From Arcanobacterium canis (lineage in GTDB: Bacteria > Actinomycetota > Actinomycetes > Actinomycetales > Actinomycetaceae): a stretch of DNA of 64,000 nt. Location: NCBI RefSeq assembly GCF_029625435.1, contig NZ_CP121208.1, positions 434,001-498,000 of the forward strand, read 5' to 3'. Every line of letters begins with the position of its first letter. Within the stretch, counting starts at the first letter, position 1. Position numbers and translations under genes: made by a program. Below, one piece after another: positions 1-64,000 of this stretch. The notes under the pieces were generated by a model. The model searched no databases, was not told where the DNA came from, and saw only the letters and a list, made by a program, of their open reading frames with translations.

Positions 1-870
1 GACATCGGCCACCGGGTTGTGGGAGTGCTGGGCACTGACGTATGCGCGGATCGCATTGTCTAGCGCGACGACTGTGAGTGCGTCACCTGCTGTGGAGACA
101 AGGGCGCTCATCAGAAGAGCAGTGTCAATGGCCGCATCGAAACGCGGTGAATCGCCAGAGCGCAAGGAGAGTCCTCGTCCGGCGTCGAGAACAACCATGA
201 TCTTTCTGTCTCGCTCCGGCAGCCAGGTGCGCACAAGAGTGCGCCCGAGCCGAGCAGTGGAACGCCAGTCAATCGCGCGCACGTCGTCGCCGGCGACGTA
301 ATCGCGCAGAGAATCAAACTCAGTGCCTTCGCCGCGGTGGAGCAAAAGTGAGTGGCCGTCGAGCTGGCGCAGTTGCTCCAGGCTTGCGCCAAGAAGACGA
401 GCGGAAGTGAAGGCAGGTAACACGAGAATTGTCCATGCGGTTGGCCGTGTGGATTGTCTACCAGCGAGATGAAGTGGGCCACGGGTGCGTACCGTTATTG
501 CAGAAGACGACAGGGTTCCTCGGCGTGTCGGACACATCGTGGCCTGAGCTAGCGTTGAGGTGCGAGTATCGAAGGAGTGACGCGTGGGAGTAAGACCAGC
601 TGATGGCACCCATGCGTCGCGAAATTCCCCAACGATCCGTGTTCTTGAAGTCACGGTGTATGCCACCTGAGCACATTTCCCTCGCCGTACCGACGCCGGA
701 GCATGACGTTCGATATGTATCTGTGCCGGCGATGGAGCCAAGAGCGCATCCACGACGCATACCAGCGCAAGGAGCAGCAGATATGCCACCACCGCCATCC
801 AAGATGTGCTCATGACGGCCACGATAATACTTCCGCTGGCTGCGAGCACAGCAGGTAATCGCAGATACAT
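1..870 (-). CDS. DUF58 domain protein, partial (3' end beyond window)
   Basis: The open frame continues to the left edge, giving 290 residues starting MYLRLPAVLAASG. Two hydrophobic N-terminal segments (about residues 5-45) are followed by a soluble part carrying the DUF58 hallmark at about residues 190-220: the motif YVAGDDVRAIDWRSTARLG followed by a von Willebrand-A-like strand (IMVVLDAG). DUF58 proteins are typically encoded beside MoxR ATPases and are thought to act with them in envelope or complex-assembly functions; the exact role is unknown. The ATG overlaps the MoxR stop by one base (TGATG), indicating translational coupling. The C-terminus is missing only because the window ends. Confidence 0.9.
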   Translation of the reverse strand, partial: MYLRLPAVLAASGSIIVAVMSTSWMAVVAYLLLLALVCVVDALLAPSPAQIHIERHAPASVRRGKCAQVAYTVTSRTRIVGEFRDAWVPSAGLTPTRHSFDTRTSTLAQATMCPTRRGTLSSSAITVRTRGPLHLAGRQSTRPTAWTILVLPAFTSARLLGASLEQLRQLDGHSLLLHRGEGTEFDSLRDYVAGDDVRAIDWRSTARLGRTLVRTWLPERDRKIMVVLDAGRGLSLRSGDSPRFDAAIDTALLMSALVSTAGDALTVVALDNAIRAYVSAQHSHNPVADV

Positions 871-1814
871 CAGCGCGGTACCGCCACGGAAGCCGTGATC
901 TGTGAGATCACGTCGTGTGGGCGAACGCCGTCGAGTTCTGCCTCGGGGCGCAAGACTATTCGGTGGGCGAGGGTCGGGAGTGCAAATCCCTTGACATCGT
1001 CGGGCGTGACGTAAGTACGTCCCTGGAGCCACGCCCAACTGCGTGCAGCTGCGAGCAAGGACATTGATCCGCGAGGTGAAGCTCCTGCCATCACCGTCGG
1101 GAGAGATCGTGTGGTGTGAACGAGATCCACGATGTAGCCCAGGACTTGCTCGGAGACCTCGACCTGTGACACTTCATCGCGAGCCTGGCGAATATCATCA
1201 GCATTTGCCACGGCCGTGATTCCCGCACTGGACAGCTCTGTGGGATCGAAGCGGGCCGCATGACGTGCCAGAACTTCGAATTCGACGTCGCGCGAAGGTA
1301 GAGGGAGCTGAATCTTCATCATGAAGCGGTCGATCTGTGCCTCCGGGAGAGGATACGTTCCGGCATGTTCGATGGGGTTTTGAGTGGCAATGACGATGAA
1401 GGGATCGGGAAGAAGCTTGATGTGGCCATCCACACTGACGTGGCGTTCAGCCATCGCTTCGAGCAGAGCTGCTTGGGTTTTCGGTGGCGTTCGATTGATT
1501 TCGTCGGCGAGGAGGATCGAGGTGAAGACTGGCCCTGGGCGGAAGGTGAACTCGCCAGAGTGAAAGATGAGCGAGCCTGTTAAATCACCTGGCATGAGGT
1601 CTGGCGTGAACTGGACACGAGTATGGGGGAGAGCCGTCGCCATCGCGAGCGATCGTGCCAATAATGTTTTCGCAGTTCCCGGCACTCCTTCAAGCAGGAC
1701 ATGACCAGATCCGAGGAGTGCGACAAGTACACCTGTCACAGCATGGTCATTGCCCACCACTGCCTTGGAGATTTCATGGCGAATGGCCACAAATTTTTCG
1801 TGTGCTTGGCTCAT
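870..1814 (-). CDS. MoxR family AAA+ ATPase
   Basis: A 314-residue protein with Walker A GVPGTAKT (about residue 40), Walker B LLADEINRTPPK and a sensor region ATQNPIEHAGTYPLPEAQ, the standard MoxR signature, plus the C-terminal lid helices. MoxR ATPases are cytoplasmic chaperone-like motors that work with VWA or DUF58 partners, and the DUF58 gene lies directly downstream. Its start overlaps the stop of the DUF4350 gene by four bases (ATGA). The substrate cannot be told from sequence. Confidence 0.93.
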   Translation of the reverse strand: MSQAHEKFVAIRHEISKAVVGNDHAVTGVLVALLGSGHVLLEGVPGTAKTLLARSLAMATALPHTRVQFTPDLMPGDLTGSLIFHSGEFTFRPGPVFTSILLADEINRTPPKTQAALLEAMAERHVSVDGHIKLLPDPFIVIATQNPIEHAGTYPLPEAQIDRFMMKIQLPLPSRDVEFEVLARHAARFDPTELSSAGITAVANADDIRQARDEVSQVEVSEQVLGYIVDLVHTTRSLPTVMAGASPRGSMSLLAAARSWAWLQGRTYVTPDDVKGFALPTLAHRIVLRPEAELDGVRPHDVISQITASVAVPR

Positions 1815-2863
1815 AGCGCTCCTTCGAGTTCGCGTTGTAGTTCCACTAACTGGCTGTCGGTGGTGATCTGACGTGTGTAGAGAAGTTCGGTGAGTTGCTG
1901 AGGATCACGTGCGGTGTGATGCGCCAGCGTTGTGACCACCGTTTCTGGGGTGGCATGTCGGTTAAGCCCCACTGTTTTCGCGACACGTGCAATTGATGCT
2001 GCCCGGAGAATGGCTGCTGCATGGCCAGGGTCACGTGAGAGGGAATAGGCCAGTGCTAATCCACGGCGTGATTCACGCGCATCGACGATGGAGGGCAGAC
2101 GTTCAGGAACGAGGGGGCCAAAGCGCCGTCCGAGGACAACTGCGCCGAAGGCGGCGATTCCTCCAGCTCCAATTAGAGCAGGAATAAGCCACGGATAGGT
2201 CAGAGGTTGGTCAGCTTTCGGCGTGGGCGTGTGCCAGACACCTCGTACACTCACCCATATGATGTTGCGGTGAGAGCCAACAATATCCAGACCGAGCGCC
2301 GCATTGTGGTGGGTTGCCAGATGTGCATTTGTCAGTAGTGAGCCATCAGCAAGCAAAGTGACGTTGGAACGTTGAGAAATTGCCACGCCGCCGTCGGCAG
2401 CAAAAAATCCCGGGCCGGGGATGACTTGGCGAAGAGGGCCGATTGTGCGTGCAGCAAAGTGGGTGTCGGAAGAAGTCGCTGTTGTTGCGTCGATCCAATA
2501 TGGTGCGACGTCGTAGCCCCAGTTCTTTAAGGAGGCGGTGGTCTCGTCGGAGATAATGACGATATGTGCCTGCGTGTTTTTCACCTGTCTTGCTTGGGCG
2601 GGAGTCATCGCTGACGCGACGGACCAGGGGAGAACAAGAGTGGAATCGCGGGACAAGCGAGCCACCGCGTCGGAAATTGAGGTGGTGTAGGAAATTGATG
2701 CGCCGTTGTCCTCGAGCAAAGCGCCTAGCGCTCCCGCTCCTTGCGGGCGTACGGCGTCGGGTGCCAAAGCATCCTGATTGGCCGGCCTGGGTGAGAGAAG
2801 TAACGCCGCAGTGACGAGGATGAGGATTATCGCGGCAATGATCACGAAATGACGTTTCCTCAT
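1811..2863 (-). CDS. DUF4350 domain membrane protein
   Basis: A 350-residue protein beginning MRKRHFVIIAAIILIL. This start is chosen because its ATG overlaps the upstream DUF4129 stop (ATGA) and immediately precedes the N-terminal transmembrane helix. An extracytoplasmic domain of about 200 residues follows, then a second helix (YPWLIPALIGAGGIAAFGAV, about residue 225) and a cytoplasmic C-terminal region. This arrangement and its place between DUF4129 and moxR fit the DUF4350 family of actinobacterial MoxR/DUF58 clusters. The molecular function is unknown. Confidence 0.8.
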   Translation of the reverse strand: MRKRHFVIIAAIILILVTAALLLSPRPANQDALAPDAVRPQGAGALGALLEDNGASISYTTSISDAVARLSRDSTLVLPWSVASAMTPAQARQVKNTQAHIVIISDETTASLKNWGYDVAPYWIDATTATSSDTHFAARTIGPLRQVIPGPGFFAADGGVAISQRSNVTLLADGSLLTNAHLATHHNAALGLDIVGSHRNIIWVSVRGVWHTPTPKADQPLTYPWLIPALIGAGGIAAFGAVVLGRRFGPLVPERLPSIVDARESRRGLALAYSLSRDPGHAAAILRAASIARVAKTVGLNRHATPETVVTTLAHHTARDPQQLTELLYTRQITTDSQLVELQRELEGAL

Positions 2864-3432
2864 GGATGCACCGCCCAAGCAGCACGTGCGAGGTGACGAG
2901 CAGCGGCGACGTCCTCATCATGTGCGTGTGCATGTCCATAGGCGATGGCGTTAAAAGTGTTGGCCACTGCGCTGGCGTCAATGGAAGTGGCGCTGGCTGC
3001 TGTTGCTACTTCAGTAGCTGTCATGGCTGATGACAGGCGAATGACACCGATTTCATCGAGTCGCGTCATTGCGGCGCGGAAGTAAGTCAATACCTGCAGG
3101 TCAGGATCGTTATGTGAATCAGCGGCTTGCAACAGAAGAGCAGCCGTGTCGGCAGGAGGTGACTCAGATGTCAGCAATGCATGTGGGTGCGGTGTCCGGC
3201 GCAATGATCGAGCAATGAGAGCGATCACTAACACAGCGACAACAATGGCAACCACAATCCATAGCGGTGACAGCCACGAACCTGTGCCATCGCCGTCGCC
3301 AGAAGAAAATTGTTCAAGTAACCAACGCCACCCGCGCGAGAGCCAGCTCTCGCGCGGGTGGTATTTCGATTTGGCGAGCTCCGCCTCCGCGGCGCGCTGC
3401 GCGTCGGAAGGATTAATGCTCAGCCGCAACAT
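2860..3432 (-). CDS. DUF4129 domain protein
   Basis: A 190-residue protein. The N-terminus has a short amphipathic stretch (SINPSDAQRAAEAELAKSKY) with a Trp-rich segment, one transmembrane helix (LWIVVAIVVAVLVIALIA, about residues 57-74), then a cytoplasmic helical domain typical of DUF4129. It is the second gene of the cassette and overlaps the preceding gene by one base. A 34-nt perfect inverted repeat at 3328-3361 lies within the codons for HPRESWLSRGW. Function unknown; DUF4129 genes usually travel with moxR and DUF58. Confidence 0.8.
   Translation of the reverse strand: MLRLSINPSDAQRAAEAELAKSKYHPRESWLSRGWRWLLEQFSSGDGDGTGSWLSPLWIVVAIVVAVLVIALIARSLRRTPHPHALLTSESPPADTAALLLQAADSHNDPDLQVLTYFRAAMTRLDEIGVIRLSSAMTATEVATAASATSIDASAVANTFNAIAYGHAHAHDEDVAAARHLARAAWAVHP
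3328..3361. repeat. Perfect 16-bp inverted repeat inside the DUF4129 gene
   Basis: Two 16-base arms (3328-3343 and 3346-3361, CCACCCGCGCGAGAGC and its exact complement) are separated by two bases. The element is GC-rich and lies fully inside coding sequence, so it would form a very stable hairpin in the cassette mRNA or a cruciform. There is no T-tract after it on either strand, so it does not look like an ordinary intrinsic terminator. Confidence 0.85.
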
Positions 3433-4550
3433 CAGTTCTCCACGTAAGCAGCCGGAGTAACTGCCTCACGGATGATGCGCATGTTGATGTACAACACCGC
3501 CTGAATCGATAGGAAGAAAGGAACGAAGAATGCTGAGAGAATCGCTGAGGAAATGAAACCAACGATCGCGCCAGTCAGCGGCGATGCGCTGTCTGGCGCG
3601 AAGGCAGCGGTCAAAATCACGGAGATCAGACCGAACACCACAGCAACCGCGATCACGATGCCAATGATTCCCAGCCCCAAGAGGCACAAGTACCCGGTTG
3701 AGCCGCGGGTGAGCTTCCACGAGCGTGCCATAGCGGCGAACACACCCTTGCGCTCGACAACCATGACGGGATAAATCACAAACAGTCGCGCGTAAAGCGG
3801 GTAGAGAGCAATGAAAAGGAGCAAAACGAGAGCAAAGACACCCAAGATTGCGCCGATAGCGGTAGCGACCTCATTCGGGTTGGACGAATTGACGCGTGAC
3901 AGTGCGTTGATCACCGTAGCGAAGAGCAAAAGTCCAACCACGGTGGTCACAACGACTGTGGCGAGAACCTGGAAAATCAAAGCATGGAGCACCGTTTTCC
4001 CGGCCCCACGCCCGGCGTCAGCTGCAGCTTCAGAGAAGGAAACTTTGCGTCCGAGAGCGCCTTTGATAGTGGCACGCGTTGATGCACCGGTCATCAGAGC
4101 AACCAACGCTGCTCCGATGAAGAGCCCGATGAGGATTGACCACATGCTTGTTCCATCCAATACCTGCGCCATTTCAGGCGTTGTGGTGGCGGCAGGTGAT
4201 TCATTAAGAAGATAGGAAGCTGCAGAATCAACGACGAGGCCCACAAGCCAAATCAACATGGGTACGCCGATAAGTGCTGCCGGATTAAAACGGATCGTGC
4301 GCATCGCGGCGTCGAATGTTTCGCCTACTCCGAGGGGGCGTAGCGGAAAGAGTGACGTCGGAGCGCCCAGAGATTGTGCCGGTTGTTGGCTGTACTGCGG
4401 ATAGGACTGGCCCATACCTGCGTTTTCCTGCGGTTGGCTGTAGGAACCAAAGGGCGCAGATGGGGTAGGGCCATCTGACTGATACGGATTTTGATCCCAG
4501 TGCGGGGTTGAATCTGATTCAAAAGGGTTATTGGATGGGGGCGTTGTCAT
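3432..4550 (-). CDS. Multi-pass membrane protein (GDPD membrane-domain-like)
   Basis: A 372-residue protein starting MTTPPSNNPFESDS. This ATG follows an AAAGGAACC ribosome-binding site; an upstream in-frame ATG at 4631 lacks one. The first 65 or so residues are Pro/Gln/Ser-rich and disordered. After the motif LRPLGVGETFDAAM come about six hydrophobic segments with the pattern seen in the membrane domain of glycerophosphoryl diester phosphodiesterase-like proteins; no catalytic GDPD domain is present. It is the first gene of the minus-strand cassette, divergent from mtrA. Biochemical role unknown. Confidence 0.75.
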   Translation of the reverse strand: MTTPPSNNPFESDSTPHWDQNPYQSDGPTPSAPFGSYSQPQENAGMGQSYPQYSQQPAQSLGAPTSLFPLRPLGVGETFDAAMRTIRFNPAALIGVPMLIWLVGLVVDSAASYLLNESPAATTTPEMAQVLDGTSMWSILIGLFIGAALVALMTGASTRATIKGALGRKVSFSEAAADAGRGAGKTVLHALIFQVLATVVVTTVVGLLLFATVINALSRVNSSNPNEVATAIGAILGVFALVLLLFIALYPLYARLFVIYPVMVVERKGVFAAMARSWKLTRGSTGYLCLLGLGIIGIVIAVAVVFGLISVILTAAFAPDSASPLTGAIVGFISSAILSAFFVPFFLSIQAVLYINMRIIREAVTPAAYVEN

Positions 4551-4643
4551 GGTGGTTCCTTTTATGTCTGGGTGACACATTTTTGACACTATCTGCCACC
4601 ATCGTAGCGTAGGTACACATATGCATCGCATGTGATCGACGTA

Positions 4644-4674
4644 TTGAGAAACCTCCTGGTGCGGGCTCTATCGT
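4644..4674 (+). promoter_or_regulatory. Candidate mtrA promoter
   Basis: TTGAGA (4644-4649) and TATCGT (4669-4674) are 19 bp apart in the 189-bp divergent spacer before mtrA. The -10 fits the actinobacterial TAnnnT pattern; the spacing is slightly long. Another -10-like GATAAT lies at 4708-4713. Confidence 0.35.
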
Positions 4675-4739
4675 ACGTTTGCCCTAGTCGAAGTTCGCGC
4701 AAACGTGGATAATGGAAACAGTGATCGAAAGGAGAAGGA

Positions 4740-5420
4740 ATGAGCTTGCGCATCCTCGTCGTTGACGACGATCCGGGTATTTCGGAGATGGTGGCAATTT
4801 TGCTGGAGTCTGAGGGATACCAAGCCACGGTGTGTGCAAACGGTGCCCATGTGTTGCCACTTTTCCGGGCAGAGCACCCCGATCTCGTCCTTCTCGATGT
4901 GATGTTGCCTGGGCTCGATGGCGTCTCGGTTTGCCGTCAGCTGCGCGAAGAATCTGATGTTCCCATCATCATGATGAGTGCAAAAACCGATTCAGTGGAT
5001 GTTATCGCTGGTCTCGAAGCAGGAGCTGACGACTACGTCACTAAGCCATTCGAAAACTCTGTTCTTCTTGCACGTGTCAAAGCGCGCCTGCGTCGGCAAG
5101 AACCGGAAGCGGATGTTCTCAAAGTTGCCGATCTCACTATTGATCTCAAAGGCCACGAAGTACGGCGGGGAACAGAAGTATTGCATCTGACTCCGCTTGA
5201 GTTCGATCTTCTCGCCGTCCTCGCGCGTAAGCCCTTCCAGGTCTTCTCCCGTGAAGAGCTTCTTGAGCAGGTGTGGGGTTATCGCCATAGCGCGGATACG
5301 CGACTCGTGAATGTCCATATTCAGCGTCTGCGTGCAAAGGTTGAGAATGATCCTGACGATCCTCAGGTTGTGCTGACAGTCCGTGGCGTTGGGTACCGTG
5401 CGGGGGCTGCGGCTCAGTGA
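4740..5420 (+). CDS. mtrA: Two-component response regulator MtrA
   Basis: A 226-residue OmpR/PhoB-type regulator. The receiver domain has the acidic pocket DDD at residues 9-11, phosphoacceptor D53 in LLDVMLPGLDG and a conserved KPF lysine. The C-terminal winged helix carries HLTPLEFDLL and VNVHIQRLRAKVE. An AAAGGAGAAGGA ribosome-binding site precedes the ATG. It heads mtrA-mtrB-lpqB, the conserved actinobacterial operon controlling cell-wall metabolism and division, and its stop overlaps the mtrB GTG start. In characterised relatives MtrA binds DNA after phosphorylation by MtrB. Confidence 0.95.
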   Translation: MSLRILVVDDDPGISEMVAILLESEGYQATVCANGAHVLPLFRAEHPDLVLLDVMLPGLDGVSVCRQLREESDVPIIMMSAKTDSVDVIAGLEAGADDYVTKPFENSVLLARVKARLRRQEPEADVLKVADLTIDLKGHEVRRGTEVLHLTPLEFDLLAVLARKPFQVFSREELLEQVWGYRHSADTRLVNVHIQRLRAKVENDPDDPQVVLTVRGVGYRAGAAAQ

Positions 5421-7051
5421 GCCCACAATCGTCGAACGCATTCTTCGGCCGCCTCTCGCACCGAATTGCGTCGTTGCGTGAACGCTGGCAATCATCGCTC
5501 TCCACTCGAACGATGGTCATCATTGTGGTCGGCGGTATCCTCGGGTTTTTTATTGCTGGTGCAATTGTCGTGAGTCAGATTCGCGGAGCGGTTTTCAATG
5601 CTGCTCTGCAGACGAATATTGAGCAATTCTCTGCCGATGCGACGATCGCTCAAGATCGCTTCACGCAAACATCGTCGCCGACGTCGGGGCAGCTCCAGCA
5701 GGTGGCAAACAGTGTCGTGTCCTCAATGTACGATCCCACCCGCGGATTGATCGGCTCAGTGCTAGTGCGCTCAAATGGACAAGGTGCTCCATCGGTCCAG
5801 ATTCTTGAGCCGCAGGTCGCGACCTCAACCCAAATACGGTCGTTGCTTACCTCCGAGCTGCGCTCAAAGACGACGGCCGGGCAGGTGAGCTACATGTCTG
5901 TGGCAGTTCCTGGCCAAGAGAGCGAGTCTCCCGGTCTGATTTTGGGCACAGCGCTCAATATTCCGTCTGCCGGCCAGTATGAGCTTTACGCTGCGTATTC
6001 ATTGTCCTCTCAAGAATCGCTGATCCGTTCAACATTTCGTGTCCTGACCTTCTCTGTCGTGGCATTAATCGTGCTTCTCGCATTTGTGTCGTGGCTGATC
6101 ATGCGTCTAGTCCTCAGACCTGTCCAAGAAGCATCCGCAAGTGCGCATCAGCTCGCCGAAGGTGAATTTGAAGCGCGGATGGAAGTGCGGGGAACGGATG
6201 AACTTGCCCAGTTGGCACGATCGTTCAATCAGATGGCTTCCTCGCTTGAGGATCAGTTCACAAAGATGGAGCGAATGTCGAAAGTCCAGACGGACTTTGT
6301 TTCAGCAGTGTCGCACGAGCTACGCTCTCCGGTGACGACGATCCGCATGGCCGGCCAACTGATCTTCGATAAACGAGAAGAACTGTCGCCGGCGTTGCGA
6401 CGAAGCGCTGAGCTTCAGCACGATCAATTGAAGAATCTGGACATGATGCTGTCCGATTTGTTGGAGATTTCCCGTTACGACGCCGGTGGCACCTCACTTG
6501 CCACAAAGCCGACCGACGTCGGCGAACTCGCTCGAACCGTGATCGAACTGGCCGATCCGCTCGCTCAAGATAATGGAGTGGCGGTATCGATCAGCGTGGA
6601 GGGAAATCCAGAAGCGGAAATCGAGCCTCGTCGAATCGAACGAATTCTTCGTAACCTTGTTGTCAATGCGCTCGAACATGCTGAAGGAAACCCTGTATCA
6701 GTACGGATCGTTGGCAACGATACGGCTGTGGCCGCCGAAGTGATGGACTGGGGAATTGGGCTGGACGAAGAACAAGCAGCGCATGTCTTCGATCGTTTCT
6801 GGCGTGCAGATTCCTCGCGTGTGCGCAAAACCGGTGGGACCGGACTCGGCCTGACAATTGCGAAAGAGGACGCCCTGATTCACGGAGGCACGCTTGAAGC
6901 AACAGGTGTGATGGGAGTTGGATCGACCTTCCTCCTGACGATCCCTAAGACTCCTCATGCGCCCTTTGTGGCGCCAATTGAGCTGGTAGCGCCGGAACCC
7001 CGAACAGCTGACCTCACTGCACTGACGATGCACGATGAGGAGGAACAATGA
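5417..7051 (+). CDS. mtrB: Sensor histidine kinase MtrB
   Basis: A 544-residue membrane kinase starting at a GTG that overlaps the mtrA stop (GTGA). It has a first transmembrane helix (TMVIIVVGGILGFFIAGAIV), an extracytoplasmic sensor region of about 140 residues, a second helix near residues 210-230, then HAMP, HisKA (VSHELRSP, phosphoacceptor about H300) and HATPase (N-box LVVNALEHAEG, G-boxes GIGLDEE and TGLGLTI). Architecture and position match MtrB, the kinase partner of MtrA. LpqB, encoded next, is its lipoprotein modulator in studied species. Confidence 0.95.
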   Translation: MSPQSSNAFFGRLSHRIASLRERWQSSLSTRTMVIIVVGGILGFFIAGAIVVSQIRGAVFNAALQTNIEQFSADATIAQDRFTQTSSPTSGQLQQVANSVVSSMYDPTRGLIGSVLVRSNGQGAPSVQILEPQVATSTQIRSLLTSELRSKTTAGQVSYMSVAVPGQESESPGLILGTALNIPSAGQYELYAAYSLSSQESLIRSTFRVLTFSVVALIVLLAFVSWLIMRLVLRPVQEASASAHQLAEGEFEARMEVRGTDELAQLARSFNQMASSLEDQFTKMERMSKVQTDFVSAVSHELRSPVTTIRMAGQLIFDKREELSPALRRSAELQHDQLKNLDMMLSDLLEISRYDAGGTSLATKPTDVGELARTVIELADPLAQDNGVAVSISVEGNPEAEIEPRRIERILRNLVVNALEHAEGNPVSVRIVGNDTAVAAEVMDWGIGLDEEQAAHVFDRFWRADSSRVRKTGGTGLGLTIAKEDALIHGGTLEATGVMGVGSTFLLTIPKTPHAPFVAPIELVAPEPRTADLTALTMHDEEEQ

Positions 7052-8721
7052 AAAAGCTCTGTGTGCTCTTGGCCGTTTTTAGCCTAGTTCTCGCTGGGTG
7101 TGCAGCATTGCCGACGTCGGGGCCGGTGTACGTGACAGCGAAACCGTCGGCGTCGAACGGCAAGGTGGGCTTTAAGGCACAATCTCCATCCGAAAATGCC
7201 ACTCCTGAAGAGATCGTTCAAGGGTTTTTAGCTGCCTCTGCCGTGGGATTTTCTAATGACTTTTCGGTTGCGCGTGAGTTCCTGACCCAATCTGTTGCGT
7301 CCAAGTGGAATCCGCGCGTCCAAGTACGTATTTACCCCGACGTCGATAATCAATCGTTTTCGCGTGCGAAATCGGGTGCTGTTCGTTTTACTGCGTCGGC
7401 TTCTGCCACCTTGGATACCGACGGCGAGTATCAATCTTCCGCTCCCGATTCGACAATCGTCTCCGAATTCTCACTCGTCAAGAATGCGCAGAATCAGTGG
7501 CGAATCGCGGCTCTCGATGACGGTGTGATGATGCCCGAATCGCTTTTTTCCTCGATCTTCCGCTCCGTGTCGGTCTACTTCCTGTCCCTGAATTCGGACG
7601 CTCTTGTGCCCGTGGTGTACTACTTCCCAGAAGACCGCGCTGCGACCTCGGCTTTATCGGCGCTTCTGTCTGGCCCGCCGTCGTGGTTAGCAGGCGCCGT
7701 CAAAAGCGCGCTGCCCAAGGGAACCGCCCTCGCTACTCCGCAAGTCGATGTTGTCGATCAAGTGGCCAGAGTGAGCCTGACAGCCGAGGCTGCGGGCTTG
7801 CATGATGCAGAGTTGGGTCTGATGGCGGCGCAGGTCAATGCAACGTTGAAAGGCCTAGGAGGTATTTCTGAGGTTCAGGTGTCCTCCGGTGGTGCTGAGC
7901 TCGATATGTCAGCGAGTGCAGATGTACCGGTTTACCCCTATGGTCAATACCCGCTTCTTGGAATGGCAAACAATGAGATCCACGAACGCGGTGTGCGTGA
8001 TTCAGGCAGTATCGCTTTTGCAGTGGATCCGGCCTTGAAACTGACCCACCTGGCGCAAACCTACGATCCGCATGGGCCAGTGATTGCGCTCGGCAATGGC
8101 TCTCACTCCGTCTATTCCATTTCCCAATCGGGAGCAGCTCATTTGCTGATGAACTCACGTTCTTCGCTTGTGGCGCCATCCACAGACCGACGCGGGTACG
8201 TATGGAGCGGGGCAATCAAATCTGACGGAAAGATTTTAGCGACTCCTGTGCGGGGAGGCCCGGTGATGTCCTTCGCTGTTTCCGCGCTCGCGGGTACGGA
8301 GGTTATCGGTGTGAGAGTGTCGCGTGACGGCACACGCATGATCATTGTGGCGAATGCTTCTGGGACACCGAGTGTTTTTGTGGTGGGAATCTTGCGCGAT
8401 GCGAACGGCGTACCGCTAGGGTTCGCAGATGCAGCGCAAATGGGCGTGCGTCTGAAGGCAATTTCTGATGTCGCATGGGTTGACGCCTCCACGCTTGTCA
8501 TGATTGGACTTGAGGCTGGAGCGAATGATCCGGCTCTGTACAGCGTGCCAATCTTTGGGCCAATTCGACGCCTACCGGGCACCTTTATCCCGAAGTCAGT
8601 TACTGCTGGTCGCGGACTTGACTCGGTGGTGGTCGAAACTCCCGACGCCTTGCTTGAGTTTGATTCGGGTGCATGGCGCAAAATCACGCCGGTTCTGACG
8701 CAACCCGCCTTTCCTGGCTAA
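7048..8721 (+). CDS. lpqB: Lipoprotein LpqB
   Basis: A 557-residue protein with a lipoprotein signal peptide and lipobox LAGC (lipidated Cys18). A GerMN-like domain lies in the N-terminal half and a beta-propeller-like LpqB C-terminal region follows. The ATG overlaps the mtrB stop by four bases and is preceded by GAGGAGGAAC. LpqB is known to interact with MtrB and tune MtrAB signalling. Operon position, length and lipobox make the assignment secure. Confidence 0.93.
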   Translation: MKKLCVLLAVFSLVLAGCAALPTSGPVYVTAKPSASNGKVGFKAQSPSENATPEEIVQGFLAASAVGFSNDFSVAREFLTQSVASKWNPRVQVRIYPDVDNQSFSRAKSGAVRFTASASATLDTDGEYQSSAPDSTIVSEFSLVKNAQNQWRIAALDDGVMMPESLFSSIFRSVSVYFLSLNSDALVPVVYYFPEDRAATSALSALLSGPPSWLAGAVKSALPKGTALATPQVDVVDQVARVSLTAEAAGLHDAELGLMAAQVNATLKGLGGISEVQVSSGGAELDMSASADVPVYPYGQYPLLGMANNEIHERGVRDSGSIAFAVDPALKLTHLAQTYDPHGPVIALGNGSHSVYSISQSGAAHLLMNSRSSLVAPSTDRRGYVWSGAIKSDGKILATPVRGGPVMSFAVSALAGTEVIGVRVSRDGTRMIIVANASGTPSVFVVGILRDANGVPLGFADAAQMGVRLKAISDVAWVDASTLVMIGLEAGANDPALYSVPIFGPIRRLPGTFIPKSVTAGRGLDSVVVETPDALLEFDSGAWRKITPVLTQPAFPG

Positions 8722-8724
8722 GGT

Positions 8725-9480
8725 GTGGATAACGCAGCGGTGCGTGGGCGTGCTGCCACTAATCTAAGCTGTATGTGGAGATCGTTACTGAACCTCATTT
8801 TTCCTTTGTGGTGTGCCGGATGTGGCTGCTGGGATACTGCCTTGTGTAGCCGCTGCCGTGCGGCGTTTTCCTCTCGCTGGATTGAGTGTTCATCTCAAGC
8901 ACCCTACCTCATGTTGGTCGGCGAGGATGGTGATTACCCAGCATTCATGACCTATTGCCTGGGCGAATATTCAAGTGTGCGACGCCGGGTCATCATTACA
9001 TGGAAAAACGTCACGAGTGCTCCGCTTGATCGTGCGGTGGCCAGTGTGATCCCTGCAGTGACGCCTTCACTTTTCCCCGACGCCGGGGGTCGAATAAGCG
9101 TGATTCCAGCACCGTCGTCCCCAGCGCGCACGAAAAGAGGGATGTTCGTTGCTGGGGTGATTGCATCTGAAGTTGCACGAAACAATGGGTGGAATGAGGC
9201 CAATGTATTACGCAAGGCGCAACGCCATTGGCGGGCCGATATTGAGCGACGAATCGATACTCTCCTCGGAAGGCGCAGGCGCGGGCTCCGTATTGAGGAG
9301 CGGGCGGCGAAAAAGCGGGCGGTCAGTTGTCAGTCAATCACTGGCGACGTCGTGCTGGTAGACGACGTCCTCACTACAGGAGCAACGCTGGCTGGTGCGG
9401 CGCGCGCCGTGGCCGACGCCGGTGGCCGAGTTGTGGGCGCACTCGTTTTGGCAAGTGGAAAAAATCCGCGCAGAGTGTAA
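8725..9480 (+). CDS. ComF family protein (phosphoribosyltransferase-like)
   Basis: Up to 251 residues. A double CxxC zinc ribbon near the N-terminus (CAGCGCWDTALCSRC) and a C-terminal PRPP-binding loop VDDVLTTGATLAGAARAV define the ComF family. ComF supports DNA uptake in competent bacteria, but its role in non-competent actinobacteria is not established. Two starts are possible: GTG 8725, three bases after the lpqB stop, and ATG 8773 (MWRSLLNLIFPLWC), which matches the usual family N-terminus better. Neither has a strong ribosome-binding site. It probably belongs to the mtrAB-lpqB transcript. Confidence 0.85.
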   Translation: MDNAAVRGRAATNLSCMWRSLLNLIFPLWCAGCGCWDTALCSRCRAAFSSRWIECSSQAPYLMLVGEDGDYPAFMTYCLGEYSSVRRRVIITWKNVTSAPLDRAVASVIPAVTPSLFPDAGGRISVIPAPSSPARTKRGMFVAGVIASEVARNNGWNEANVLRKAQRHWRADIERRIDTLLGRRRRGLRIEERAAKKRAVSCQSITGDVVLVDDVLTTGATLAGAARAVADAGGRVVGALVLASGKNPRRV

Positions 9481-9507
9481 CGGTTACCACTTTGTGGCCT
9501 AGCCCGG

Positions 9508-9513
9508 TATAAT
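9508..9513 (+). promoter_or_regulatory. Consensus -10 element upstream of hpf
   Basis: A perfect TATAAT lies 149 bp before the hpf GTG, after the comF stop. No convincing -35 hexamer sits 16-18 bp upstream. The long leader would contain CAATGGTGCAACGC and CGAAGGGGGGTGG; no known riboswitch was recognised. Confidence 0.4.
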
Positions 9514-9662
9514 TTTTGTTACCTATAAAGGTCAGTTCAACTACCTAGCGTCGCAATGGTGCAACGCTGAAACGAAGGGGGGTGGTGACAGCTCGTGAAC
9601 ACCGAGCTTAGAGTCCCTAGCGGGTGTTGCCCGCTCAGTTAAATGACCACAAGGAGGTCATC

Positions 9663-10322
9663 GTGGAATTCGTAGTTAAAGGTCGCAACGCGGACGTTTC
9701 GGATCGTTTCCGTACCCATGTAGAAGAGAAGCTTGAAAAGGTTGAGCAGTTTGCTCCGCGCGCACAGCGTGTTGAGGTAGAGATTGCGCATGAATCCAAC
9801 CCCGCACAAGCAGAAACCTCGGAGCGGGTAGAGATTACTGTTATTGACAAGGGCCCTGTGGTTCGCGCTGAAGCTGCCGCCTCGGATCGTTTGGCAGCTC
9901 TCGATTTAGCTTCCACGAAGTTGTTTGAGCGCTTGCGCCGCAAGCATGAGAAGATGAAGGCTCGCCGTCGTCGCTCTGTCGCAAAGGATGAGGTACCCGC
10001 GGATCTTCCGCTGGACGATCTCCTGTCGAAGAAACCTCAAGAAGAGCCGGAAACCGAGCGAACGATTCCCACTGAACCGGGCGAAGCAATCGAAACTCAG
10101 TTGGGGGATTCGCCGGCGATCGTTCGTCAGAAGCTCTACGAAGCACGTCCGATGAGCATTGAAGAAGCGATTGATGAGATGGAGCTCGTGGGGCATCCGT
10201 TCTACATCTTCATTGATGAAGAGACGAAGCAACCATGTGCTGCCTACCGTCGTCGTGGATGGACGTACGGAATTATTCGTCTTGACGCTACCACCGCCGA
10301 TTTCGGACCGGGCGAAGCATAA
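9663..10322 (+). CDS. hpf: Ribosome hibernation-promoting factor, long form
   Basis: A 219-residue long-form HPF starting at GTG 9663 (MEFVVKGRNADVSDRF), placed 5 bases after the strong Shine-Dalgarno AAGGAGG. The N-terminal beta-alpha-beta-beta-beta-alpha domain binds the 30S decoding region. A charged linker follows, and the C-terminal dimerisation domain (about residues 160-215, SIEEAIDEMELVGHPFYIFI) promotes 100S ribosome formation. It is normally induced in stationary phase or stress. A strong terminator follows at 10350. Confidence 0.95.
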   Translation: MEFVVKGRNADVSDRFRTHVEEKLEKVEQFAPRAQRVEVEIAHESNPAQAETSERVEITVIDKGPVVRAEAAASDRLAALDLASTKLFERLRRKHEKMKARRRRSVAKDEVPADLPLDDLLSKKPQEEPETERTIPTEPGEAIETQLGDSPAIVRQKLYEARPMSIEEAIDEMELVGHPFYIFIDEETKQPCAAYRRRGWTYGIIRLDATTADFGPGEA

Positions 10323-10349
10323 AACGCCACAACGATGAATTGACAGGCC

Positions 10350-10381
10350 ACCGGGGCGACACGAATACGTGTCGCCCCGGT
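10350..10381 (+). terminator. Terminator after hpf
   Basis: A 14-bp perfect stem (ACCGGGGCGACACG and its complement) closed by an AATA loop, followed by CACTTTGTCT. It lies 28 bp after the hpf stop. Confidence 0.8.
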
Positions 10382-10458
10382 CACTTTGTCTGGGGAGACC
10401 TTTGGCATTTTCGCTACTATGGAGTGACAAAAATTGTTTGAGTAAAAGAGGTAGTAAC

Positions 10459-11844
10459 GTGAGCGAACGCCCACTCCAGGTGGCAGTGATCGGTGCAGGA
10501 CCGGCAGGTATCTACGCATCGGATATCTTGGCGAAGTCAGACGTCGATGTCCAGATTGATCTGTACGAAAAGCTTCCGGCACCGTATGGCTTGGTACGTT
10601 ACGGCGTGGCTCCAGATCATCCGCGTATCAAGACCATCATCAATGCTCTGTACAACGTGCTTCAGCGCGGCGATATCCGCTTTGTTGGCAATGTGGAGAT
10701 TGGTCGAGATATCACATTCGATGAGCTCCACGAACACTATGACGCTGTGGTGATTGCGACGGGAGCTGACAAGGATCGACCTTTCACTATCCCTGGTGCA
10801 GATTTACCCGAAGTTTACGGAGCTGCAGACTTTGTGGCGTGGTATGACGGGCATCCTGATTACCCGCGTACCTGGCCTCTTGAGGCAAAAGAAGTGGCCG
10901 TGATTGGGGTGGGGAACGTGGCATTGGACGTTGCTCGCGTGTTGGCAAAGCATGTTGAGGACATGATGGTGACTGAAATTCCTCAAAATGTTGAGGAAGG
11001 TCTGCGTGCCTCACAGGTGACGGACGTACACGTCTTTGGACGCCGTGGCCCGGCGCAGGTGAAGTTCACCCCGATGGAATTGCGTGAACTAGGCCAGGTG
11101 CCTGACGTCGATATCATCGTGTACCCAGAGGACTTTGAATATGATGAGGGTTCGGAGCAAGCGATGGCATCGAACAAGATGACTTGCCAGCTGACGAATA
11201 TCCTCACCGATTGGGTCTTCCAGGATCCCGAAGAGCTCACGGCTTCACATCGCATTCATATCCACCTTCTCCAACAGCCTGTTGAAGTGCTCGGTGACAA
11301 TGGACACGTGAGCGGTATTCGTATGGAGCGTACGCGTCTTCGCGGGGATCAAAGTGTGGAAGGCACGGGCGAATTTATCGATTATCCAGTTCAAGCTGTG
11401 TACACAGCCACTGGCTACAAGTCTTCCGCAATTGCCGATGCTCCATTTGACGATGTTGCAGGGATTGTTCCTAATGCAGGTGGACGTGTTCTTCGCGATG
11501 GAGAGCCGATTCCGGGAATGTATGCCACGGGTTGGATTAAGCGAGGCCCGGTGGGCTTGATTGGTTCGACCAAGTCCGATGCGAAAGAAACGATCGACAA
11601 CCTCATCACTGACTACAAGGCAGGCGTTTTCCATGCGACGACGGAGAACGTCGGCTGGGATGCGACGAAGGAAGTCCTGGATGGGCGTGGCGTTCGCTAC
11701 ACATCATGGGCTGGATGGGGACTCTTGGAAGAATTTGAGAAGTCCTTGGGAGCTGCTGTTGGACGTGAGCGCATTAAGGTTGTTCAACGTGAAACGATGA
11801 CAGCAATCTCGCGTGGCGAAGAGCACGATGGAAAACTGTACTGA
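10459..11844 (+). CDS. fprA: Ferredoxin/ferredoxin-NADP reductase FprA type
   Basis: A 461-residue FAD/NADPH oxidoreductase similar to mycobacterial FprA and adrenodoxin reductase. The FAD-binding Rossmann motif VIGAGPAGIYASDILA is at the N-terminus, followed by YGLVRYGVAPDHPRIK, and the NADPH motif GVGNVALDVARVLA lies near residue 155. It transfers electrons from NADPH to ferredoxin. GTG 10459 is chosen because an AAAGAGGTAG ribosome-binding site precedes it and the flavin motif follows at once. A -10-like TACTAT at 10415-10420 may be its promoter. Confidence 0.92.
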   Translation: MSERPLQVAVIGAGPAGIYASDILAKSDVDVQIDLYEKLPAPYGLVRYGVAPDHPRIKTIINALYNVLQRGDIRFVGNVEIGRDITFDELHEHYDAVVIATGADKDRPFTIPGADLPEVYGAADFVAWYDGHPDYPRTWPLEAKEVAVIGVGNVALDVARVLAKHVEDMMVTEIPQNVEEGLRASQVTDVHVFGRRGPAQVKFTPMELRELGQVPDVDIIVYPEDFEYDEGSEQAMASNKMTCQLTNILTDWVFQDPEELTASHRIHIHLLQQPVEVLGDNGHVSGIRMERTRLRGDQSVEGTGEFIDYPVQAVYTATGYKSSAIADAPFDDVAGIVPNAGGRVLRDGEPIPGMYATGWIKRGPVGLIGSTKSDAKETIDNLITDYKAGVFHATTENVGWDATKEVLDGRGVRYTSWAGWGLLEEFEKSLGAAVGRERIKVVQRETMTAISRGEEHDGKLY

Positions 11845-11864
11845 GTGAAATTCACGAGCTGAAT

Positions 11865-11908
11865 ATTGAGGGGTGAGAGCACACTGCACGGTGCTCTCAC
11901 CCCTCAAT
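11865..11908. terminator. Bidirectional terminator between fprA and yajQ
   Basis: A perfect 18-bp stem (11865-11882 with 11891-11908) and 8-base loop sit between convergent genes. TTT follows on the plus side and an A/T-rich tract lies on the other, so it can end both transcripts. Confidence 0.88.
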
Positions 11909-11910
11909 TT

Positions 11911-12405
11911 CTACCGGTAATTGGTGAACTGAAGCGCGACGTCGAGTTTGGCGCTCTTGAGCAGTGCGATCACTTCTTGGAGTGCATCGCGGGACTTTGA
12001 GCTGACGCGGACTTCGTCACCCTGGATCTGTGCCTTGACTCCTTTAGGGCCTTCATCGCGGATCAGTTTGGTGATCTTCTTCGCATTGCCCTGATCGATC
12101 CCCTCTTTGAGGGATCCAACGAGACGGAATTCCTTGCCAGAAGCTTTTGGCTCGCCATCGCCGACATCGACCTGCTTGAGTGAAAGTCCACGGCGAATGA
12201 GCTTTGACTGAAGCACATCCCACACCGCCAAGACGCGCTCAGGCGAGTTTGCGGTCATCGTGATTGTTTCGCCCGCGAGTGTTACTGAGGCTCCAACGTT
12301 CTTAAAGTCGTAGCGCTGCGAGATCTCTTTTGCGGCTTGGTTGACTGCGTTATCAACCTCTTGGCGGTCATATTTCGACACAACGTCGAAGGAAGAATCG
12401 GCCAT
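11911..12405 (-). CDS. YajQ family nucleotide-binding protein
   Basis: A 164-residue protein matching the YajQ/UPF0234 family over its whole length ([70 protein letters not shown]). YajQ proteins bind nucleic acid and, in Xanthomonas and some other species, cyclic di-GMP; their role in actinobacteria is unclear. A single-gene minus-strand unit with a GAAAGGAATCATC ribosome-binding region before ATG 12405. Confidence 0.92.
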
Positions 12406-12463
12406 GATGATTCCTTTCGTTCAGGCTCGAGTGTGAGACGAGACAAATTTCTTCCCTCTCAGT

Positions 12464-12493
12464 TTGACACGTTTGGGCGACGCCCGTTAAGGT
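12464..12493 (+). promoter_or_regulatory. tRNA-Tyr promoter
   Basis: A perfect -35 TTGACA (12464-12469), 18-bp spacer and -10 TAAGGT (12488-12493, TAnnnT type) lie 29 bp before tRNA-Tyr. Confidence 0.65.
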
Positions 12494-12522
12494 ATTGACT
12501 CGTGCACGACACAGTGCGCAAC

Positions 12523-12603
12523 GGCAGGTTTGCAGAGCGGCCAAATGCATCTGACTGTAAATCAGACGGGTAACCTTCGGGGGTTCGAATCCCTCACCTG
12601 CCA
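12523..12603 (+). tRNA. tRNA-Tyr (GTA)
   Basis: The acceptor stem GGCAGGT pairs with ACCTGCC. The anticodon arm TCTGA-CTGTAAA-TCAGA gives GTA, a long variable arm follows as expected for tRNA-Tyr, and the T-loop is GTTCGAATC. The discriminator is A; CCA is not fully encoded. Confidence 0.93.
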
Positions 12604-12662
12604 CAGTCCGGTTCGCCGGATCAAGAGAGTGATGTGGTTCACGAATTACAAAACTCTCTCAG

Positions 12663-12693
12663 TTGGAAAATAGCGATCAAAGATTGTTACGAT
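12663..12693 (+). promoter_or_regulatory. Candidate tRNA-Thr promoter
   Basis: TTGGAA (12663-12668) and TACGAT (12688-12693) are 19 bp apart and end 10 bp before tRNA-Thr. Confidence 0.4.
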
Positions 12694-12703
12694 TTCCGGC
12701 GTT

Positions 12704-12776
12704 GCCCCGATAGCTCAGTCGGCAGAGCGTCTCCATGGTAAGGAGAAGGTCAAGGGTTCGATTCCCTTTCGGGGCT
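12704..12776 (+). tRNA. tRNA-Thr (GGT)
   Basis: A 73-nt cloverleaf: acceptor GCCCCGA/TCGGGGC, anticodon arm TCTCC-ATGGTAA-GGAGA (GGT) and T-arm GGTTCGATTCC. CCA follows in the DNA at 12777-12779. Confidence 0.95.
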
Positions 12777-12806
12777 CCATTCATTTCCCAAGCGAAATGA
12801 AGATGC

Positions 12807-12880
12807 GGCGGGGTAGCTCAGTTGGTCAGAGCGCACGACTCATAATCGTGAGGTCGCGGGTTCAAACCCCGCCCCCGCTA
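12807..12880 (+). tRNA. tRNA-Met (CAT)
   Basis: A 74-nt cloverleaf with acceptor GGCGGGG/CCCCGCT (first pair G-U), D-arm GCTCAGTTGGTCAGAGC, anticodon arm CACGA-CTCATAA-TCGTG (CAT) and T-arm GCGGG-TTCAAAC-CCCGC. Probably elongator tRNA-Met; an isoleucine tRNA with a lysidine-modified CAT anticodon cannot be fully excluded. Confidence 0.9.
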
Positions 12881-12931
12881 CTGCCGGAAAGCAATCCCGC
12901 TTCCAGCCAAACCGAACGTGAGGAAAACACC

Positions 12932-13102
12932 GTGGCTAGCAAGTCAGCAGACGTTCGCCCTAAGATCACCCTCGCATGCGAGGTTTGCAAGGAGCGTAAC
13001 TACATCACCAAGAAGAACCGCCGCAATACGCCGGATCGTCTTGAGTTGAAGAAGTTCTGCCCCAAGTGCAACGAGTCCACCGCGCATCGCGAGACTCGCT
13101 GA
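12932..13102 (+). CDS. rpmG: 50S ribosomal protein L33
   Basis: A 56-residue protein starting at GTG 12932 after GTGAGGAAAACACC. It contains the zinc-binding pairs C16-C19 (CEVC) and C43-C46 (CPKC), so it is the zinc-containing (C+) paralog type, and the body [21 protein letters not shown] is typical of L33. It lies 51 bp after tRNA-Met, in the common tRNA-rpmG arrangement upstream of secE-nusG, here separated by murB and other genes. A terminator follows directly. Confidence 0.95.
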
Positions 13103-13115
13103 ATTGAGGCGATGA

Positions 13116-13142
13116 AAAAAGGCCCGCAGTGCGGGCCTTTTT
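13116..13142 (+). terminator. Terminator after rpmG
   Basis: A 12-bp stem (AAAAAGGCCCGC with GCGGGCCTTTTT) around an AGT loop, ending in a T run. A canonical intrinsic terminator. Confidence 0.92.
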
Positions 13143-13208
13143 GCTGTCCATTTTTGGATTTGATGCCTGGTTATTTTTCACGCTCAGGGCAGTGTCGCCT
13201 CAGTCGAG

Positions 13209-13214
13209 TAACAT
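13209..13214 (+). promoter_or_regulatory. -10 element of murB (leaderless type)
   Basis: TAACAT ends exactly 7 nt before ATG 13222 and no Shine-Dalgarno is present, so transcription would start at or next to the start codon. Confidence 0.45.
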
Positions 13215-13221
13215 AGCATCT

Positions 13222-14370
13222 ATGTCCTGTGAAGTTTTTCCTGAGCCGCCCAGCGGCGACATCCCAGATTTGATTCCTGCGCAGTCGAACAGAATTGCGC
13301 CATCTGCGTCGTCATTGGCGCAGCTGACGACGATTGGTGTCGGCGCGAAAATTGGCCGCTACGTCGAGGCTTTCACACGTGAGGAACTGATCGACGTGAT
13401 CCGCCAGGCGGACGAGGCTCAGATTCCACTACTCGTGCTCGGTGGAGGGTCGAATATTCTGGCGTCCGATGAGCCCTTTGACGGCATCGTCGTGCGTGAT
13501 ATGCGTGTGGGGTGCGAAACAGTTATGGAAGACGGGTGTGGAGGCGCACAAATGCGTGCCCTCGGCGGTACCCCCTGGGATGACGTCGTACGCTACGCCA
13601 TTGAACATGAATGGCGTGGTCTCGAAGCGCTGTCTGGAATCCCAGGTGCGGTGGGAGCTGCACCGGTTCAGAACATTGGAGCCTATGGGCAGGAATTATC
13701 AGATACTTTTGCGGCTGCCACCACGTATGACCGCCAGACCGGAGAAATTAAGACGCTGTTTCTCAGCGACATGAAATTCGCCTACCGGGACTCTATCTTG
13801 AAACAATCGATTCCGCAGTGGGGGTATTCTCCGCGCTGGATTGTTCTCGATGTTCTGTTCCATATGTTGAGAGGATCAATGTCTCTGCCAATCAAATATG
13901 GGCAGCTCGCTAGTGCTCTCGGTGTCGATGTCGGCCAAAGTGCTCCCGCATGGCAGGTTCGCGAAACTGTGCTTGCTCTGCGCGCCGGCAAAGGGATGAT
14001 TCTCAACGATTCCGACCGTGATACGTACTCGTGCGGTTCCTTCTTCACCAACCCCATTCTCAGCGCCGACGCTGCGGCGCAACTTCCCCCCGACGCTCCG
14101 CGTTACCCTGCGCCTGAAGGAATGGTGAAAACTTCAGCAGCGTGGCTTATCGACAATGCGGGGTTCCATAAGGGATTCGCAATAGGGGAGAATGCCAGCT
14201 TGTCCACAAAGCACACACTCGCACTGACCAATCGAGGCCAGGCGACGGGTGATGACATTCGCGCTTTGGCTCGCCACATTCGCGACGGCGTCCGCCAGAC
14301 GTACGGGGTCGATTTGCAGCCCGAACCCGTTGTCCTGGGCTCTGGCCTGGACACTATTAATGAAAACTGA
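13222..14370 (+). CDS. murB: UDP-N-acetylenolpyruvoylglucosamine reductase
   Basis: A 382-residue flavoenzyme that reduces UDP-GlcNAc-enolpyruvate to UDP-MurNAc in peptidoglycan synthesis. FAD-binding motifs LGGGSNIL and SGIPGAVGAAPVQNIGAYGQE, the tyrosine region FAYRDSILK, catalytic-region SCGSFFTNPIL and a C-terminal substrate domain (SAAWLIDNAGF, HTLALTNRG) are all present. ATG 13222 gives an N-terminal tail of about 30 residues before the conserved TTIGVGAKIGRYVE; an in-frame start at 13129 would lie inside the rpmG terminator and is rejected. Probably monocistronic. Confidence 0.93.
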   Translation: MSCEVFPEPPSGDIPDLIPAQSNRIAPSASSLAQLTTIGVGAKIGRYVEAFTREELIDVIRQADEAQIPLLVLGGGSNILASDEPFDGIVVRDMRVGCETVMEDGCGGAQMRALGGTPWDDVVRYAIEHEWRGLEALSGIPGAVGAAPVQNIGAYGQELSDTFAAATTYDRQTGEIKTLFLSDMKFAYRDSILKQSIPQWGYSPRWIVLDVLFHMLRGSMSLPIKYGQLASALGVDVGQSAPAWQVRETVLALRAGKGMILNDSDRDTYSCGSFFTNPILSADAAAQLPPDAPRYPAPEGMVKTSAAWLIDNAGFHKGFAIGENASLSTKHTLALTNRGQATGDDIRALARHIRDGVRQTYGVDLQPEPVVLGSGLDTINEN

Positions 14371-14423
14371 AAAGTGAATCATGAGTGCGAGGACGTTCCC
14401 ACCCCGCACTCATGATTCGCTTT
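14371..14423. terminator. Bidirectional terminator between murB and add
   Basis: A 19-bp stem (14371-14389 with 14405-14423, one G-T pair) and 15-base loop between convergent genes, starting AAA and ending TTT. Its right arm overlaps the last codons and stop of the deaminase gene. Confidence 0.85.
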
Positions 14424-15429
14424 CAAGCCATTGATTGACTTCAGCGATCCATGCTCGCTTATCCGACTGTGAAGCAAGAGATGCTCGAATAGAGCCCTTG
14501 GCCAGTTGAGCAATTTGTTCGTCGTTGAGTCCCTGAGCACGTGCGATTTCATACTGGTCAGTCAGGCGTGAGAGGAACAACAGCGGATCGTCTGCGCCGA
14601 GCGCAACAGTGGCACCGGCGTCAAGGAGCGTGCGCAATGGAACCTGATCGGACGCGGTATAGACGCCTAGGGACACGTTAGACGCGGGACACACTTCCAA
14701 CGCGATATCGCGCGAGATAATCTCGTCGAGGAGCCGGGGGTCTTCGACGGAACGTACTCCGTGGCCAAGTCGTGCAGGATGGAGATGGTCAATGACCTGT
14801 CGAATATGGTCTGGGCCCAGGAGCTCGCCGCCGTGGGGAACTGAAGCTAAGCCGGCGCGCGCTGCAATCGCGAATGCTTCTTCCCAGTCGGCAGTGTTTC
14901 CGCGGCGTTCATCGTTCGACAATCCGAAGCCGATGACTTCGCCGGGGCCGTCACCGGCATACTTAGCAGCCAGACGCGCTAGTGTGCGCCCATCGAGGGG
15001 ATGCTTCATGCGCGAAGCTGCGACGATCACACCCACCTGGACGCCGGTGGCGTGCCAAGCGTCGATGGCGGCGTCGAGGACGATCTCGAGCGCGGGGGTG
15101 AGGCCTCCCACGAATGGTGCATACGACGTGGGATCGATTTGGATTTCGAGACGGCGAGAACCTTCGCGGGCGTCATCCGCAGCTGCTTCGAGGACGATTC
15201 GGCGCATCGCAGTTTCTGTGCGAACGACCTTTCGCGCAGCGTCATAGTTGCGCTGGAAACGGAACCATCCACGCTTGTCGGCGGGAACGTAGAGCGCACG
15301 ATTATCGGTGAGGTTTTCGGGGAGACGGATTCCTTCTTCCGCTGCCATATCAGCGAGCGTCGAGACGCGCATTGAACCAGTGAAGTGCAAATGGAGGTGA
15401 GCTTTAGGTAGCAGCGCGAGATTTCTCAT
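14410..15429 (-). CDS. add: Adenosine deaminase family protein
   Basis: A 339-residue metallo-amidohydrolase starting MRNLALLPKAHLHLHFTGSM. The zinc ligands HLHLHF, the catalytic region PHGGELLGPDHI, CPASNVSLGVY and the terminal metal-binding GADDPLLF are in order for the ADA family, which deaminates adenosine or adenine in purine salvage. Substrate choice cannot be fixed from sequence. ATG 15429 is chosen over an upstream ATG (15486) because a TACACT -10 lies 7 nt before it. Divergent from the phosphotransferase gene. Confidence 0.85.
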   Translation of the reverse strand: MRNLALLPKAHLHLHFTGSMRVSTLADMAAEEGIRLPENLTDNRALYVPADKRGWFRFQRNYDAARKVVRTETAMRRIVLEAAADDAREGSRRLEIQIDPTSYAPFVGGLTPALEIVLDAAIDAWHATGVQVGVIVAASRMKHPLDGRTLARLAAKYAGDGPGEVIGFGLSNDERRGNTADWEEAFAIAARAGLASVPHGGELLGPDHIRQVIDHLHPARLGHGVRSVEDPRLLDEIISRDIALEVCPASNVSLGVYTASDQVPLRTLLDAGATVALGADDPLLFLSRLTDQYEIARAQGLNDEQIAQLAKGSIRASLASQSDKRAWIAEVNQWLESES

Positions 15430-15436
15430 GCGGTTC

Positions 15437-15442
15437 AGTGTA
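15437..15442 (-). promoter_or_regulatory. -10 element of add (leaderless type)
   Basis: On the minus strand TACACT is followed by 7 nt (GAACCGC) and then the add ATG; no ribosome-binding site fits between. No clear -35 was seen. Confidence 0.45.
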
Positions 15443-15450
15443 GTGGTGCG

Positions 15451-15479
15451 TTGAAGCAAGCGCGAAATCTTTCTATAAC
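15451..15479 (+). promoter_or_regulatory. Promoter of the phosphotransferase gene
   Basis: TTGAAG (15451-15456), 17-bp spacer and TATAAC (15474-15479). The ATG follows after 7 nt, giving a predicted leaderless transcript. Confidence 0.6.
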
Positions 15480-15486
15480 TAAACAT

Positions 15487-16695
15487 ATGACGTCCACCGC
15501 GATTGAGAGAGCAGATCTGGCCGCACTAACCGATGAGGCTGCCGGTAGTATGCTCACATTATTTCTGGGGGAAGAATTTGGTCTGACATCGTGGCGTGTA
15601 CATGCGATTCACCACCGTGTGGGTGGAGGAGTGTCGGTTGGCTATTCTGTACACGGGCATCGTGAGGATGCATACGTCGTCGCGTCGAGCGCACGTGTGG
15701 ATGAAGCGAGCTTGACTGAGAATGCAGGGCATATTTTCGACTATGAAGGGCGACGTTACTTCGTGTGGCGTTTTCCTTTTGACCCACAACTTCCCGGGCT
15801 TGCTTTGGCATGTAAAGCCAGCGCACTGTCAGATTTTCTTGGAACGGACGTCGAAGTGGAATTGCTTGCGTATCGCCCGACGAGACGTGCAGTGGTGAAG
15901 GCGACGGGCGAACAGACGTACTTCGTTAAAGTTGTTCCGCGCACGTCAGTGCAGGGCGTCGTCGCGAGGCTCACACTCGCCAGCGAGAGCCTTCCGACGC
16001 CGGAGCTTGTGCGGGCCACCGACGACGGCGTCGTCGTGAGTCGTGAAGTCCCAGGCGTACCGTTGAGCCGTTTCCTTGCATCTGACCCAACACCACAGGA
16101 TATCGATGCAATGTTTGTCAATCTGCGCAGCCTTCTTGATGCGATGTCACATCGTCTTGTGTCCTTGAAGCCACGCAAAGCCTGGGCACAACGAGCTGAC
16201 GCATATGGGGTTGCAGCGGCGGCAGCTTTTCCTGCGATCAGCGATGACGCTATTGAGCTGGGGAAGGCTATTCGACGTTTCGTTGAGGTGACCGATTATG
16301 GGCCAGTAGTGCCGACCCACGGGGATTTTTATGAAGCCAATGTGTTCGTTGATCCAAAGCATTGGCAGATCTCAGGGATTATCGACCTCGATACCTTAGG
16401 GCCCGGACATCGTGCCCATGATTGGGGATGTCTTCTGGGGCATATGTCGGTCCTTGAAGATTTGTCTCCTGCGCGTTATCACGGGGTTGCGCGAATTGTG
16501 CAGCGCTGGCGTGATCTGGCCGCCCAAGAGGTGGGCCAGGCGGCGCTGGGGGCCAGCGCCGCCGGTGTTGTCTTGTCCCTCGTCGCAGGACCAGCGAAAG
16601 CGCGCAAGCGAGGGTGGCAGGGCCACTGCCAGGCTCGCTTCGATATCGCGCGCCAGTGGTTCAGCTACGCACAAGGTGCCAGTGACACTATTTAA
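15487..16695 (+). CDS. Phosphotransferase of the APH/choline-kinase fold
   Basis: A 402-residue protein. The C-terminal half holds the Brenner catalytic motif HGDFYEANVF and the metal-binding IDLDTLGPGHRAHDWG of aminoglycoside/choline/fructosamine-type kinases. The N-terminal 130 or so residues (about 15-140) are distinctive and contain WRVHAIHHRVGGGVSVGYSVHG and a nucleotide-lobe-like YFVKVVPR segment near residue 145. Substrate unknown; it should not be read as a resistance gene from fold alone. ATG 15487 follows a good promoter. Its last 8 bases overlap the convergent aminotransferase gene. Confidence 0.8.
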   Translation: MTSTAIERADLAALTDEAAGSMLTLFLGEEFGLTSWRVHAIHHRVGGGVSVGYSVHGHREDAYVVASSARVDEASLTENAGHIFDYEGRRYFVWRFPFDPQLPGLALACKASALSDFLGTDVEVELLAYRPTRRAVVKATGEQTYFVKVVPRTSVQGVVARLTLASESLPTPELVRATDDGVVVSREVPGVPLSRFLASDPTPQDIDAMFVNLRSLLDAMSHRLVSLKPRKAWAQRADAYGVAAAAAFPAISDDAIELGKAIRRFVEVTDYGPVVPTHGDFYEANVFVDPKHWQISGIIDLDTLGPGHRAHDWGCLLGHMSVLEDLSPARYHGVARIVQRWRDLAAQEVGQAALGASAAGVVLSLVAGPAKARKRGWQGHCQARFDIARQWFSYAQGASDTI

Positions 16696-17881
16696 TCGAC
16701 GCGAAAAGCGTCACGAGGCGATCAGCCCCCTCAGTGAGAGCCTTATCGGCGAGTGCGTAGGATAAGCGCAGGTGCCCAGGTGCGCCAAATGCCTCGCCCG
16801 GAACGAGGGCGACGTCGATCTCTTCGAGGATGAGCTGAGCAAGCTGTGCCGAGGTGTGGGCGATTTTGCCATTGATTTCCTTGCCTAGTGCATGTTCAAC
16901 GTTGGGGAAAGCGTAAAACGCGCCCGACGGCGTCGGCACTGAAAAGACGTCGATCTGACGGAGCTTGTCCAAAAGTGTGAGACGGCGGCGATTGAAGGCA
17001 ACCTTCATCTCTTCCACAAACTGTTGGTCAGCTTCCAGAGCTGCGAGGGCTGCACGCTGGGCAATGTTGTTGACATGCGAGGACAGATGCCCCTGAAGAA
17101 TTCGCGCGCCACGAATGACATCCGCGGGGCCGAACATCCATCCCACACGCCAGCCCGTCATTGCGTACGATTTTGCGACACCATTGACACTAATCAGCCG
17201 GTCTGCGATTTCCGGAAGAACGCCCAACAAATAGGACATTTCGCCTTCGTAGACGAGGTTTTCGTAAATTTCGTCCGAGATCACCCACAGGTCTTTCGAT
17301 ATTGCCCACTGACCAATCGCGCGCAGTTCGTCGGCCGTGTACACCGCGCCGGTCGGATTCGACGGCGAACACATGAGCAGGGTTGTGGTTGCTGGCGTGT
17401 AGGCGGCTTCAAGTTGTTCCACTGTCACTTTGTAGCCAGCTTCGGCTGGTGCGAATACCTCGATCGGGGTGCCACCGGCCAGACGGATCGCTTCAGGGTA
17501 GGTTGTCCAGTAAGGAGCTGGGAGGAGAACGTCGTCACCGGGGGAGACGGTCGCCATAAACGCTTGATAGACCGCTTGTTTTCCACCATTAGTGACAATG
17601 ACATTGTTGGGGTTTACTGAAGTCCCTGAGTCACGCCTTGCCTTGACGCAGATCGCTTCGCGCAGCTCAAGTAGGCCCGCAGCCGCCGTGTAGTGGTGAT
17701 TTTTGGGATCTTTGGCAGCTTCAACCGCAGCATCCACGATAAAGGGCGCGGTTGGGAAGTCTGGTTCGCCTGCACCAAAGCCGATGATGGGGCGGCCCGC
17801 AGCTGCAAGTTCCTTTGCCCGCAAATCGACAGCGAGCGTTGCGGAAGGCTGGAGTGAGGAGACGTGTGTAGATAGACGCAT
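16688..17881 (-). CDS. Pyridoxal-phosphate-dependent aminotransferase (class I, AspC-like)
   Basis: A 397-residue fold-type I aminotransferase. PLP-binding features are present in order: PIIGFGAGEPDFPTA near the N-terminus, VTNGGKQAVYQA, MCSPSNPTG, ISDEIYENLVYEGE and the Schiff-base lysine in VAKSYAMTGWRVGW. It closely resembles bacterial aspartate aminotransferases (subgroup Ib), which interconvert aspartate and oxaloacetate; prephenate activity is possible. The start MRLSTHVSSLQPSATL is the family's normal N-terminus. Minus-strand single gene, convergent with the phosphotransferase. Confidence 0.9.
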   Translation of the reverse strand: MRLSTHVSSLQPSATLAVDLRAKELAAAGRPIIGFGAGEPDFPTAPFIVDAAVEAAKDPKNHHYTAAAGLLELREAICVKARRDSGTSVNPNNVIVTNGGKQAVYQAFMATVSPGDDVLLPAPYWTTYPEAIRLAGGTPIEVFAPAEAGYKVTVEQLEAAYTPATTTLLMCSPSNPTGAVYTADELRAIGQWAISKDLWVISDEIYENLVYEGEMSYLLGVLPEIADRLISVNGVAKSYAMTGWRVGWMFGPADVIRGARILQGHLSSHVNNIAQRAALAALEADQQFVEEMKVAFNRRRLTLLDKLRQIDVFSVPTPSGAFYAFPNVEHALGKEINGKIAHTSAQLAQLILEEIDVALVPGEAFGAPGHLRLSYALADKALTEGADRLVTLFASIK

Positions 17882-18131
17882 GGTTCAATCGTGGCACTTT
17901 TGCCTGTCGTTGGCCAAGTTTGTTGCTACGCCGGCAACAGCTGACGACGTCGGTACATTGGGTAACGTCGGGCCGGAGATTCAGTGGAGGTGAGCCGGCC
18001 CGTCGTGGTGTGGATAACACTGACAAATTCTGTCTGATCTGGAAATTGTTGTCAGCGCCCGCTATGCTTGATCGAGCAAACATTGGCTTTGTGACGTATT
18101 TTTTGCGATAATACTCAAGGCTTGTGTCAAT

Positions 18132-18204
18132 AGGGTAGTGGCGCAATTGGTAGCGCACCGGTCTCCAAAACCGGCGGTTGTGGGTTCGAGTCCCTCCTGC
18201 CCTG
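18132..18204 (+). tRNA. tRNA-Trp (CCA)
   Basis: A 73-nt cloverleaf with anticodon arm CCGGT-CTCCAAA-ACCGG (CCA) and T-arm GTGGGTTCGAGTCCC. It lies 52 bp before secE, the classical tRNA-Trp-secE-nusG arrangement. A -10-like TATGCT at 18063-18068 may drive it; no other gene occupies 17882-18131. Confidence 0.95.
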
Positions 18205-18256
18205 CTAGAAAGCGGCCCATTTGGGCCGTTTCTTATATCAACCGAAAGGATCAACC

Positions 18257-18478
18257 GTGAACGAAGCTCGTAGCTCTGCTGTTAAGGAAGGCTTCTTCGC
18301 TCGCATCATCACCTTCTTCAAGGAAGTGATCGCTGAGTTCAAGAAGGTACAGCGCCCAACACGTGAAGAGCTGTGGAAGATGTTCGTCACGGTCGTGATA
18401 TTCGTGACCATCATCATGGTGTTCGTGACCGCGATCGATCTGGTCTTCAACCAGTCCATGTTCTGGATCTTCGGTTAA
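18257..18478 (+). CDS. secE: Preprotein translocase subunit SecE
   Basis: A 73-residue single-span membrane protein of the SecYEG channel. An amphipathic segment FKEVIAEFKKVQRPTREEL precedes the C-terminal transmembrane helix (MFVTVVIFVTIIMVFVTAID), the defining SecE layout. GTG 18257 follows GAAAGGATCAACC. It is immediately upstream of nusG. Confidence 0.95.
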   Translation: MNEARSSAVKEGFFARIITFFKEVIAEFKKVQRPTREELWKMFVTVVIFVTIIMVFVTAIDLVFNQSMFWIFG

Positions 18479-18504
18479 ATTCAGGCCAAAGTGAGGAAGC
18501 TTAT

Positions 18505-19278
18505 ATGAGTGAAGAGAATGTGAATCCGCTGTTCTCCGAAGCGCAAGCGACACCAGAAGTCGTGGCCGAGGAAACGACGCACGAGGTCGTCTCTACCCCT
18601 GAAACCGAGGTTGAGGTCGCACAAGAGCCTGAGGTTCCGGTCAAGGAAGATGTTCGCGAAGGCGTCGTCACCGAAGAAATGGTCCGTGATCAGATTAGAG
18701 GTCTGCCTGGACGCTGGTACGTGCTCCACACCTATGCAGGTTACGAGAAGCGCGTGAAGCAGTCGCTTGAAACCCGTATGCATTCGATGAATATGGAAGA
18801 TTATATCTTCCAGGTCGAAGTGCCGATGGAAGAGGTGTACGAAGTGAAGAAGGGCCAGCAGAAGCTGGTCTCGCGCGTTCGTATGCCTGGTTACGCCGTT
18901 GTTCGTATGGATCTCACTGATGATTCATGGCGAGTGGTTCAGTCCACTAATGGTGTGACCGGTTTTGTGGGTAACGGCCGTGATCCGGTCGCTCTGTCGC
19001 TCGAAGAAGCCGTGCAGTTGCTCACGCCTGTTGTTGAGCAGCAGGTTGCTGCAGAGGCTATAGCGGCTGGAAAGCCAGTACTTTCCGGCACTCCGGAGTA
19101 TGAGGTCGAATACGAGGTCGGCGAAGTCGTCACCTTGACCACCGAGCCTTGGGTCGGAATGCCCGCTACAATTTCTCAGGTTGATCCGGTGAACCGCAGG
19201 CTCACCGTTCTCATGACACTTGTCGGCCAGGAAACCCCGGTCGATTTGTCCTTCGGCCAGATCAAGAAGATGGACTAA
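18505..19278 (+). CDS. nusG: Transcription termination/antitermination factor NusG
   Basis: A 257-residue protein with an acidic, disordered N-terminal extension of about 70 residues (Glu/Val/Pro-rich, common in actinobacteria). The NGN domain follows (RWYVLHTYAGYEKRVKQSL; RMPGYAVVRMDLTDDSW; TNGVTGFVGN), then a C-terminal KOW domain ending TPVDLSFGQIKKMD. NusG binds RNA polymerase and links it to Rho or ribosomes. ATG 18505 follows AGTGAGGAAGC. Confidence 0.95.
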   Translation: MSEENVNPLFSEAQATPEVVAEETTHEVVSTPETEVEVAQEPEVPVKEDVREGVVTEEMVRDQIRGLPGRWYVLHTYAGYEKRVKQSLETRMHSMNMEDYIFQVEVPMEEVYEVKKGQQKLVSRVRMPGYAVVRMDLTDDSWRVVQSTNGVTGFVGNGRDPVALSLEEAVQLLTPVVEQQVAAEAIAAGKPVLSGTPEYEVEYEVGEVVTLTTEPWVGMPATISQVDPVNRRLTVLMTLVGQETPVDLSFGQIKKMD

Positions 19279-19302
19279 CCCGCTTCTCGATTCGAAGGAA
19301 AA

Positions 19303-19325
19303 CCGCCATTATTGCCATATGGCGG
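19303..19325 (+). promoter_or_regulatory. Hairpin in the rplK leader
   Basis: CCGCCAT (19303-19309) pairs with ATGGCGG (19319-19325) across a 9-nt loop, 22 nt before rplK. L1 represses rplK-rplA by binding a leader stem-loop in several bacteria; whether this hairpin is such a site is unproven. Confidence 0.35.
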
Positions 19326-19347
19326 AAACTAACAGTTAGGATCAAAC

Positions 19348-19782
19348 ATGCCACCGAAGAAGAAGGTTGCCGGACTGATCAAGCTTCAGATCGAAGCTGG
19401 AGCTGCTTCACCGGCGCCGCCGATTGGCCCGGCTCTGGGTCAGCACGGCGTGAACATCATGGAGTTCGTCAATGCGTACAACGCTGCGACGGAATCGATG
19501 CGCGGAAACATCATCCCGGTTGAGATCACCGTTTATGAGGACCGCTCGTTCGACTTCATCACCAAGACACCGCCGGCCTCAGGTCTCATCAAGAAGGCAG
19601 CTGGCATCAAGTCGGGTTCGGCTACTCCGCACACTGTGAAGGTCGCGCACCTCACCGCGGATCAGCTTCGTGAAATCGCGAAGACCAAGATGCCGGATCT
19701 CAACGCTAACGACATCGACAACGCTGCTCGCATCATTGCTGGCACCGCTCGTTCGATGGGCGTTACCACCGACGAAATCTGA
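19348..19782 (+). CDS. rplK: 50S ribosomal protein L11
   Basis: A 144-residue L11 starting [20 protein letters not shown], with the proline-rich [19 protein letters not shown] and C-terminal RNA-binding motif [20 protein letters not shown]. It forms the GTPase-associated centre with L10 and L12. First gene of rplK-rplA, 69 bp after nusG. Confidence 0.97.
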
Positions 19783-19860
19783 TAGCCAGCAACATCTGGC
19801 ACGTGGTAGGGCCCTGAGCTGGTCCGTTCCCCCACAGCTGCTAAGAAGGAGACAAGCAGA

Positions 19861-20562
19861 ATGGCAAAGCGCTCAAAGAATTACCGTAAGGCGGCCGAGC
19901 TGATTCAGTCCGGCGAGCTTTACTCGCCGAGCGAGGCGTTTGACCTCGCGAAGAAGACTTCGGTAACGAAGTTCGCCTCCACCGTTGAGGTGATGTTCCG
20001 TCTGAACGTTGATCCACGTAAGGCCGATCAGCTCGTTCGTGGCACCGTTTCCCTCCCGCACGGCACCGGCAAGACCGCCAAGGTCGTTGTCTTTGCTGTT
20101 GGCGAGAAGGCACAGGCTGCTCTCGAAGCTGGCGCCGACGTCGTTGGTGATGACGATCTGATTGCGAAGGTCGCCGATGGCTGGACCGACTTCGACGCCG
20201 CCGTTGCAACCCCCGATATGATGGGCAAGGTTGGTCGCCTGGGTCGTGTGCTCGGTCCGCGTAACCTCATGCCAAACCCGAAGACCGGCACCGTGACCAT
20301 GGATGTGGCGAAGGCGGTCAAGGACATCAAGGGTGGTCGTATCGAGTTCCGCGTTGACAAGCACGGTAACCTCGCGTTCATCGTGGGCAACACCGACTTC
20401 GAGCTTGATCAGCTGATCGAGAACTACAACGCTGCTGCTGATGAGATCTTGCGCCTGAAGCCTGCTTCGGCAAAGGGACGCTACATCACCAAGGCAACCG
20501 TGTCAACGACGATGGGTCCGGGTATCCCGTTGGATGCCACCAAGACTCGCACCGAAGCCTGA
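19861..20562 (+). CDS. rplA: 50S ribosomal protein L1
   Basis: A 233-residue L1 ([52 protein letters not shown]) that builds the mobile L1 stalk at the E site and usually autoregulates rplK-rplA. AAGAAGGAGACAAGC precedes the ATG. A terminator-like hairpin follows. Confidence 0.97.
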
Positions 20563-20578
20563 TTTTCGAAGATGGGTT

Positions 20579-20621
20579 AAAGCAATGGGCCTCGCACCGA
20601 TGGTGTGAGACCCATTGCTTT
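20579..20621 (+). terminator. Terminator after rplA
   Basis: A 20-bp imperfect hairpin: AAAGCAATGGG with CCCATTGCTTT and, after one mismatch, CTCGCACC with GGTGTGAG, loop GAT. It ends in TTT. Confidence 0.7.
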
Positions 20622-20654
20622 ACAATTGTGTGGAGAAAATTTGAGGGAGGCGCC

Positions 20655-21281
20655 ATGAATCGACCGTTCGTAATCGGAATTGCAGGCGGAACAGGAAGCG
20701 GTAAAACGACGCTGACAAATGCGATAGCACATCGCTATCAAGGCAAAACGGCCGTGGTATACCACGATAATTATTACAAGGCCCATGATGATCTTGATTA
20801 TGAGCACCGTGCTGCGCTGAATTATGACTCCCCAGACGCATTTGATAATGACCTCATGATTGCAGATCTGCGTGCGCTAGTATCCGGCAGCGCTATCGAG
20901 TCTCCAGTCTATGATTACGCCGCTCATAATCGCTCTGCTGATACGATGCATGTTGAGCCTGCACCCGTGATTTTGGTGGAAGGTATCCTCATCTTCCACG
21001 ATCTGCGCATGTGCGATTTGTTCGATGTGAAAATCTTCGTGGACACTGACGCAGACGTCAGAATCATGCGCCGAATCAAGCGCGATGTACTTGAGCGTGG
21101 GCGTTCCATTGAATCAGTGGAAGCTCAGTATTTGACAACGGTGAAACCGATGCATGAACTCTATGTTGAACCGTCGAAGCGTCGCGCTGACCTCATTATT
21201 CCCGAGGGAGGCCAGAACCTCGTAGCGCTCGATATGCTTTTTCACCGCATCGCTCATGAGCTGGGAGTGGAACCGCGCTGA
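20655..21281 (+). CDS. udk: Uridine kinase
   Basis: A 208-residue P-loop kinase with Walker A GIAGGTGSGKTTL, the uridine-kinase segment YHDNYYKAHDDLDYEHRAALNYDSPDAFDN, VILVEGILIFHD and the lid RRIKRDVLERGRS. It phosphorylates uridine or cytidine with ATP or GTP in pyrimidine salvage. ATG 20655 follows GGGAGGCGCC. It is inserted between rplA and rplJ, which are adjacent or close in many bacteria, and is flanked by a terminator and the rplJ promoter, so it is probably its own unit. Confidence 0.92.
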   Translation: MNRPFVIGIAGGTGSGKTTLTNAIAHRYQGKTAVVYHDNYYKAHDDLDYEHRAALNYDSPDAFDNDLMIADLRALVSGSAIESPVYDYAAHNRSADTMHVEPAPVILVEGILIFHDLRMCDLFDVKIFVDTDADVRIMRRIKRDVLERGRSIESVEAQYLTTVKPMHELYVEPSKRRADLIIPEGGQNLVALDMLFHRIAHELGVEPR

Positions 21282-21404
21282 CTAAGGCAAGCTCTGTGCC
21301 GTCATGTCAGCCCCTAACCATATCGATCACTCGTCTTTAATATGAAATCTGTCGATTCGTCGCACTCCGTCGTCGTGGCGTGTGCCACGAAACGAAACTC
21401 GCGC

Positions 21405-21433
21405 TAGACATGCTCGACGGTGATCGGTACGCT
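21405..21433 (+). promoter_or_regulatory. rplJ promoter
   Basis: TAGACA (21405-21410), exact 17-bp spacer, TACGCT (21428-21433). It matches TTGACA in 5 of 6 bases and the TAnnnT -10 pattern. The predicted start near 21440 leaves a leader of about 158 nt. Confidence 0.5.
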
Positions 21434-21439
21434 AAAGAA

Positions 21440-21597
21440 CGCCCAAGACCGCAGGTCCCACTTCGGGATAAATACGAAACGTAGCCAGCGCAGGTGAGAA
21501 TTCAATACTTCCTTTATTTGCTGGGAAGAGTTTGGCCTCGCACCTGTTTGTGCGAGGTTTTTTATTTGCTCTGCGGCGTACAACGGAAGGAGGTCCC
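21440..21597 (+). promoter_or_regulatory. Ribosomal protein L10 leader
   Basis: The untranslated leader of rplJ carries sequences typical of L10-leader RNAs: AAGACCGCAGGT and GCGCAGGTGAGAATTC, which mimic the 23S rRNA site for L10-(L12)n, and it ends in an intrinsic terminator (21536-21563) just before the ribosome-binding site. Excess L10 complex is expected to favour termination. Assignment rests on position and motif appearance; no covariance model was run. Upstream, 21282-21404 shows only a small hairpin (21373-21390). Confidence 0.7.
21536..21563 (+). terminator. Attenuator in the rplJ leader
   Basis: An 8-bp stem CCTCGCAC/GTGCGAGG with CTGTTT loop and six T residues, ending 34 bp before the rplJ ATG. 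Confidence 0.88.
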
Positions 21598-22119
21598 ATG
21601 GCACGGACCGATAAGTCTGCAGCGATTGCAGAGCTCAAGGATCTGTTCCAGAACTCTGCAGCCGTTCTCGTCACCGAGTACCGCGGACTGACTGTGGAGC
21701 AGATGAAGAAGCTTCGTCGCGCTCTTGGTCAGGAAGCACATTACACGGTTGCGAAGAACACCCTCGCTCGCATCGCGGCTAAGGAAGCTGGCGTCGAAGG
21801 ACTCGACGACTACCTCAAGGGCCCCGTTGCACTTGCATTCGTTTCCGGTGACATCGCTTCCGCAGCTAAGGCTATTAAGAACTTCTCTAAGGAGCACGAT
21901 GCCCTGATCACCAAGGGTGGCGTTCTCGAAGGCAATGTTCTCGATGCCGAAGGTGTCAAGAAGCTCGCCGATCTCGAATCTCGCGAGGTTCTGCTTGGAA
22001 AGACCGCTGGCGTCCTCAAGGCGTCGCTCTACCAGGCTGCTTACATGTTCACCGCGCCGCTGGTCAAGACAGTGCGCACCGTGGACGCCCTGCGCGCGAA
22101 GCAGGAAGAAGCTGCCTGA
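21598..22119 (+). CDS. rplJ: 50S ribosomal protein L10
   Basis: A 173-residue L10 (MARTDKSAAIAELKDLF; VTEYRGLTVEQMKKLRR; KNTLARIAAKEAG) that anchors L7/L12 dimers to the stalk. ATG 21598 has a strong GGAAGGAGG site and is the conserved N-terminus. It is controlled by the leader attenuator upstream and cotranscribed with rplL. Confidence 0.97.
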   Translation: MARTDKSAAIAELKDLFQNSAAVLVTEYRGLTVEQMKKLRRALGQEAHYTVAKNTLARIAAKEAGVEGLDDYLKGPVALAFVSGDIASAAKAIKNFSKEHDALITKGGVLEGNVLDAEGVKKLADLESREVLLGKTAGVLKASLYQAAYMFTAPLVKTVRTVDALRAKQEEAA

Positions 22120-22180
22120 TCGGCAGCGTAAAACCAATAGTTATCTGCCTCGCAAGTAGGCAAAAGGAAGGAAGGCCATC

Positions 22181-22567
22181 ATGGCTAAGCTCACTGCTGA
22201 AGAGCTCATCGAAGCTTTCAAGGAGCTCACACTTGTTGAGCTCTCGGACTTCGTGAAGAAGTTCGAAGAAGAATTTGACGTTGAGGCTGCTGCTCCGGTT
22301 GCTGCCGTTGCTGCTGCTCCGGCTGCTGGCGGCGAAGCCGCTGCTGCCGAAGAGAAGGATGAGTTTGACGTTGTCATCGCATCCGCAGGCGACAAGAAGA
22401 TCCAGGTCATCAAGGAGGTGCGCGCTCTTACCTCCCTCGGTCTGAAGGAAGCAAAGGAGCTCGTTGACTCCGCTCCTAAGGCTGTTCTCGAAGGTGTTAA
22501 CAAGGAGACCGCCGAGAAGGCTAAGGAAGCTCTCGAGGGTGCCGGAGCCACCATCGAGCTCAAGTGA
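22181..22567 (+). CDS. rplL: 50S ribosomal protein L7/L12
   Basis: A 128-residue L12: N-terminal dimerisation helices, an Ala/Glu-rich hinge (about residues 38-56) and a C-terminal factor-binding domain ([35 protein letters not shown]). It recruits translational GTPases. GGAAGGAAGG precedes the ATG, and a terminator follows, separating it from rpoB. Confidence 0.97.
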
Positions 22568-22595
22568 TTGACGCGGCGTAGCCGCTATTCGCTTC

Positions 22596-22634
22596 AGGAA
22601 CGCTCCAGCATGAGCTGGGGCGTTCCTTTGTTTT
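22596..22634 (+). terminator. Terminator after rplL
   Basis: A 14-bp stem (AGGAACGCTCCAGC with GCTGGGGCGTTCCT, one G-T pair), ATGA loop and a TTGTTTT tail. Confidence 0.88.
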
Positions 22635-22854
22635 CCACGTTTGCCCGAATGGGGCAGCAGGGTGTACGCCGTGACCACCGACGTCGGGCGGCGGGTCGGG
22701 TTGCGAAGACAGGCAGTTCGTGGGAAAGTCATACCCGAGGTTTTCCTCAGTTACATTCTGTGCAATCGATGAAACCGTCGCCAGCACCGGTGGCGGATCT
22801 TCGAGGATTGTTCAGACATTATGGTGTCGTGACCCTCTCCACATGGGTGAGGGC
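22635..22854. other. rplL-rpoB spacer, no gene
   Basis: No supported gene. A 130-codon plus-strand frame crosses this stretch but begins inside the rplL terminator and has no family resemblance. A short inverted repeat (CCCTC/GAGGG, 22833-22853) lies just before the candidate rpoB promoter. Confidence 0.5.
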
Positions 22855-22883
22855 TGGACTTGTGTATCCTCAACGTGTAAATT
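22855..22883 (+). promoter_or_regulatory. Candidate rpoB promoter
   Basis: TGGACT (22855-22860), 17-bp spacer and TAAATT (22878-22883, TAnnnT). It would give an untranslated leader of about 100 nt before the rpoB TTG. Confidence 0.4.
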
Positions 22884-22989
22884 TGAAACTTGCCGTGGCA
22901 TCTTTGTGCCCAAAATTGAACGTTACACGTCTGATTGGCCGTAAAGCCCGCGGTTTTTAGCCTTACCGGATCAAGGGAAGGAAGCCCCT

Positions 22990-25900
22990 TTGGCTGCTTC
23001 GAGCACCTCTAAGCCTACTGTTGTTGACGGCCGCCTCGCTGCTGACCGCGTCTCGTTTGCAAAGATTCACGAGCCTCTCGCCGTGCCGGATTTGCTGGGT
23101 CTGCAGACCTCCAGCTACCGCTGGCTGATCGGCGCCCCCGAATGGCGTGAGAACGCCCAACCGGGGGAGAAGTCGGGTCTTGAAGAGATTTTTGAAGAAG
23201 TCTCCCCGATTGAGAACACTGCCCAAACCATGGGCCTCGTCCTTTCCAACCCGCATCTTGAGGAAGAAAAAGCCTCGATGGCGGAGTGCAAGGAAAAGGA
23301 TCTGACATACTCGGCGGCTCTGTACGTGACTGCTGAATTCCAGAACTACGAGACTGGCGAGATCAAGTCCCAGACCACCTTTATTGGTGATTTCCCGTTG
23401 ATGACACCGCAAGGAACCTTCATCATCAACGGCACCGAGCGCGTTGTGGTTTCCCAGCTCGTTCGTTCGCCGGGCGTGTACTTCGAAACCGCTGCTGACA
23501 AAACCTCCGACAAGCTGATCTACTCAACCAAGATCATCCCGTCGCGTGGTGCATGGCTTGAGTTTGAAATCGACAAACGCGATTCCGTTGGCGTGCGTGT
23601 GGACCGCAAGCGTAAGCAGTCGGTCACGGTCTTCCTCAAGGCAATCGGTATGTCGGAGTCGGAGATCCGTGAGGAATTTGCTGATTACCCGGTTCTCATC
23701 GATACCCTTGAGAAGGACACCGTCCACACCCAAGAAGAGGCTCTGACGGACCTGTACCGCAAGCTTCGCCCGGGCGAGCCGCCGACGGCGGAAGCGGGCC
23801 GTTCCCTCCTGCGCAACTTCTACTTCAACCCCAAGCGTTACGATCTCGCTAAGGTTGGCCGCTACAAGGTCAACACCAAGCTCGGTCTGGACACAGCCGC
23901 AACTGAGCGCCAGCTCACAATTGCCGATATCACAGCTACGATCCGTTACCTCCTTGCGCTTCACGCGGGCGAGGCTGAGACCGTCACTGCCGAAGGTGCT
24001 ACCGCTGTCCCCGTTGAGAACGACGATATCGACCACTTCGGTAACCGCCGTATCCGCGCTGTGGGTGAATTGATCCAGAACCAGGTCCGTACCGGTTTGT
24101 CACGTCTGGACCGCATGGTTCGTGAGCGCATGACCACCCAGGAAGCGGAAGCGATCACCCCGTCGTCGCTGATCAACATTCGCCCGATAGTTGCCGCGAT
24201 CAAGGAGTTCTTCGGTACCTCGCAGCTGTCGCAGTTCATGGATCAGAACAACCCGCTGGCTGGTCTGACTCACAAGCGTCGTCTGTCTGCTCTGGGCCCG
24301 GGCGGCTTGTCCCGTGACCGCGCCTCGATGGAAGTTCGAGACGTTCACCCGTCTCACTACGGCCGTATGTGCCCCATTGAGACACCAGAAGGCCCGAACA
24401 TTGGTCTGATTGGCTCGCTCGCATCTTACGGTCGTGTCAATTCCTTCGGCTTTATCGAGACCCCGTACCGCAAGGTAATCGATGGCAAGGTGACCAATGA
24501 GATTGAATACCTCAACGCTACCGATGAAGATCGCTACGCCATCGCTCAGGCATCAGCTCCGCTGAACGCTGACGGCTCCTTCCGTGATGAAGAAGTCCTC
24601 GTGCGTCTGCCTGGTGGCGAGCCAGCGCTGATCGAAGCTCATGAAGTGGGCTATATGGACGTGTCTGCACGTCAGATGGTGTCCGTCGGTACGGCATCGA
24701 TTCCGTTCCTTGAGCACGACGATGCTAACCGAGCTCTCATGGGTGCGAACATGCAGCGACAGGCTGTGCCGCTGCTTCGCCCGACTGCTCCGCTCGTGGG
24801 TACTGGCGTCGAGATCCGCACCGCCGTCGATTCCGGCGACGTCACCGTGGCACTCGCACCAGGCATTGTCACTGAAGTCTCTGCTGACGCTGTTCACGTG
24901 GAAGAAGATTCCGGGAAGCACCGCGTGTACCGACTGGCAAAGTTCGAGCGTTCCAACCCAGGTAACTGCACCAACCAGAAGGTGGCAGTAAACGAGGGTG
25001 ACCGCCTCGAAAAGGGCTCGCTCATTGCTGACGGTCCGGCGACCGACGGTGGCGAACTTGCTCTTGGTCAGAACCTCCTCGTGGCTTTCATGGCATGGAA
25101 TGGCTACAACTACGAGGACGCGATCATCCTGTCCCAACGTGTTCAGTCCGAAGATATCCTCACCTCGATTCATATCGAGGAGCATGAGGTTGATGCTCGT
25201 GACACCAAGCTTGGACCGGAAGAGATTACCCGCGATATCCCGAACGTTTCGGAAGATACCCTGGCGAATCTCGACGAGCGTGGCATTATCCGTATCGGCG
25301 CTGAAGTCAAGGCTGGAGACATCCTCGTCGGCAAGATCACGCCAAAGGGTGAGACTGAGCTGACTTCTGAAGAGCGACTGCTTCGCGCAATCTTTGGCGA
25401 GAAGGCGAAGGAAGTGCGCGACACCTCGATGCGCGTTCCCCATGGTGAGTGGGGTATCGTCATTGGCGTTCACGAGTTCTCCGCTGAGAACCACGACGAA
25501 CTTGCAGCTGACGTTCGCCAGTCCGTACGCGTGCTGATTGCTCAGCGACGCAAGATCGTCATTGGCGACAAGATGGCAGGACGTCACGGTAACAAGGGTG
25601 TTGTTTCGCGTATTCTTCCTCTCGAAGATATGCCGTTCCTTGAGGATGGAACGCCTGTTGACGTCGTTCTGAACCCGCTGGGCGTGCCGAGCCGTATGAA
25701 CCTCGGCCAGGTCTTCGAGCTCCATCTTGGTTGGATCGCTAAGCAGGGTTGGGATGCAACCGAAGCGCGCGCCAATGGTGAAGAGTGGGCAAACCGCATT
25801 CCAGAGGAAGCTGTGATCGGTCACCCGAACCGTCTCGTCTCCACTCCGGTATTCGACGGTGTCCGCCATGATGAGCTTTCGGGCCTCCTGGCCAACACCC

Positions 25901-26454
25901 TCCCGAACCGCGACGGTGATCGTATGGTCGATGGTTCTGGTAAGGCTCGTCTGTTTGACGGCCGTACCGGTGAGCCGTTCCCTGAGCGCGTCTCGGTAGG
26001 CTACATGTACATGCTCAAGCTCCACCACCTGGTGGACGACAAGATCCACGCTCGTTCCACGGGCCCGTACTCGATGGTGACCCAGCAGCCACTGGGTGGT
26101 AAGGCACAGTTCGGTGGACAGCGTTTCGGCGAGATGGAGGTGTGGGCGCTCGAAGCATACGGCGCTGCACACACCCTTCAGGAAATGCTGACCATCAAGT
26201 CCGACGATACGGTTGGCCGCGTCAAAGTGTACGAGGCAATCGTGAAGGGCGACAACGTGCCCGAGCCGGGTATCCCGGAGTCCTTCAAGGTTTTGGTACA
26301 GGAAATGCGTTCGCTGTGCCTCAACGTTGAAGCTCTCGATGCCGCAGGCAATCCGATCAATCTGCAGGATTCGGACGAGGATGCGTTCCGTGCCCCGCAG
26401 TCGGCTAGAATCTCTACAGGTCTCGAAGGCCTGACCACGGGTGCGGATTTCTGA
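22990..26454 (+). CDS. rpoB: RNA polymerase beta subunit
   Basis: A 1154-residue beta subunit. The start is TTG 22990, chosen because GGGAAGGAAG lies at the right distance and [15 protein letters not shown] resembles actinobacterial N-termini. The rifampicin cluster near residue 420 reads [20 protein letters not shown], with Asp, His and the following Ser of [10 protein letters not shown] intact, so no classical resistance change is visible. The C-terminal [21 protein letters not shown] region is complete. Forms a unit with rpoC, 90 bp downstream. Confidence 0.98.
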
Positions 26455-26469
26455 TCCCACTGAAAACTT

Positions 26470-26501
26470 GTTGCGGGCGGGCCGCGCCGCTCGCCCGCAA
26501 C
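26470..26501 (+). other. GC-rich hairpin between rpoB and rpoC
   Basis: GTTGCGGGCG (26470-26479) pairs perfectly with CGCCCGCAAC (26492-26501), loop GGCCGCGCCGCT. No T-tract follows, so it is unlikely to be a terminator; it may be an RNA stability or processing element. Confidence 0.6.
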
Positions 26502-26544
26502 GAGTGAACTGATATCAGGCGTAAAAATTGAGGAAGTAGGAATC

Positions 26545-30504
<3,960 letters not shown>

Positions 30505-30512
30505 TATCACCT

Positions 30513-30552
30513 GTATGGAGAGAGCCCCACGAAAGTGGGGCTCTCTCCATAC
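30513..30552 (+). terminator. Hairpin after rpoC
   Basis: A perfect 18-bp stem (30513-30530 with 30535-30552) capped by a GAAA tetraloop. It ends the rpoBC unit but lacks a downstream T-tract, so it may act as a 3' stabiliser or with Rho rather than as a classical intrinsic terminator. Confidence 0.65.
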
Positions 30553-30571
30553 ACCATGTAGGTAAAATATT

Positions 30572-30781
30572 GTGTTAGCATCTTCGAAATCGGAGACACA
30601 AAACGTCTATTCCTCAGGGAGGCTTGTTGGAGTATCTGCGACACGGGTGTCTGCGGAGATTAAACAAACTAACTTTCATACGGGTGCGCGTTTTGAGCTG
30701 ACAAATAAGGATAAACGGATTTGCCAAGATGTGAAATGGTCATGGGATCGGTGCAGTAAGCTGTTAACGGTGACACGATAA
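30572..30781 (+). CDS. Possible small protein upstream of the ABC cassette
   Basis: A 69-codon frame starting GTG, ending 22 bp before the ABC ATPase and sharing its AT-rich codon use (TTA, AAA, ACA). The product is polar with two cysteines (KRICQDVKWSWDRCSKL), basic, and has no signal peptide or transmembrane helix. No clear ribosome-binding site precedes the GTG; a TAAAAT lies at 30563-30568. No family recognised. It may instead be an untranslated leader. Confidence 0.3.
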   Translation: MLASSKSETQNVYSSGRLVGVSATRVSAEIKQTNFHTGARFELTNKDKRICQDVKWSWDRCSKLLTVTR

Positions 30782-30803
30782 TCTGAGCGAGAGGCGATGC
30801 TCC

Positions 30804-31535
30804 ATGATCGTGAGAGAAGGCAAGAACCTCCGATTTTCCTATGGCTCCCGTGAAGTCTTTTCTGATTTAAATATTGAACTTCCACGAGGGTTAACTGGAC
30901 TGGTTGGACCCAATGGGGCAGGCAAAACCACTGTTTTGCGCATCTTAGCTGGCATCATAAAGCCGTCATCAGGGTATGTGATGCACGACGGAGAGAAAAT
31001 TCTCTCGGCTCGTTCGCGGTCAGTTCTCCGTCAGAAAACTGGATATCTCCCACAAAATCCGACGTGGACGTCGTTGACTTCTGTTGGAGACTTTGTCGAG
31101 TATTGTTTTCGGATGAATGGCGGTCGCAACGAAGTAAGCCGCGCAGTCACTCTCGCTCTCGAAGCCACGAATGTGTACCAATTGAGAGATCGTAAGATCG
31201 GTCAGCTTTCTGGGGGAGAGCGCCGCCGAGTGTATCTTGCAGGAGCGATTGTTCACAGTCCTGAAGTCATTATTCTTGATGAGCCCACAGTGGGTTTAGA
31301 CCCTGAGCAACGTATCCATTTCCGACAGATGGTGGAAGACCTTGCCACTGAGAGTACGGTTTTACTTTCAACCCATATCATTGAAGACCTCAGCGGAATA
31401 GCTCACGCAATCAGCGTATTAAACGAGGGCAAAGTGATCTGGAATGGCACTGTTGACGCTCTGCGTTCATATGGTGAGGGAGCGAACGGGATGTCCGATT
31501 TGGAAGCGGGGTATCTGTATGTCTTGGGCCATTAA
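30804..31535 (+). CDS. ABC transporter ATP-binding protein
   Basis: A 243-residue single nucleotide-binding domain: Walker A GPNGAGKTT, Q-loop YLPQNP, signature LSGGERRRVYLAGA, Walker B EVIILDEPTVGLDPEQ and H-loop STHI. The type is that of ABC-2 exporters and peptide or bacteriocin immunity pumps. GAGAGGCGATGCTCC precedes the ATG. The next gene starts inside its last codons, so the two membrane proteins downstream are its likely partners. More AT-rich than rpoC or rpsL; probably acquired. Substrate unknown. Confidence 0.9.
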   Translation: MIVREGKNLRFSYGSREVFSDLNIELPRGLTGLVGPNGAGKTTVLRILAGIIKPSSGYVMHDGEKILSARSRSVLRQKTGYLPQNPTWTSLTSVGDFVEYCFRMNGGRNEVSRAVTLALEATNVYQLRDRKIGQLSGGERRRVYLAGAIVHSPEVIILDEPTVGLDPEQRIHFRQMVEDLATESTVLLSTHIIEDLSGIAHAISVLNEGKVIWNGTVDALRSYGEGANGMSDLEAGYLYVLGH

Positions 31536-32673
31536 ACATCTTTGGTTTGTTCTAGCGCTCGGCATCACTGCCGCTCTGACACTCCTGTCCTATTTTCTTT
31601 CATATTCGCAAACCCATATCTCCTATATATGGGAGATTGACTCAGCGTTATCGGTAACCACTATTGTCGCTCCTGTCTTAGCGGGGCTCGCTGCGGTGCG
31701 GTCATGGGTGCAACAATCACGAGCAGAAATCGTATCGAGTTTTCCTGCACGAGGTCAGTTTCTCGCATACGTTGCCGATCCCATCGCGATGTCTGGTGGA
31801 GCTATCTTTGGCTTAGCATTAGCATCTGCAGTTGTTACTGCGATCAGCTTGGCGCACGGTAACGCTTTTGCATGGTTAGCACTTGCTCCTCTACCCGTGG
31901 CAATCGCACATATCATCGCGATGATCTTTTTGGGGGCAGGATTGGGGTATATTTTTCCCTATTTGCTCACCGGACCGCTTGTTGTTATTGCGCTTTATGT
32001 TGCGACTGCCTTCGATGTCGGAGGCTTATCGGTTGCGGGAGATTATGCGGGTGCATCGGTCGAATGGTTGGGGCAGATGCAATATTCGACACGTGCGTTA
32101 CTTTTCCTCCTTGTATCATTTCTTGCTTTCATTATCGGTGGGCTCGCGGTACTCACGGCGAATGCATACAAGAATATGACGCTTTCGGCGATAGGCATTG
32201 TTCTGTTCGTCATGGCTTTCTCTTCGCTATCCCTTCAACGTGATATCCCCCTATGGGAGAGTCGTCCATTCGTATCATGCGCTAACGTAGGCCACTCGGA
32301 TATCAGTATTTGTGTTCCAACCGAACAAAAGCATACGTTGGTTCATATCACTCGAAAGCTTGAAATACCGGTGAATCGCCTTGTGGAGTTAGATCCAAGT
32401 GTGCGAGGGACGAAAGTGACAATACCGGGATCCGTTGGCTTTGGAGACATCCTCACTCCGTCTTCCTTGGACGTTGCGACTGCTGTGAATTTCCTTTGGG
32501 AATTTTCATGTGTATCAAAGATGTCTGACCAGGTACGAGACCAGATACCGGCCGAAACGCGCTTCAAGATGACGGATGCACGAGAAGAAGTCGCACGATG
32601 GTTGCTCGGCGAAAGTGATATCGTTCGAGCTCGCAAGGCCTACATGTTGATGACAAGTGCATGTGACGGCTGA
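31519..32673 (+). CDS. ABC transporter membrane protein with extracytoplasmic C-terminal domain
   Basis: A 384-residue protein starting MSWAIKHLWFVLALG; its ATG overlaps the ATPase gene by 17 bases. About seven hydrophobic segments cover residues 8-235 (for example IAHIIAMIFLGAGLGYIF and LLFLLVSFLAFIIGGLAVL). The last 150 or so residues are soluble and hold four cysteines (VSCANVGH, SICVPTEQ, FSCVSK, TSACDG). The outline resembles ABC-2-type permeases of actinobacterial exporter cassettes with a C-terminal outside domain; no family is claimed firmly. AT-rich codon use. Confidence 0.7.
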   Translation: MSWAIKHLWFVLALGITAALTLLSYFLSYSQTHISYIWEIDSALSVTTIVAPVLAGLAAVRSWVQQSRAEIVSSFPARGQFLAYVADPIAMSGGAIFGLALASAVVTAISLAHGNAFAWLALAPLPVAIAHIIAMIFLGAGLGYIFPYLLTGPLVVIALYVATAFDVGGLSVAGDYAGASVEWLGQMQYSTRALLFLLVSFLAFIIGGLAVLTANAYKNMTLSAIGIVLFVMAFSSLSLQRDIPLWESRPFVSCANVGHSDISICVPTEQKHTLVHITRKLEIPVNRLVELDPSVRGTKVTIPGSVGFGDILTPSSLDVATAVNFLWEFSCVSKMSDQVRDQIPAETRFKMTDAREEVARWLLGESDIVRARKAYMLMTSACDG

Positions 32674-32674
32674 G

Positions 32675-33253
32675 ATGTGGACGTTTGCTAAAATTTGGAT
32701 ACGCATTCCAAGCTTCGTTGCGACTTTAGTGGCAACATTCTTTATTTCTGGAATGGGGGATACGTATTCGCTTGACGTGTTATTCAGATATGAGGCAGAG
32801 TTCGTCCCGTTCTATGTGCTTGTATTCCTCGTGCCTGTCGGTTTTATTCCGAGCTTCACTTCACCAAGTCTTGAGATTGAGGAATGTTTCCCTGTTTCAC
32901 CCCGGTTCCGCTATCGCTTGTTGCTTGTATTATGTGTGCCATTGGCTGCAGTTTTGTGTTTGGCTGCCGCTGTTCCTCTCCTTGGGCTGTCGTTTGGGGC
33001 TTTAGCTATCGCCGCCCGAAATGTTATTGGAGGGCTGGGTATCATCCTTGTCTCAAGGCATTTCTTCTCAATGGAATACTCGTGGGTACTACCAGTGACG
33101 TATGCCGGGCTATGTTGGGTTCTTGGAGTACCAGATTATTCGCAGATCGCCCACTCGTGGGCGCTACCACTTCGTGACGGCTCCGACGTCGTAGCGGCGC
33201 TGAGTTTCTGTTCTGTATACGTGTTGGGCGCGGGTTTTTTTGTCACCGATTGA
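32675..33253 (+). CDS. Multi-pass membrane protein of the ABC cassette
   Basis: A 192-residue protein with about five or six hydrophobic segments (FVATLVATFFISGMG; FYVLVFLVPVGFIPSF; RLLLVLCVPLAAVLCLAAAV; ALSFCSVYVLGAGFFV). Its ATG lies two bases after the previous stop; an upstream ATG at 32657 overlapping that gene is also possible and adds six residues. Probably the second permease subunit. It has no recognised motif and shares the AT-rich base use of the two genes before it. Confidence 0.65.
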   Translation: MWTFAKIWIRIPSFVATLVATFFISGMGDTYSLDVLFRYEAEFVPFYVLVFLVPVGFIPSFTSPSLEIEECFPVSPRFRYRLLLVLCVPLAAVLCLAAAVPLLGLSFGALAIAARNVIGGLGIILVSRHFFSMEYSWVLPVTYAGLCWVLGVPDYSQIAHSWALPLRDGSDVVAALSFCSVYVLGAGFFVTD

Positions 33254-33336
33254 ACGACGCTGGGCATCGCTGTGAGGTTGTCCGATCAACTATTGAAAAT
33301 GTGCCGCACCCCACCTGCAATGGTGAATACATACTT

Positions 33337-33366
33337 TTGACGTTTCGCTCTCGTGGGCATTATTCT
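33337..33366 (+). promoter_or_regulatory. rpsL promoter
   Basis: TTGACG (33337-33342), 18-bp spacer and TATTCT (33361-33366). It lies 193 bp before rpsL and after the ABC cassette, so the str operon has its own promoter. The 305-bp spacer 33254-33558 contains no gene; a second TTGACA at 33366-33371 has no -10 at proper spacing. Confidence 0.6.
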
Positions 33367-33558
33367 TGACAATGGTGCCCGTTCCGGGGGCTTTATGTTG
33401 CCCTGTTTGGAAAGAGTCATTGCCTCCACGCAATGAATTTTTCCAACTTGAAGCCCACGGACGTGATGAGGGGACGGTGTCCCTCTGACCGCAGGCTGAA
33501 GTGAAAAGGGCTTGGCAGGCGGGCAAAACTGACGAAATCATTCGACATAGGAGTAATA

Positions 33559-33933
33559 GTGCCAACTATTCAGCAGCTGGTTCGTAAGGGCCGCTCAAGT
33601 AAGTCGAGTGCATCCTCTACTCGTGCGCTGAAGGGTTCCCCACAGCGTCGAGGCGTGTGCACCCGCGTCTACACCACCACCCCGAAGAAGCCGAACTCAG
33701 CTCTTCGTAAGGTTGCCCGTGTGCGTCTTTCCTCGGGTATCGAGGTCTCCGCATATATCCCAGGCGAGGGCCACAACCTCCAGGAGCACTCGATTGTGCT
33801 CGTTCGTGGAGGCCGTGTGAAGGACCTCCCGGGTGTTCGTTACCACATCGTCCGCGGCGCGCTTGACACCCAGGGTGTGAAGAACCGTTCGCAGGGACGT
33901 TCCAAGTACGGTGCGAAGAAGGAGAAGAAGTAA
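33559..33933 (+). CDS. rpsL: 30S ribosomal protein S12
   Basis: A 124-residue S12 starting at GTG after ATAGGAGTAATA. The streptomycin-sensitive signature is intact: lysines in [16 protein letters not shown] and in the later [15 protein letters not shown] loop. Decoding-centre protein and first gene of the str operon. The stop overlaps the rpsG ATG by one base. Confidence 0.98.
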
Positions 33934-34403
33934 TGGCACGTAAGGGCCCAATCAAGAAGCGCCCGTTGGTGGCCGATCCAGTTCACCACTCGCAGCTCGT
34001 TACCCAGCTCATTAACCGCGTTCTGCTCGACGGCAAGAAGACCAAGGCAGAGGCTATCGTTTACGGTGCGCTCGCAGGCGTCGCCGCAAAGACCAGCCAG
34101 GAGCCGCTCGACGTTCTCAAGCGCGCGATGGAAAACATCCGCCCGCAGCTTGAGGTGCGTTCACGCCGCGTCGGTGGTGCAACCTACCAGGTCCCCACCG
34201 AAGTGAAGCCGAACCGCGCCAACACGCTCGCTCTGCGCTGGCTCGTGGACTTCTCCCGCCAGCGTCGTGAGAACACCATGCAAGACCGTCTCATGAACGA
34301 AATCATGGACGCCGCAAACGGCCTCGGAGCTGCTGTGAAGCGCCGCGAGGATATGCACCGTATGGCTGAGGCCAACCGTGCCTTCGCCCACTACCGTTGG
34401 TAA
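33933..34403 (+). CDS. rpsG: 30S ribosomal protein S7
   Basis: A 156-residue S7 ([55 protein letters not shown]) that nucleates 30S head assembly. Translationally coupled to rpsL (TAATG). Confidence 0.98.
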
Positions 34404-34421
34404 TCGAAGGGAGCTATCCAA

Positions 34422-36560
34422 GTGGCAGAGCATAAGGTTATTACAGACCTCGGCCGCGTTCGTAACATTGGTATTATGGCGCACATCGACGCCGGTAAGA
34501 CCACCACGACCGAGCGCATTCTTTTCTACACCGGTATTAACTACAAGATCGGTGAAACCCACGACGGCGCTTCGACGACCGACTGGATGGAGCAGGAGAA
34601 GGAGCGCGGCATCACGATTACGTCGGCTGCTGTGACCTCCTACTGGAAGAACGCTCAGGGCAAGGATGTCCAGATCAACATCATCGACACCCCTGGCCAC
34701 GTTGACTTCACCGTTGAGGTGGAGCGTTCGCTGCGCGTCCTTGATGGCGCTGTTGCAGTGTTCGACGGCAAGGAAGGTGTGGAGCCGCAGTCGGAGACTG
34801 TGTGGCGCCAGGCTGACAAGTACGATGTTCCGCGTGTCTGCTTTATCAACAAGATGGACAAGATGGGTGCGGACTTCTACTTCTCCGTGCAGACCATTAA
34901 GGATCGCCTCAAGGCGAAGCCGCTCGTTCTCAACCTGCCGATCGGCGCTGAGTCGGAGCTCTCCGGCGTCGTTGACCTGCTCAAGATGAAGGCAATCCGC
35001 TTCCCCGCGAAGGACGACAAGGGTAACGATACCCTCGGCTCTGTCGTGGTGGAAGAAGAAATCCCGGCCGATATGCTCGAGAAGGCGGAAGAGTACCGCA
35101 ACGAGCTTATCGAGACTATCGCCGAGAACGACGAAGAACTGCTTGAGAAGTACCTCGGTGGCGAAGAGCCAACCATGGAAGAGATGAAGGCAGTTATTCG
35201 CCGTTTGACGATTGCTTCTGAGGCGTTCCCAGTCTTCGCTGGTTCGGCCTACAAGAACATCGGCGTGCAGCCAATTCTCGACGCTGTCGTGGATTACCTC
35301 CCGTCGCCGCTCGATATCGGTGCTGTGCATGGTCACGATCCGAAGGATGAAGAAGTTGAGCTCACCCGTGAGCCTTCAGAGGACGCTCCGTTCTCCGCTC
35401 TTGCCTTCAAGATCGCCGTCCACCCGTTCTTCGGCCGCCTGACCTTCGTCCGCATCTACTCGGGTAAGGTTTCGCAGGGTGACCAGGTGCTCAACGCAAC
35501 CAAGGGTAAGAAGGAGCGCATTGGAAAGATCTTCCAGATGCACTCGAATAAGGAAAACCCGGTTGATGCTGCACACGCAGGCCATATTTACGCCGTCGTC
35601 GGTCTCAAGGACACCACCACCGGTGATTCCCTGACCGATGTCAACCACCCGATCTCGCTTGAGTCGATGACCTTCCCGGATCCAGTGATCCACGTGGCCA
35701 TCGAGCCGAAGTCAAAGGCTGACCAGGAGAAGCTGGGTCTTGCTATCCAGAAGCTCGCTGAAGAGGATCCGACCTTCACGGTTCGCCTTGACGACGAGTC
35801 CGGTCAGACCGTCATCGGCGGCATGGGCGAACTTCACCTTGATATTCTTGTGGACCGTATGCGCCGCGAGTTCAAGGTGGATGCGAACGTTGGCTCGCCG
35901 ATGGTTGCTTACCGTGAGACAATTCGCGGCACTGCAAAGTCCGTTGAGTACACTCACAAGAAGCAGACCGGTGGTTCCGGTCAGTTCGCAAAGGTGCTTG
36001 TAACCTTCGAGCCCCTTGAGGAGAACGAAGAAGGCAAGACCTACGAGTTTATCGACGCCGTTACCGGCGGCCGTGTGCCGCGCGAGTACATTCCGTCAGT
36101 CGATGCTGGTATTCAGGCCGCCATGGAGAACGGTGTTCTCGCCGGTTACCCGATGGTGAACGTGAAGGCCACCCTCGAAGACGGTGCGTACCACGACGTC
36201 GATTCCTCCGAAATGGCGTTCAAGATTGCAGGCCAGATGGTATTCCGCGAGGGCGCTAAGCGCGCGAAGCCGGTTATCCTCGAGCCTGTGATGGACGTGG
36301 AGGTTCGTACTCCTGAGGAGTACATGGGAGATGTGATTGGCGACCTTAACTCTCGCCGTGGTCAGATCTCCTCGATGGAGGATGCGACGGGTGTGAAGAT
36401 CGTTCGCGCTCTCGTTCCGCTTTCCGAGATGTTTGGTTACATCGGCGATCTGCGTTCGAAGACGCAGGGTCGCGCAGTGTACACCATGCAGTTCGCAAAG
36501 TATCAGGAGGTTCCGAAGGCTGTGTCCGACGAAATCATCCAGAAGACCCGTGGCGAGTGA
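34422..36560 (+). CDS. fusA: Elongation factor G
   Basis: A 712-residue translocase GTPase. G1 AHIDAGKT, switch [10 protein letters not shown] and NKMDKMG are intact, followed by domain II, III, IV (loop region [15 protein letters not shown]) and V. GTG 34422 follows GAAGGGAGCTATCC. Third gene of rpsL-rpsG-fusA-tuf. Confidence 0.98.
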
Positions 36561-36676
36561 GCCAACAGGTAGATTACAATAAACCGTAACCAGTAGGTTT
36601 CTAGCCTCGGGTCAGGGAGCGTGTGCTTCCGTCCCAAAGCTGTACAACCAAACAATCGAATCCCAGGAGGGGAATA

Positions 36677-37867
36677 GTGGCCAAGGCCAAGTACGACAAG
36701 TCCAAGCCGCATATGAATATCGGCACCATCGGTCACGTCGATCACGGTAAGACGACGACGACCGCTGCTATCACCAAGGTTCTCGCTGACAAGTACCCGG
36801 ATCTGAACGAGTTCACCCCGTTCGATCAGGTTGACAACGCTCCAGAAGAGCGCCAGCGCGGAATTACCATCAACGTTTCCCACGTTGAGTACCAGACCGA
36901 GAAGCGTCACTACGCTCACGTTGACGCCCCGGGCCACGCCGACTACATCAAGAACATGATTACCGGTGCTGCTCAGATGGACGGCGCAATCCTCGTGGTT
37001 GCTGCTACCGACGGCCCGATGGCTCAGACCCGTGAGCACGTTCTGCTCGCCCGCCAGGTGGGCGTGCCGCAGATCATCGTCGCCCTCAACAAGGCTGACA
37101 TGGTTGACGACGAAGAGCTCCTCGAGCTCGTTGAGATGGAGGTTCGCGACCTTCTCTCGTCCCAGGATTACCCGGGCGACGATCTTCCAGTCGTGAAGAT
37201 TTCGGCTCTCAAGGCTCTTGAGGGCGACGAGAAGTGGACCGCTTCCATCGAAGAGCTCATGGAAGCTGTTGACACCTACTTCGACGATCCGGTTCGCGAT
37301 CTCGACAAGCCGTTCCTCATGCCGATCGAGGACGTCTTCACCATCACCGGCCGTGGCACCGTTGTTACCGGTCGTGTTGAGCGTGGCCAGCTGAACCTGA
37401 ACGAGGAAGTCGAGATTCTCGGCATCCGCGCTCCTCAGAAGACCACCGTTACCGGTATCGAGATGTTCCACAAGCAGATGGATTACGCTGAGGCTGGCGA
37501 AAACTGTGGCCTCCTCCTGCGTGGCACCAAGCGTGAGGACGTTGAGCGTGGCCAGGTTGTGGCCAAGCCGGGTTCGATCACCCCGCACACCAACTTCGAG
37601 GCACAGGTTTACGTGCTCAAGAAGGAAGAGGGCGGCCGTCACAACCCGTTCTTCTCGAACTACCGTCCGCAGTTCTACTTCCGTACCACCGACGTGACCG
37701 GCATCATCACCCTCCCAGAGGGCACCGAGATGGTCATGCCTGGCGACAACACTGAGATGACCGTTGAGCTCATCCAGCCAATCGCTATGGAAGAGGGCCT
37801 CGGCTTCGCTATCCGCGAGGGTGGCCACACCGTTGGTTCAGGCCGCGTCACCAAGATCATCAAGTGA
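36677..37867 (+). CDS. tuf: Elongation factor Tu
   Basis: A 396-residue EF-Tu starting at GTG 36677 ([20 protein letters not shown]) after the strong CAGGAGGGGAA. G1 GHVDHGKT, G3 DAPGHADY and G4 NKADM are intact, as is the C-terminal [15 protein letters not shown]. An in-frame start 18 codons upstream lacks a ribosome-binding site. The 116-bp spacer after fusA contains a TACAAT -10-like element. Confidence 0.98.
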
Positions 37868-37890
37868 TGATCTGACCGGTTCAAAAACCT

Positions 37891-37926
37891 CAGGAACCCC
37901 GATGCACTGCATCGGGGTTCCTGTTT
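37891..37926 (+). terminator. Terminator after tuf
   Basis: CAGGAACCCCGATG pairs with CATCGGGGTTCCTG across CACTG, followed by TTT. Confidence 0.9.
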
Positions 37927-38288
37927 ATGCATAATGACAAATACTTGTAACGAGATGATGGCGGAGCCACAACGTCAATGTTGGAGAATGGCTGATGATC
38001 CTGGTAGTATGTTCCAGGTTCATGCCAAAACGGCACTAACCAGTGCGCAGTTTCGTGTGTTTGAACACGATGTTGTTATTGAAATTGCCTCTTGGGGTAA
38101 ATTTCTGACATACTGGTTTAGTTGCCCGGGAGGGCTTTAAGAACTTGGCCGATCTGCAAAAGCAGACCGGTACATTGAATGGTTCATCAAAATCACATAG
38201 GGCTTGACGGATTGCGACTCATCATCGTGCGGCACGCCCATGCATATGGGATTTTGGTTAGCCGCGGTAGAGAGAGGGAGACGACGCC
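37927..38288. other. tuf-rpsJ spacer, probable S10 promoter and leader
   Basis: No supported gene. A 68-codon frame (37934-38140) is unlike any known protein and carries no ribosome-binding site. The best promoter candidates lie at 38073-38114: TTGTTA with TAAATT (19-bp spacer) and TTGCCT with CATACT (18-bp). An imperfect hairpin (CCGATCTGC/GCAGACCGG, 38146-38168) lies in the presumed leader. Confidence 0.4.
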
Positions 38289-38597
38289 ATGGCGGGACAA
38301 AAGATCCGCATCCGTCTGAAGTCTTATGACCACGAGGTCATCGACAACGCAGCGAAAAAGCTCGTCGACGAAGTTACCCGTACTGGAGCGTCTGTTGTGG
38401 GACCAGTTCCGTTGCCGACCGAGAAGAATGTCTTCACGGTCATTCGCTCGCCCCACAAGTACAAGGACAGTCGCGAGGCGTTTGAAATGCGTACGCATAA
38501 GCGCCTGATCGACATCGTCGATCCGACCCTGAAGACCATCGATACTCTGCGTCGTCTGGACTTGCCGGCCGATGTCAGCGTCGATATTACGCTCTGA
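38289..38597 (+). CDS. rpsJ: 30S ribosomal protein S10
   Basis: A 102-residue S10/NusE ([38 protein letters not shown]). Besides its 30S role it is part of antitermination complexes with NusB and NusG. First gene of the S10 operon, after GAGAGAGGGAGACGACGCC. Confidence 0.98.
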
Positions 38598-38608
38598 GGT
38601 AACGCATT

Positions 38609-39280
38609 ATGACCAAGAAAATTACTTTTGCGCCGCAGAAGCCTGCTTACAAGGCGCTTCTGGGCACCAAGCTGGGCATGACCCAGGTGTGGGACGAAGA
38701 GGGTCACCTCATTCCTGTCACCGTGGTGTCTGTTGGAAAGAATGTTGTGACGCAGATCCGTACCCCTGAGGTTGACGGATATGCCGCCGTTCAGATCGGC
38801 TCTGGTGAGCTGAAGAACAAGAACGTGACCAAGCCACTTGCTGGTCACTTCGAGAAGGCCGGAGTTGCTCCGCGCCGCCATGTTGCTGAGATCCGCACCG
38901 AAGATGCTGCCGAGTACTCGCTCGGCCAGGAGCTTGGTGTTGAGACCTTCGAAGCTGGCGCAGTTGTCGATGTTATCGGCAAGTCCAAGGGTAAGGGTTT
39001 CGCCGGTGTGATGAAGCGCCACGGCTTTGCTGGTGTTTCGGCATCGCACGGCGCCCACCGTAATCACCGCAAGCCGGGTTCGATTGGCGCCTGCGCCACA
39101 CCGTCCCGCGTGTTCCGCGGTATGCGCATGGCAGGACGCATGGGCTCGGCCCGCGTCACTGTGCAGAACCTGACCATTCACGCGATTGACGCCGAGAACA
39201 ACCTGCTTCTCGTTACCGGTGCAATTCCGGGCCCCAAGGGCGGCGTGGTCGTTATTCGTTCGTCCGTGAAGGGAGCCTGA
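38609..39280 (+). CDS. rplC: 50S ribosomal protein L3
   Basis: A 223-residue L3 ([45 protein letters not shown]). An early assembly protein near the peptidyl-transferase centre. Starts 11 bp after rpsJ. Confidence 0.98.
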
Positions 39281-39286
39281 TTTTAA

Positions 39287-39934
39287 ATGGCAGACTTCAA
39301 GGTAGACGTGCTCGATGCAACCGGTAAGAAGACCGGCGATGTGACTCTGGCAGCTGATCTGTTTGATCTCGAGGTCAACATTCCGCTGATCCACCAGGTC
39401 GTCGTTGCTCAGCTTGCTGCTGCACGCCAGGGCACCCACAAGACCAAGACCCGTGGAGAAGTCTCCGGCGGTGGCGTTAAGCCGTTCAAGCAGAAGGGCA
39501 CCGGCCGCGCTCGTCAGGGCTCGATCCGTGCGCCGCACTTCACCGGTGGTGGAACCGTTCACGGTCCTCAGCCGCGCTCGTACGCTCAGCGCACCCCCAA
39601 GAAGATGATTGCTGCTGCTCTGCGCCAGGCGCTGTCTGATCGCGCACGCAACGGCCGCATCCACGTCGTGACCGAATTCCTCGGTGGCGAGAAGCCATCG
39701 ACTAAGACAGCTCTCGTTCTGCTGAACAAGGTTACACAGTCCGGTAACTCACTCGTTGTGATCGAGCGTTCGGATGAGCTCTCGGCCCTCTCGCTGCGTA
39801 ATGCACCTGAGGCGCACGTGCTCTACGCCGATCAGCTCAATGCGTACGACGTGCTCGTTGCCGACGACGTCATCTTCACCGAGGCTGCTCTGAACAACTG
39901 GGTTGCCGCTAACTCGAAGGAGACCACGAAGTGA
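39287..39934 (+). CDS. rplD: 50S ribosomal protein L4
   Basis: A 215-residue L4 with the exit-tunnel loop ([39 protein letters not shown]). In some bacteria it represses the S10 operon. Its stop overlaps the rplW start. Confidence 0.97.
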
Positions 39935-40245
39935 CTGAGTACGCAGCTTTCAAGAACAAGAACCCGCGCGACATCATCCTGGCGCCGGTAGCCTCCGAGA
40001 AGGCCGCCCGTCTGGAAGACGAGGGTAAGTACACGTTCCTCGTACACCCGGATTCAAACAAGACCGAGATCAGACTCGCGATTGAGGAGATCTTCAAGGT
40101 CAAGGTTGATTCGGTGAACACCCAGAACCGTTACGGTAAGACTCGTCGTACTCGCAACGGCATTGGCCGTCGCAAGGCAACGAAGCGCGCTATCGTGACC
40201 CTCCGCGAGGGCTCGATCGATATCTACGGTGACATCGTCGGCTGA
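39931..40245 (+). CDS. rplW: 50S ribosomal protein L23
   Basis: A 104-residue L23 ([38 protein letters not shown]), the docking site for trigger factor and SRP at the tunnel exit. GTG start overlaps the rplD stop (GTGA). Confidence 0.97.
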
Positions 40246-40274
40246 CGCCGGCAGGACTAAGAGGAAAAGAACTC

Positions 40275-41111
40275 ATGGGAATTCGTAAGTACAAGCCGAC
40301 GACCCCGGGTCGTCGCGGTGCGAGCGTTGCCGACTTCGCCGAGATCACCCGATCCACTCCGGAGAAGTCACTGCTTCGCCCGCTTCACAAGACTGGTGGC
40401 CGTAACAACAACGGCCGCATCACCACTCGTCATAAGGGTGGCGGACACAAGCGTCAGTACCGCGTGATCGACTTCCGTCGTCACGACAAGGACGGCGTGC
40501 CAGCACGCGTTGCTCACATCGAATACGATCCGAACCGTACCGCGCGTATTGCTCTCCTGCACTACGCCGACGGCGAGAAGCGTTACATCCTGGCTCCGAA
40601 CAAGCTCGTTCAGGGTTCCATGGTTGAGAACGGTCCGTCTGCTGACATCAAGCCGGGCAACAACCTCCCGCTGCGTAACATCCCGGTTGGTACCGTGATT
40701 CACGCTGTCGAGATGCGTCCGGGCGGCGGTGCCAAGATCGCACGTTCAGCCGGTACGTCGGTACAGCTCGTTGCGAAGGAAGGCAAGCTCGCTCAACTGC
40801 GTATGCCTTCAGGTGAAATCCGCAATGTTGATGCTCGTTGCCGCGCCACTGTTGGCGAAGTTGGCAATGCAGAGCAGTCCAACATCAACTGGGGCAAGGC
40901 CGGACGTATGCGCTGGAAGGGCGTTCGCCCAACTGTCCGTGGTGTTGTGATGAACCCGTTCGATCACCCACATGGTGGTGGTGAAGGTAAGACTTCCGGC
41001 GGTCGCCATCCGGTTACTCCGTGGGGTAAGCCCGAAGGTCGTACCCGCCATGCCAACAAGCACAGCGACAAGCTCATTGTTCGCCGTCGCAAGACCGGTA
41101 AGAAGCGCTGA
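40275..41111 (+). CDS. rplB: 50S ribosomal protein L2
   Basis: A 278-residue L2 with the conserved C-terminal [20 protein letters not shown], whose histidine lies close to the peptidyl-transferase centre. AAGAGGAAAAGAACTC precedes the ATG. Confidence 0.98.
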
Positions 41112-41128
41112 TCAGGAGGATATGAGCT

Positions 41129-41410
41129 ATGCCGCGTAGTTTGAAGAAGGGCCCGTTCGTTGACGACCATCTCATGAAGAAGGTTGACGATCAGAATGAA
41201 AAGGGCACCAAGAACGTTATTAAGACCTGGTCGCGTCGCTCGGTTATCACGCCGGACTTCCTTGGCCACACGTTCGCAGTTCATGACGGCCGGAAGCACG
41301 TTCCGGTGTTCGTCACCGAATCCATGGTTGGTCACAAGCTCGGCGAGTTCGCCCCGACGCGCACCTTCAAGGGTCACGTCAAGGACGATCGCAAGGGCCG
41401 TCGCCGCTGA
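41129..41410 (+). CDS. rpsS: 30S ribosomal protein S19
   Basis: A 93-residue S19 ([39 protein letters not shown]). Head protein that binds S13. CAGGAGGATATGAGCT precedes the ATG. Confidence 0.98.
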
Positions 41411-41427
41411 GGCAAGAGGAGAGAATT

Positions 41428-41799
41428 ATGGAAGCAAAAGCACAGGCGCGTTACGTGCGTGTGACTCCGCAGAAGTCTCGCCGCGTGGTCAACGAGATCC
41501 GTGGTATGCGTGCGCTTGCAGCAGTTGATCTGCTCACGTACGCACCGCAGGCGGTTGCGAAGGACGTGAAGAAGGTTCTCGAGTCGGCTCTCGCGAACGC
41601 TCGTTACGCTGCGGATGCAGCTGGTGAGAAGTTTGTCGATGGTGATTTCGTGGTTTCGGCTGCTTACGTTGACGAAGGCCCGACCATGAAGCGCATCCAA
41701 CCGCGTGCGCAGGGTCGCGCAAACCGCATCCTGAAGCGCACGAGCCACATCACGGTCGTTGTCTCGAACAGCACGAAGTCCGAGAAGAAGGGAGCCTGA
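41428..41799 (+). CDS. rplV: 50S ribosomal protein L22
   Basis: A 123-residue L22 ([38 protein letters not shown]), with the tunnel-constricting hairpin between these motifs. Follows rpsS by 17 bp. Confidence 0.98.
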
Positions 41800-41801
41800 T
41801 A

Positions 41802-42620
41802 ATGGGACAGAAAGTTAACCCGACCGGTTTCCGCCTCGGTCTGACCACCGAGCACCGCGCCAAGTGGTTCACCGATTCGTCTAAGCCGGGTCAGAGCTAC
41901 GCCGATTTCATCGGCGAAGATATCAAGATCCGCAAGATGGTTGAAAAGAACCTTGATCGTGCGGGCATTTCTCGCGTGAAGATCGAGCGTCGTTCGGAGC
42001 GCGTGGTTGTGGATATTCACACCGCACGCCCAGGAATCGTCATCGGTCGCCGCGGAGCTGAAGCTGAGCGCCTTCGCGCTGATCTTGAGAAGCTCATCGG
42101 CAAGGGCATTCACCTCAACATTCTTGATGTGAAGAACCCTGAGGCTGATGCCCAGCTGATTGCACAGGGTATTGCTGAGCAGCTTACAGCTCGTGTTTCG
42201 TTCCGTCGCGCAATGCGTAAGTCGATTCAGTCGGCTCAGCGTGCTGGCGTGAAGGGCATCCGCGTGTCGGTTTCGGGTCGTCTTGGCGGCGCTGAAATGT
42301 CGCGCAACGAGTTCTACCTTGAGGGTCGTGTGCCGCTGCACACGCTCCGTGCGAACATCGACTATGGCTTCTATGAGGCTAAGACCACCTTCGGACGTAT
42401 CGGCGTGAAGGTTTGGGTTTACCGTGGCGACATGACCGACGCCGAGTATGAGCGTCAGCTCAACGAGTCGTCGCGTGGCCGTGGCCGTGGCAATGGTCGC
42501 GGTGGCCGTCGTAATGACCGTGGTAACCGCGGTGGCCGCGGCAACCGCCAGGAGAACGTGAACAAGGCTGAGGCTCCTAAGGCCGAGCAGCCCGCTACTA
42601 CCCAGGAAACGGAGGCCTGA
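41802..42620 (+). CDS. rpsC: 30S ribosomal protein S3 with RG-rich tail
   Basis: A 272-residue S3. The KH domain ([20 protein letters not shown]) and C-terminal domain ([20 protein letters not shown]) are complete by about residue 220. The last 50 or so residues are an extension rich in Arg/Gly ([20 protein letters not shown]) ending in an acidic tail, likely disordered and RNA-binding at the mRNA entry site. The ATG is two bases after the rplV stop. Confidence 0.97.
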
Positions 42621-42625
42621 GTTAA

Positions 42626-43042
42626 ATGCTCATTCCCCGCCGCACAAAGCACCGTAAGCAGCACCGTCCCACCCGTTCGGGTATGTCCAAGGGCGGCAAC
42701 ACCCTGGCCTTTGGTGAATACGGCATTCAGGCTCTTGAGCCGGCCTACGTCACCAACCGCCAGATCGAAGCAGCACGTATTGCGATGACCCGTCACATCA
42801 AGCGTGGCGGCAAGGTGTGGATCAACATCTTCCCGGATCGCCCGCTGACCCAGAAGCCACTCGGTACCCGTATGGGTTCCGGTAAGGGCGCTGTGGAATG
42901 GTGGATCGCAAACGTCAAGCCTGGCCGTGTTCTCTTTGAGCTCGGCGGCGTTGACGAGAACCTGGCCCGTGAGGCTATGTCTCGTGCAATGCACAAGCTT
43001 CCGATGAAGACCCGTTTTATTACCCGAGAGGAAGGTGAATGA
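42626..43042 (+). CDS. rplP: 50S ribosomal protein L16
   Basis: A 138-residue L16 ([59 protein letters not shown]), which helps shape the A-site tRNA pocket. Its stop overlaps the rpmC start. Confidence 0.98.
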
Positions 43043-43272
43043 TGGCTAAGGGCATCAGCACCGCAGAGCTCGATAAGCTCACCGATGCGCAGCTCGCAGA
43101 GCGCCTTGGAGAGTCGAAGGAAGAACTGTTCAACCTTCGTTTCTCCGCCGTGACCCACCGTCTCGAGGACAGCGGTCGCCTGAAGGAAGTTCGCCGCGAA
43201 ATCGCACGTATCTACACCGTTGCCCGCGAGCGTGAGTTGGGCATCCGCACCGCTCCGTCGGCAAAGAAGTGA
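43042..43272 (+). CDS. rpmC: 50S ribosomal protein L29
   Basis: A 76-residue L29 ([39 protein letters not shown]). Two adjacent ATGs exist, 43039 and 43042; the second gives the usual MAKG-type start. Preceded by GAGGAAGGTG and coupled to rplP. Confidence 0.95.
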
Positions 43273-43280
43273 GGAACTCA

Positions 43281-43556
43281 ATGAGCGAGCAGATTGAAAC
43301 GACCCAGCGCAATTACCGTAAGGTTCGCACGGGCTACGTTGTCAGTGAGAAAATGGACAAGACCATCGTGGTTGAGGTTAATGATCGCCGTAAGCACCCG
43401 CTTTACGGTAAGGTCATGACTCGTACCAAGAAGGTTAAGGCTCACGACGAGAACAACGAGGCTCACCTCGGCGATCTCGTCCGTATCATGGAGACCCGCC
43501 CGTTGTCTGCGACCAAGCATTTCCGCCTGGTCGAGATTATCGAGCGAGCCAAGTGA
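43281..43556 (+). CDS. rpsQ: 30S ribosomal protein S17
   Basis: A 91-residue S17 ([38 protein letters not shown]). ATG 43281 is preferred over 43269 because GTGAGGAACTCA precedes it. Last gene before a 76-bp spacer to rplN, the usual S10/spc boundary. Confidence 0.97.
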
Positions 43557-43632
43557 TCTCGGTTTTCCGAGAAGTAACCCATCCGTTCGGCAAGGCTCGA
43601 AAGAGAACCGGCACGACGACAGGAGATAATAA

Positions 43633-44001
43633 ATGATCCAGCAGGAGTCGCGGCTGAAAGTCGCCGACAACACCGGTGCGAAGGAAATTCTCACCATCCG
43701 TGTTCTCGGTGGCTCGAAGAGGCGCTACGCCGGAATTGGCGACACGATTGTCGCCACCGTCAAGGATGCTATTCCTGGCGGAAATGTGAAGAAGGGCGAC
43801 GTCGTTAAGGCGGTTGTCGTCCGTGCAACGAAGAGCACGCGCCGCGCTGACGGTTCGTACATCAAGTTCGACGAGAACGCGGCAGTGCTCCTGAAGAACG
43901 ACAACGAGCCCCGCGGAACCCGTATTTTCGGCCCCGTGGCACGCGAACTGCGCGACAAGAAGTTCATGCGCATCGTCTCGCTCGCTCCGGAGGTGATCTG
44001 A
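43633..44001 (+). CDS. rplN: 50S ribosomal protein L14
   Basis: A 122-residue L14 ([23 protein letters not shown] ends [10 protein letters not shown]). First gene of the spc-type cluster; ACAGGAGATAATAA precedes the ATG. Stop and rplX start overlap by one base. Confidence 0.98.
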
Positions 44002-44345
44002 TGGCGAAGATCAAGAAGGGTGACCTGGTTCAGGTTATCGCTGGTCGCGACAAGGGTCTCCAGGGCCGCGTGCTCGAAGTTGACACCAAGCGTGATCGTG
44101 TGGTCGTCGAGGGCGTGCAGCGTGTCAAGAAGCACACCAAGGTGTCCCGCACCGAGCGCGGTGCTGCGACCGGTGGTATCGAGACTGTTGAAGCTCCGAT
44201 CCACGTGTCGAATGTTGCGCTTGTTGGCCCGGACAAGAAGCCGATTCGCGTTGGCTTCCGTGAGGTCGAAGTGGAGCGTGATGGTCGTAAGAAGATCATG
44301 CGCGAGCGCATCGGCCGCCGCGCAGGAGAGGAGATCGAGCTGTGA
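44001..44345 (+). CDS. rplX: 50S ribosomal protein L24
   Basis: A 114-residue L24 with an N-terminal KOW motif ([20 protein letters not shown]), an assembly initiator that binds 23S rRNA near the tunnel exit. Overlaps rplE by four bases. Confidence 0.98.
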
Positions 44346-44887
44346 CCCCTCGCAAGAAGGCTATGTACAAGGACGAAATCGTTTCTAAGCTCCAGGAGGA
44401 GTTCAAGTACGAGAACGTCTCGCTCATCCCGGGTCTGTCCAAGATCGTCGTGAACATGGGTGTCGGTGACGCCGCTCGTGATTCGAAGGTACTCGACGGC
44501 GCTATCGCTGACATCACCGCGATTACTGGCCAGAAGCCGCAGGTGACGAAGGCCCGCAAGTCGATCGCTCAGTTCAAGCTTCGCGAAGGTCAGCCGATCG
44601 GCTGCCACGTGACGCTTCGTGGTGATCGTATGTGGGAGTTCCTTGATCGTCTGCTCTCGACCGCTCTGCCGCGTATTCGCGACTTCCGCGGTCTGTCCGC
44701 GAAGCAGTTCGACGGCAATGGCAACTACACCTTCGGTCTGACGGAACAGTCCGTGTTCCACGAGATCGACATGGACAAGATTGATCGTGTCCGTGGCATG
44801 GATATCACCGTTGTCACCACCGCTAAGACCGACGACGAGGGTCGCTCGCTTCTCAAGCACCTCGGCTTCCCGTTTAAGGAGAACTGA
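44342..44887 (+). CDS. rplE: 50S ribosomal protein L5
   Basis: A 181-residue L5 ([59 protein letters not shown]), which binds 5S rRNA and contacts P-site tRNA. GTG start overlapping rplX (GTGA). Confidence 0.98.
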
Positions 44888-44889
44888 CA

Positions 44890-45075
44890 ATGGCGAAAAC
44901 GTCTCTGAAGGTAAAGGCTGCTCGTAAGCCGAAGTTTGCCGTTCGTGCCTACACGCGCTGCCAGCGCTGTGGCCGTCCGCACTCGGTTTACCGCAAGTTC
45001 GGTCTCTGCCGTGTCTGCCTACGTGAGATGGCCCTTGCGGGCGAGCTCCCGGGCGTCAAGAAGTCCAGCTGGTAA
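44890..45075 (+). CDS. rpsZ: 30S ribosomal protein S14 type Z
   Basis: A 61-residue zinc form of S14 with ligands C24, C27, C40 and C43 (CQRC, CRVC). The short form implies normal zinc-replete assembly; a zinc-free paralog, if any, is not here. Two bases after rplE. Confidence 0.97.
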
Positions 45076-45130
45076 GAAACTACGTCGTAGGTCCGTAAGG
45101 GAAACCACGACGAGGAAGGGCAGAAGCCCA

Positions 45131-45529
45131 ATGTCTATGACAGACCCAATTGCAGATATGCTCACGCGTCTGCGCAACGCCAATTCGGCGTTCCACGAGT
45201 CGGTGTCTATGCCGTACTCGAAGATGAAGGCCAACATCGCCTCGATTCTTGAGCGCGAAGGCTACATCGCCAAGTTCGAGGTGGAGGAGGCGAAAGTCGG
45301 CAAGACTCTCACCCTCACCCTCAAGTACGGTTCGGGTCGCGAGCGTGCGCTCGCTGGTCTGCGTCGTATCTCGAAGCCGGGTCTTCGCGTTTACGCGAAG
45401 TCCACCAATCTCCCTCAGGTCCTCGGTGGCCTCGGCGTTGCGATTCTTTCGACTTCGTCGGGACTGCTCACTGACCGCGAGGCCAAGGACAAGGGCGTAG
45501 GCGGGGAAGTCCTCGCTTACATCTGGTAA
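45131..45529 (+). CDS. rpsH: 30S ribosomal protein S8
   Basis: A 132-residue S8 ([40 protein letters not shown]). ATG 45131 follows GAGGAAGGGCAGAAGCCCA; ATG 45137 is also possible. S8 is the spc-operon autoregulator in E. coli. Confidence 0.97.
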
Positions 45530-45543
45530 GGAAGGAGTTCACA

Positions 45544-46080
45544 ATGTCTCGTATTGGTAAGCTCCCTGTTACCGTCCCAGCTGGCGTAGAGGTCAAGATT
45601 GATGGTCGCACCGTTTCGGTGAAGGGCCCCAAGGGTGAACTCACCCATGAGGTTCCTGCTCCGATCGAGGTTGCGCTCGAAGACGGCGAAATCGTCGTTA
45701 CCCGTCCGAACGATGAGCGCGTTTCGCGTTCGCTTCACGGCCTGACCCGCACACTGATCAACAACAATGTGATTGGTGTGACTGAAGGCTACTCCAAGGC
45801 TCTCGAAATCGTCGGCACTGGTTACCGCGTCGTTGCCAAGGGTTCGGATCTCGAGTTTTCGCTCGGCTACTCGCACACCATCCTCGTCGAAGCTCCTGAG
45901 GGCATCACCTTCCAGGTTGATGGTCCGACGAAGTTCTCGGTGAATGGCATCAACAAGCAGCTGGTTGGCGAAATCGCTGCCCGCATCCGCAAGCTTCGCA
46001 AGCCTGAGCCCTACAAGGGCAAGGGCGTTAAGTACGCCGGTGAGCAGATCCGCCGCAAGGCTGGAAAGGCTGGTAAGTGA
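45544..46080 (+). CDS. rplF: 50S ribosomal protein L6
   Basis: A 178-residue L6 ([54 protein letters not shown]). GGAAGGAGTTCACA precedes the ATG; the stop overlaps the rplR ATG (TGATG). Confidence 0.98.
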
Positions 46081-46451
46081 TGGCAGTATCAATCAAGGGC
46101 AAGGGCAAGTTTGTTGCTCGCGCACGCCGCCACATGCGTCTGCGCAAGCGCATCTCGGGTACCACCGAGCGTCCACGTCTCGTTGTCACCCGCTCCAACC
46201 GCCACATGGTTGCGCAGGTTATCGACGATACCGTCGGCCGCACCCTGGTGTCTGCTTCCACCCTCGAGGCCGAGCTTCGCTCGGGCTCCGAGAACAAGGT
46301 GGACAAGGCGCGCAAGGTTGGCGAGCTCATCGCCAAGCGCGCTACTGAGGCCGGAATTACTGCAGTGGTCTTCGACCGCGGTGGTAACAAGTACCATGGT
46401 CGCGTTGCTGCGGTTGCCGATGGCGCCCGCGACGGCGGACTGACCCTGTAA
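46080..46451 (+). CDS. rplR: 50S ribosomal protein L18
   Basis: A 123-residue 5S-rRNA-binding L18 ([40 protein letters not shown]). ATG 46080 preferred over GTG 46077. Confidence 0.97.
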
Positions 46452-46473
46452 GGCTAAGCGAGAGGATAAAGAC

Positions 46474-47166
46474 ATGACTGCAGAGCAGCATGAAGCGAAC
46501 GGCACCGGACGCGAACAGCGTCAGGGCCGCCGCGGTGGCCGCAACAATGACCGCCGCAACGATCGCCGCGCCGAGGAGAAGAATCCGTACGTCGAGCGCG
46601 TGGTCAGCATTAACCGCGTTGCCAAGACCGTCAAGGGTGGTCGTCGTATGTCGTTCACCGCTCTGGTAGTGGTTGGCGATGGCAACGGCACCGTTGGTGT
46701 CGGTTACGGCAAGGCAAAGGAAGTTCCTGCAGCAATTGCTAAGGGAACCGAGGAAGCAAAGAAGAACTTCTTCAAGGTTCCGCGCCTGGGCACCACCATC
46801 CCGCACGTTGTGCAGGGTGAAGATGCCGCTGGTGTGGTTCTCCTTCGTCCGGCTTCCCAGGGTACCGGTGTTATCGCCGGTGGCCCGGTCCGTGCGATCA
46901 TGGAAGCCGCTGGTATCCACAACGTGCTGAGCAAGTCGCTCGGTTCCTCCAATGCGATCAACATCGTGCGTGGAACCATTGCGGCTCTCAAGAAACTTGA
47001 GCAGCCTGAGGCAGTGGCAGCACGCCGCGGTCTCCCGCTTGAGCGTGTGGCGCCAGCTGGGATGCTCCGTGCTCGTGCTGAGTTCGAGAAGAAGGCTCGT
47101 GAAGATGCTGAGGCCGCTGAGGCAGCAGCTGAGAACGAGGCTGCGGCAGCAGGAGTTGGTGCGTAA
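46474..47166 (+). CDS. rpsE: 30S ribosomal protein S5 with basic N-terminal extension
   Basis: A 230-residue S5. The N-terminal 35 or so residues are Arg/Gly/Asn-rich ([20 protein letters not shown]), the S5 double-stranded-RNA-binding domain follows ([38 protein letters not shown]), and the C-terminus is Ala/Glu-rich. S5 and S3 both line the mRNA entry channel and both carry basic tails here. Stop overlaps rpmD by one base. Confidence 0.97.
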
Positions 47167-47345
47167 TGAAGCTTCAGATTACTCAGGTTAAGGGCCTCGT
47201 TGGCTCGAAGATTAATCAGAAGGAAACCATGAAGACCCTCGGGCTTCGCAAGATTCACCAGAGCGTGGTTCGCGAAGATACCCCAGCGGTTCGCGGTATG
47301 ATCCGCGCCGTGGCACACCTCGTTGAAGTGGAGGAGGTTGACTGA
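47166..47345 (+). CDS. rpmD: 50S ribosomal protein L30
   Basis: A 59-residue L30 read directly from the sequence between rpsE and rplO: it begins [20 protein letters not shown] and ends HLVEVEEVD. Both ends overlap neighbouring genes by one base (TAATG and TGATG), so translation is coupled. The sequence [18 protein letters not shown] matches the L30 core. Confidence 0.96.
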
Positions 47346-47806
47346 TGGCAGAGCAGAACGAAGGCAAGATCCTGAAGATTCACGATCTCTACCCGGCACC
47401 GGGCTCCAAGAAGTCTCGCACCCGCGTTGGTCGCGGTGAGGGCTCGAAGGGCAAGACCGCTGGTCGCGGTACCAAGGGTACGAAGGCTCGTTACCAGGTT
47501 CGTCCGGGCTTCGAGGGTGGTCAGATGCCGATGCATATGCGCCTCCCGAAGCTTCGCGGTTTTAAGAACCCGGCTCGCGTTGAGTACCAGGTGGTGAATG
47601 TTTCAGCACTGAACGATCTCTTCCCGAATGGCGGAGATGTCACTGTTGAGCAGCTCGTCGCCCTGGGGGCCGTTCGTAGCGGACACCTGGTGAAGGTTCT
47701 CGGCAACGGCGATCTGTCGGTGAAGGTTAACGTCACTGTCGATGCTTGGTCTGGCTCCGCTAAGGAGAAGATCGAAGCAGCTGGCGGTTCCGTGAACGCT
47801 CGCTGA
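47345..47806 (+). CDS. rplO: 50S ribosomal protein L15
   Basis: A 153-residue L15 ([40 protein letters not shown]). Late assembly protein and last gene before a terminator, so the spc unit ends here and secY has its own promoter. Confidence 0.98.
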
Positions 47807-47819
47807 TCGTAATACTCAC

Positions 47820-47858
47820 GATGGGGCTCGCACTTAGTGCGGGCCCCATCTTCATTTT
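47820..47858 (+). terminator. Terminator after rplO
   Basis: A 14-bp stem (GATGGGGCTCGCAC with GTGCGGGCCCCATC, one T-G pair), TTA loop and TTCATTTT tail. Confidence 0.88.
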
Positions 47859-47956
47859 GACGATGCATTATCGTGCTTTTAAGATCAAGAAACGTTCTCA
47901 ATGAGTGAGATACGCCGCCCAATGTTCAAGTATGTGTGCAATTCCTTGCCGCCGGG

Positions 47957-47962
47957 TATAGT
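47957..47962 (+). promoter_or_regulatory. -10 element of secY-adk-map
   Basis: TATAGT lies 70 bp before the secY TTG, downstream of the rplO terminator. No good -35 was seen. Confidence 0.38.
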
Positions 47963-48032
47963 CTTTTCTTGGCGCTCTGTGCGCCATTACAGAGCCCCCG
48001 CCACGAGTGGCCACAATCCAGGAGGAGATTCC

Positions 48033-49322
48033 TTGTTTAGAGCGCTAGTGTCTGCATTCCGCACGCCGGATCTTCGGCGAAAGTTGCTGATCACAATCCT
48101 CATCATGGTGATCTATCGCTTCGGCACCTATGTTCCTGCGCCGTATGTTTCATACAAGAATGTTGAGACATGTTTGACGCAAGCTGGTACTGCAGATCTT
48201 CTTGCCATGATGAACATCTTCGCTGGCGGTGGCCTGCTGAAGCTTTCAGTGTTCGCGCTCGGTATTATGCCGTACATCACCTCGTCGATTATCGTCCAGC
48301 TGATGCGTGTCGTTATTCCTCGTTTTGAGGAACTACACAAAGAAGGCCAGACTGGTCAGAATAAGCTCACCGAGTACACTCGCTACCTGACAGTATTTCT
48401 TGCGATTGTCCAGTCATCGGTGTTCGCTTCGGTTGCTGCCTCCGGTCAGCTTTTCCAGGCCTGCCAGCTTCCCGTGGTTCCGGATTCGAGCCCGTTCCGT
48501 CTTCTGATGATCATCCTTGCGATGACTGCTGGAACGACCCTCGTGATGTGGCTTGCAGAAGTGATCACTGAACGCGGTATTGGCAACGGTATGTCTCTTT
48601 TGATCTTCACCGGCATTGCAGCGAATTTCCCCGCACTCCTCGGACAGGTGTACCAGGGTAACGGTGGTCTGACCTGGATGATCCTGGTGGTTGCCATGTT
48701 CCTCGTGATTACTGCTGTGGTTGTCTATGTTGAGTCCTGCCAGCGTCGTGTCCCGGTTCAGTATGCAAAGCGCGTGATCGGCCGTCGCACATACGGAGGC
48801 ACTTCAACGTACATTCCGATCAAGATCAATATGGCAAACGTGATCCCCGTGATCTTTGCGTCCTCCATCTTGTCGCTGCCACAGATGATCGCTCAGTTTG
48901 GAAACCAGAATTCCACGTGGGTTGCATGGGTTCACAATAACTTCACCTACCAGTCCTTCTGGTACATCTTCACCTATGTCGTGCTGATCATCTTCTTCTC
49001 GTTCTTCTACACGTCGATTACTTTCAACCCAGAAGAGATCTCGGACAATATGAAGCGCTACGGCGGTTTTATTCCGGGTATCCGTGCCGGCGCGCCGACG
49101 GCGGATTACCTGCGTTACGTTGTTCGTCGCATTAACTGGGTCGGAGCGATTTATCTTGCGATTGTTGCGCTGATTCCGCAGATCGTCTTCGCCCGCATGG
49201 GCGTCCAAGGTGCTGCTTTCGGTGGCACGTCAATTATCATTCTCGTTGGAGTTGGTCTGCAGACTGTCAAGGATATTAACGCCCAGCTCCAGCAGCGTCA
49301 CTACGAAGGATTCTTGCGATGA
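48033..49322 (+). CDS. secY: Preprotein translocase subunit SecY
   Basis: A 429-residue ten-helix channel protein. TTG 48033 (MFRALVSAFRTPDLRRKLL) is chosen because AGGAGGAGATTCC precedes it; upstream in-frame starts lack such a site and would add residues absent from SecY. Helix motifs include ALGIMPYITSSIIVQLM and a periplasmic plug region after RFGTYVPAP. Stop overlaps adk (ATGA). Confidence 0.97.
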   Translation: MFRALVSAFRTPDLRRKLLITILIMVIYRFGTYVPAPYVSYKNVETCLTQAGTADLLAMMNIFAGGGLLKLSVFALGIMPYITSSIIVQLMRVVIPRFEELHKEGQTGQNKLTEYTRYLTVFLAIVQSSVFASVAASGQLFQACQLPVVPDSSPFRLLMIILAMTAGTTLVMWLAEVITERGIGNGMSLLIFTGIAANFPALLGQVYQGNGGLTWMILVVAMFLVITAVVVYVESCQRRVPVQYAKRVIGRRTYGGTSTYIPIKINMANVIPVIFASSILSLPQMIAQFGNQNSTWVAWVHNNFTYQSFWYIFTYVVLIIFFSFFYTSITFNPEEISDNMKRYGGFIPGIRAGAPTADYLRYVVRRINWVGAIYLAIVALIPQIVFARMGVQGAAFGGTSIIILVGVGLQTVKDINAQLQQRHYEGFLR

Positions 49323-49894
49323 CTCGTCTTATTCTTGTTGGCCCTCCTGGTGCAGGTAAGGGCACACAGGCAACATTCATTTCCGAAGCGTTGTCAATTC
49401 CCGCCATCTCCACTGGTGCCATTTTCCGAAAGAATATGTCTGAGGGAACTGAGCTGGGGAAGAAGGCTCAGGAGTACACATCGAAAGGCAACCTCGTTCC
49501 TGACGAGATTACCGATGCGATGGTTCGCGATCGTCTTGCGCAAGATGACGCAAAGAATGGCTTCCTTCTCGATGGTTACCCCCGCAATCTCGCCCAGGTT
49601 GACGCATTGGATGCGATGCTGGCAGAAAAGGGCGAGGCAATCGATGTCGTCGTCGAAATTGCTATTCCGGATGAGGATATTGTCGGCCGACTTCTCAATC
49701 GTGCAAAGATCGAGGGACGTGCCGATGATACTGAAGAGGTTATCAAGCACCGTATTGAGGTCTACCACGCCGAGACTGCTCCACTTGTGGACGTCTATGC
49801 AAAGCGCGGACTCGTTCTCGAAGTGGATGGTAACGGAAGTATCGAAGATGTGACCGAGCGCATCCTGTCTGCATTGAAAGAGCATCTTGCCTGA
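49319..49894 (+). CDS. adk: Adenylate kinase
   Basis: A 191-residue short-lid adenylate kinase: P-loop GPPGAGKGTQA, AMP-binding STGAIFRKNM and LDGYPRNLAQ, and a compact LID without zinc cysteines. Interconverts AMP, ADP and ATP. Coupled to secY and to map (TGATG). Confidence 0.97.
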   Translation: MTRLILVGPPGAGKGTQATFISEALSIPAISTGAIFRKNMSEGTELGKKAQEYTSKGNLVPDEITDAMVRDRLAQDDAKNGFLLDGYPRNLAQVDALDAMLAEKGEAIDVVVEIAIPDEDIVGRLLNRAKIEGRADDTEEVIKHRIEVYHAETAPLVDVYAKRGLVLEVDGNGSIEDVTERILSALKEHLA

Positions 49895-50733
49895 TGCGCG
49901 TACGCGACAAGATTGAATATAAGACAGATGACCAGTTTCGTGCGATGCGCGAGGCTGGTCTCGTCGTAGCGCGAATCCATCAGGCTCTGCGTGAAAACGT
50001 GCGTGCGGGCGTGACCACCAAAGAGCTCGACGACGTCGCTTTGCAGGTTCTCGATGAAGCCGGCGTAAAGTCGAACTTTTTTGGATACTACGGATATCCG
50101 GCGCAAACATGTATTTCAGTGAATTCGACGATCGTACACGGCATCCCGAACGACTACGTTTTGCAACCTGGAGATCTTGTTTCCTTTGATTGCGGAGCAG
50201 TCGTGAATGGATGGAATGGCGATGCTGCGTTTTCTGTAGTATTGCCTGGTGGCGATCCAAAGGTTCGAGCTGACCGCCAGCGGTTGTGTGCTCAGACCGA
50301 GGAATCGATGTGGGTTGGCATTGCTGCGATGGCTCAGGGACGTTTCGTTGGCGATATTGGAGAAGCGATTGACGACTACGTCATGTCGCTTCCCTCTAGT
50401 GAGCGGCCGGACATCGTCCTTGACTATGTCGGTCATGGAATTGGAACGTCAATGCACTTGCCTCCCGACGTACCGAACTACAACACTGGGGATCGCGGGC
50501 CACGACTGAAGCCGGGAATGGCCTTGTGTATCGAACCCATGCTTACCGCTGGCAAGCAGGACAATAAGACGCTTTCCGATGACTGGACAGTAGTGACCAT
50601 TGATGGCAAAGATGCGTGCCATTGGGAACACGAAGTTGTCCTCCACGAGGGTGGTATCTGGGTGATTACCTCTCCCGACGGCGGTGCAAGCGAGCTTGCG
50701 CGTTTCGGAGTCGAGGTTGCTCCTCTCGATTGA
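49894..50733 (+). CDS. map: Methionine aminopeptidase type I
   Basis: A 279-residue metalloprotease removing N-terminal Met. The five metal ligands sit in FDCGAVVNGWNGDAA (two Asp), GHGIGTSMH, CIEPML and HWEHEVV. Completes the conserved secY-adk-map unit and is followed by a strong terminator. Confidence 0.96.
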   Translation: MRVRDKIEYKTDDQFRAMREAGLVVARIHQALRENVRAGVTTKELDDVALQVLDEAGVKSNFFGYYGYPAQTCISVNSTIVHGIPNDYVLQPGDLVSFDCGAVVNGWNGDAAFSVVLPGGDPKVRADRQRLCAQTEESMWVGIAAMAQGRFVGDIGEAIDDYVMSLPSSERPDIVLDYVGHGIGTSMHLPPDVPNYNTGDRGPRLKPGMALCIEPMLTAGKQDNKTLSDDWTVVTIDGKDACHWEHEVVLHEGGIWVITSPDGGASELARFGVEVAPLD

Positions 50734-50738
50734 GACGT

Positions 50739-50774
50739 ATCGGGTGGCAGGGTTTTCTGCCACCCGATTGTTTT
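50739..50774 (+). terminator. Terminator after map
   Basis: A 12-bp perfect stem ATCGGGTGGCAG/CTGCCACCCGAT, GGTTTT loop and TGTTTT tail, 6 bp after the map stop. Confidence 0.92.
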
Positions 50775-50960
50775 CTGCGTTGCGGACTTCCCGACGAGGG
50801 GGCACTATCGAACAACGTAGTAGTGACGTGCTCCACCGCATTGTCACTTTTCAAAACAAAGTATTCGGGCGTAAACTTATCTATTGGTGCATTCTGCGCG
50901 CAGAATCACTCACTGTTCCATCGGGGCAGTGCCAAATTGCAATCAACGTAAGCGGAGAAT

Positions 50961-51182
50961 ATGGCGAAAAAAGAAGGCGTCATCGAGGTAGAAGGCACGG
51001 TCGTTGAGGCCCTGCCTAATGCGATGTTTCGAGTCGAGTTGGAGAACGGGCACGTCGTGCTCGCTCACATTTCTGGCAAGATGCGCCAGCACTACATCAA
51101 GATTCTTCAAGAGGACCGCGTGGTCGTGGAGATGACTCCCTACGATCTGTCCCGTGGCCGAATCGTCTACCGCTACAAGTAA
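50961..51182 (+). CDS. infA: Translation initiation factor IF-1
   Basis: A 73-residue OB-fold protein ([39 protein letters not shown]) filling the 30S A site during initiation. AGCGGAGAAT precedes the ATG. The 227-bp upstream spacer holds a possible promoter (TTCAAA, 16 bp, TAAACT at about 50850-50877). Confidence 0.98.
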
Positions 51183-51221
51183 AACTCCGCCTTTCGAGGC
51201 GGGCAAGGAAGAACGACAACT

Positions 51222-51335
51222 ATGAAGGTCAAGCCGTCTGTTAAGAAGATCTGCGAAAACTGCAAGATCATTCGCCGGCATGGTCGCGTCATGGTCATCT
51301 GCGACAATCCGCGACACAAGCAGCGTCAGGGCTGA
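51222..51335 (+). CDS. rpmJ: 50S ribosomal protein L36
   Basis: A 37-residue L36 read directly from the sequence: starts [19 protein letters not shown] and ends NPRHKQRQG. Zinc ligands C11, C14, C27 and H32 are present (zinc form). GGCAAGGAAGAACGACAACT precedes the ATG. Usual position between infA and rpsM. Confidence 0.97.
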
Positions 51336-51449
51336 AACTGACATTTTGAAAGAGGCATTGCAGGCGAAAGCCAACCCTCGGTCCGAAGGCCGGGGCCCGT
51401 TTGGGAAGCAATGTTCCACACCTTCGGATGAAAAATAGGAGCCAACACA

Positions 51450-51818
51450 ATGGCACGTCTCTCTGGAGTTGATCTCCCTCGCGAAAAGCGTATCGAGGTT
51501 GCTCTCACCTACATTTTCGGCATTGGACACACTCGCGCGGTTGAAACCCTCGCCGCTACCGGTGTCAACCCTGATACCCGCGTTAAGGACCTCACTGAGG
51601 ATGACCTCGTCAAGCTGAAGAACCACATTGACGAGTCCTACAAGGTCGAAGGCGATCTTCGACGTGAGATCCAGGCGGACATCCGCCGCAAGATTGAAAT
51701 CGGTTCTTACCAGGGCCGTCGTCACCGCATGGGCCTGCCGGTTCACGGTCAGCGCACGAAGACCAATGCTCGTACCCGCAAGGGCCCGAAGCGTACGGTT
51801 GCGGGTAAGAAGAAGTAG
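51450..51818 (+). CDS. rpsM: 30S ribosomal protein S13
   Basis: A 122-residue S13 ([50 protein letters not shown]). Head protein bridging to the 50S subunit. AATAGGAGCCAACACA precedes the ATG. Confidence 0.98.
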
Positions 51819-51869
51819 TAGTTCCGCTTTTTAGCGAGAATCGACGATATTCAGGAGTATTGACAAAAA

Positions 51870-52262
51870 ATGCCACCAAAGTCTCAGAACCGGTCGCGCC
51901 GTAACCTTCGTAAGAACGTTGGCAACGGCCAGGCTCATATCAAGTCCACCTTCAACAACACGATCGTTTCGATCACCGACACCAAGGGCGAAGTTATCGC
52001 TCAGGCATCGTCGGGCATGGTCGGCTTCAAGGGTTCGCGTAAGTCTACCCCATATGCAGCTCAGCTTGCTGCTGAGAACGCTGCACGCCGCGCAATCGAG
52101 CAGGGTGTGAAGAAAGTTGACGTTTTCGTGAAGGGTCCGGGTTCAGGCCGCGAGACCGCTATTCGTTCGCTGACCGCCGCTGGTCTGGAAGTGACGTCGA
52201 TTTCGGACGTGACCCCTCAGGCTCATAATGGCGTTCGTCCGCCCAAGCGCCGTCGCGTTTGA
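51870..52262 (+). CDS. rpsK: 30S ribosomal protein S11
   Basis: A 130-residue S11 ([55 protein letters not shown]). The next gene is rpoA directly; rpsD, which often sits between, is missing. The 99-bp spacer holds a 14-nt palindrome (52287-52300). Confidence 0.98.
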
Positions 52263-52361
52263 TCCACTGGCCTTCGGGCTTTTCCTCGGCGGCGCCGCCG
52301 CCACCTGAGAGGATCGTGTAATAGGCGTCATATAGTGGGCGTCATGTGAAAGGAAAACATA

Positions 52362-53363
52362 GTGATCATTGAACAGCGTCCAGTGCTGCGTGAGGAGCAG
52401 CTGTCCGAGACCCGCTCTCGCTTCACTCTTGAGCCGCTTGAGCCGGGCTTCGGATATACGCTTGGCAATTCGCTCCGTCGTACCCTTCTGTCCTCGATCC
52501 CGGGAGCTGCTGTGACCTCCGTCCATATCGACGGTGTACTTCACGAGTTCTCAACCATCGAGGGCGTCAAGGAAGACGTTGCTGAGATCATTCTGAACAT
52601 CAAGGATCTGGTCGTGACTTCAGAAAACGACGAGCCTGTTCAGATGTACCTGCGCAAGGCAGGCCCGGGTCAAGTTCTTGCCTCCGATATCACTCCGCCA
52701 GCAGGTGTGGAGATCCACAATCCGGATCTCGTGCTTGCCACGCTCAATGAGAAGGGCAAGCTTGAAGTGGACCTCACGGTGGAGCGTGGCCGCGGCTACG
52801 TATCTGCTTCGCTGAATAAGTCCCCGGATGACGAGATCGGACGTATCCCGGTTGATTCGATCTACTCGCCCGTGGTCAAGGTTTCCTACAAGGTTGAAGC
52901 AACTCGAGTTGGTCAGCGCACCGACTTCGATAAGCTCATCGTTGATGTTGAGACGAAGGCTTCGATGCTTCCGCGCGACGCATTTGCGTCTGCTGGTAAG
53001 ACCCTCGTTGAGTTGTTCGGTCTGACCACCGAGCTGAATGAGGAAGTTGAAGGACTGGAACTGAAGGAAGCTCCAGTTGTTGAGATGCAGTCGTCTGACC
53101 TTGCCCGCCCGATCACGATTCTCAACCTCCCAGCGCGCTCACAGAACTGCCTACAGCGCGAGGGAATCCACACGATTGGCGAACTTGTTCAGCGTTCGGA
53201 GGCCGACTTGCTCGATATTCGTAACTTCGGTGCGAAGTCGATCGAGGACGTTAAGGATGAGCTTGCGAAGCTCGACCTCCACCTGAAGGATTCTCCGGCC
53301 GGCTTCAATGCTGGTTTCGGTGATGACAATTACGCCATGTTCAGCGACGATTCGCAGGCCTGA
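52362..53363 (+). CDS. rpoA: RNA polymerase alpha subunit
   Basis: A 333-residue alpha subunit. The N-terminal assembly domain includes [20 protein letters not shown]; the C-terminal domain that binds UP elements and activators lies at about residues 260-310 ([35 protein letters not shown]). GTG 52362 follows GTGAAAGGAAAACATA. Confidence 0.98.
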
Positions 53364-53396
53364 GCCCGCGAGAAATACTTTTAATAGGAGAACATC

Positions 53397-53888
53397 ATGC
53401 CGAAGCCCGCAAAGGGTCCACGCCTGGGAGGATCCCCGGCGAACGAGCGCAAGATCATTGCTAACCTCTGCAAGGCGCTCATCACTAACGAGTCTGTTGT
53501 GACCACCGAGACCCGCGCTCGTCGCGTGCGTCCGCACATCGAGAAGCTCATCACGAAGGCGAAGAAGGGCGATACCCACAACCGTCGTCTCGCGCTGCGC
53601 ACCCTCGGTGACCGCGAAGTTGCCTACATCCTCTTCGAAGAGCTTGCTCCGAAGTTCGAAGGCCGCAACGGTGGCTACACCCGTATCGTGAAGCTTGCCA
53701 ACCGCAAGGGCGACAACGCGCCGATGGCTGAGATTTCACTCGTTACCGAGAAGGTTTCGCCGAAGCCGTCGAAGAAGAAGGCTGCTCAGGACGCAACGCC
53801 TGCCGCTTCTACTGAGGCAGCAGAGTCCGCCTCCTCAGAGTCGTCAGCTTCCTCACAGTCCTCGGCAACAGCCGAGTCCGCTGAGTGA
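53397..53888 (+). CDS. rplQ: 50S ribosomal protein L17
   Basis: A 163-residue L17 (MPKPAKGPRLGGSPANERKI; LVTTETRARRVRPHIEKLI types of motif) with a C-terminal Ala/Ser-rich extension of about 40 residues (TPAASTEAAESASSESSASS). The last codons and the stop lie in the first unit of a 19-bp tandem repeat. Confidence 0.96.
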   Translation: MPKPAKGPRLGGSPANERKIIANLCKALITNESVVTTETRARRVRPHIEKLITKAKKGDTHNRRLALRTLGDREVAYILFEELAPKFEGRNGGYTRIVKLANRKGDNAPMAEISLVTEKVSPKPSKKKAAQDATPAASTEAAESASSESSASSQSSATAESAE

Positions 53889-53953
53889 TCTGAAGTCCGC
53901 TGAGTGATCTGAAGTCCGCTGAGTGATCTGAAGTCCGCTGAGTGATCTGAAGT
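53875..53953. repeat. 19-bp direct tandem repeat, four copies
   Basis: The unit AGTCCGCTGAGTGATCTGA occurs four times without mismatch (53875-53893, 53894-53912, 53913-53931, 53932-53950), followed by a partial AGT. The first copy encodes the last residues and stop of L17, so changes in later copies would leave the protein intact. Confidence 0.95.
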
Positions 53954-53998
53954 AAGGGTGTGGGCCGGAAGGAAATCCTTCCGGCCCACACCCTTACT
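53951..53998 (+). terminator. Alpha-operon terminator hairpin
   Basis: A 23-bp perfect inverted repeat (53951-53973 and 53976-53998) with a 2-nt centre, directly abutting the tandem repeat. The plus-side tail is CTCACTGTTC, with few T residues. It separates rplQ from the convergent ROK gene and may work in both directions. Confidence 0.8.
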
Positions 53999-54031
53999 CT
54001 CACTGTTCACGATGAGCACAGATAGCCAAAA

Positions 54032-54847
54032 TTATGAGCGGGTTGGCTTTTCGTCAGTATCACTGCTGAGCACAGTTGTGGGATGAGGGGTTGCCATTGA
54101 CCATGCGCGAACACCTCCCGACGTCCCAGCCATGTTGGGCACAAAAATTGCTGGCGTCAGGCGTGATCGGACTGAATCGGTAATCCGTGCAGCATTCCCT
54201 CCGCCGATATATAGCTGGTCCCAACGAAATACCGGCATGAGTGAGTCGATAGCTTTCAAGACTCGTCGCGACCACGCGGAATCACCCAGACGCAGGCGTT
54301 CTGCCTCGCCCACAACATCATCGTAAGTTAGGCCCCACTTCATCGGAGCATGAGAGATTTCGAGATGTGGAGCTAGGCGTCCGTTATCGAGAAATGCTGT
54401 CCCGAGCCCAGTGCCAAGTGTCATGACAAGTTCGAGGCCGTGGCCGCGGACAACGCCCGCTGCGGCGACTTCGGCGTCGTTGAGTACGAGGACAGGGACG
54501 TTAAAGCGTACTTCAAGCGCTGTTTGTAAATCGAGGCCATTCCACATCTGTTCGAGCTGCGGAAGCGGCCGGGTGTGCGGGCCGGAGCGCCGGATATAGT
54601 GCGGGGTATAGACGACGACTCCGTGTCGGATCATTCCCGGCAGGCCCACTGTGATTCGGGTAAATGTTCCATGTGTGCGCGCATGATCGGCGATAATCTC
54701 AATGAGGTCGTCAGGGGAAAAAGGATAGGGCACCGGCGTCCGCAGAGAATCACCGATTTGAAAACCTCCGCTATTGAGTAAAGCTGATTTGATTCCGCCG
54801 CCGCCGCAGTCGACGGTCAACGTCAGTTCGTGGGAAACTTCTGTCAT
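54032..54847 (-). CDS. ROK-family kinase, polyphosphate-glucokinase-like
   Basis: A 271-residue ASKHA sugar kinase. Phosphate loop DCGGGGIKSALL at the N-terminus, VGLPGMIRHG, catalytic-loop LNDAEVAAAG, second phosphate loop TLGTGLGTAF and adenosine-region LYIGGGNAARI are all visible. The middle section (HLEISHAPMKWGLTYDDVVG; LGDSAWSRRVLKAI) resembles actinobacterial polyphosphate/ATP glucokinases. Substrate and phosphoryl donor are inferred. ATG 54847 overlaps the divergent truA ATG; an upstream in-frame ATG at 54883 would lie inside truA. Confidence 0.82.
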   Translation of the reverse strand: MTEVSHELTLTVDCGGGGIKSALLNSGGFQIGDSLRTPVPYPFSPDDLIEIIADHARTHGTFTRITVGLPGMIRHGVVVYTPHYIRRSGPHTRPLPQLEQMWNGLDLQTALEVRFNVPVLVLNDAEVAAAGVVRGHGLELVMTLGTGLGTAFLDNGRLAPHLEISHAPMKWGLTYDDVVGEAERLRLGDSAWSRRVLKAIDSLMPVFRWDQLYIGGGNAARITDSVRSRLTPAIFVPNMAGTSGGVRAWSMATPHPTTVLSSDTDEKPTRS

Positions 54848-55751
54848 GGATTCGACGGTATCGCACACAACAAGAATTCGCATCGATTGTGCTTATGACG
54901 GTGCGGCTTTTCACGGTTGGGCTCGCCAACCTCAGCTGCGCACGGTGCAAGGTGTCCTTGAGGAGGCCCTTGAGCGCATCTTGAGAGAGCCAATCACGTT
55001 GACCGTTGCAGGGCGTACCGACGCTGGTGTACACGCCAGTGGTCAGGTAGCGCATTTCGATGTATCGTCATCCACGTGGCAGACGTTGCCCGGTCGCTCC
55101 ACATTTTCTCCAGCACAGTCACTCGTACGTCGGCTCAATGCTGTCACTGCGGCGGGAGCGAGGGAAGCGGGGATTCCTGGTTACACCGACGTCGTCGTGA
55201 CAAGTGCGCAGGAAGTACCCGCGACATTCGATGCTCGTTTTTCTGCTCTGTGGCGAGCGTATACCTATCGTATGGCTGAGGGGCCGCGAGCCTGGGATCC
55301 TAAACGTCGTGACGTGCTGTGGCTGCCAGAGGAACTGGACATCGATGCTATGAATCGGGCTGCTCAAACCATTCTCGGTGAACACGACTTCTTGTCATTT
55401 TGCCGTCCGCGGGAAGGTGCATCAACCGTGCGTACACTTCATGAATTGCGTTTTGAGCGCACAGATTCTCTTCTGCTTGGATATGCACGTGCCGATGCGT
55501 TCTGCCATTCACAGGTGCGCACACTCATGGGGACAATGATCGAGGTCGGCCGTCAGGCGCGTTCAGAAGAGTGGCCGCTCGAACGGCTCAAGGCTGCTTC
55601 TCGTGATGGTGAGGTGATTGTTGCGCCTCCTCACCCTCTCACTCTTGAAGAGATTGGATATCCGTGCGAAAGCGAATATGGAACGCAGGCCACATTGGCG
55701 CGTAGGTTCCGTGGGTCAACATCGCAAAACGTTGACAATTGTGGGGAATGA
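54846..55751 (+). CDS. truA: tRNA pseudouridine(38-40) synthase TruA
   Basis: A 301-residue pseudouridine synthase with the catalytic-Asp motif GRTDAGVHASGQVAHFD, the N-terminal RIRIDCAYDGAAFHGWARQP and C-terminal AFCHSQVRTLMGTMIEVG. It modifies positions 38-40 of tRNAs. ATG 54846 (MDSTVSHTTRI) fits the family; a weak GGGAA lies 9 bp upstream. It follows rplQ as in many actinobacteria, but here an oppositely oriented ROK gene intervenes. Confidence 0.93.
   Translation: MDSTVSHTTRIRIDCAYDGAAFHGWARQPQLRTVQGVLEEALERILREPITLTVAGRTDAGVHASGQVAHFDVSSSTWQTLPGRSTFSPAQSLVRRLNAVTAAGAREAGIPGYTDVVVTSAQEVPATFDARFSALWRAYTYRMAEGPRAWDPKRRDVLWLPEELDIDAMNRAAQTILGEHDFLSFCRPREGASTVRTLHELRFERTDSLLLGYARADAFCHSQVRTLMGTMIEVGRQARSEEWPLERLKAASRDGEVIVAPPHPLTLEEIGYPCESEYGTQATLARRFRGSTSQNVDNCGE
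54855..54860 (-). promoter_or_regulatory. -10 element of the ROK gene (leaderless type)
   Basis: On the minus strand TACCGT is followed by 7 nt and then the ATG at 54847. It lies inside the truA coding sequence. Confidence 0.35.
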
Positions 55752-55776
55752 AGCCGCTCACAGCCCCATCTTTCCT

Positions 55777-55805
55777 TTGACGGAGTAACCTGAACCGACT
55801 AGAGT
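55777..55805 (+). promoter_or_regulatory. rplM promoter 1
   Basis: TTGACG (55777-55782), 17-bp spacer and TAGAGT (55800-55805), 153 bp before rplM. Confidence 0.6.
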
Positions 55806-55878
55806 GGGTAAATGCTGTGGAAACTCATGCGTCGATGCTTATTCCCACTCGTCGCGCGAGAGGTTCCCACCGTTAACT

Positions 55879-55905
55879 TTGACCAGGGGCAAACCGCTTT
55901 AAAAT
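55879..55905 (+). promoter_or_regulatory. rplM promoter 2
   Basis: TTGACC (55879-55884) and TAAAAT (55900-55905), with a short 15-bp spacer, 53 bp before rplM. Confidence 0.42.
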
Positions 55906-55958
55906 AAGCCATTTTTGAAGCGTGAAGCCCACGATTAACAGAAACGAAGGCTACGCAA

Positions 55959-56402
55959 GTGCGCACTTATACACCGAAGCCCGGGGACGTTGAGAAGAAG
56001 TGGTACGTCATCGACGCCACCGATATCGTCCTTGGCCGTCTGGCAGCTCAAGTTGCCAACCTGCTCCGTGGGAAGCACAAGCCCAACTTCGCTCCGAACG
56101 CTGACACCGGCGATTTCGTCATCGTGATCAACGCCGAGAAGGTGGCGCTCACGGGTGCAAAGCTCGAACAGAAGAAGGCTTACCACCACTCTGGTTTCCC
56201 GGGTGGTTTGAAGGCTACGTCCTACGCCGAACTCCTGGAGGAGAATCCGGAGAAGGCTGTCATGAAGGCTGTCGCGGGCATGGTCCCGAAGACCACCCTC
56301 GGACGTCAGCAGCTGACCAAGCTCAAGGTTTACCGCGGTGCGGAACATCCGCACGCTGCTCAGCAGCCGGAGGCCTACGAGCTCAAGCAGGTCGTTCAGT
56401 AA
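55959..56402 (+). CDS. rplM: 50S ribosomal protein L13
   Basis: A 147-residue L13 ([40 protein letters not shown]) starting at GTG after ACGAAGGCTACGCAA. Cotranscribed with rpsI. Confidence 0.97.
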
Positions 56403-56439
56403 GGCCCGGGCGCTGCCCGCAAGATTTTAAGGAGAAGCT

Positions 56440-56925
56440 GTGGCTGAAACCACTGCAACTGAAGAGTTCGAGGAGACCCCAACCTCGTACACTACCGTGA
56501 GCGAAACTGAGCACACGGGTCAGGGTGCTTCGCTGACGGCTCCGGGCGCAGGCCTGGGTCGCCGTAAGGAAGCGATTGCTCGTGTCCGCCTCGTGCCGGG
56601 CACTGGCGAATGGAAGATCAACGGTCGCACACTTGAGGAGTACTTCCCGAACAAGCTGCACCAGCAGCTCGTGCATTCACCGTTCGTTCTTCTCGACATC
56701 GAAGGCCGTTTTGACGTGATCGCCCGTATCAACGGCGGTGGCACGTCCGGTCAAGCAGGAGCTTTGCGCATGGGTATCTCCCGCGCGCTCAATGAGATCG
56801 ATCGTGAGTCGAATCGTCCAGCACTGAAGAAGGCTGGCTTCCTCACTCGCGACGCTCGTGCAGTCGAGCGTAAGAAGGCTGGTTTGAAGAAGGCCCGCAA
56901 GGCTTCGCAGTTCTCGAAGCGCTGA
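56440..56925 (+). CDS. rpsI: 30S ribosomal protein S9
   Basis: A 161-residue S9. An acidic/Thr-rich N-terminal extension of about 33 residues precedes the core ([40 protein letters not shown]), and the tail ends [11 protein letters not shown], which reaches P-site tRNA. GTG 56440 follows TAAGGAGAAGCT. Confidence 0.97.
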
Positions 56926-56944
56926 TCGATATCGATTACTTTTC

Positions 56945-56978
56945 AAAAAGCATCCCCGCCGAGGCGGGGATGCTTTTT
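56945..56978 (+). terminator. Terminator after rpsI
   Basis: AAAAAGCATCCCCGCC and its complement GGCGGGGATGCTTTTT form a stem around GA, followed by CTTTCT. Confidence 0.93.
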
Positions 56979-57094
56979 CTTTCTGTGGTTGAGTATGATC
57001 CCGACTCTCCCGGCTCTCCCGGCTTGCCTGGCGACGCTAGTGACATCGAAGTGGAATAATGGCAGAGTTACAAAATCTTAATGAAGGAGGCGTT

Positions 57095-58429
57095 ATGGCT
57101 CGCATGTTCGGTACAGACGGCGTTCGTGGCCTGGCGAATAAGGACATCACCGTTGACCTAGCGGTGAAGCTAGGAGAGGCTGGTGGCCGTGTCCTGGCGA
57201 AAGGCGTTGAAGGGCGACGCCCGAAGGCGATTATTGGCCGTGACACGCGTCAGTCCTCTCCAATGCTCTCGCACGCTCTCGGCGCTGGCCTTGCAGCGGC
57301 CGGTATCGACGTGGAACACGCCCGTGAAATTCCGACTCCGGGTATCGCTTACCTGACGGCAGAAAAGGGCTATGATCTCGGCGTGGTGATTTCGGCGTCG
57401 CATAATGCCATGCCGGATAACGGCATTAAGTTCATTTCGTCCAATGGTTTCAAACTTGATGATTCAGTCGAAGATGAAATTGAAGCTGTTCTGGGCCAAG
57501 AATGGGAACGTCCAACCGGTGAAGGCGTGGGACGTGTGACGGAAAACGCTGTGGTCACCGATCGTGCTTACATGGACCATCTCGTCTCGTGTGGCGCACC
57601 ACTCAACGGTCTGCGTATCGCGTTGGACTGCGCCAATGGTGCCGCCTCCGAAGTCGCGCCGACGGTGTTCCGCGAACTCGGCGCCGACGTTGTGGTGATC
57701 AACGCTGAGCCTGATGGCCGTAACATCAATCTCAATGCTGGCTCAACCCACCCCAAGGCTCTCCAAGCGATGGTTGTGGCCTCGGGAGCGGATATGGGAT
57801 TTGCATTCGACGGCGACGCAGATCGTTGCCTTGCTGTTGATGAAGACGGCAATATGGTCGATGGAGATCAGATCATGGGGCTGCTTGCTGTTGACTTACA
57901 TGAACAGGGTAAGCTTGCAAACGACACCCTCGTGATCACGGTCATGAGTAACCTCGGCCTACGTTTGGCAATGAAAGAAAAGGGTATCAACGTCGCGATT
58001 ACCGGCGTCGGCGATCGTTATGTTCTCGAAGAAATGTTAGCCAAAGGCCATGTGCTCGGGGGCGAACAATCAGGCCATGTCATTGATCTTGAGCACGCAA
58101 CTACTGGCGACGGAACGCTCACAGCGATTCTCGTGTCGTCCATCGTTGCCCGCAAGGGTGCACCGAAGCTATCTGAACTCGTCGGCTTCGTTAAGCGCTT
58201 GCCACAAACCCTGATCAACGTGCGTGGCGTGGACAAGACCGCAACCGACAAGATTGCTGACGAAGTTGCGCAAGCTGAGAAGGAACTCGGAGAAACAGGC
58301 CGCGTGCTGCTGCGTGCGTCAGGAACTGAACCCCTCGTTCGCGTGATGGTTGAGGCTGCGACACAGAAGCAAGCTGATGATGTTGCCAAGCGTCTGGCGG
58401 CTGTTGTGGAAGAGAAGTTGGCTTTGTAG
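57095..58429 (+). CDS. glmM: Phosphoglucosamine mutase
   Basis: A 444-residue phosphohexomutase converting glucosamine-6-P to glucosamine-1-P. Active-site serine loop VVISASHNAMPDNGIKF, metal loop FDGDADRCLAVDEDG, sugar loop GGEQSGHVI and phosphate loop RASGTEPLVRVM are complete. ATG 57095 (MARMFGTDGVRGLAN) has a strong GAAGGAGG; an in-frame start 12 codons upstream is rejected. Works with GlmS, encoded nearby. Confidence 0.97.
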   Translation: MARMFGTDGVRGLANKDITVDLAVKLGEAGGRVLAKGVEGRRPKAIIGRDTRQSSPMLSHALGAGLAAAGIDVEHAREIPTPGIAYLTAEKGYDLGVVISASHNAMPDNGIKFISSNGFKLDDSVEDEIEAVLGQEWERPTGEGVGRVTENAVVTDRAYMDHLVSCGAPLNGLRIALDCANGAASEVAPTVFRELGADVVVINAEPDGRNINLNAGSTHPKALQAMVVASGADMGFAFDGDADRCLAVDEDGNMVDGDQIMGLLAVDLHEQGKLANDTLVITVMSNLGLRLAMKEKGINVAITGVGDRYVLEEMLAKGHVLGGEQSGHVIDLEHATTGDGTLTAILVSSIVARKGAPKLSELVGFVKRLPQTLINVRGVDKTATDKIADEVAQAEKELGETGRVLLRASGTEPLVRVMVEAATQKQADDVAKRLAAVVEEKLAL

Positions 58430-58447
58430 CACACTGAAGCGACATCA

Positions 58448-58489
58448 ACGCGCCGACGTCGGTAGGGCAAACCTTCGACGTCGGCGCGT
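58448..58489. terminator. Bidirectional terminator between glmM and coaA
   Basis: A 14-bp perfect stem ACGCGCCGACGTCG/CGACGTCGGCGCGT with a loop that can fold further (AGG/CCT), between convergent genes. Confidence 0.75.
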
Positions 58490-58504
58490 GTTGTCTCGCC
58501 AGCA

Positions 58505-59425
58505 CTAGATGCGCTTGAGATGAACCTTCTCGATACGGTGGTTTTCGCCCTTTGTCAGAATGACTGTGGCACGTGGCCGCGTGGGAGCGATGTTTTCGCG
58601 CAGATTAGGCAGGTTAATGGCACGCCAGATATCGCGCGCAGTGGAGATCGCCTGCTCATCAGAGAGACCAGCGTAGGTGGTGAAATATGAACGCGGATCA
58701 GAAAATGCTGTGGTGCGCAGTTTTAAGAATCGATCCACGTACCACTGCTCAAGGCTTGTTTCTGGGGCATCGAGGTAAATGGTGAAATCGAAGTAGTCAT
58801 AGACCCCGGCATATTGGCCGGTGGCATCCAATTTTGCTGGCTGGAGGAGCGTCAGCCCCTCGACAATCAAAATATCTGGTTGAGATACCGTGATCGTTTC
58901 CCCAGGCACGATGTCGTAGGAAATGTGATCGTACACCGGCACTTCGGCGTCGCGCCCGGATTTGATCGTGTCAAGGAAGCGCGTCAGCGCACCAGGAATA
59001 TAAGACTCGGGGAAACCTTTGCGTCCCATGAGTCCGCAGGCTTCGAGTTGTGCGTTGGGCATGAGGAACCCATCGGTGGGTACTAAAGCAACGTTTGGTG
59101 TACCAGGCCAACGTGAGAGCAATTCGCGCAGGAGACGCGCAGAGGTTGATTTTCCGACAGAAACTGACCCCGCGATTCCTACAATAAATGGCGTGCGGGC
59201 CTGCGAAAAACCGAGGAATTCTTTTGCTCGTGAAAAGAGTGCGCCTTGAGCTTGTGCGTACATCTGGATAATTGCAGCCAGCGGACGGTAAATCGCATCT
59301 GCCTCGGTCAACGAGATGGGATCTCCAAGGGATGAGAGCCGAGTGAGATCTCGATCTGTCAGCGGAAGGGCAGTGGAGGAGGCAAGGTCGGCCCATTGAT
59401 CGTGGTCAAAAGTCACGTATGGCAT
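58505..59425 (-). CDS. coaA: Pantothenate kinase type I
   Basis: A 306-residue CoaA. Walker A GIAGSVSVGKSTSARLL near residue 84, VALVPTDGFLMPNAQLEACG, YDHISYDIVPG and RTTAFSDPRSYF match the prokaryotic type I enzyme, which catalyses the first, CoA-inhibited step of coenzyme A synthesis. Single minus-strand gene, divergent from glmS. Confidence 0.96.
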   Translation of the reverse strand: MPYVTFDHDQWADLASSTALPLTDRDLTRLSSLGDPISLTEADAIYRPLAAIIQMYAQAQGALFSRAKEFLGFSQARTPFIVGIAGSVSVGKSTSARLLRELLSRWPGTPNVALVPTDGFLMPNAQLEACGLMGRKGFPESYIPGALTRFLDTIKSGRDAEVPVYDHISYDIVPGETITVSQPDILIVEGLTLLQPAKLDATGQYAGVYDYFDFTIYLDAPETSLEQWYVDRFLKLRTTAFSDPRSYFTTYAGLSDEQAISTARDIWRAINLPNLRENIAPTRPRATVILTKGENHRIEKVHLKRI

Positions 59426-59578
59426 GACATAAGTGTGACATGTTTTCTGTGTCTGAGGCTGGTGGAAGCGTGTGAATGCGCGTTACATTTGCCACGTTGA
59501 TGGCACGGAATTCGTGACACCCCACCACCGGAAACAATCGATGCGTCGTGTGTCGCAGAACTTTTGACTCATTCAACG

Positions 59579-59584
59579 TATATT
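59579..59584 (+). promoter_or_regulatory. -10 element of glmS (leaderless type)
   Basis: TATATT is followed by 7 nt (TTGTGGC) and then ATG 59592; no Shine-Dalgarno can fit. No -35 at correct spacing was found. No glmS ribozyme core was recognised in the 166-bp spacer. Confidence 0.5.
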
Positions 59585-59591
59585 TTGTGGC

Positions 59592-61445
59592 ATGTGTGGA
59601 ATCGTTGGATATATTGGCCAGGCTGTTTCGGCCCGCCCACTCGATGTTGTTCTTGAAGGTCTATCGCGTCTGGAGTATCGCGGCTACGATTCGGCCGGCG
59701 TTGCTATTGCTGCAGGCGGTGGCGTCAATTTACGCAAAAGGCAAGGGCGTGTGGACAACCTGCGTCACTCGCTTGAGGAACTGCCCTTAGGAGAAGGGAA
59801 GGCCGCCATCGGCCATACCCGCTGGGCCACGCACGGCGTGCCGAGCGATCGTAACTCGCACCCACATGCGTCTGCTGACGGCAAAGTTGCCATCGTCCAC
59901 AACGGAATTATCGAAAACTACCGATCGCTTCGTGGTGAATTGGAATCGGACGGCATCACTTTCGCCTCCGATACAGACTCGGAGGTCATCGCCCATCTCT
60001 TGGCTGGACAGCTTGCCGACGGTGCCGACATCACCGAAGCAATGCGTCGCGTGGCGTTGCGCTTGGAAGGCTCGTTTGCCACGGTTGCCGTGAGTGCTGA
60101 ATACCCCGACGTCGTGGTAGGCGCGCGCCGTAATTCTCCGCTTGTGATCGGGCTGGGGGATGGAGAGAACTTCGTCGGCTCGGACGTTGCGGCGTTCGTC
60201 GGTTCGACGACGACGGCGATGGAAGTCGATCAAGATCGCATCGTCACCTTGCACGCCGACAACGTCGAAATCCGTGATTTTGATGGAAATCTGGTTCAGG
60301 GGAAGACATACGAAGTCGAATGGAACGCTGAAATGGCGATGCATGAGGGCTACGACACCTACATGGAAAAGGAAATCCATGAACAACCCACTGCTGTGGC
60401 TGAGACGTTGCGCGGACGCATGGTGGATGGCGCGCTGACGTTGGATGAACTTCGCATTACTGAGGAAGAACTGCGAAGCGTTGACAAAATCATCGTTGTG
60501 GCGTGTGGAACCGCAGCTTACGCGGGGCACGTCGCCAAATATGCAATCGAGCACTGGTGCCGCATCGGCGTCGAAGTCGAGCTTGCCCACGAGTTCCGCT
60601 ACCGCGACCCTATCCTTACGCCTCGAACACTGGTTGTCGCAATCTCGCAGTCGGGGGAGACTATGGACACGCTGATGGCGATCCGCCACGCGCGTGAACA
60701 GGGCTCGCGCGTATTGGCTATTGTCAATACTTACGGTTCAACCATCGCCCGAGAATCAGACGCCGTTTTGTACACTCACGCCGGGCCAGAAGTTGCTGTT
60801 GCGTCCACGAAGGCGTTCACTGCGCAGATTACGGCAACGTATCTGCTCGGCCTCTACCTCGCCCAACTACGTGGAAATAAATTCCCTGACGAAGTGGCAA
60901 CGTACCTCGATGAGCTGGCACTGATGCCTGAACGCATCGAAGCAGTGCTGGAGCAGGAAGATAAAATCAAGGGCCTGGCAAACAAGATGCAGGACGCTGA
61001 CTCGGTTCTCTTCCTGGGGCGTCACGTCGGTTTCCCGATTGCACTCGAAGGCGCTCTGAAGCTCAAGGAACTTGCGTATATTCACGCTGAAGGTTTCGCA
61101 GCCGGCGAGCTCAAGCATGGGCCGATTGCTTTGGTTGAGGAGGGGTTGCCAGTGTTCTTCATTGTGCCGACTCCGCGCCGGCCGCTTCTGCATTCGAAGG
61201 TGATCTCCAACATTGCTGAGGTTCGCGCTCGTGGTGCTCGCGTCGTCGCGATTGCGGAGGAAGGAGATAGTGCAGTGGATGACATTTCAGAATTTGTCAT
61301 TCGCGTTCCGTGTTCTACTCCGACGCTGATGATGCCGTTGGTGACGGTTGTCCCGTTGCAGATCTTCGCTGGCGCGCTTGCGACGGCAAAGGGATACGAC
61401 GTTGACAAGCCCCGTAACCTGGCAAAGTCAGTCACCGTGGAATAG
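59592..61445 (+). CDS. glmS: Glutamine--fructose-6-phosphate aminotransferase
   Basis: A 617-residue GlmS. The N-terminal glutaminase domain starts with nucleophile Cys2 (MCGIVGYIG) and has HTRWATHGVPSDRNSHPH; two SIS domains follow (ISQSGETMDTLMAIRHAREQ; EVAVASTKAFTAQ), ending DKPRNLAKSVTVE. It makes glucosamine-6-P, the entry to UDP-GlcNAc, and feeds GlmM. Confidence 0.98.
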   Translation: MCGIVGYIGQAVSARPLDVVLEGLSRLEYRGYDSAGVAIAAGGGVNLRKRQGRVDNLRHSLEELPLGEGKAAIGHTRWATHGVPSDRNSHPHASADGKVAIVHNGIIENYRSLRGELESDGITFASDTDSEVIAHLLAGQLADGADITEAMRRVALRLEGSFATVAVSAEYPDVVVGARRNSPLVIGLGDGENFVGSDVAAFVGSTTTAMEVDQDRIVTLHADNVEIRDFDGNLVQGKTYEVEWNAEMAMHEGYDTYMEKEIHEQPTAVAETLRGRMVDGALTLDELRITEEELRSVDKIIVVACGTAAYAGHVAKYAIEHWCRIGVEVELAHEFRYRDPILTPRTLVVAISQSGETMDTLMAIRHAREQGSRVLAIVNTYGSTIARESDAVLYTHAGPEVAVASTKAFTAQITATYLLGLYLAQLRGNKFPDEVATYLDELALMPERIEAVLEQEDKIKGLANKMQDADSVLFLGRHVGFPIALEGALKLKELAYIHAEGFAAGELKHGPIALVEEGLPVFFIVPTPRRPLLHSKVISNIAEVRARGARVVAIAEEGDSAVDDISEFVIRVPCSTPTLMMPLVTVVPLQIFAGALATAKGYDVDKPRNLAKSVTVE

Positions 61446-61454
61446 AAAAGTCAC

Positions 61455-61490
61455 CAAAGCGCCGGCGTCTTAAACGATGCCGGCGCTTTG
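61455..61490 (+). terminator. Terminator after glmS
   Basis: CAAAGCGCCGGC pairs with GCCGGCGCTTTG and the stem extends three further pairs (one G-T) to a TTAAAC loop. Confidence 0.85.
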
Positions 61491-61536
61491 TCGTTCACAA
61501 ATGTAGTGTGCTCTCATTTTTGTCATACCCGAGGGT

Positions 61537-61542
61537 TAGGCT
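61537..61542 (+). promoter_or_regulatory. -10 element of nnr (leaderless type)
   Basis: TAGGCT is followed by 6 nt (TGAGAT) and ATG 61549. No good -35 seen. Confidence 0.4.
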
Positions 61543-61548
61543 TGAGAT

Positions 61549-63051
61549 ATGGACAGATCGTATCTACCTAATGATGTTGTCGTGGCGGAAAAGCCTCTTC
61601 TCGACGCCGGTAAGCCGCTGATGGCGCTGGCCTCGTTCGCCTGCGCGCAAGCGGTGGTAGCTGATCTCCACCGACGCGGTGCGCGGGTGAGTGGCTCAAC
61701 AATACTTGTCCTCGCCGGACGTGGAAACAACGGAGGTGACGCTCTGTTTGCGGGTGCCGCGCTTGCTCGACGCGGAGCTCAGGTGAGAATCGTTCATTGT
61801 GCTGGTGCTCATCGGGAAGGTCTGGCTGCTGCAATTGCCAATGGGGCGCGAGCCGAAGAAATCGGAGATTCTGCCAGCGACTGCGCGCGTCTGCGCGATC
61901 TGGCCACCTGGGGCGGAACGTGGATCGATGGTCTATTAGGGATCGGTGCGACCGGCGCTGCACGTTCGCCCATCTCTACCTGGATTGATGTGCTTAACCA
62001 TGAACGCGCGATCAGCCCTGACGAGCCTCGTGTAGTGGCAGTTGATGTTCCTAGTGGAGTCGGCGTTTCCAAAGGAACTGTGCCAGGCCCAGTCCTGCGT
62101 GCCGATATCACTGTTGCGATGGGCGTGAGAAAACCTGCGCATGTAGTGCCACCGGCGTCGTCTTACTGCGGAACAATTGTTGATGTTCCTCTCGGAATCG
62201 AACCGTATCTTCCTCGTCACCCTTACGTGTGCTCTCTATCCGACGCCGACGTTGCCGACCTGTGGATGATCCCAGGTAATCATGACCACAAGTACACTCG
62301 CGGTGTGCTGGGGATGCTCACCGGATCTGATCGATACCCAGGGGCAGCCTTACTCGGAATTGCAGGGGCGCTTGCCGTGGGGCCGGGGATGGTTCGCTAC
62401 GTTGGTTCTGTCAATGTCACGTCCCACTTCCCTGAAATCGTCACAGAAACCGGGCGTGTGCAGGCCTGGGTGATCGGCTCGGGGCTTGATACATTTGACG
62501 ATGCACGTCAGATTCTTCGCAGTGCTCGGGCCGATTGCCTTCCGGTGGTGCTCGATGCAGGTGCCATTGCGCTCGCGGCTGAAGAAGACTTACCGGACGT
62601 CACGATCTTGACCCCACATGCTGGAGAGTTGTCGTCACTGCTTGGACAACTTGGTGAGCCAATGAGCCGACGTGACGTTGAAACTCAGCCCATGGAAGCC
62701 GCGCGTCTCGCGGCAGAAAAGACCGGTGCAATCGTCGTCGCCAAAGGATATGTCGATGTGATTGTGCCACCCACAGGCACGGCCTACGCTCAGGGCGGTG
62801 CCCCGGGATGGCGTGCCGTTGCCGGAGCGGGAGACACGTACGCTGGCGTTGTGGGAGGTCTTCTTGCAGAACTCGCCTCGCCACGTCGTGAAAACGCGGC
62901 TCTGGCTGCAGCAGCGGCATCGCACATTCATGCTCGTGCAGCGCTGCGCGCCTCACGTGCTGAGGGACGAATTGGACACCCCATCCGTGCTCATGAGATT
63001 GCCGACGCAATGAGTGACGTTATTGATGAGATTTTGAATGGAGAATCATGA
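61549..63051 (+). CDS. nnr: Bifunctional NAD(P)H-hydrate repair enzyme Nnr
   Basis: A 500-residue fusion. The N-terminal epimerase (YjeF_N) domain has VLAGRGNNGGDALFAGAALA and VAVDVPSGVGVSKG. The C-terminal ADP-dependent dehydratase (ribokinase-like) has NHDHKYTRGVLGMLTGSDRY, TPHAGELSSLLG and the catalytic VAGAGDTYAGVVGG. It repairs hydrated NADH and NADPH. Its stop overlaps the alr start (ATGA), as often seen in actinobacteria. Confidence 0.95.
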   Translation: MDRSYLPNDVVVAEKPLLDAGKPLMALASFACAQAVVADLHRRGARVSGSTILVLAGRGNNGGDALFAGAALARRGAQVRIVHCAGAHREGLAAAIANGARAEEIGDSASDCARLRDLATWGGTWIDGLLGIGATGAARSPISTWIDVLNHERAISPDEPRVVAVDVPSGVGVSKGTVPGPVLRADITVAMGVRKPAHVVPPASSYCGTIVDVPLGIEPYLPRHPYVCSLSDADVADLWMIPGNHDHKYTRGVLGMLTGSDRYPGAALLGIAGALAVGPGMVRYVGSVNVTSHFPEIVTETGRVQAWVIGSGLDTFDDARQILRSARADCLPVVLDAGAIALAAEEDLPDVTILTPHAGELSSLLGQLGEPMSRRDVETQPMEAARLAAEKTGAIVVAKGYVDVIVPPTGTAYAQGGAPGWRAVAGAGDTYAGVVGGLLAELASPRRENAALAAAAASHIHARAALRASRAEGRIGHPIRAHEIADAMSDVIDEILNGES

Positions 63052-64000
63052 GCTACCCTTCGCGCGCGTATATCTCGAAGAGCGCGTTCCTACACAACCT
63101 TGACGTCGCGCAGAGTTTTGGGCCGGCAATGGCGATTGTGAAAGCCAATGCATATGGGCACGGAATTGAATTGATTTCTCGCTGGGCTCTCGGGGCGGGA
63201 GTGGAATGGTTCGGTGCTGCACAACTTGAGGAGGCGATGCATCTGCGCCACCTCATCGGCCCAGCGCCCCGCGTCTTTACGTGGATTTATTCTCCTGGAG
63301 CGAACCTGCGCAGCGCAATCGAGAACAGAATCGATATCAGTGTCGGCAGTTCATGGGCACTGACGGAGCTTGTTGACGCAGCCCGCCAGGCAGGAATACC
63401 AGCCCGAGTACATATTGAAGTTGATACAGGAATGGCGCGCGGAGGTGTGTGCCCGCGCGAGGTTGACGCGATTGCGCGTCGGTTGCTTGCATACGAAGCA
63501 GAAGGTGTAATCGACATCGTCGGGCTGTGGAGTCACCTGGCAAATGCTGACAGTACTGATCCAAGGCCAACACTGTCGCAGATTGAAGCATTCGAAGCGG
63601 CGCGATCCGTTTTTTCACGTCACGGGCTTGTTCCACAGATGTGCCACTTGGCTGCTTCAGGTGGCGCACTGTGGTTCCCCCAATCACGCTACGACATGGC
63701 TCGCACGGGGATCATCCTCTATGGACTCTCACCGAATATTGAGCGAGCCAGTGCGTTTGACCTGGGACTTGAACCAGTGATGCGCCTCGAAGCGGATATT
63801 ATGGCTGTACGTGACGTTCCCGAGCACACGGGTATCTCCTACGGTCACACTGAAGTGACCACGCACCCAACTCACCTGGCAGTTGTCCCCTTGGGCTATG
63901 GGGATGGCATTCCTCGGTCGGCGTCGCGCAACGCCTACGTTTCAGTGAACGGTCAGCGGGCGAAAATCATGGGCACGGTGTGTATGGATCAGTTCATGGT
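63048..64000 (+). CDS. alr: Alanine racemase, partial (3' end beyond window)
   Basis: The first 317 codons of a PLP enzyme giving D-alanine for peptidoglycan. The PLP lysine lies in AIVKANAYGHG (about residue 32); VHIEVDTGMARGG, WSHLANADS, CHLAASGGAL, SYGHTEVTTHP, GYGDGIPRSAS and the last visible MGTVCMDQFM are family motifs in order. GAATGGAGAATC precedes the ATG, which overlaps the nnr stop by four bases. The frame is open to the window edge. Confidence 0.95.
   Translation, partial: MSYPSRAYISKSAFLHNLDVAQSFGPAMAIVKANAYGHGIELISRWALGAGVEWFGAAQLEEAMHLRHLIGPAPRVFTWIYSPGANLRSAIENRIDISVGSSWALTELVDAARQAGIPARVHIEVDTGMARGGVCPREVDAIARRLLAYEAEGVIDIVGLWSHLANADSTDPRPTLSQIEAFEAARSVFSRHGLVPQMCHLAASGGALWFPQSRYDMARTGIILYGLSPNIERASAFDLGLEPVMRLEADIMAVRDVPEHTGISYGHTEVTTHPTHLAVVPLGYGDGIPRSASRNAYVSVNGQRAKIMGTVCMDQFM

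Follow-up and report, generated by a model that had tools for sequence, protein, structure and literature searches.

A three-gene ABC cassette between rpoC and rpsL of Arcanobacterium canis, a candidate immunity module parted from its secreted antagonist

Why should a transporter cassette with atypical base composition lie between two core genes, and what might it do for the cell that carries it? The question is raised by a locus of Arcanobacterium canis, in which a three-gene ABC cassette sits between rpoC (26545-30504) and rpsL (33559-33933), within a stretch of 64,000 nucleotides that was analysed as a whole and that we call the window. The window genes discussed here are on the plus strand. 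An earlier note on this DNA had described an ATPase, a permease and a second membrane protein at this place, with overlapping or abutting starts, and the open reading frames (ORFs) confirm this layout. It had also supposed that rpoC and rpsL are usually neighbours, which stands for part of the lineage: of 30 loci surveyed in the family and the order, 12 have rpoC upstream of rpsL at a distance of up to 1.5 kb, the A. canis locus being counted among the 18 that have no close rpoC.

The rpoC gene is 97.7% identical to that of the nearest congener (genome G002) and 85.5-87.1% identical to those of six other congeners, and the DNA similarity to G002 ends with the end of rpoC and restarts at 33296. 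There begins the conserved rpsL promoter and leader region (33296-33558), which forms the right border and carries a promoter-like TTGACG-18-TATTCT at 33337-33366. The left edge is a perfect 19-bp inverted repeat with a GAAA loop (30512-30553, arms 30512-30530 and 30535-30553, z -7.9), which indeed has no T-tract, as had been remarked, and which is possibly an rpoC terminator or processing hairpin; its pattern occurs at this single place in the A. canis genome, with up to 3 mismatches allowed. No repeat resembling a target-site duplication was found at the borders, where there are the rpoC hairpin and short weak repeats. Between rpoC and the ATPase gene, scanning the plus strand with promoter consensus sequences gave no promoter-like site, which is compatible with read-through from rpoBC, and nothing more.

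The composition of the island sets it apart. The cassette has about 49.5% GC in a genome of 55% GC. We took as reference the 216 longest non-overlapping ORFs of 300 kb of the A. canis genome, a few of which may be spurious, and among these the cassette genes (GC 0.494-0.495, mean 0.551) lie at percentiles 3.7-4.6 for GC and 1.4-2.8 for codon typicality. The four codons to which attention had been drawn are all over-represented with respect to this reference: TTA makes up 18.0% of the leucine codons (4.4% in the reference), ATA 14.3% of the isoleucine codons (3.2%), AGT 14.3% of the serine codons (7.5%) and CGA 31.0% of the arginine codons (14.6%). Since the reference consists of ORFs of the genome at large, the contrast is not limited to the highly expressed rpo genes.

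Of the 9 genomes of the genus, 1, that of A. canis, has the cassette. At the rpoC-rpsL junction such a gene is missing from the nearest congener, and six others have an unrelated PAS-type gene there. In the family, profiles of the permease and of the second membrane protein match 5 and 7 of 213 genomes respectively, A. canis included, and that of the secreted protein described below matches 10, A. canis not among them; a weak permease match in genome G093 was left out of these counts, as the ORFs there show the membrane protein of another ABC transporter. The cassette is thus neither common to all close relatives nor normal in composition, and its rarity in the genus, its deviant composition and the nearest congener without it support the view of the earlier note that an ABC island was inserted beside rpoC. 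We infer an insertion in A. canis rather than a loss in its congeners, and the cassette was probably imported.

Both this patchiness and the anatomy of the cassette are well supported. The first gene (30804-31535) encodes an ABC ATPase by its profile score (PF00005, 101.1 bits, cut-off 25) and by four intact motifs: Walker A (GPNGAGKT), signature (LSGG), Walker B and H-loop. Its end is overlapped by 17 nt by the start of the permease gene (31519-32673), whose product has, by a simple hydropathy scan, seven hydrophobic segments followed by a domain of about 145 residues. The permease had been described as having seven segments and an extracytoplasmic domain; the hydropathy bears out the segments, though two related permeases show only 5 and 6 in the same simple scan, and the domain is probably outside the membrane. 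Its cysteine pair (C254 and C265) is invariant in 10 of 10 aligned members and, like that of the secreted proteins, may form a disulfide. One base past the permease stop starts the gene of the second membrane protein (32675-33253, 192 aa), which shows five hydrophobic segments in the same kind of scan and in which W148, G151, W162 and A163 are invariant in the 7 aligned members. For both membrane proteins, no Pfam or NCBIfam model scores above its cut-off. The permease tail reaches 16.2 bits on Imm5_like (PF21805, cut-off 25), a match that is absent from the relatives searched; the predicted permease structure, from a three-sequence alignment, has a pLDDT of 44. In the ATPase tree, five A. canis paralogues group together (0.999) but fall inside the unrooted cassette tree, so that the cassette ATPases are not proven to be one clade.

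The three genes have recurring relatives elsewhere in the Actinomycetaceae, in further families of the order and, in Streptomyces, on two plasmids; a frequent gene order among these is secreted protein, ATPase, permease, second membrane protein. This full order is found in G071, G055, G033, Actinomyces naeslundii NCTC 10301, G514, G641 and the two plasmids. A. canis has the ATPase, the cysteine-paired permease and the second membrane protein in this order, and no full-length secreted protein with a signal peptide upstream of the ATPase. The window proteins alone find the permease (E 1.7e-16) and the second protein (E 3.5e-11) of G071; a plasmid search with the window permease gave no match, and the Streptomyces plasmids were found with a relative from G443. 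At 14 further loci from other families, the ATPase adjoins the permease in all 14 and the second membrane protein is present in 8. A secreted protein is encoded upstream in 7 of them at E<=0.01, one of which (L161) had been chosen because of its secreted protein; the other 7 have no significant secreted partner, though one of these (L160) has, by eye, an ORF with the cysteine motif. Some copies have mobile neighbours: that of G641 adjoins TniQ (45 bits) and a TniB-like ORF just below its cut-off, and that of the S. longhuiensis plasmid adjoins an annotated TniQ and an IS5 transposase.

The secreted partners are mostly of about 150-180 aa, with a signal peptide and a C-terminal cysteine pair, whose motif is present in 18 of 20 (G641 and L157 are without it). 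No Pfam or NCBIfam model matches them above cut-off, and a sequence search of solved structures gave nothing informative from either their alignment or that of the permease. Their predicted structure is of low confidence (pLDDT 53, two-sequence alignment), and its best fold matches (Foldseek E 1.5e-3, VIA Z 6.7) are generic, common beta-sandwich domains, from which we take no family. A partner acting as a signal or in cargo maturation would give an identical gene order. Partner loss recurs among the relatives: the partner is reduced to a C-terminal piece in G065 and to a signal-peptide-only ORF in G566, carries stop codons in G510 and G519, and is replaced by a UvrD-type helicase gene in G035, while G553 has kept the secreted-protein ORF and lost most of the ABC part.

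In A. canis, what is left of the partner is probably the ORF at 30572-30781, a 5'-truncated remnant of 70 codons, stop included, which has a GTG start and no signal peptide and retains the C-terminal CxDVKWxxDxC pair. Against profiles of 16-20 relatives it scores 8.5-13.5 bits, is equalled by 0-7 of 5000 shuffles and ranks 1-2 among 7132 six-frame ORFs. Against a narrower C-terminal profile, 2 of 5000 shuffles equalled it (5 when the cysteines were kept in place) and it ranked 5 of 7132, and the same profile widened by two Streptomyces members gave 0-4 of 5000; both omitted G641, L157 and the G519 piece, and with these restored 1-7 of 5000 shuffles were as good. With an 8-row profile the remnant scored 0.7 bits and 1432 of 5000 shuffles did as well, and in pairwise comparison with 7 members 7 to 237 of 500 shuffles did so. 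As the site was set beforehand and the profile was not, the shuffle statistics are somewhat flattering, and the bit scores are modest.

Several known systems resemble the cassette in part. In the lcn972 operon (lcn972-orf2-orf3), two genes are proposed as ABC immunity, according to the available part of the source (PMC4055356). The layout of a secreted protein with a putative ABC immunity is alike, but the cassette, known here from its genes alone, has three transporter genes, and the lactococcin 972 model is unmatched by 17 secreted relatives (Pfam), 16 (NCBIfam) and the A. canis remnant, in a search whose HMMER filters hide very weak matches. The solved structure of lactococcin 972 is not among the best 50 fold matches listed, which excludes nothing. 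The C-terminal domains of the permeases of L161 and of both Streptomyces plasmids align weakly from position 1 of DUF7224 (PF23866; E 0.069, 0.046 and 0.0074, all below the cut-off), and the window permease does not match it at E<=1. A bacteriocin locus with ABC transport genes is also described for this genus: arcanocin, from an Arcanobacterium metagenome-assembled genome, is however a leaderless peptide of the aureocin A53 type and, as far as the available part of the report goes, its locus differs in gene content from the cassette (PMC11580447). No description of the cassette appeared among the listed titles and opening lines of abstracts on lactococcin 972, on bacteriocins of Actinomyces or Arcanobacterium, on bacteriocin-associated integral membrane proteins and on immune mimicry, and no papers came up for Micrococcales or for DUF7224.

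We favour, at a probability of about 0.55 and on the evidence of gene order and sequence, the reading that the island is an ABC module of the immunity type, left without its secreted antagonist. It would belong to a mobile module of actinobacteria that has as yet no name, in which the gene of a Sec-secreted, cysteine-paired protein immediately precedes those of a three-part ABC transporter. The secreted protein would most likely attack related bacteria from the outside, the outer permease domain would recognise it or its lipid-bound complex, and the ABC complex would clear it from the membrane using ATP, protecting the producer. In A. canis the 5' half of the secreted gene, signal peptide included, may have been lost or may never have arrived. 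What remains, between the rpoC hairpin and the rpsL leader, would be an immunity-like pump that stands by itself and that rpoBC read-through could express. Because only the tail end of the partner is left, the pump looks like a shield kept without its sword. An antimicrobial-peptide export or immunity cassette had been proposed for this locus; the pairing of the ABC genes with a secreted protein in the relatives agrees with this, whereas export fits less well than immunity, since most partners bear their own signal-peptide-like start.

A rival reading is that the genes form a general exporter of drugs or peptides, akin to DrrAB or LanFEG, which was gained for resistance and is functionally unconnected to the secreted protein. 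LanFEG too consists of a stand-alone ABC ATPase and two membrane proteins, and lantibiotic immunity copies without producer genes exist. The ATPase scores 149.2 bits on DrrA (TIGR01188) and 112 bits on the lantibiotic-protection model (TIGR03740), but these are far under the cut-offs of 312.45 and 309.75, the permease has a cysteine-paired C-terminal domain, neither membrane protein matches an exporter family, and the pairing with a secreted gene recurs across distant actinobacteria; we hold this exporter to be improbable. An island without function, decaying since a recent acquisition and retained by chance, seems to us just as improbable: the truncated partner, the atypical composition, the lack of a promoter-like site upstream and of a close relative for a selection test would suit it, but the three genes, which overlap or abut, remain open over about 2.45 kb, with all ATPase motifs intact. 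Somewhat less unlikely is a housekeeping or cell-envelope transporter, the secreted protein being an accessory (substrate scavenger, sensor or assembly factor) and not a weapon. The genes are tightly packed, they remain open in A. canis, G065 and G035, where a full partner is missing, several outer loci have no partner, and G553, which has the secreted ORF but little of the ABC part, fits poorly with an ABC complex that is the sole immunity. Yet the members of a genus usually share their housekeeping transporters, and this one is very patchy (1 of 9), has copies on plasmids and next to transposition genes, and has a partner that diverges and is repeatedly broken.

More tentatively, the immunity reading may extend to a mobile antagonism system shared among Actinomycetota, in which Sec-secreted, probably beta-rich, cysteine-paired proteins would each have their own three-part ABC immunity complex, reading the antagonist through its outer cysteine-paired domain, and in which orphan immunity copies would be selected as shields after the loss of the weapon. 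The related genomes offer a readable series of partner states (full, signal peptide only, C-terminus only, absent), and the recurring gene pairing makes the claim of antagonist and immunity directly testable. If this function is true, it would add a protein family that ranges from Actinomyces naeslundii to Streptomyces plasmids, lies outside the Pfam and NCBIfam models as searched here and consists of likely antagonists, with immunity transporters dedicated to them; and the junction of two core genes in A. canis would be a clear example of orphan immunity.

The window covers bases 434001-498000 of the Arcanobacterium canis genome (1.87 Mb, a single contig). As the earlier note had claimed, three complete genes occupy the space between rpoC, which ends at 30504, and rpsL, which starts at 33559: an ABC ATPase at 30804-31535, a permease at 31519-32673 and, at 32675-33253, a second membrane protein. 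The expected motifs are present in the ATPase, which reaches 101.1 bits with ABC_tran, and the second membrane protein shows five segments. By a simple scan, the permease shows seven hydrophobic segments and then a tail of about 145 residues, in which a Cys pair is invariant in all 10 aligned members. Because of the seven segments and the charge pattern, this tail is probably outside the membrane; two related permeases show only 5 and 6 segments by the same scan. The different codon use noticed at first reading is borne out by comparison with 216 ORFs, each 150 codons or longer, taken from 20 evenly spread stretches of the same genome totalling 300 kb. The three genes lie at percentiles 3.7-4.6 for GC and 1.4-2.8 for codon typicality, and TTA and ATA are each about four-fold over-used. 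Measured on this sample, the contrast is more than one with the highly expressed rpo and rps genes.

A presence/absence comparison among relatives, which the earlier note had proposed, places the ABC cassette at this junction in A. canis only, with eight of the nine genus genomes resolved (in G001, the contig ends there). In the nearest congener (G002), whose rpoC is 97.7% identical, the rpoC-rpsL spacer is 413 bp long, its sole ORF of at least 90 codons is a 91-codon antisense one, and DNA similarity with the window stops at the rpoC stop codon to start again at 33296. The six other congeners (G003-G008; loci L046-L051) carry one ORF of 449-468 aa at the junction. In the three of these proteins that were scanned, PAS_3 is above the cut-off for G008 and G005 and slightly below it for G006, and the remaining three match the G008 protein at the same place. 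This PAS-type gene has paralogues elsewhere in the genus, A. canis included (G000:C1:116203-117558 and 72262-73614). The eight resolved genomes thus display three junction states: none, PAS-type gene and ABC cassette. Insertions seem to have recurred at this junction. The earlier note took rpoC and rpsL for usual neighbours, which is true only in part: in a set of 30 loci from the family and the order, rpoC was detected at most 1.5 kb from rpsL in 12, so the junction is not rigid. The right border of the cassette is the rpsL leader, common to A. canis, G002-G008 and, partly, the more distant G033. The roughly 200 nt upstream of rpsL (33360-33558), conserved genus-wide and partly in G033, contain the blocks GGTGCCCGTTCC, GTTGCC, ACGGTGTC and GCAGGCGGGCA; they have no Rfam match and are a candidate ribosomal-protein leader RNA.

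The window permease alone matched 2 of 118 other genomes, G071 (1.7e-16) and G093 (7.5e-4), the latter being rejected as another transporter from its ORFs. Among 213 family genomes, a three-row permease profile matched 5 and a second-membrane-protein profile 7, with A. canis counted in both. The identical three-gene order is found in G071, G035, G566, G055, G033 and G065. Three of these (G071, G055 and G033) also encode, ahead of the ATPase, a protein of about 150-165 aa whose start resembles a signal peptide; a profile built from these three secreted proteins matched 10 of the 213. One of the ten is probably Actinomyces naeslundii NCTC 10301, on whose contig 6 the four cassette genes overlap or almost abut. 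A ten-row permease profile matched 23 of 238 order genomes, in some cases weakly; 20 of the 23 belong to other families. We examined 14 outer loci, namely 12 of these 20 and two phylum-level matches. The ATPase adjoins the permease in all 14, the second membrane protein is present in 8, and the upstream secreted protein in 7 at E<=0.01 (including L161, which entered the sample through that protein), with one further partner recognised by eye in L160. Two Streptomyces plasmids hold all four genes, all but the ATPase annotated as 'hypothetical protein'. Transposition genes stand next to the cassette in L103 (genome G641; TniQ and a TniB-like ORF) and in L165 (a Streptomyces longhuiensis plasmid; annotated TniQ and IS5 transposase). 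In an even phylum sample of 396, the secreted-protein profile matched 1 and an early permease profile 2, A. canis included, which points to a rare module.

The secreted set comprises 20 members, full or partial, 18 of which carry a C-x(6-8)-D-x-C motif (absent from G641 and L157). No model was above the cut-off in Pfam (17 members) or NCBIfam (16 members), with weak, inconsistent matches only, and the predicted structure is all beta, at low confidence. In the window, an open frame at 30572-30781, starting beside the rpoC hairpin (30512-30553), lies directly upstream of the ATPase; it has no hydrophobic start and ends in ICQDVKWSWDRCSKLLTVTR. Early homology tests (an eight-relative profile and pairwise comparison) were negative or weak. 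Against a later secreted-protein profile, 2 of 5000 shuffles scored as well and the frame ranked 5 of 7132 ORFs; adding two Streptomyces members gave 0-4 of 5000 and rank 1-2 (six trims), and with all 20 members, also the two that lack the motif, the values were 1-7 of 5000 and rank 1-2 (four trims). The frame is likely homologous to the secreted protein (probability about 0.9), which would make it the remnant of a secreted gene truncated at its 5' end. Similar partner decay is seen elsewhere: only a C-terminal piece survives in G065, a UvrD-type gene stands at the partner's place in G035, and the secreted genes of G510 and G519 have stop codons. G566 (L075) is another decaying cassette: the ORF that precedes its ATPase has 38 residues and consists of a signal peptide only, and its permease has an in-frame stop; an exporter-type ABC gene lies 3' of this cassette and, by reading, two more 5'.

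Gene order and profiles here define the unnamed family to which the cassette belongs; tests for membership in lactococcin 972, LanFEG, DrrA and DUF7224 were all negative. In an unrooted ATPase tree, the window ATPase groups with G566, G071, G035, L154 and L150 (local supports 0.82-0.85; 0.09 next to G566), and five paralogues of its own genome cluster elsewhere in it (0.999). The earlier note likened the layout to antimicrobial-peptide export or immunity cassettes. Immunity fits better than export: the partners mostly have signal-peptide-like starts of their own, so their export probably does not depend on the ABC complex, and a protective role is the simplest fit. The complex would protect the cell by removing an outer-acting protein, or a lipid complex of that protein, and may work like bacteriocin immunity ABC modules. 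For the two genes downstream of lcn972, this same role has been put forward (PMC4055356). The signs of mobility (plasmids, TniQ neighbours, presence in 1 of 9 genus genomes) agree with an antagonism module, and the outer loci with no detected partner count against it. Also against it is G553 (L101, 3308-4380), where by reading the secreted ORF is kept, most of the ATPase and permease has been lost and a second-membrane-protein tail follows, a state that is hard to square with the ABC complex as sole immunity. A terminator-like site (33220-33232) falls within the 3' end of the last cassette gene. Because the rpoC-to-ATPase interval has no plus-strand promoter-like site and the rpoC hairpin has no T-tract, putative read-through from rpoC could possibly express the window cassette. 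On the protective reading, the copy in A. canis would be an orphan shield.
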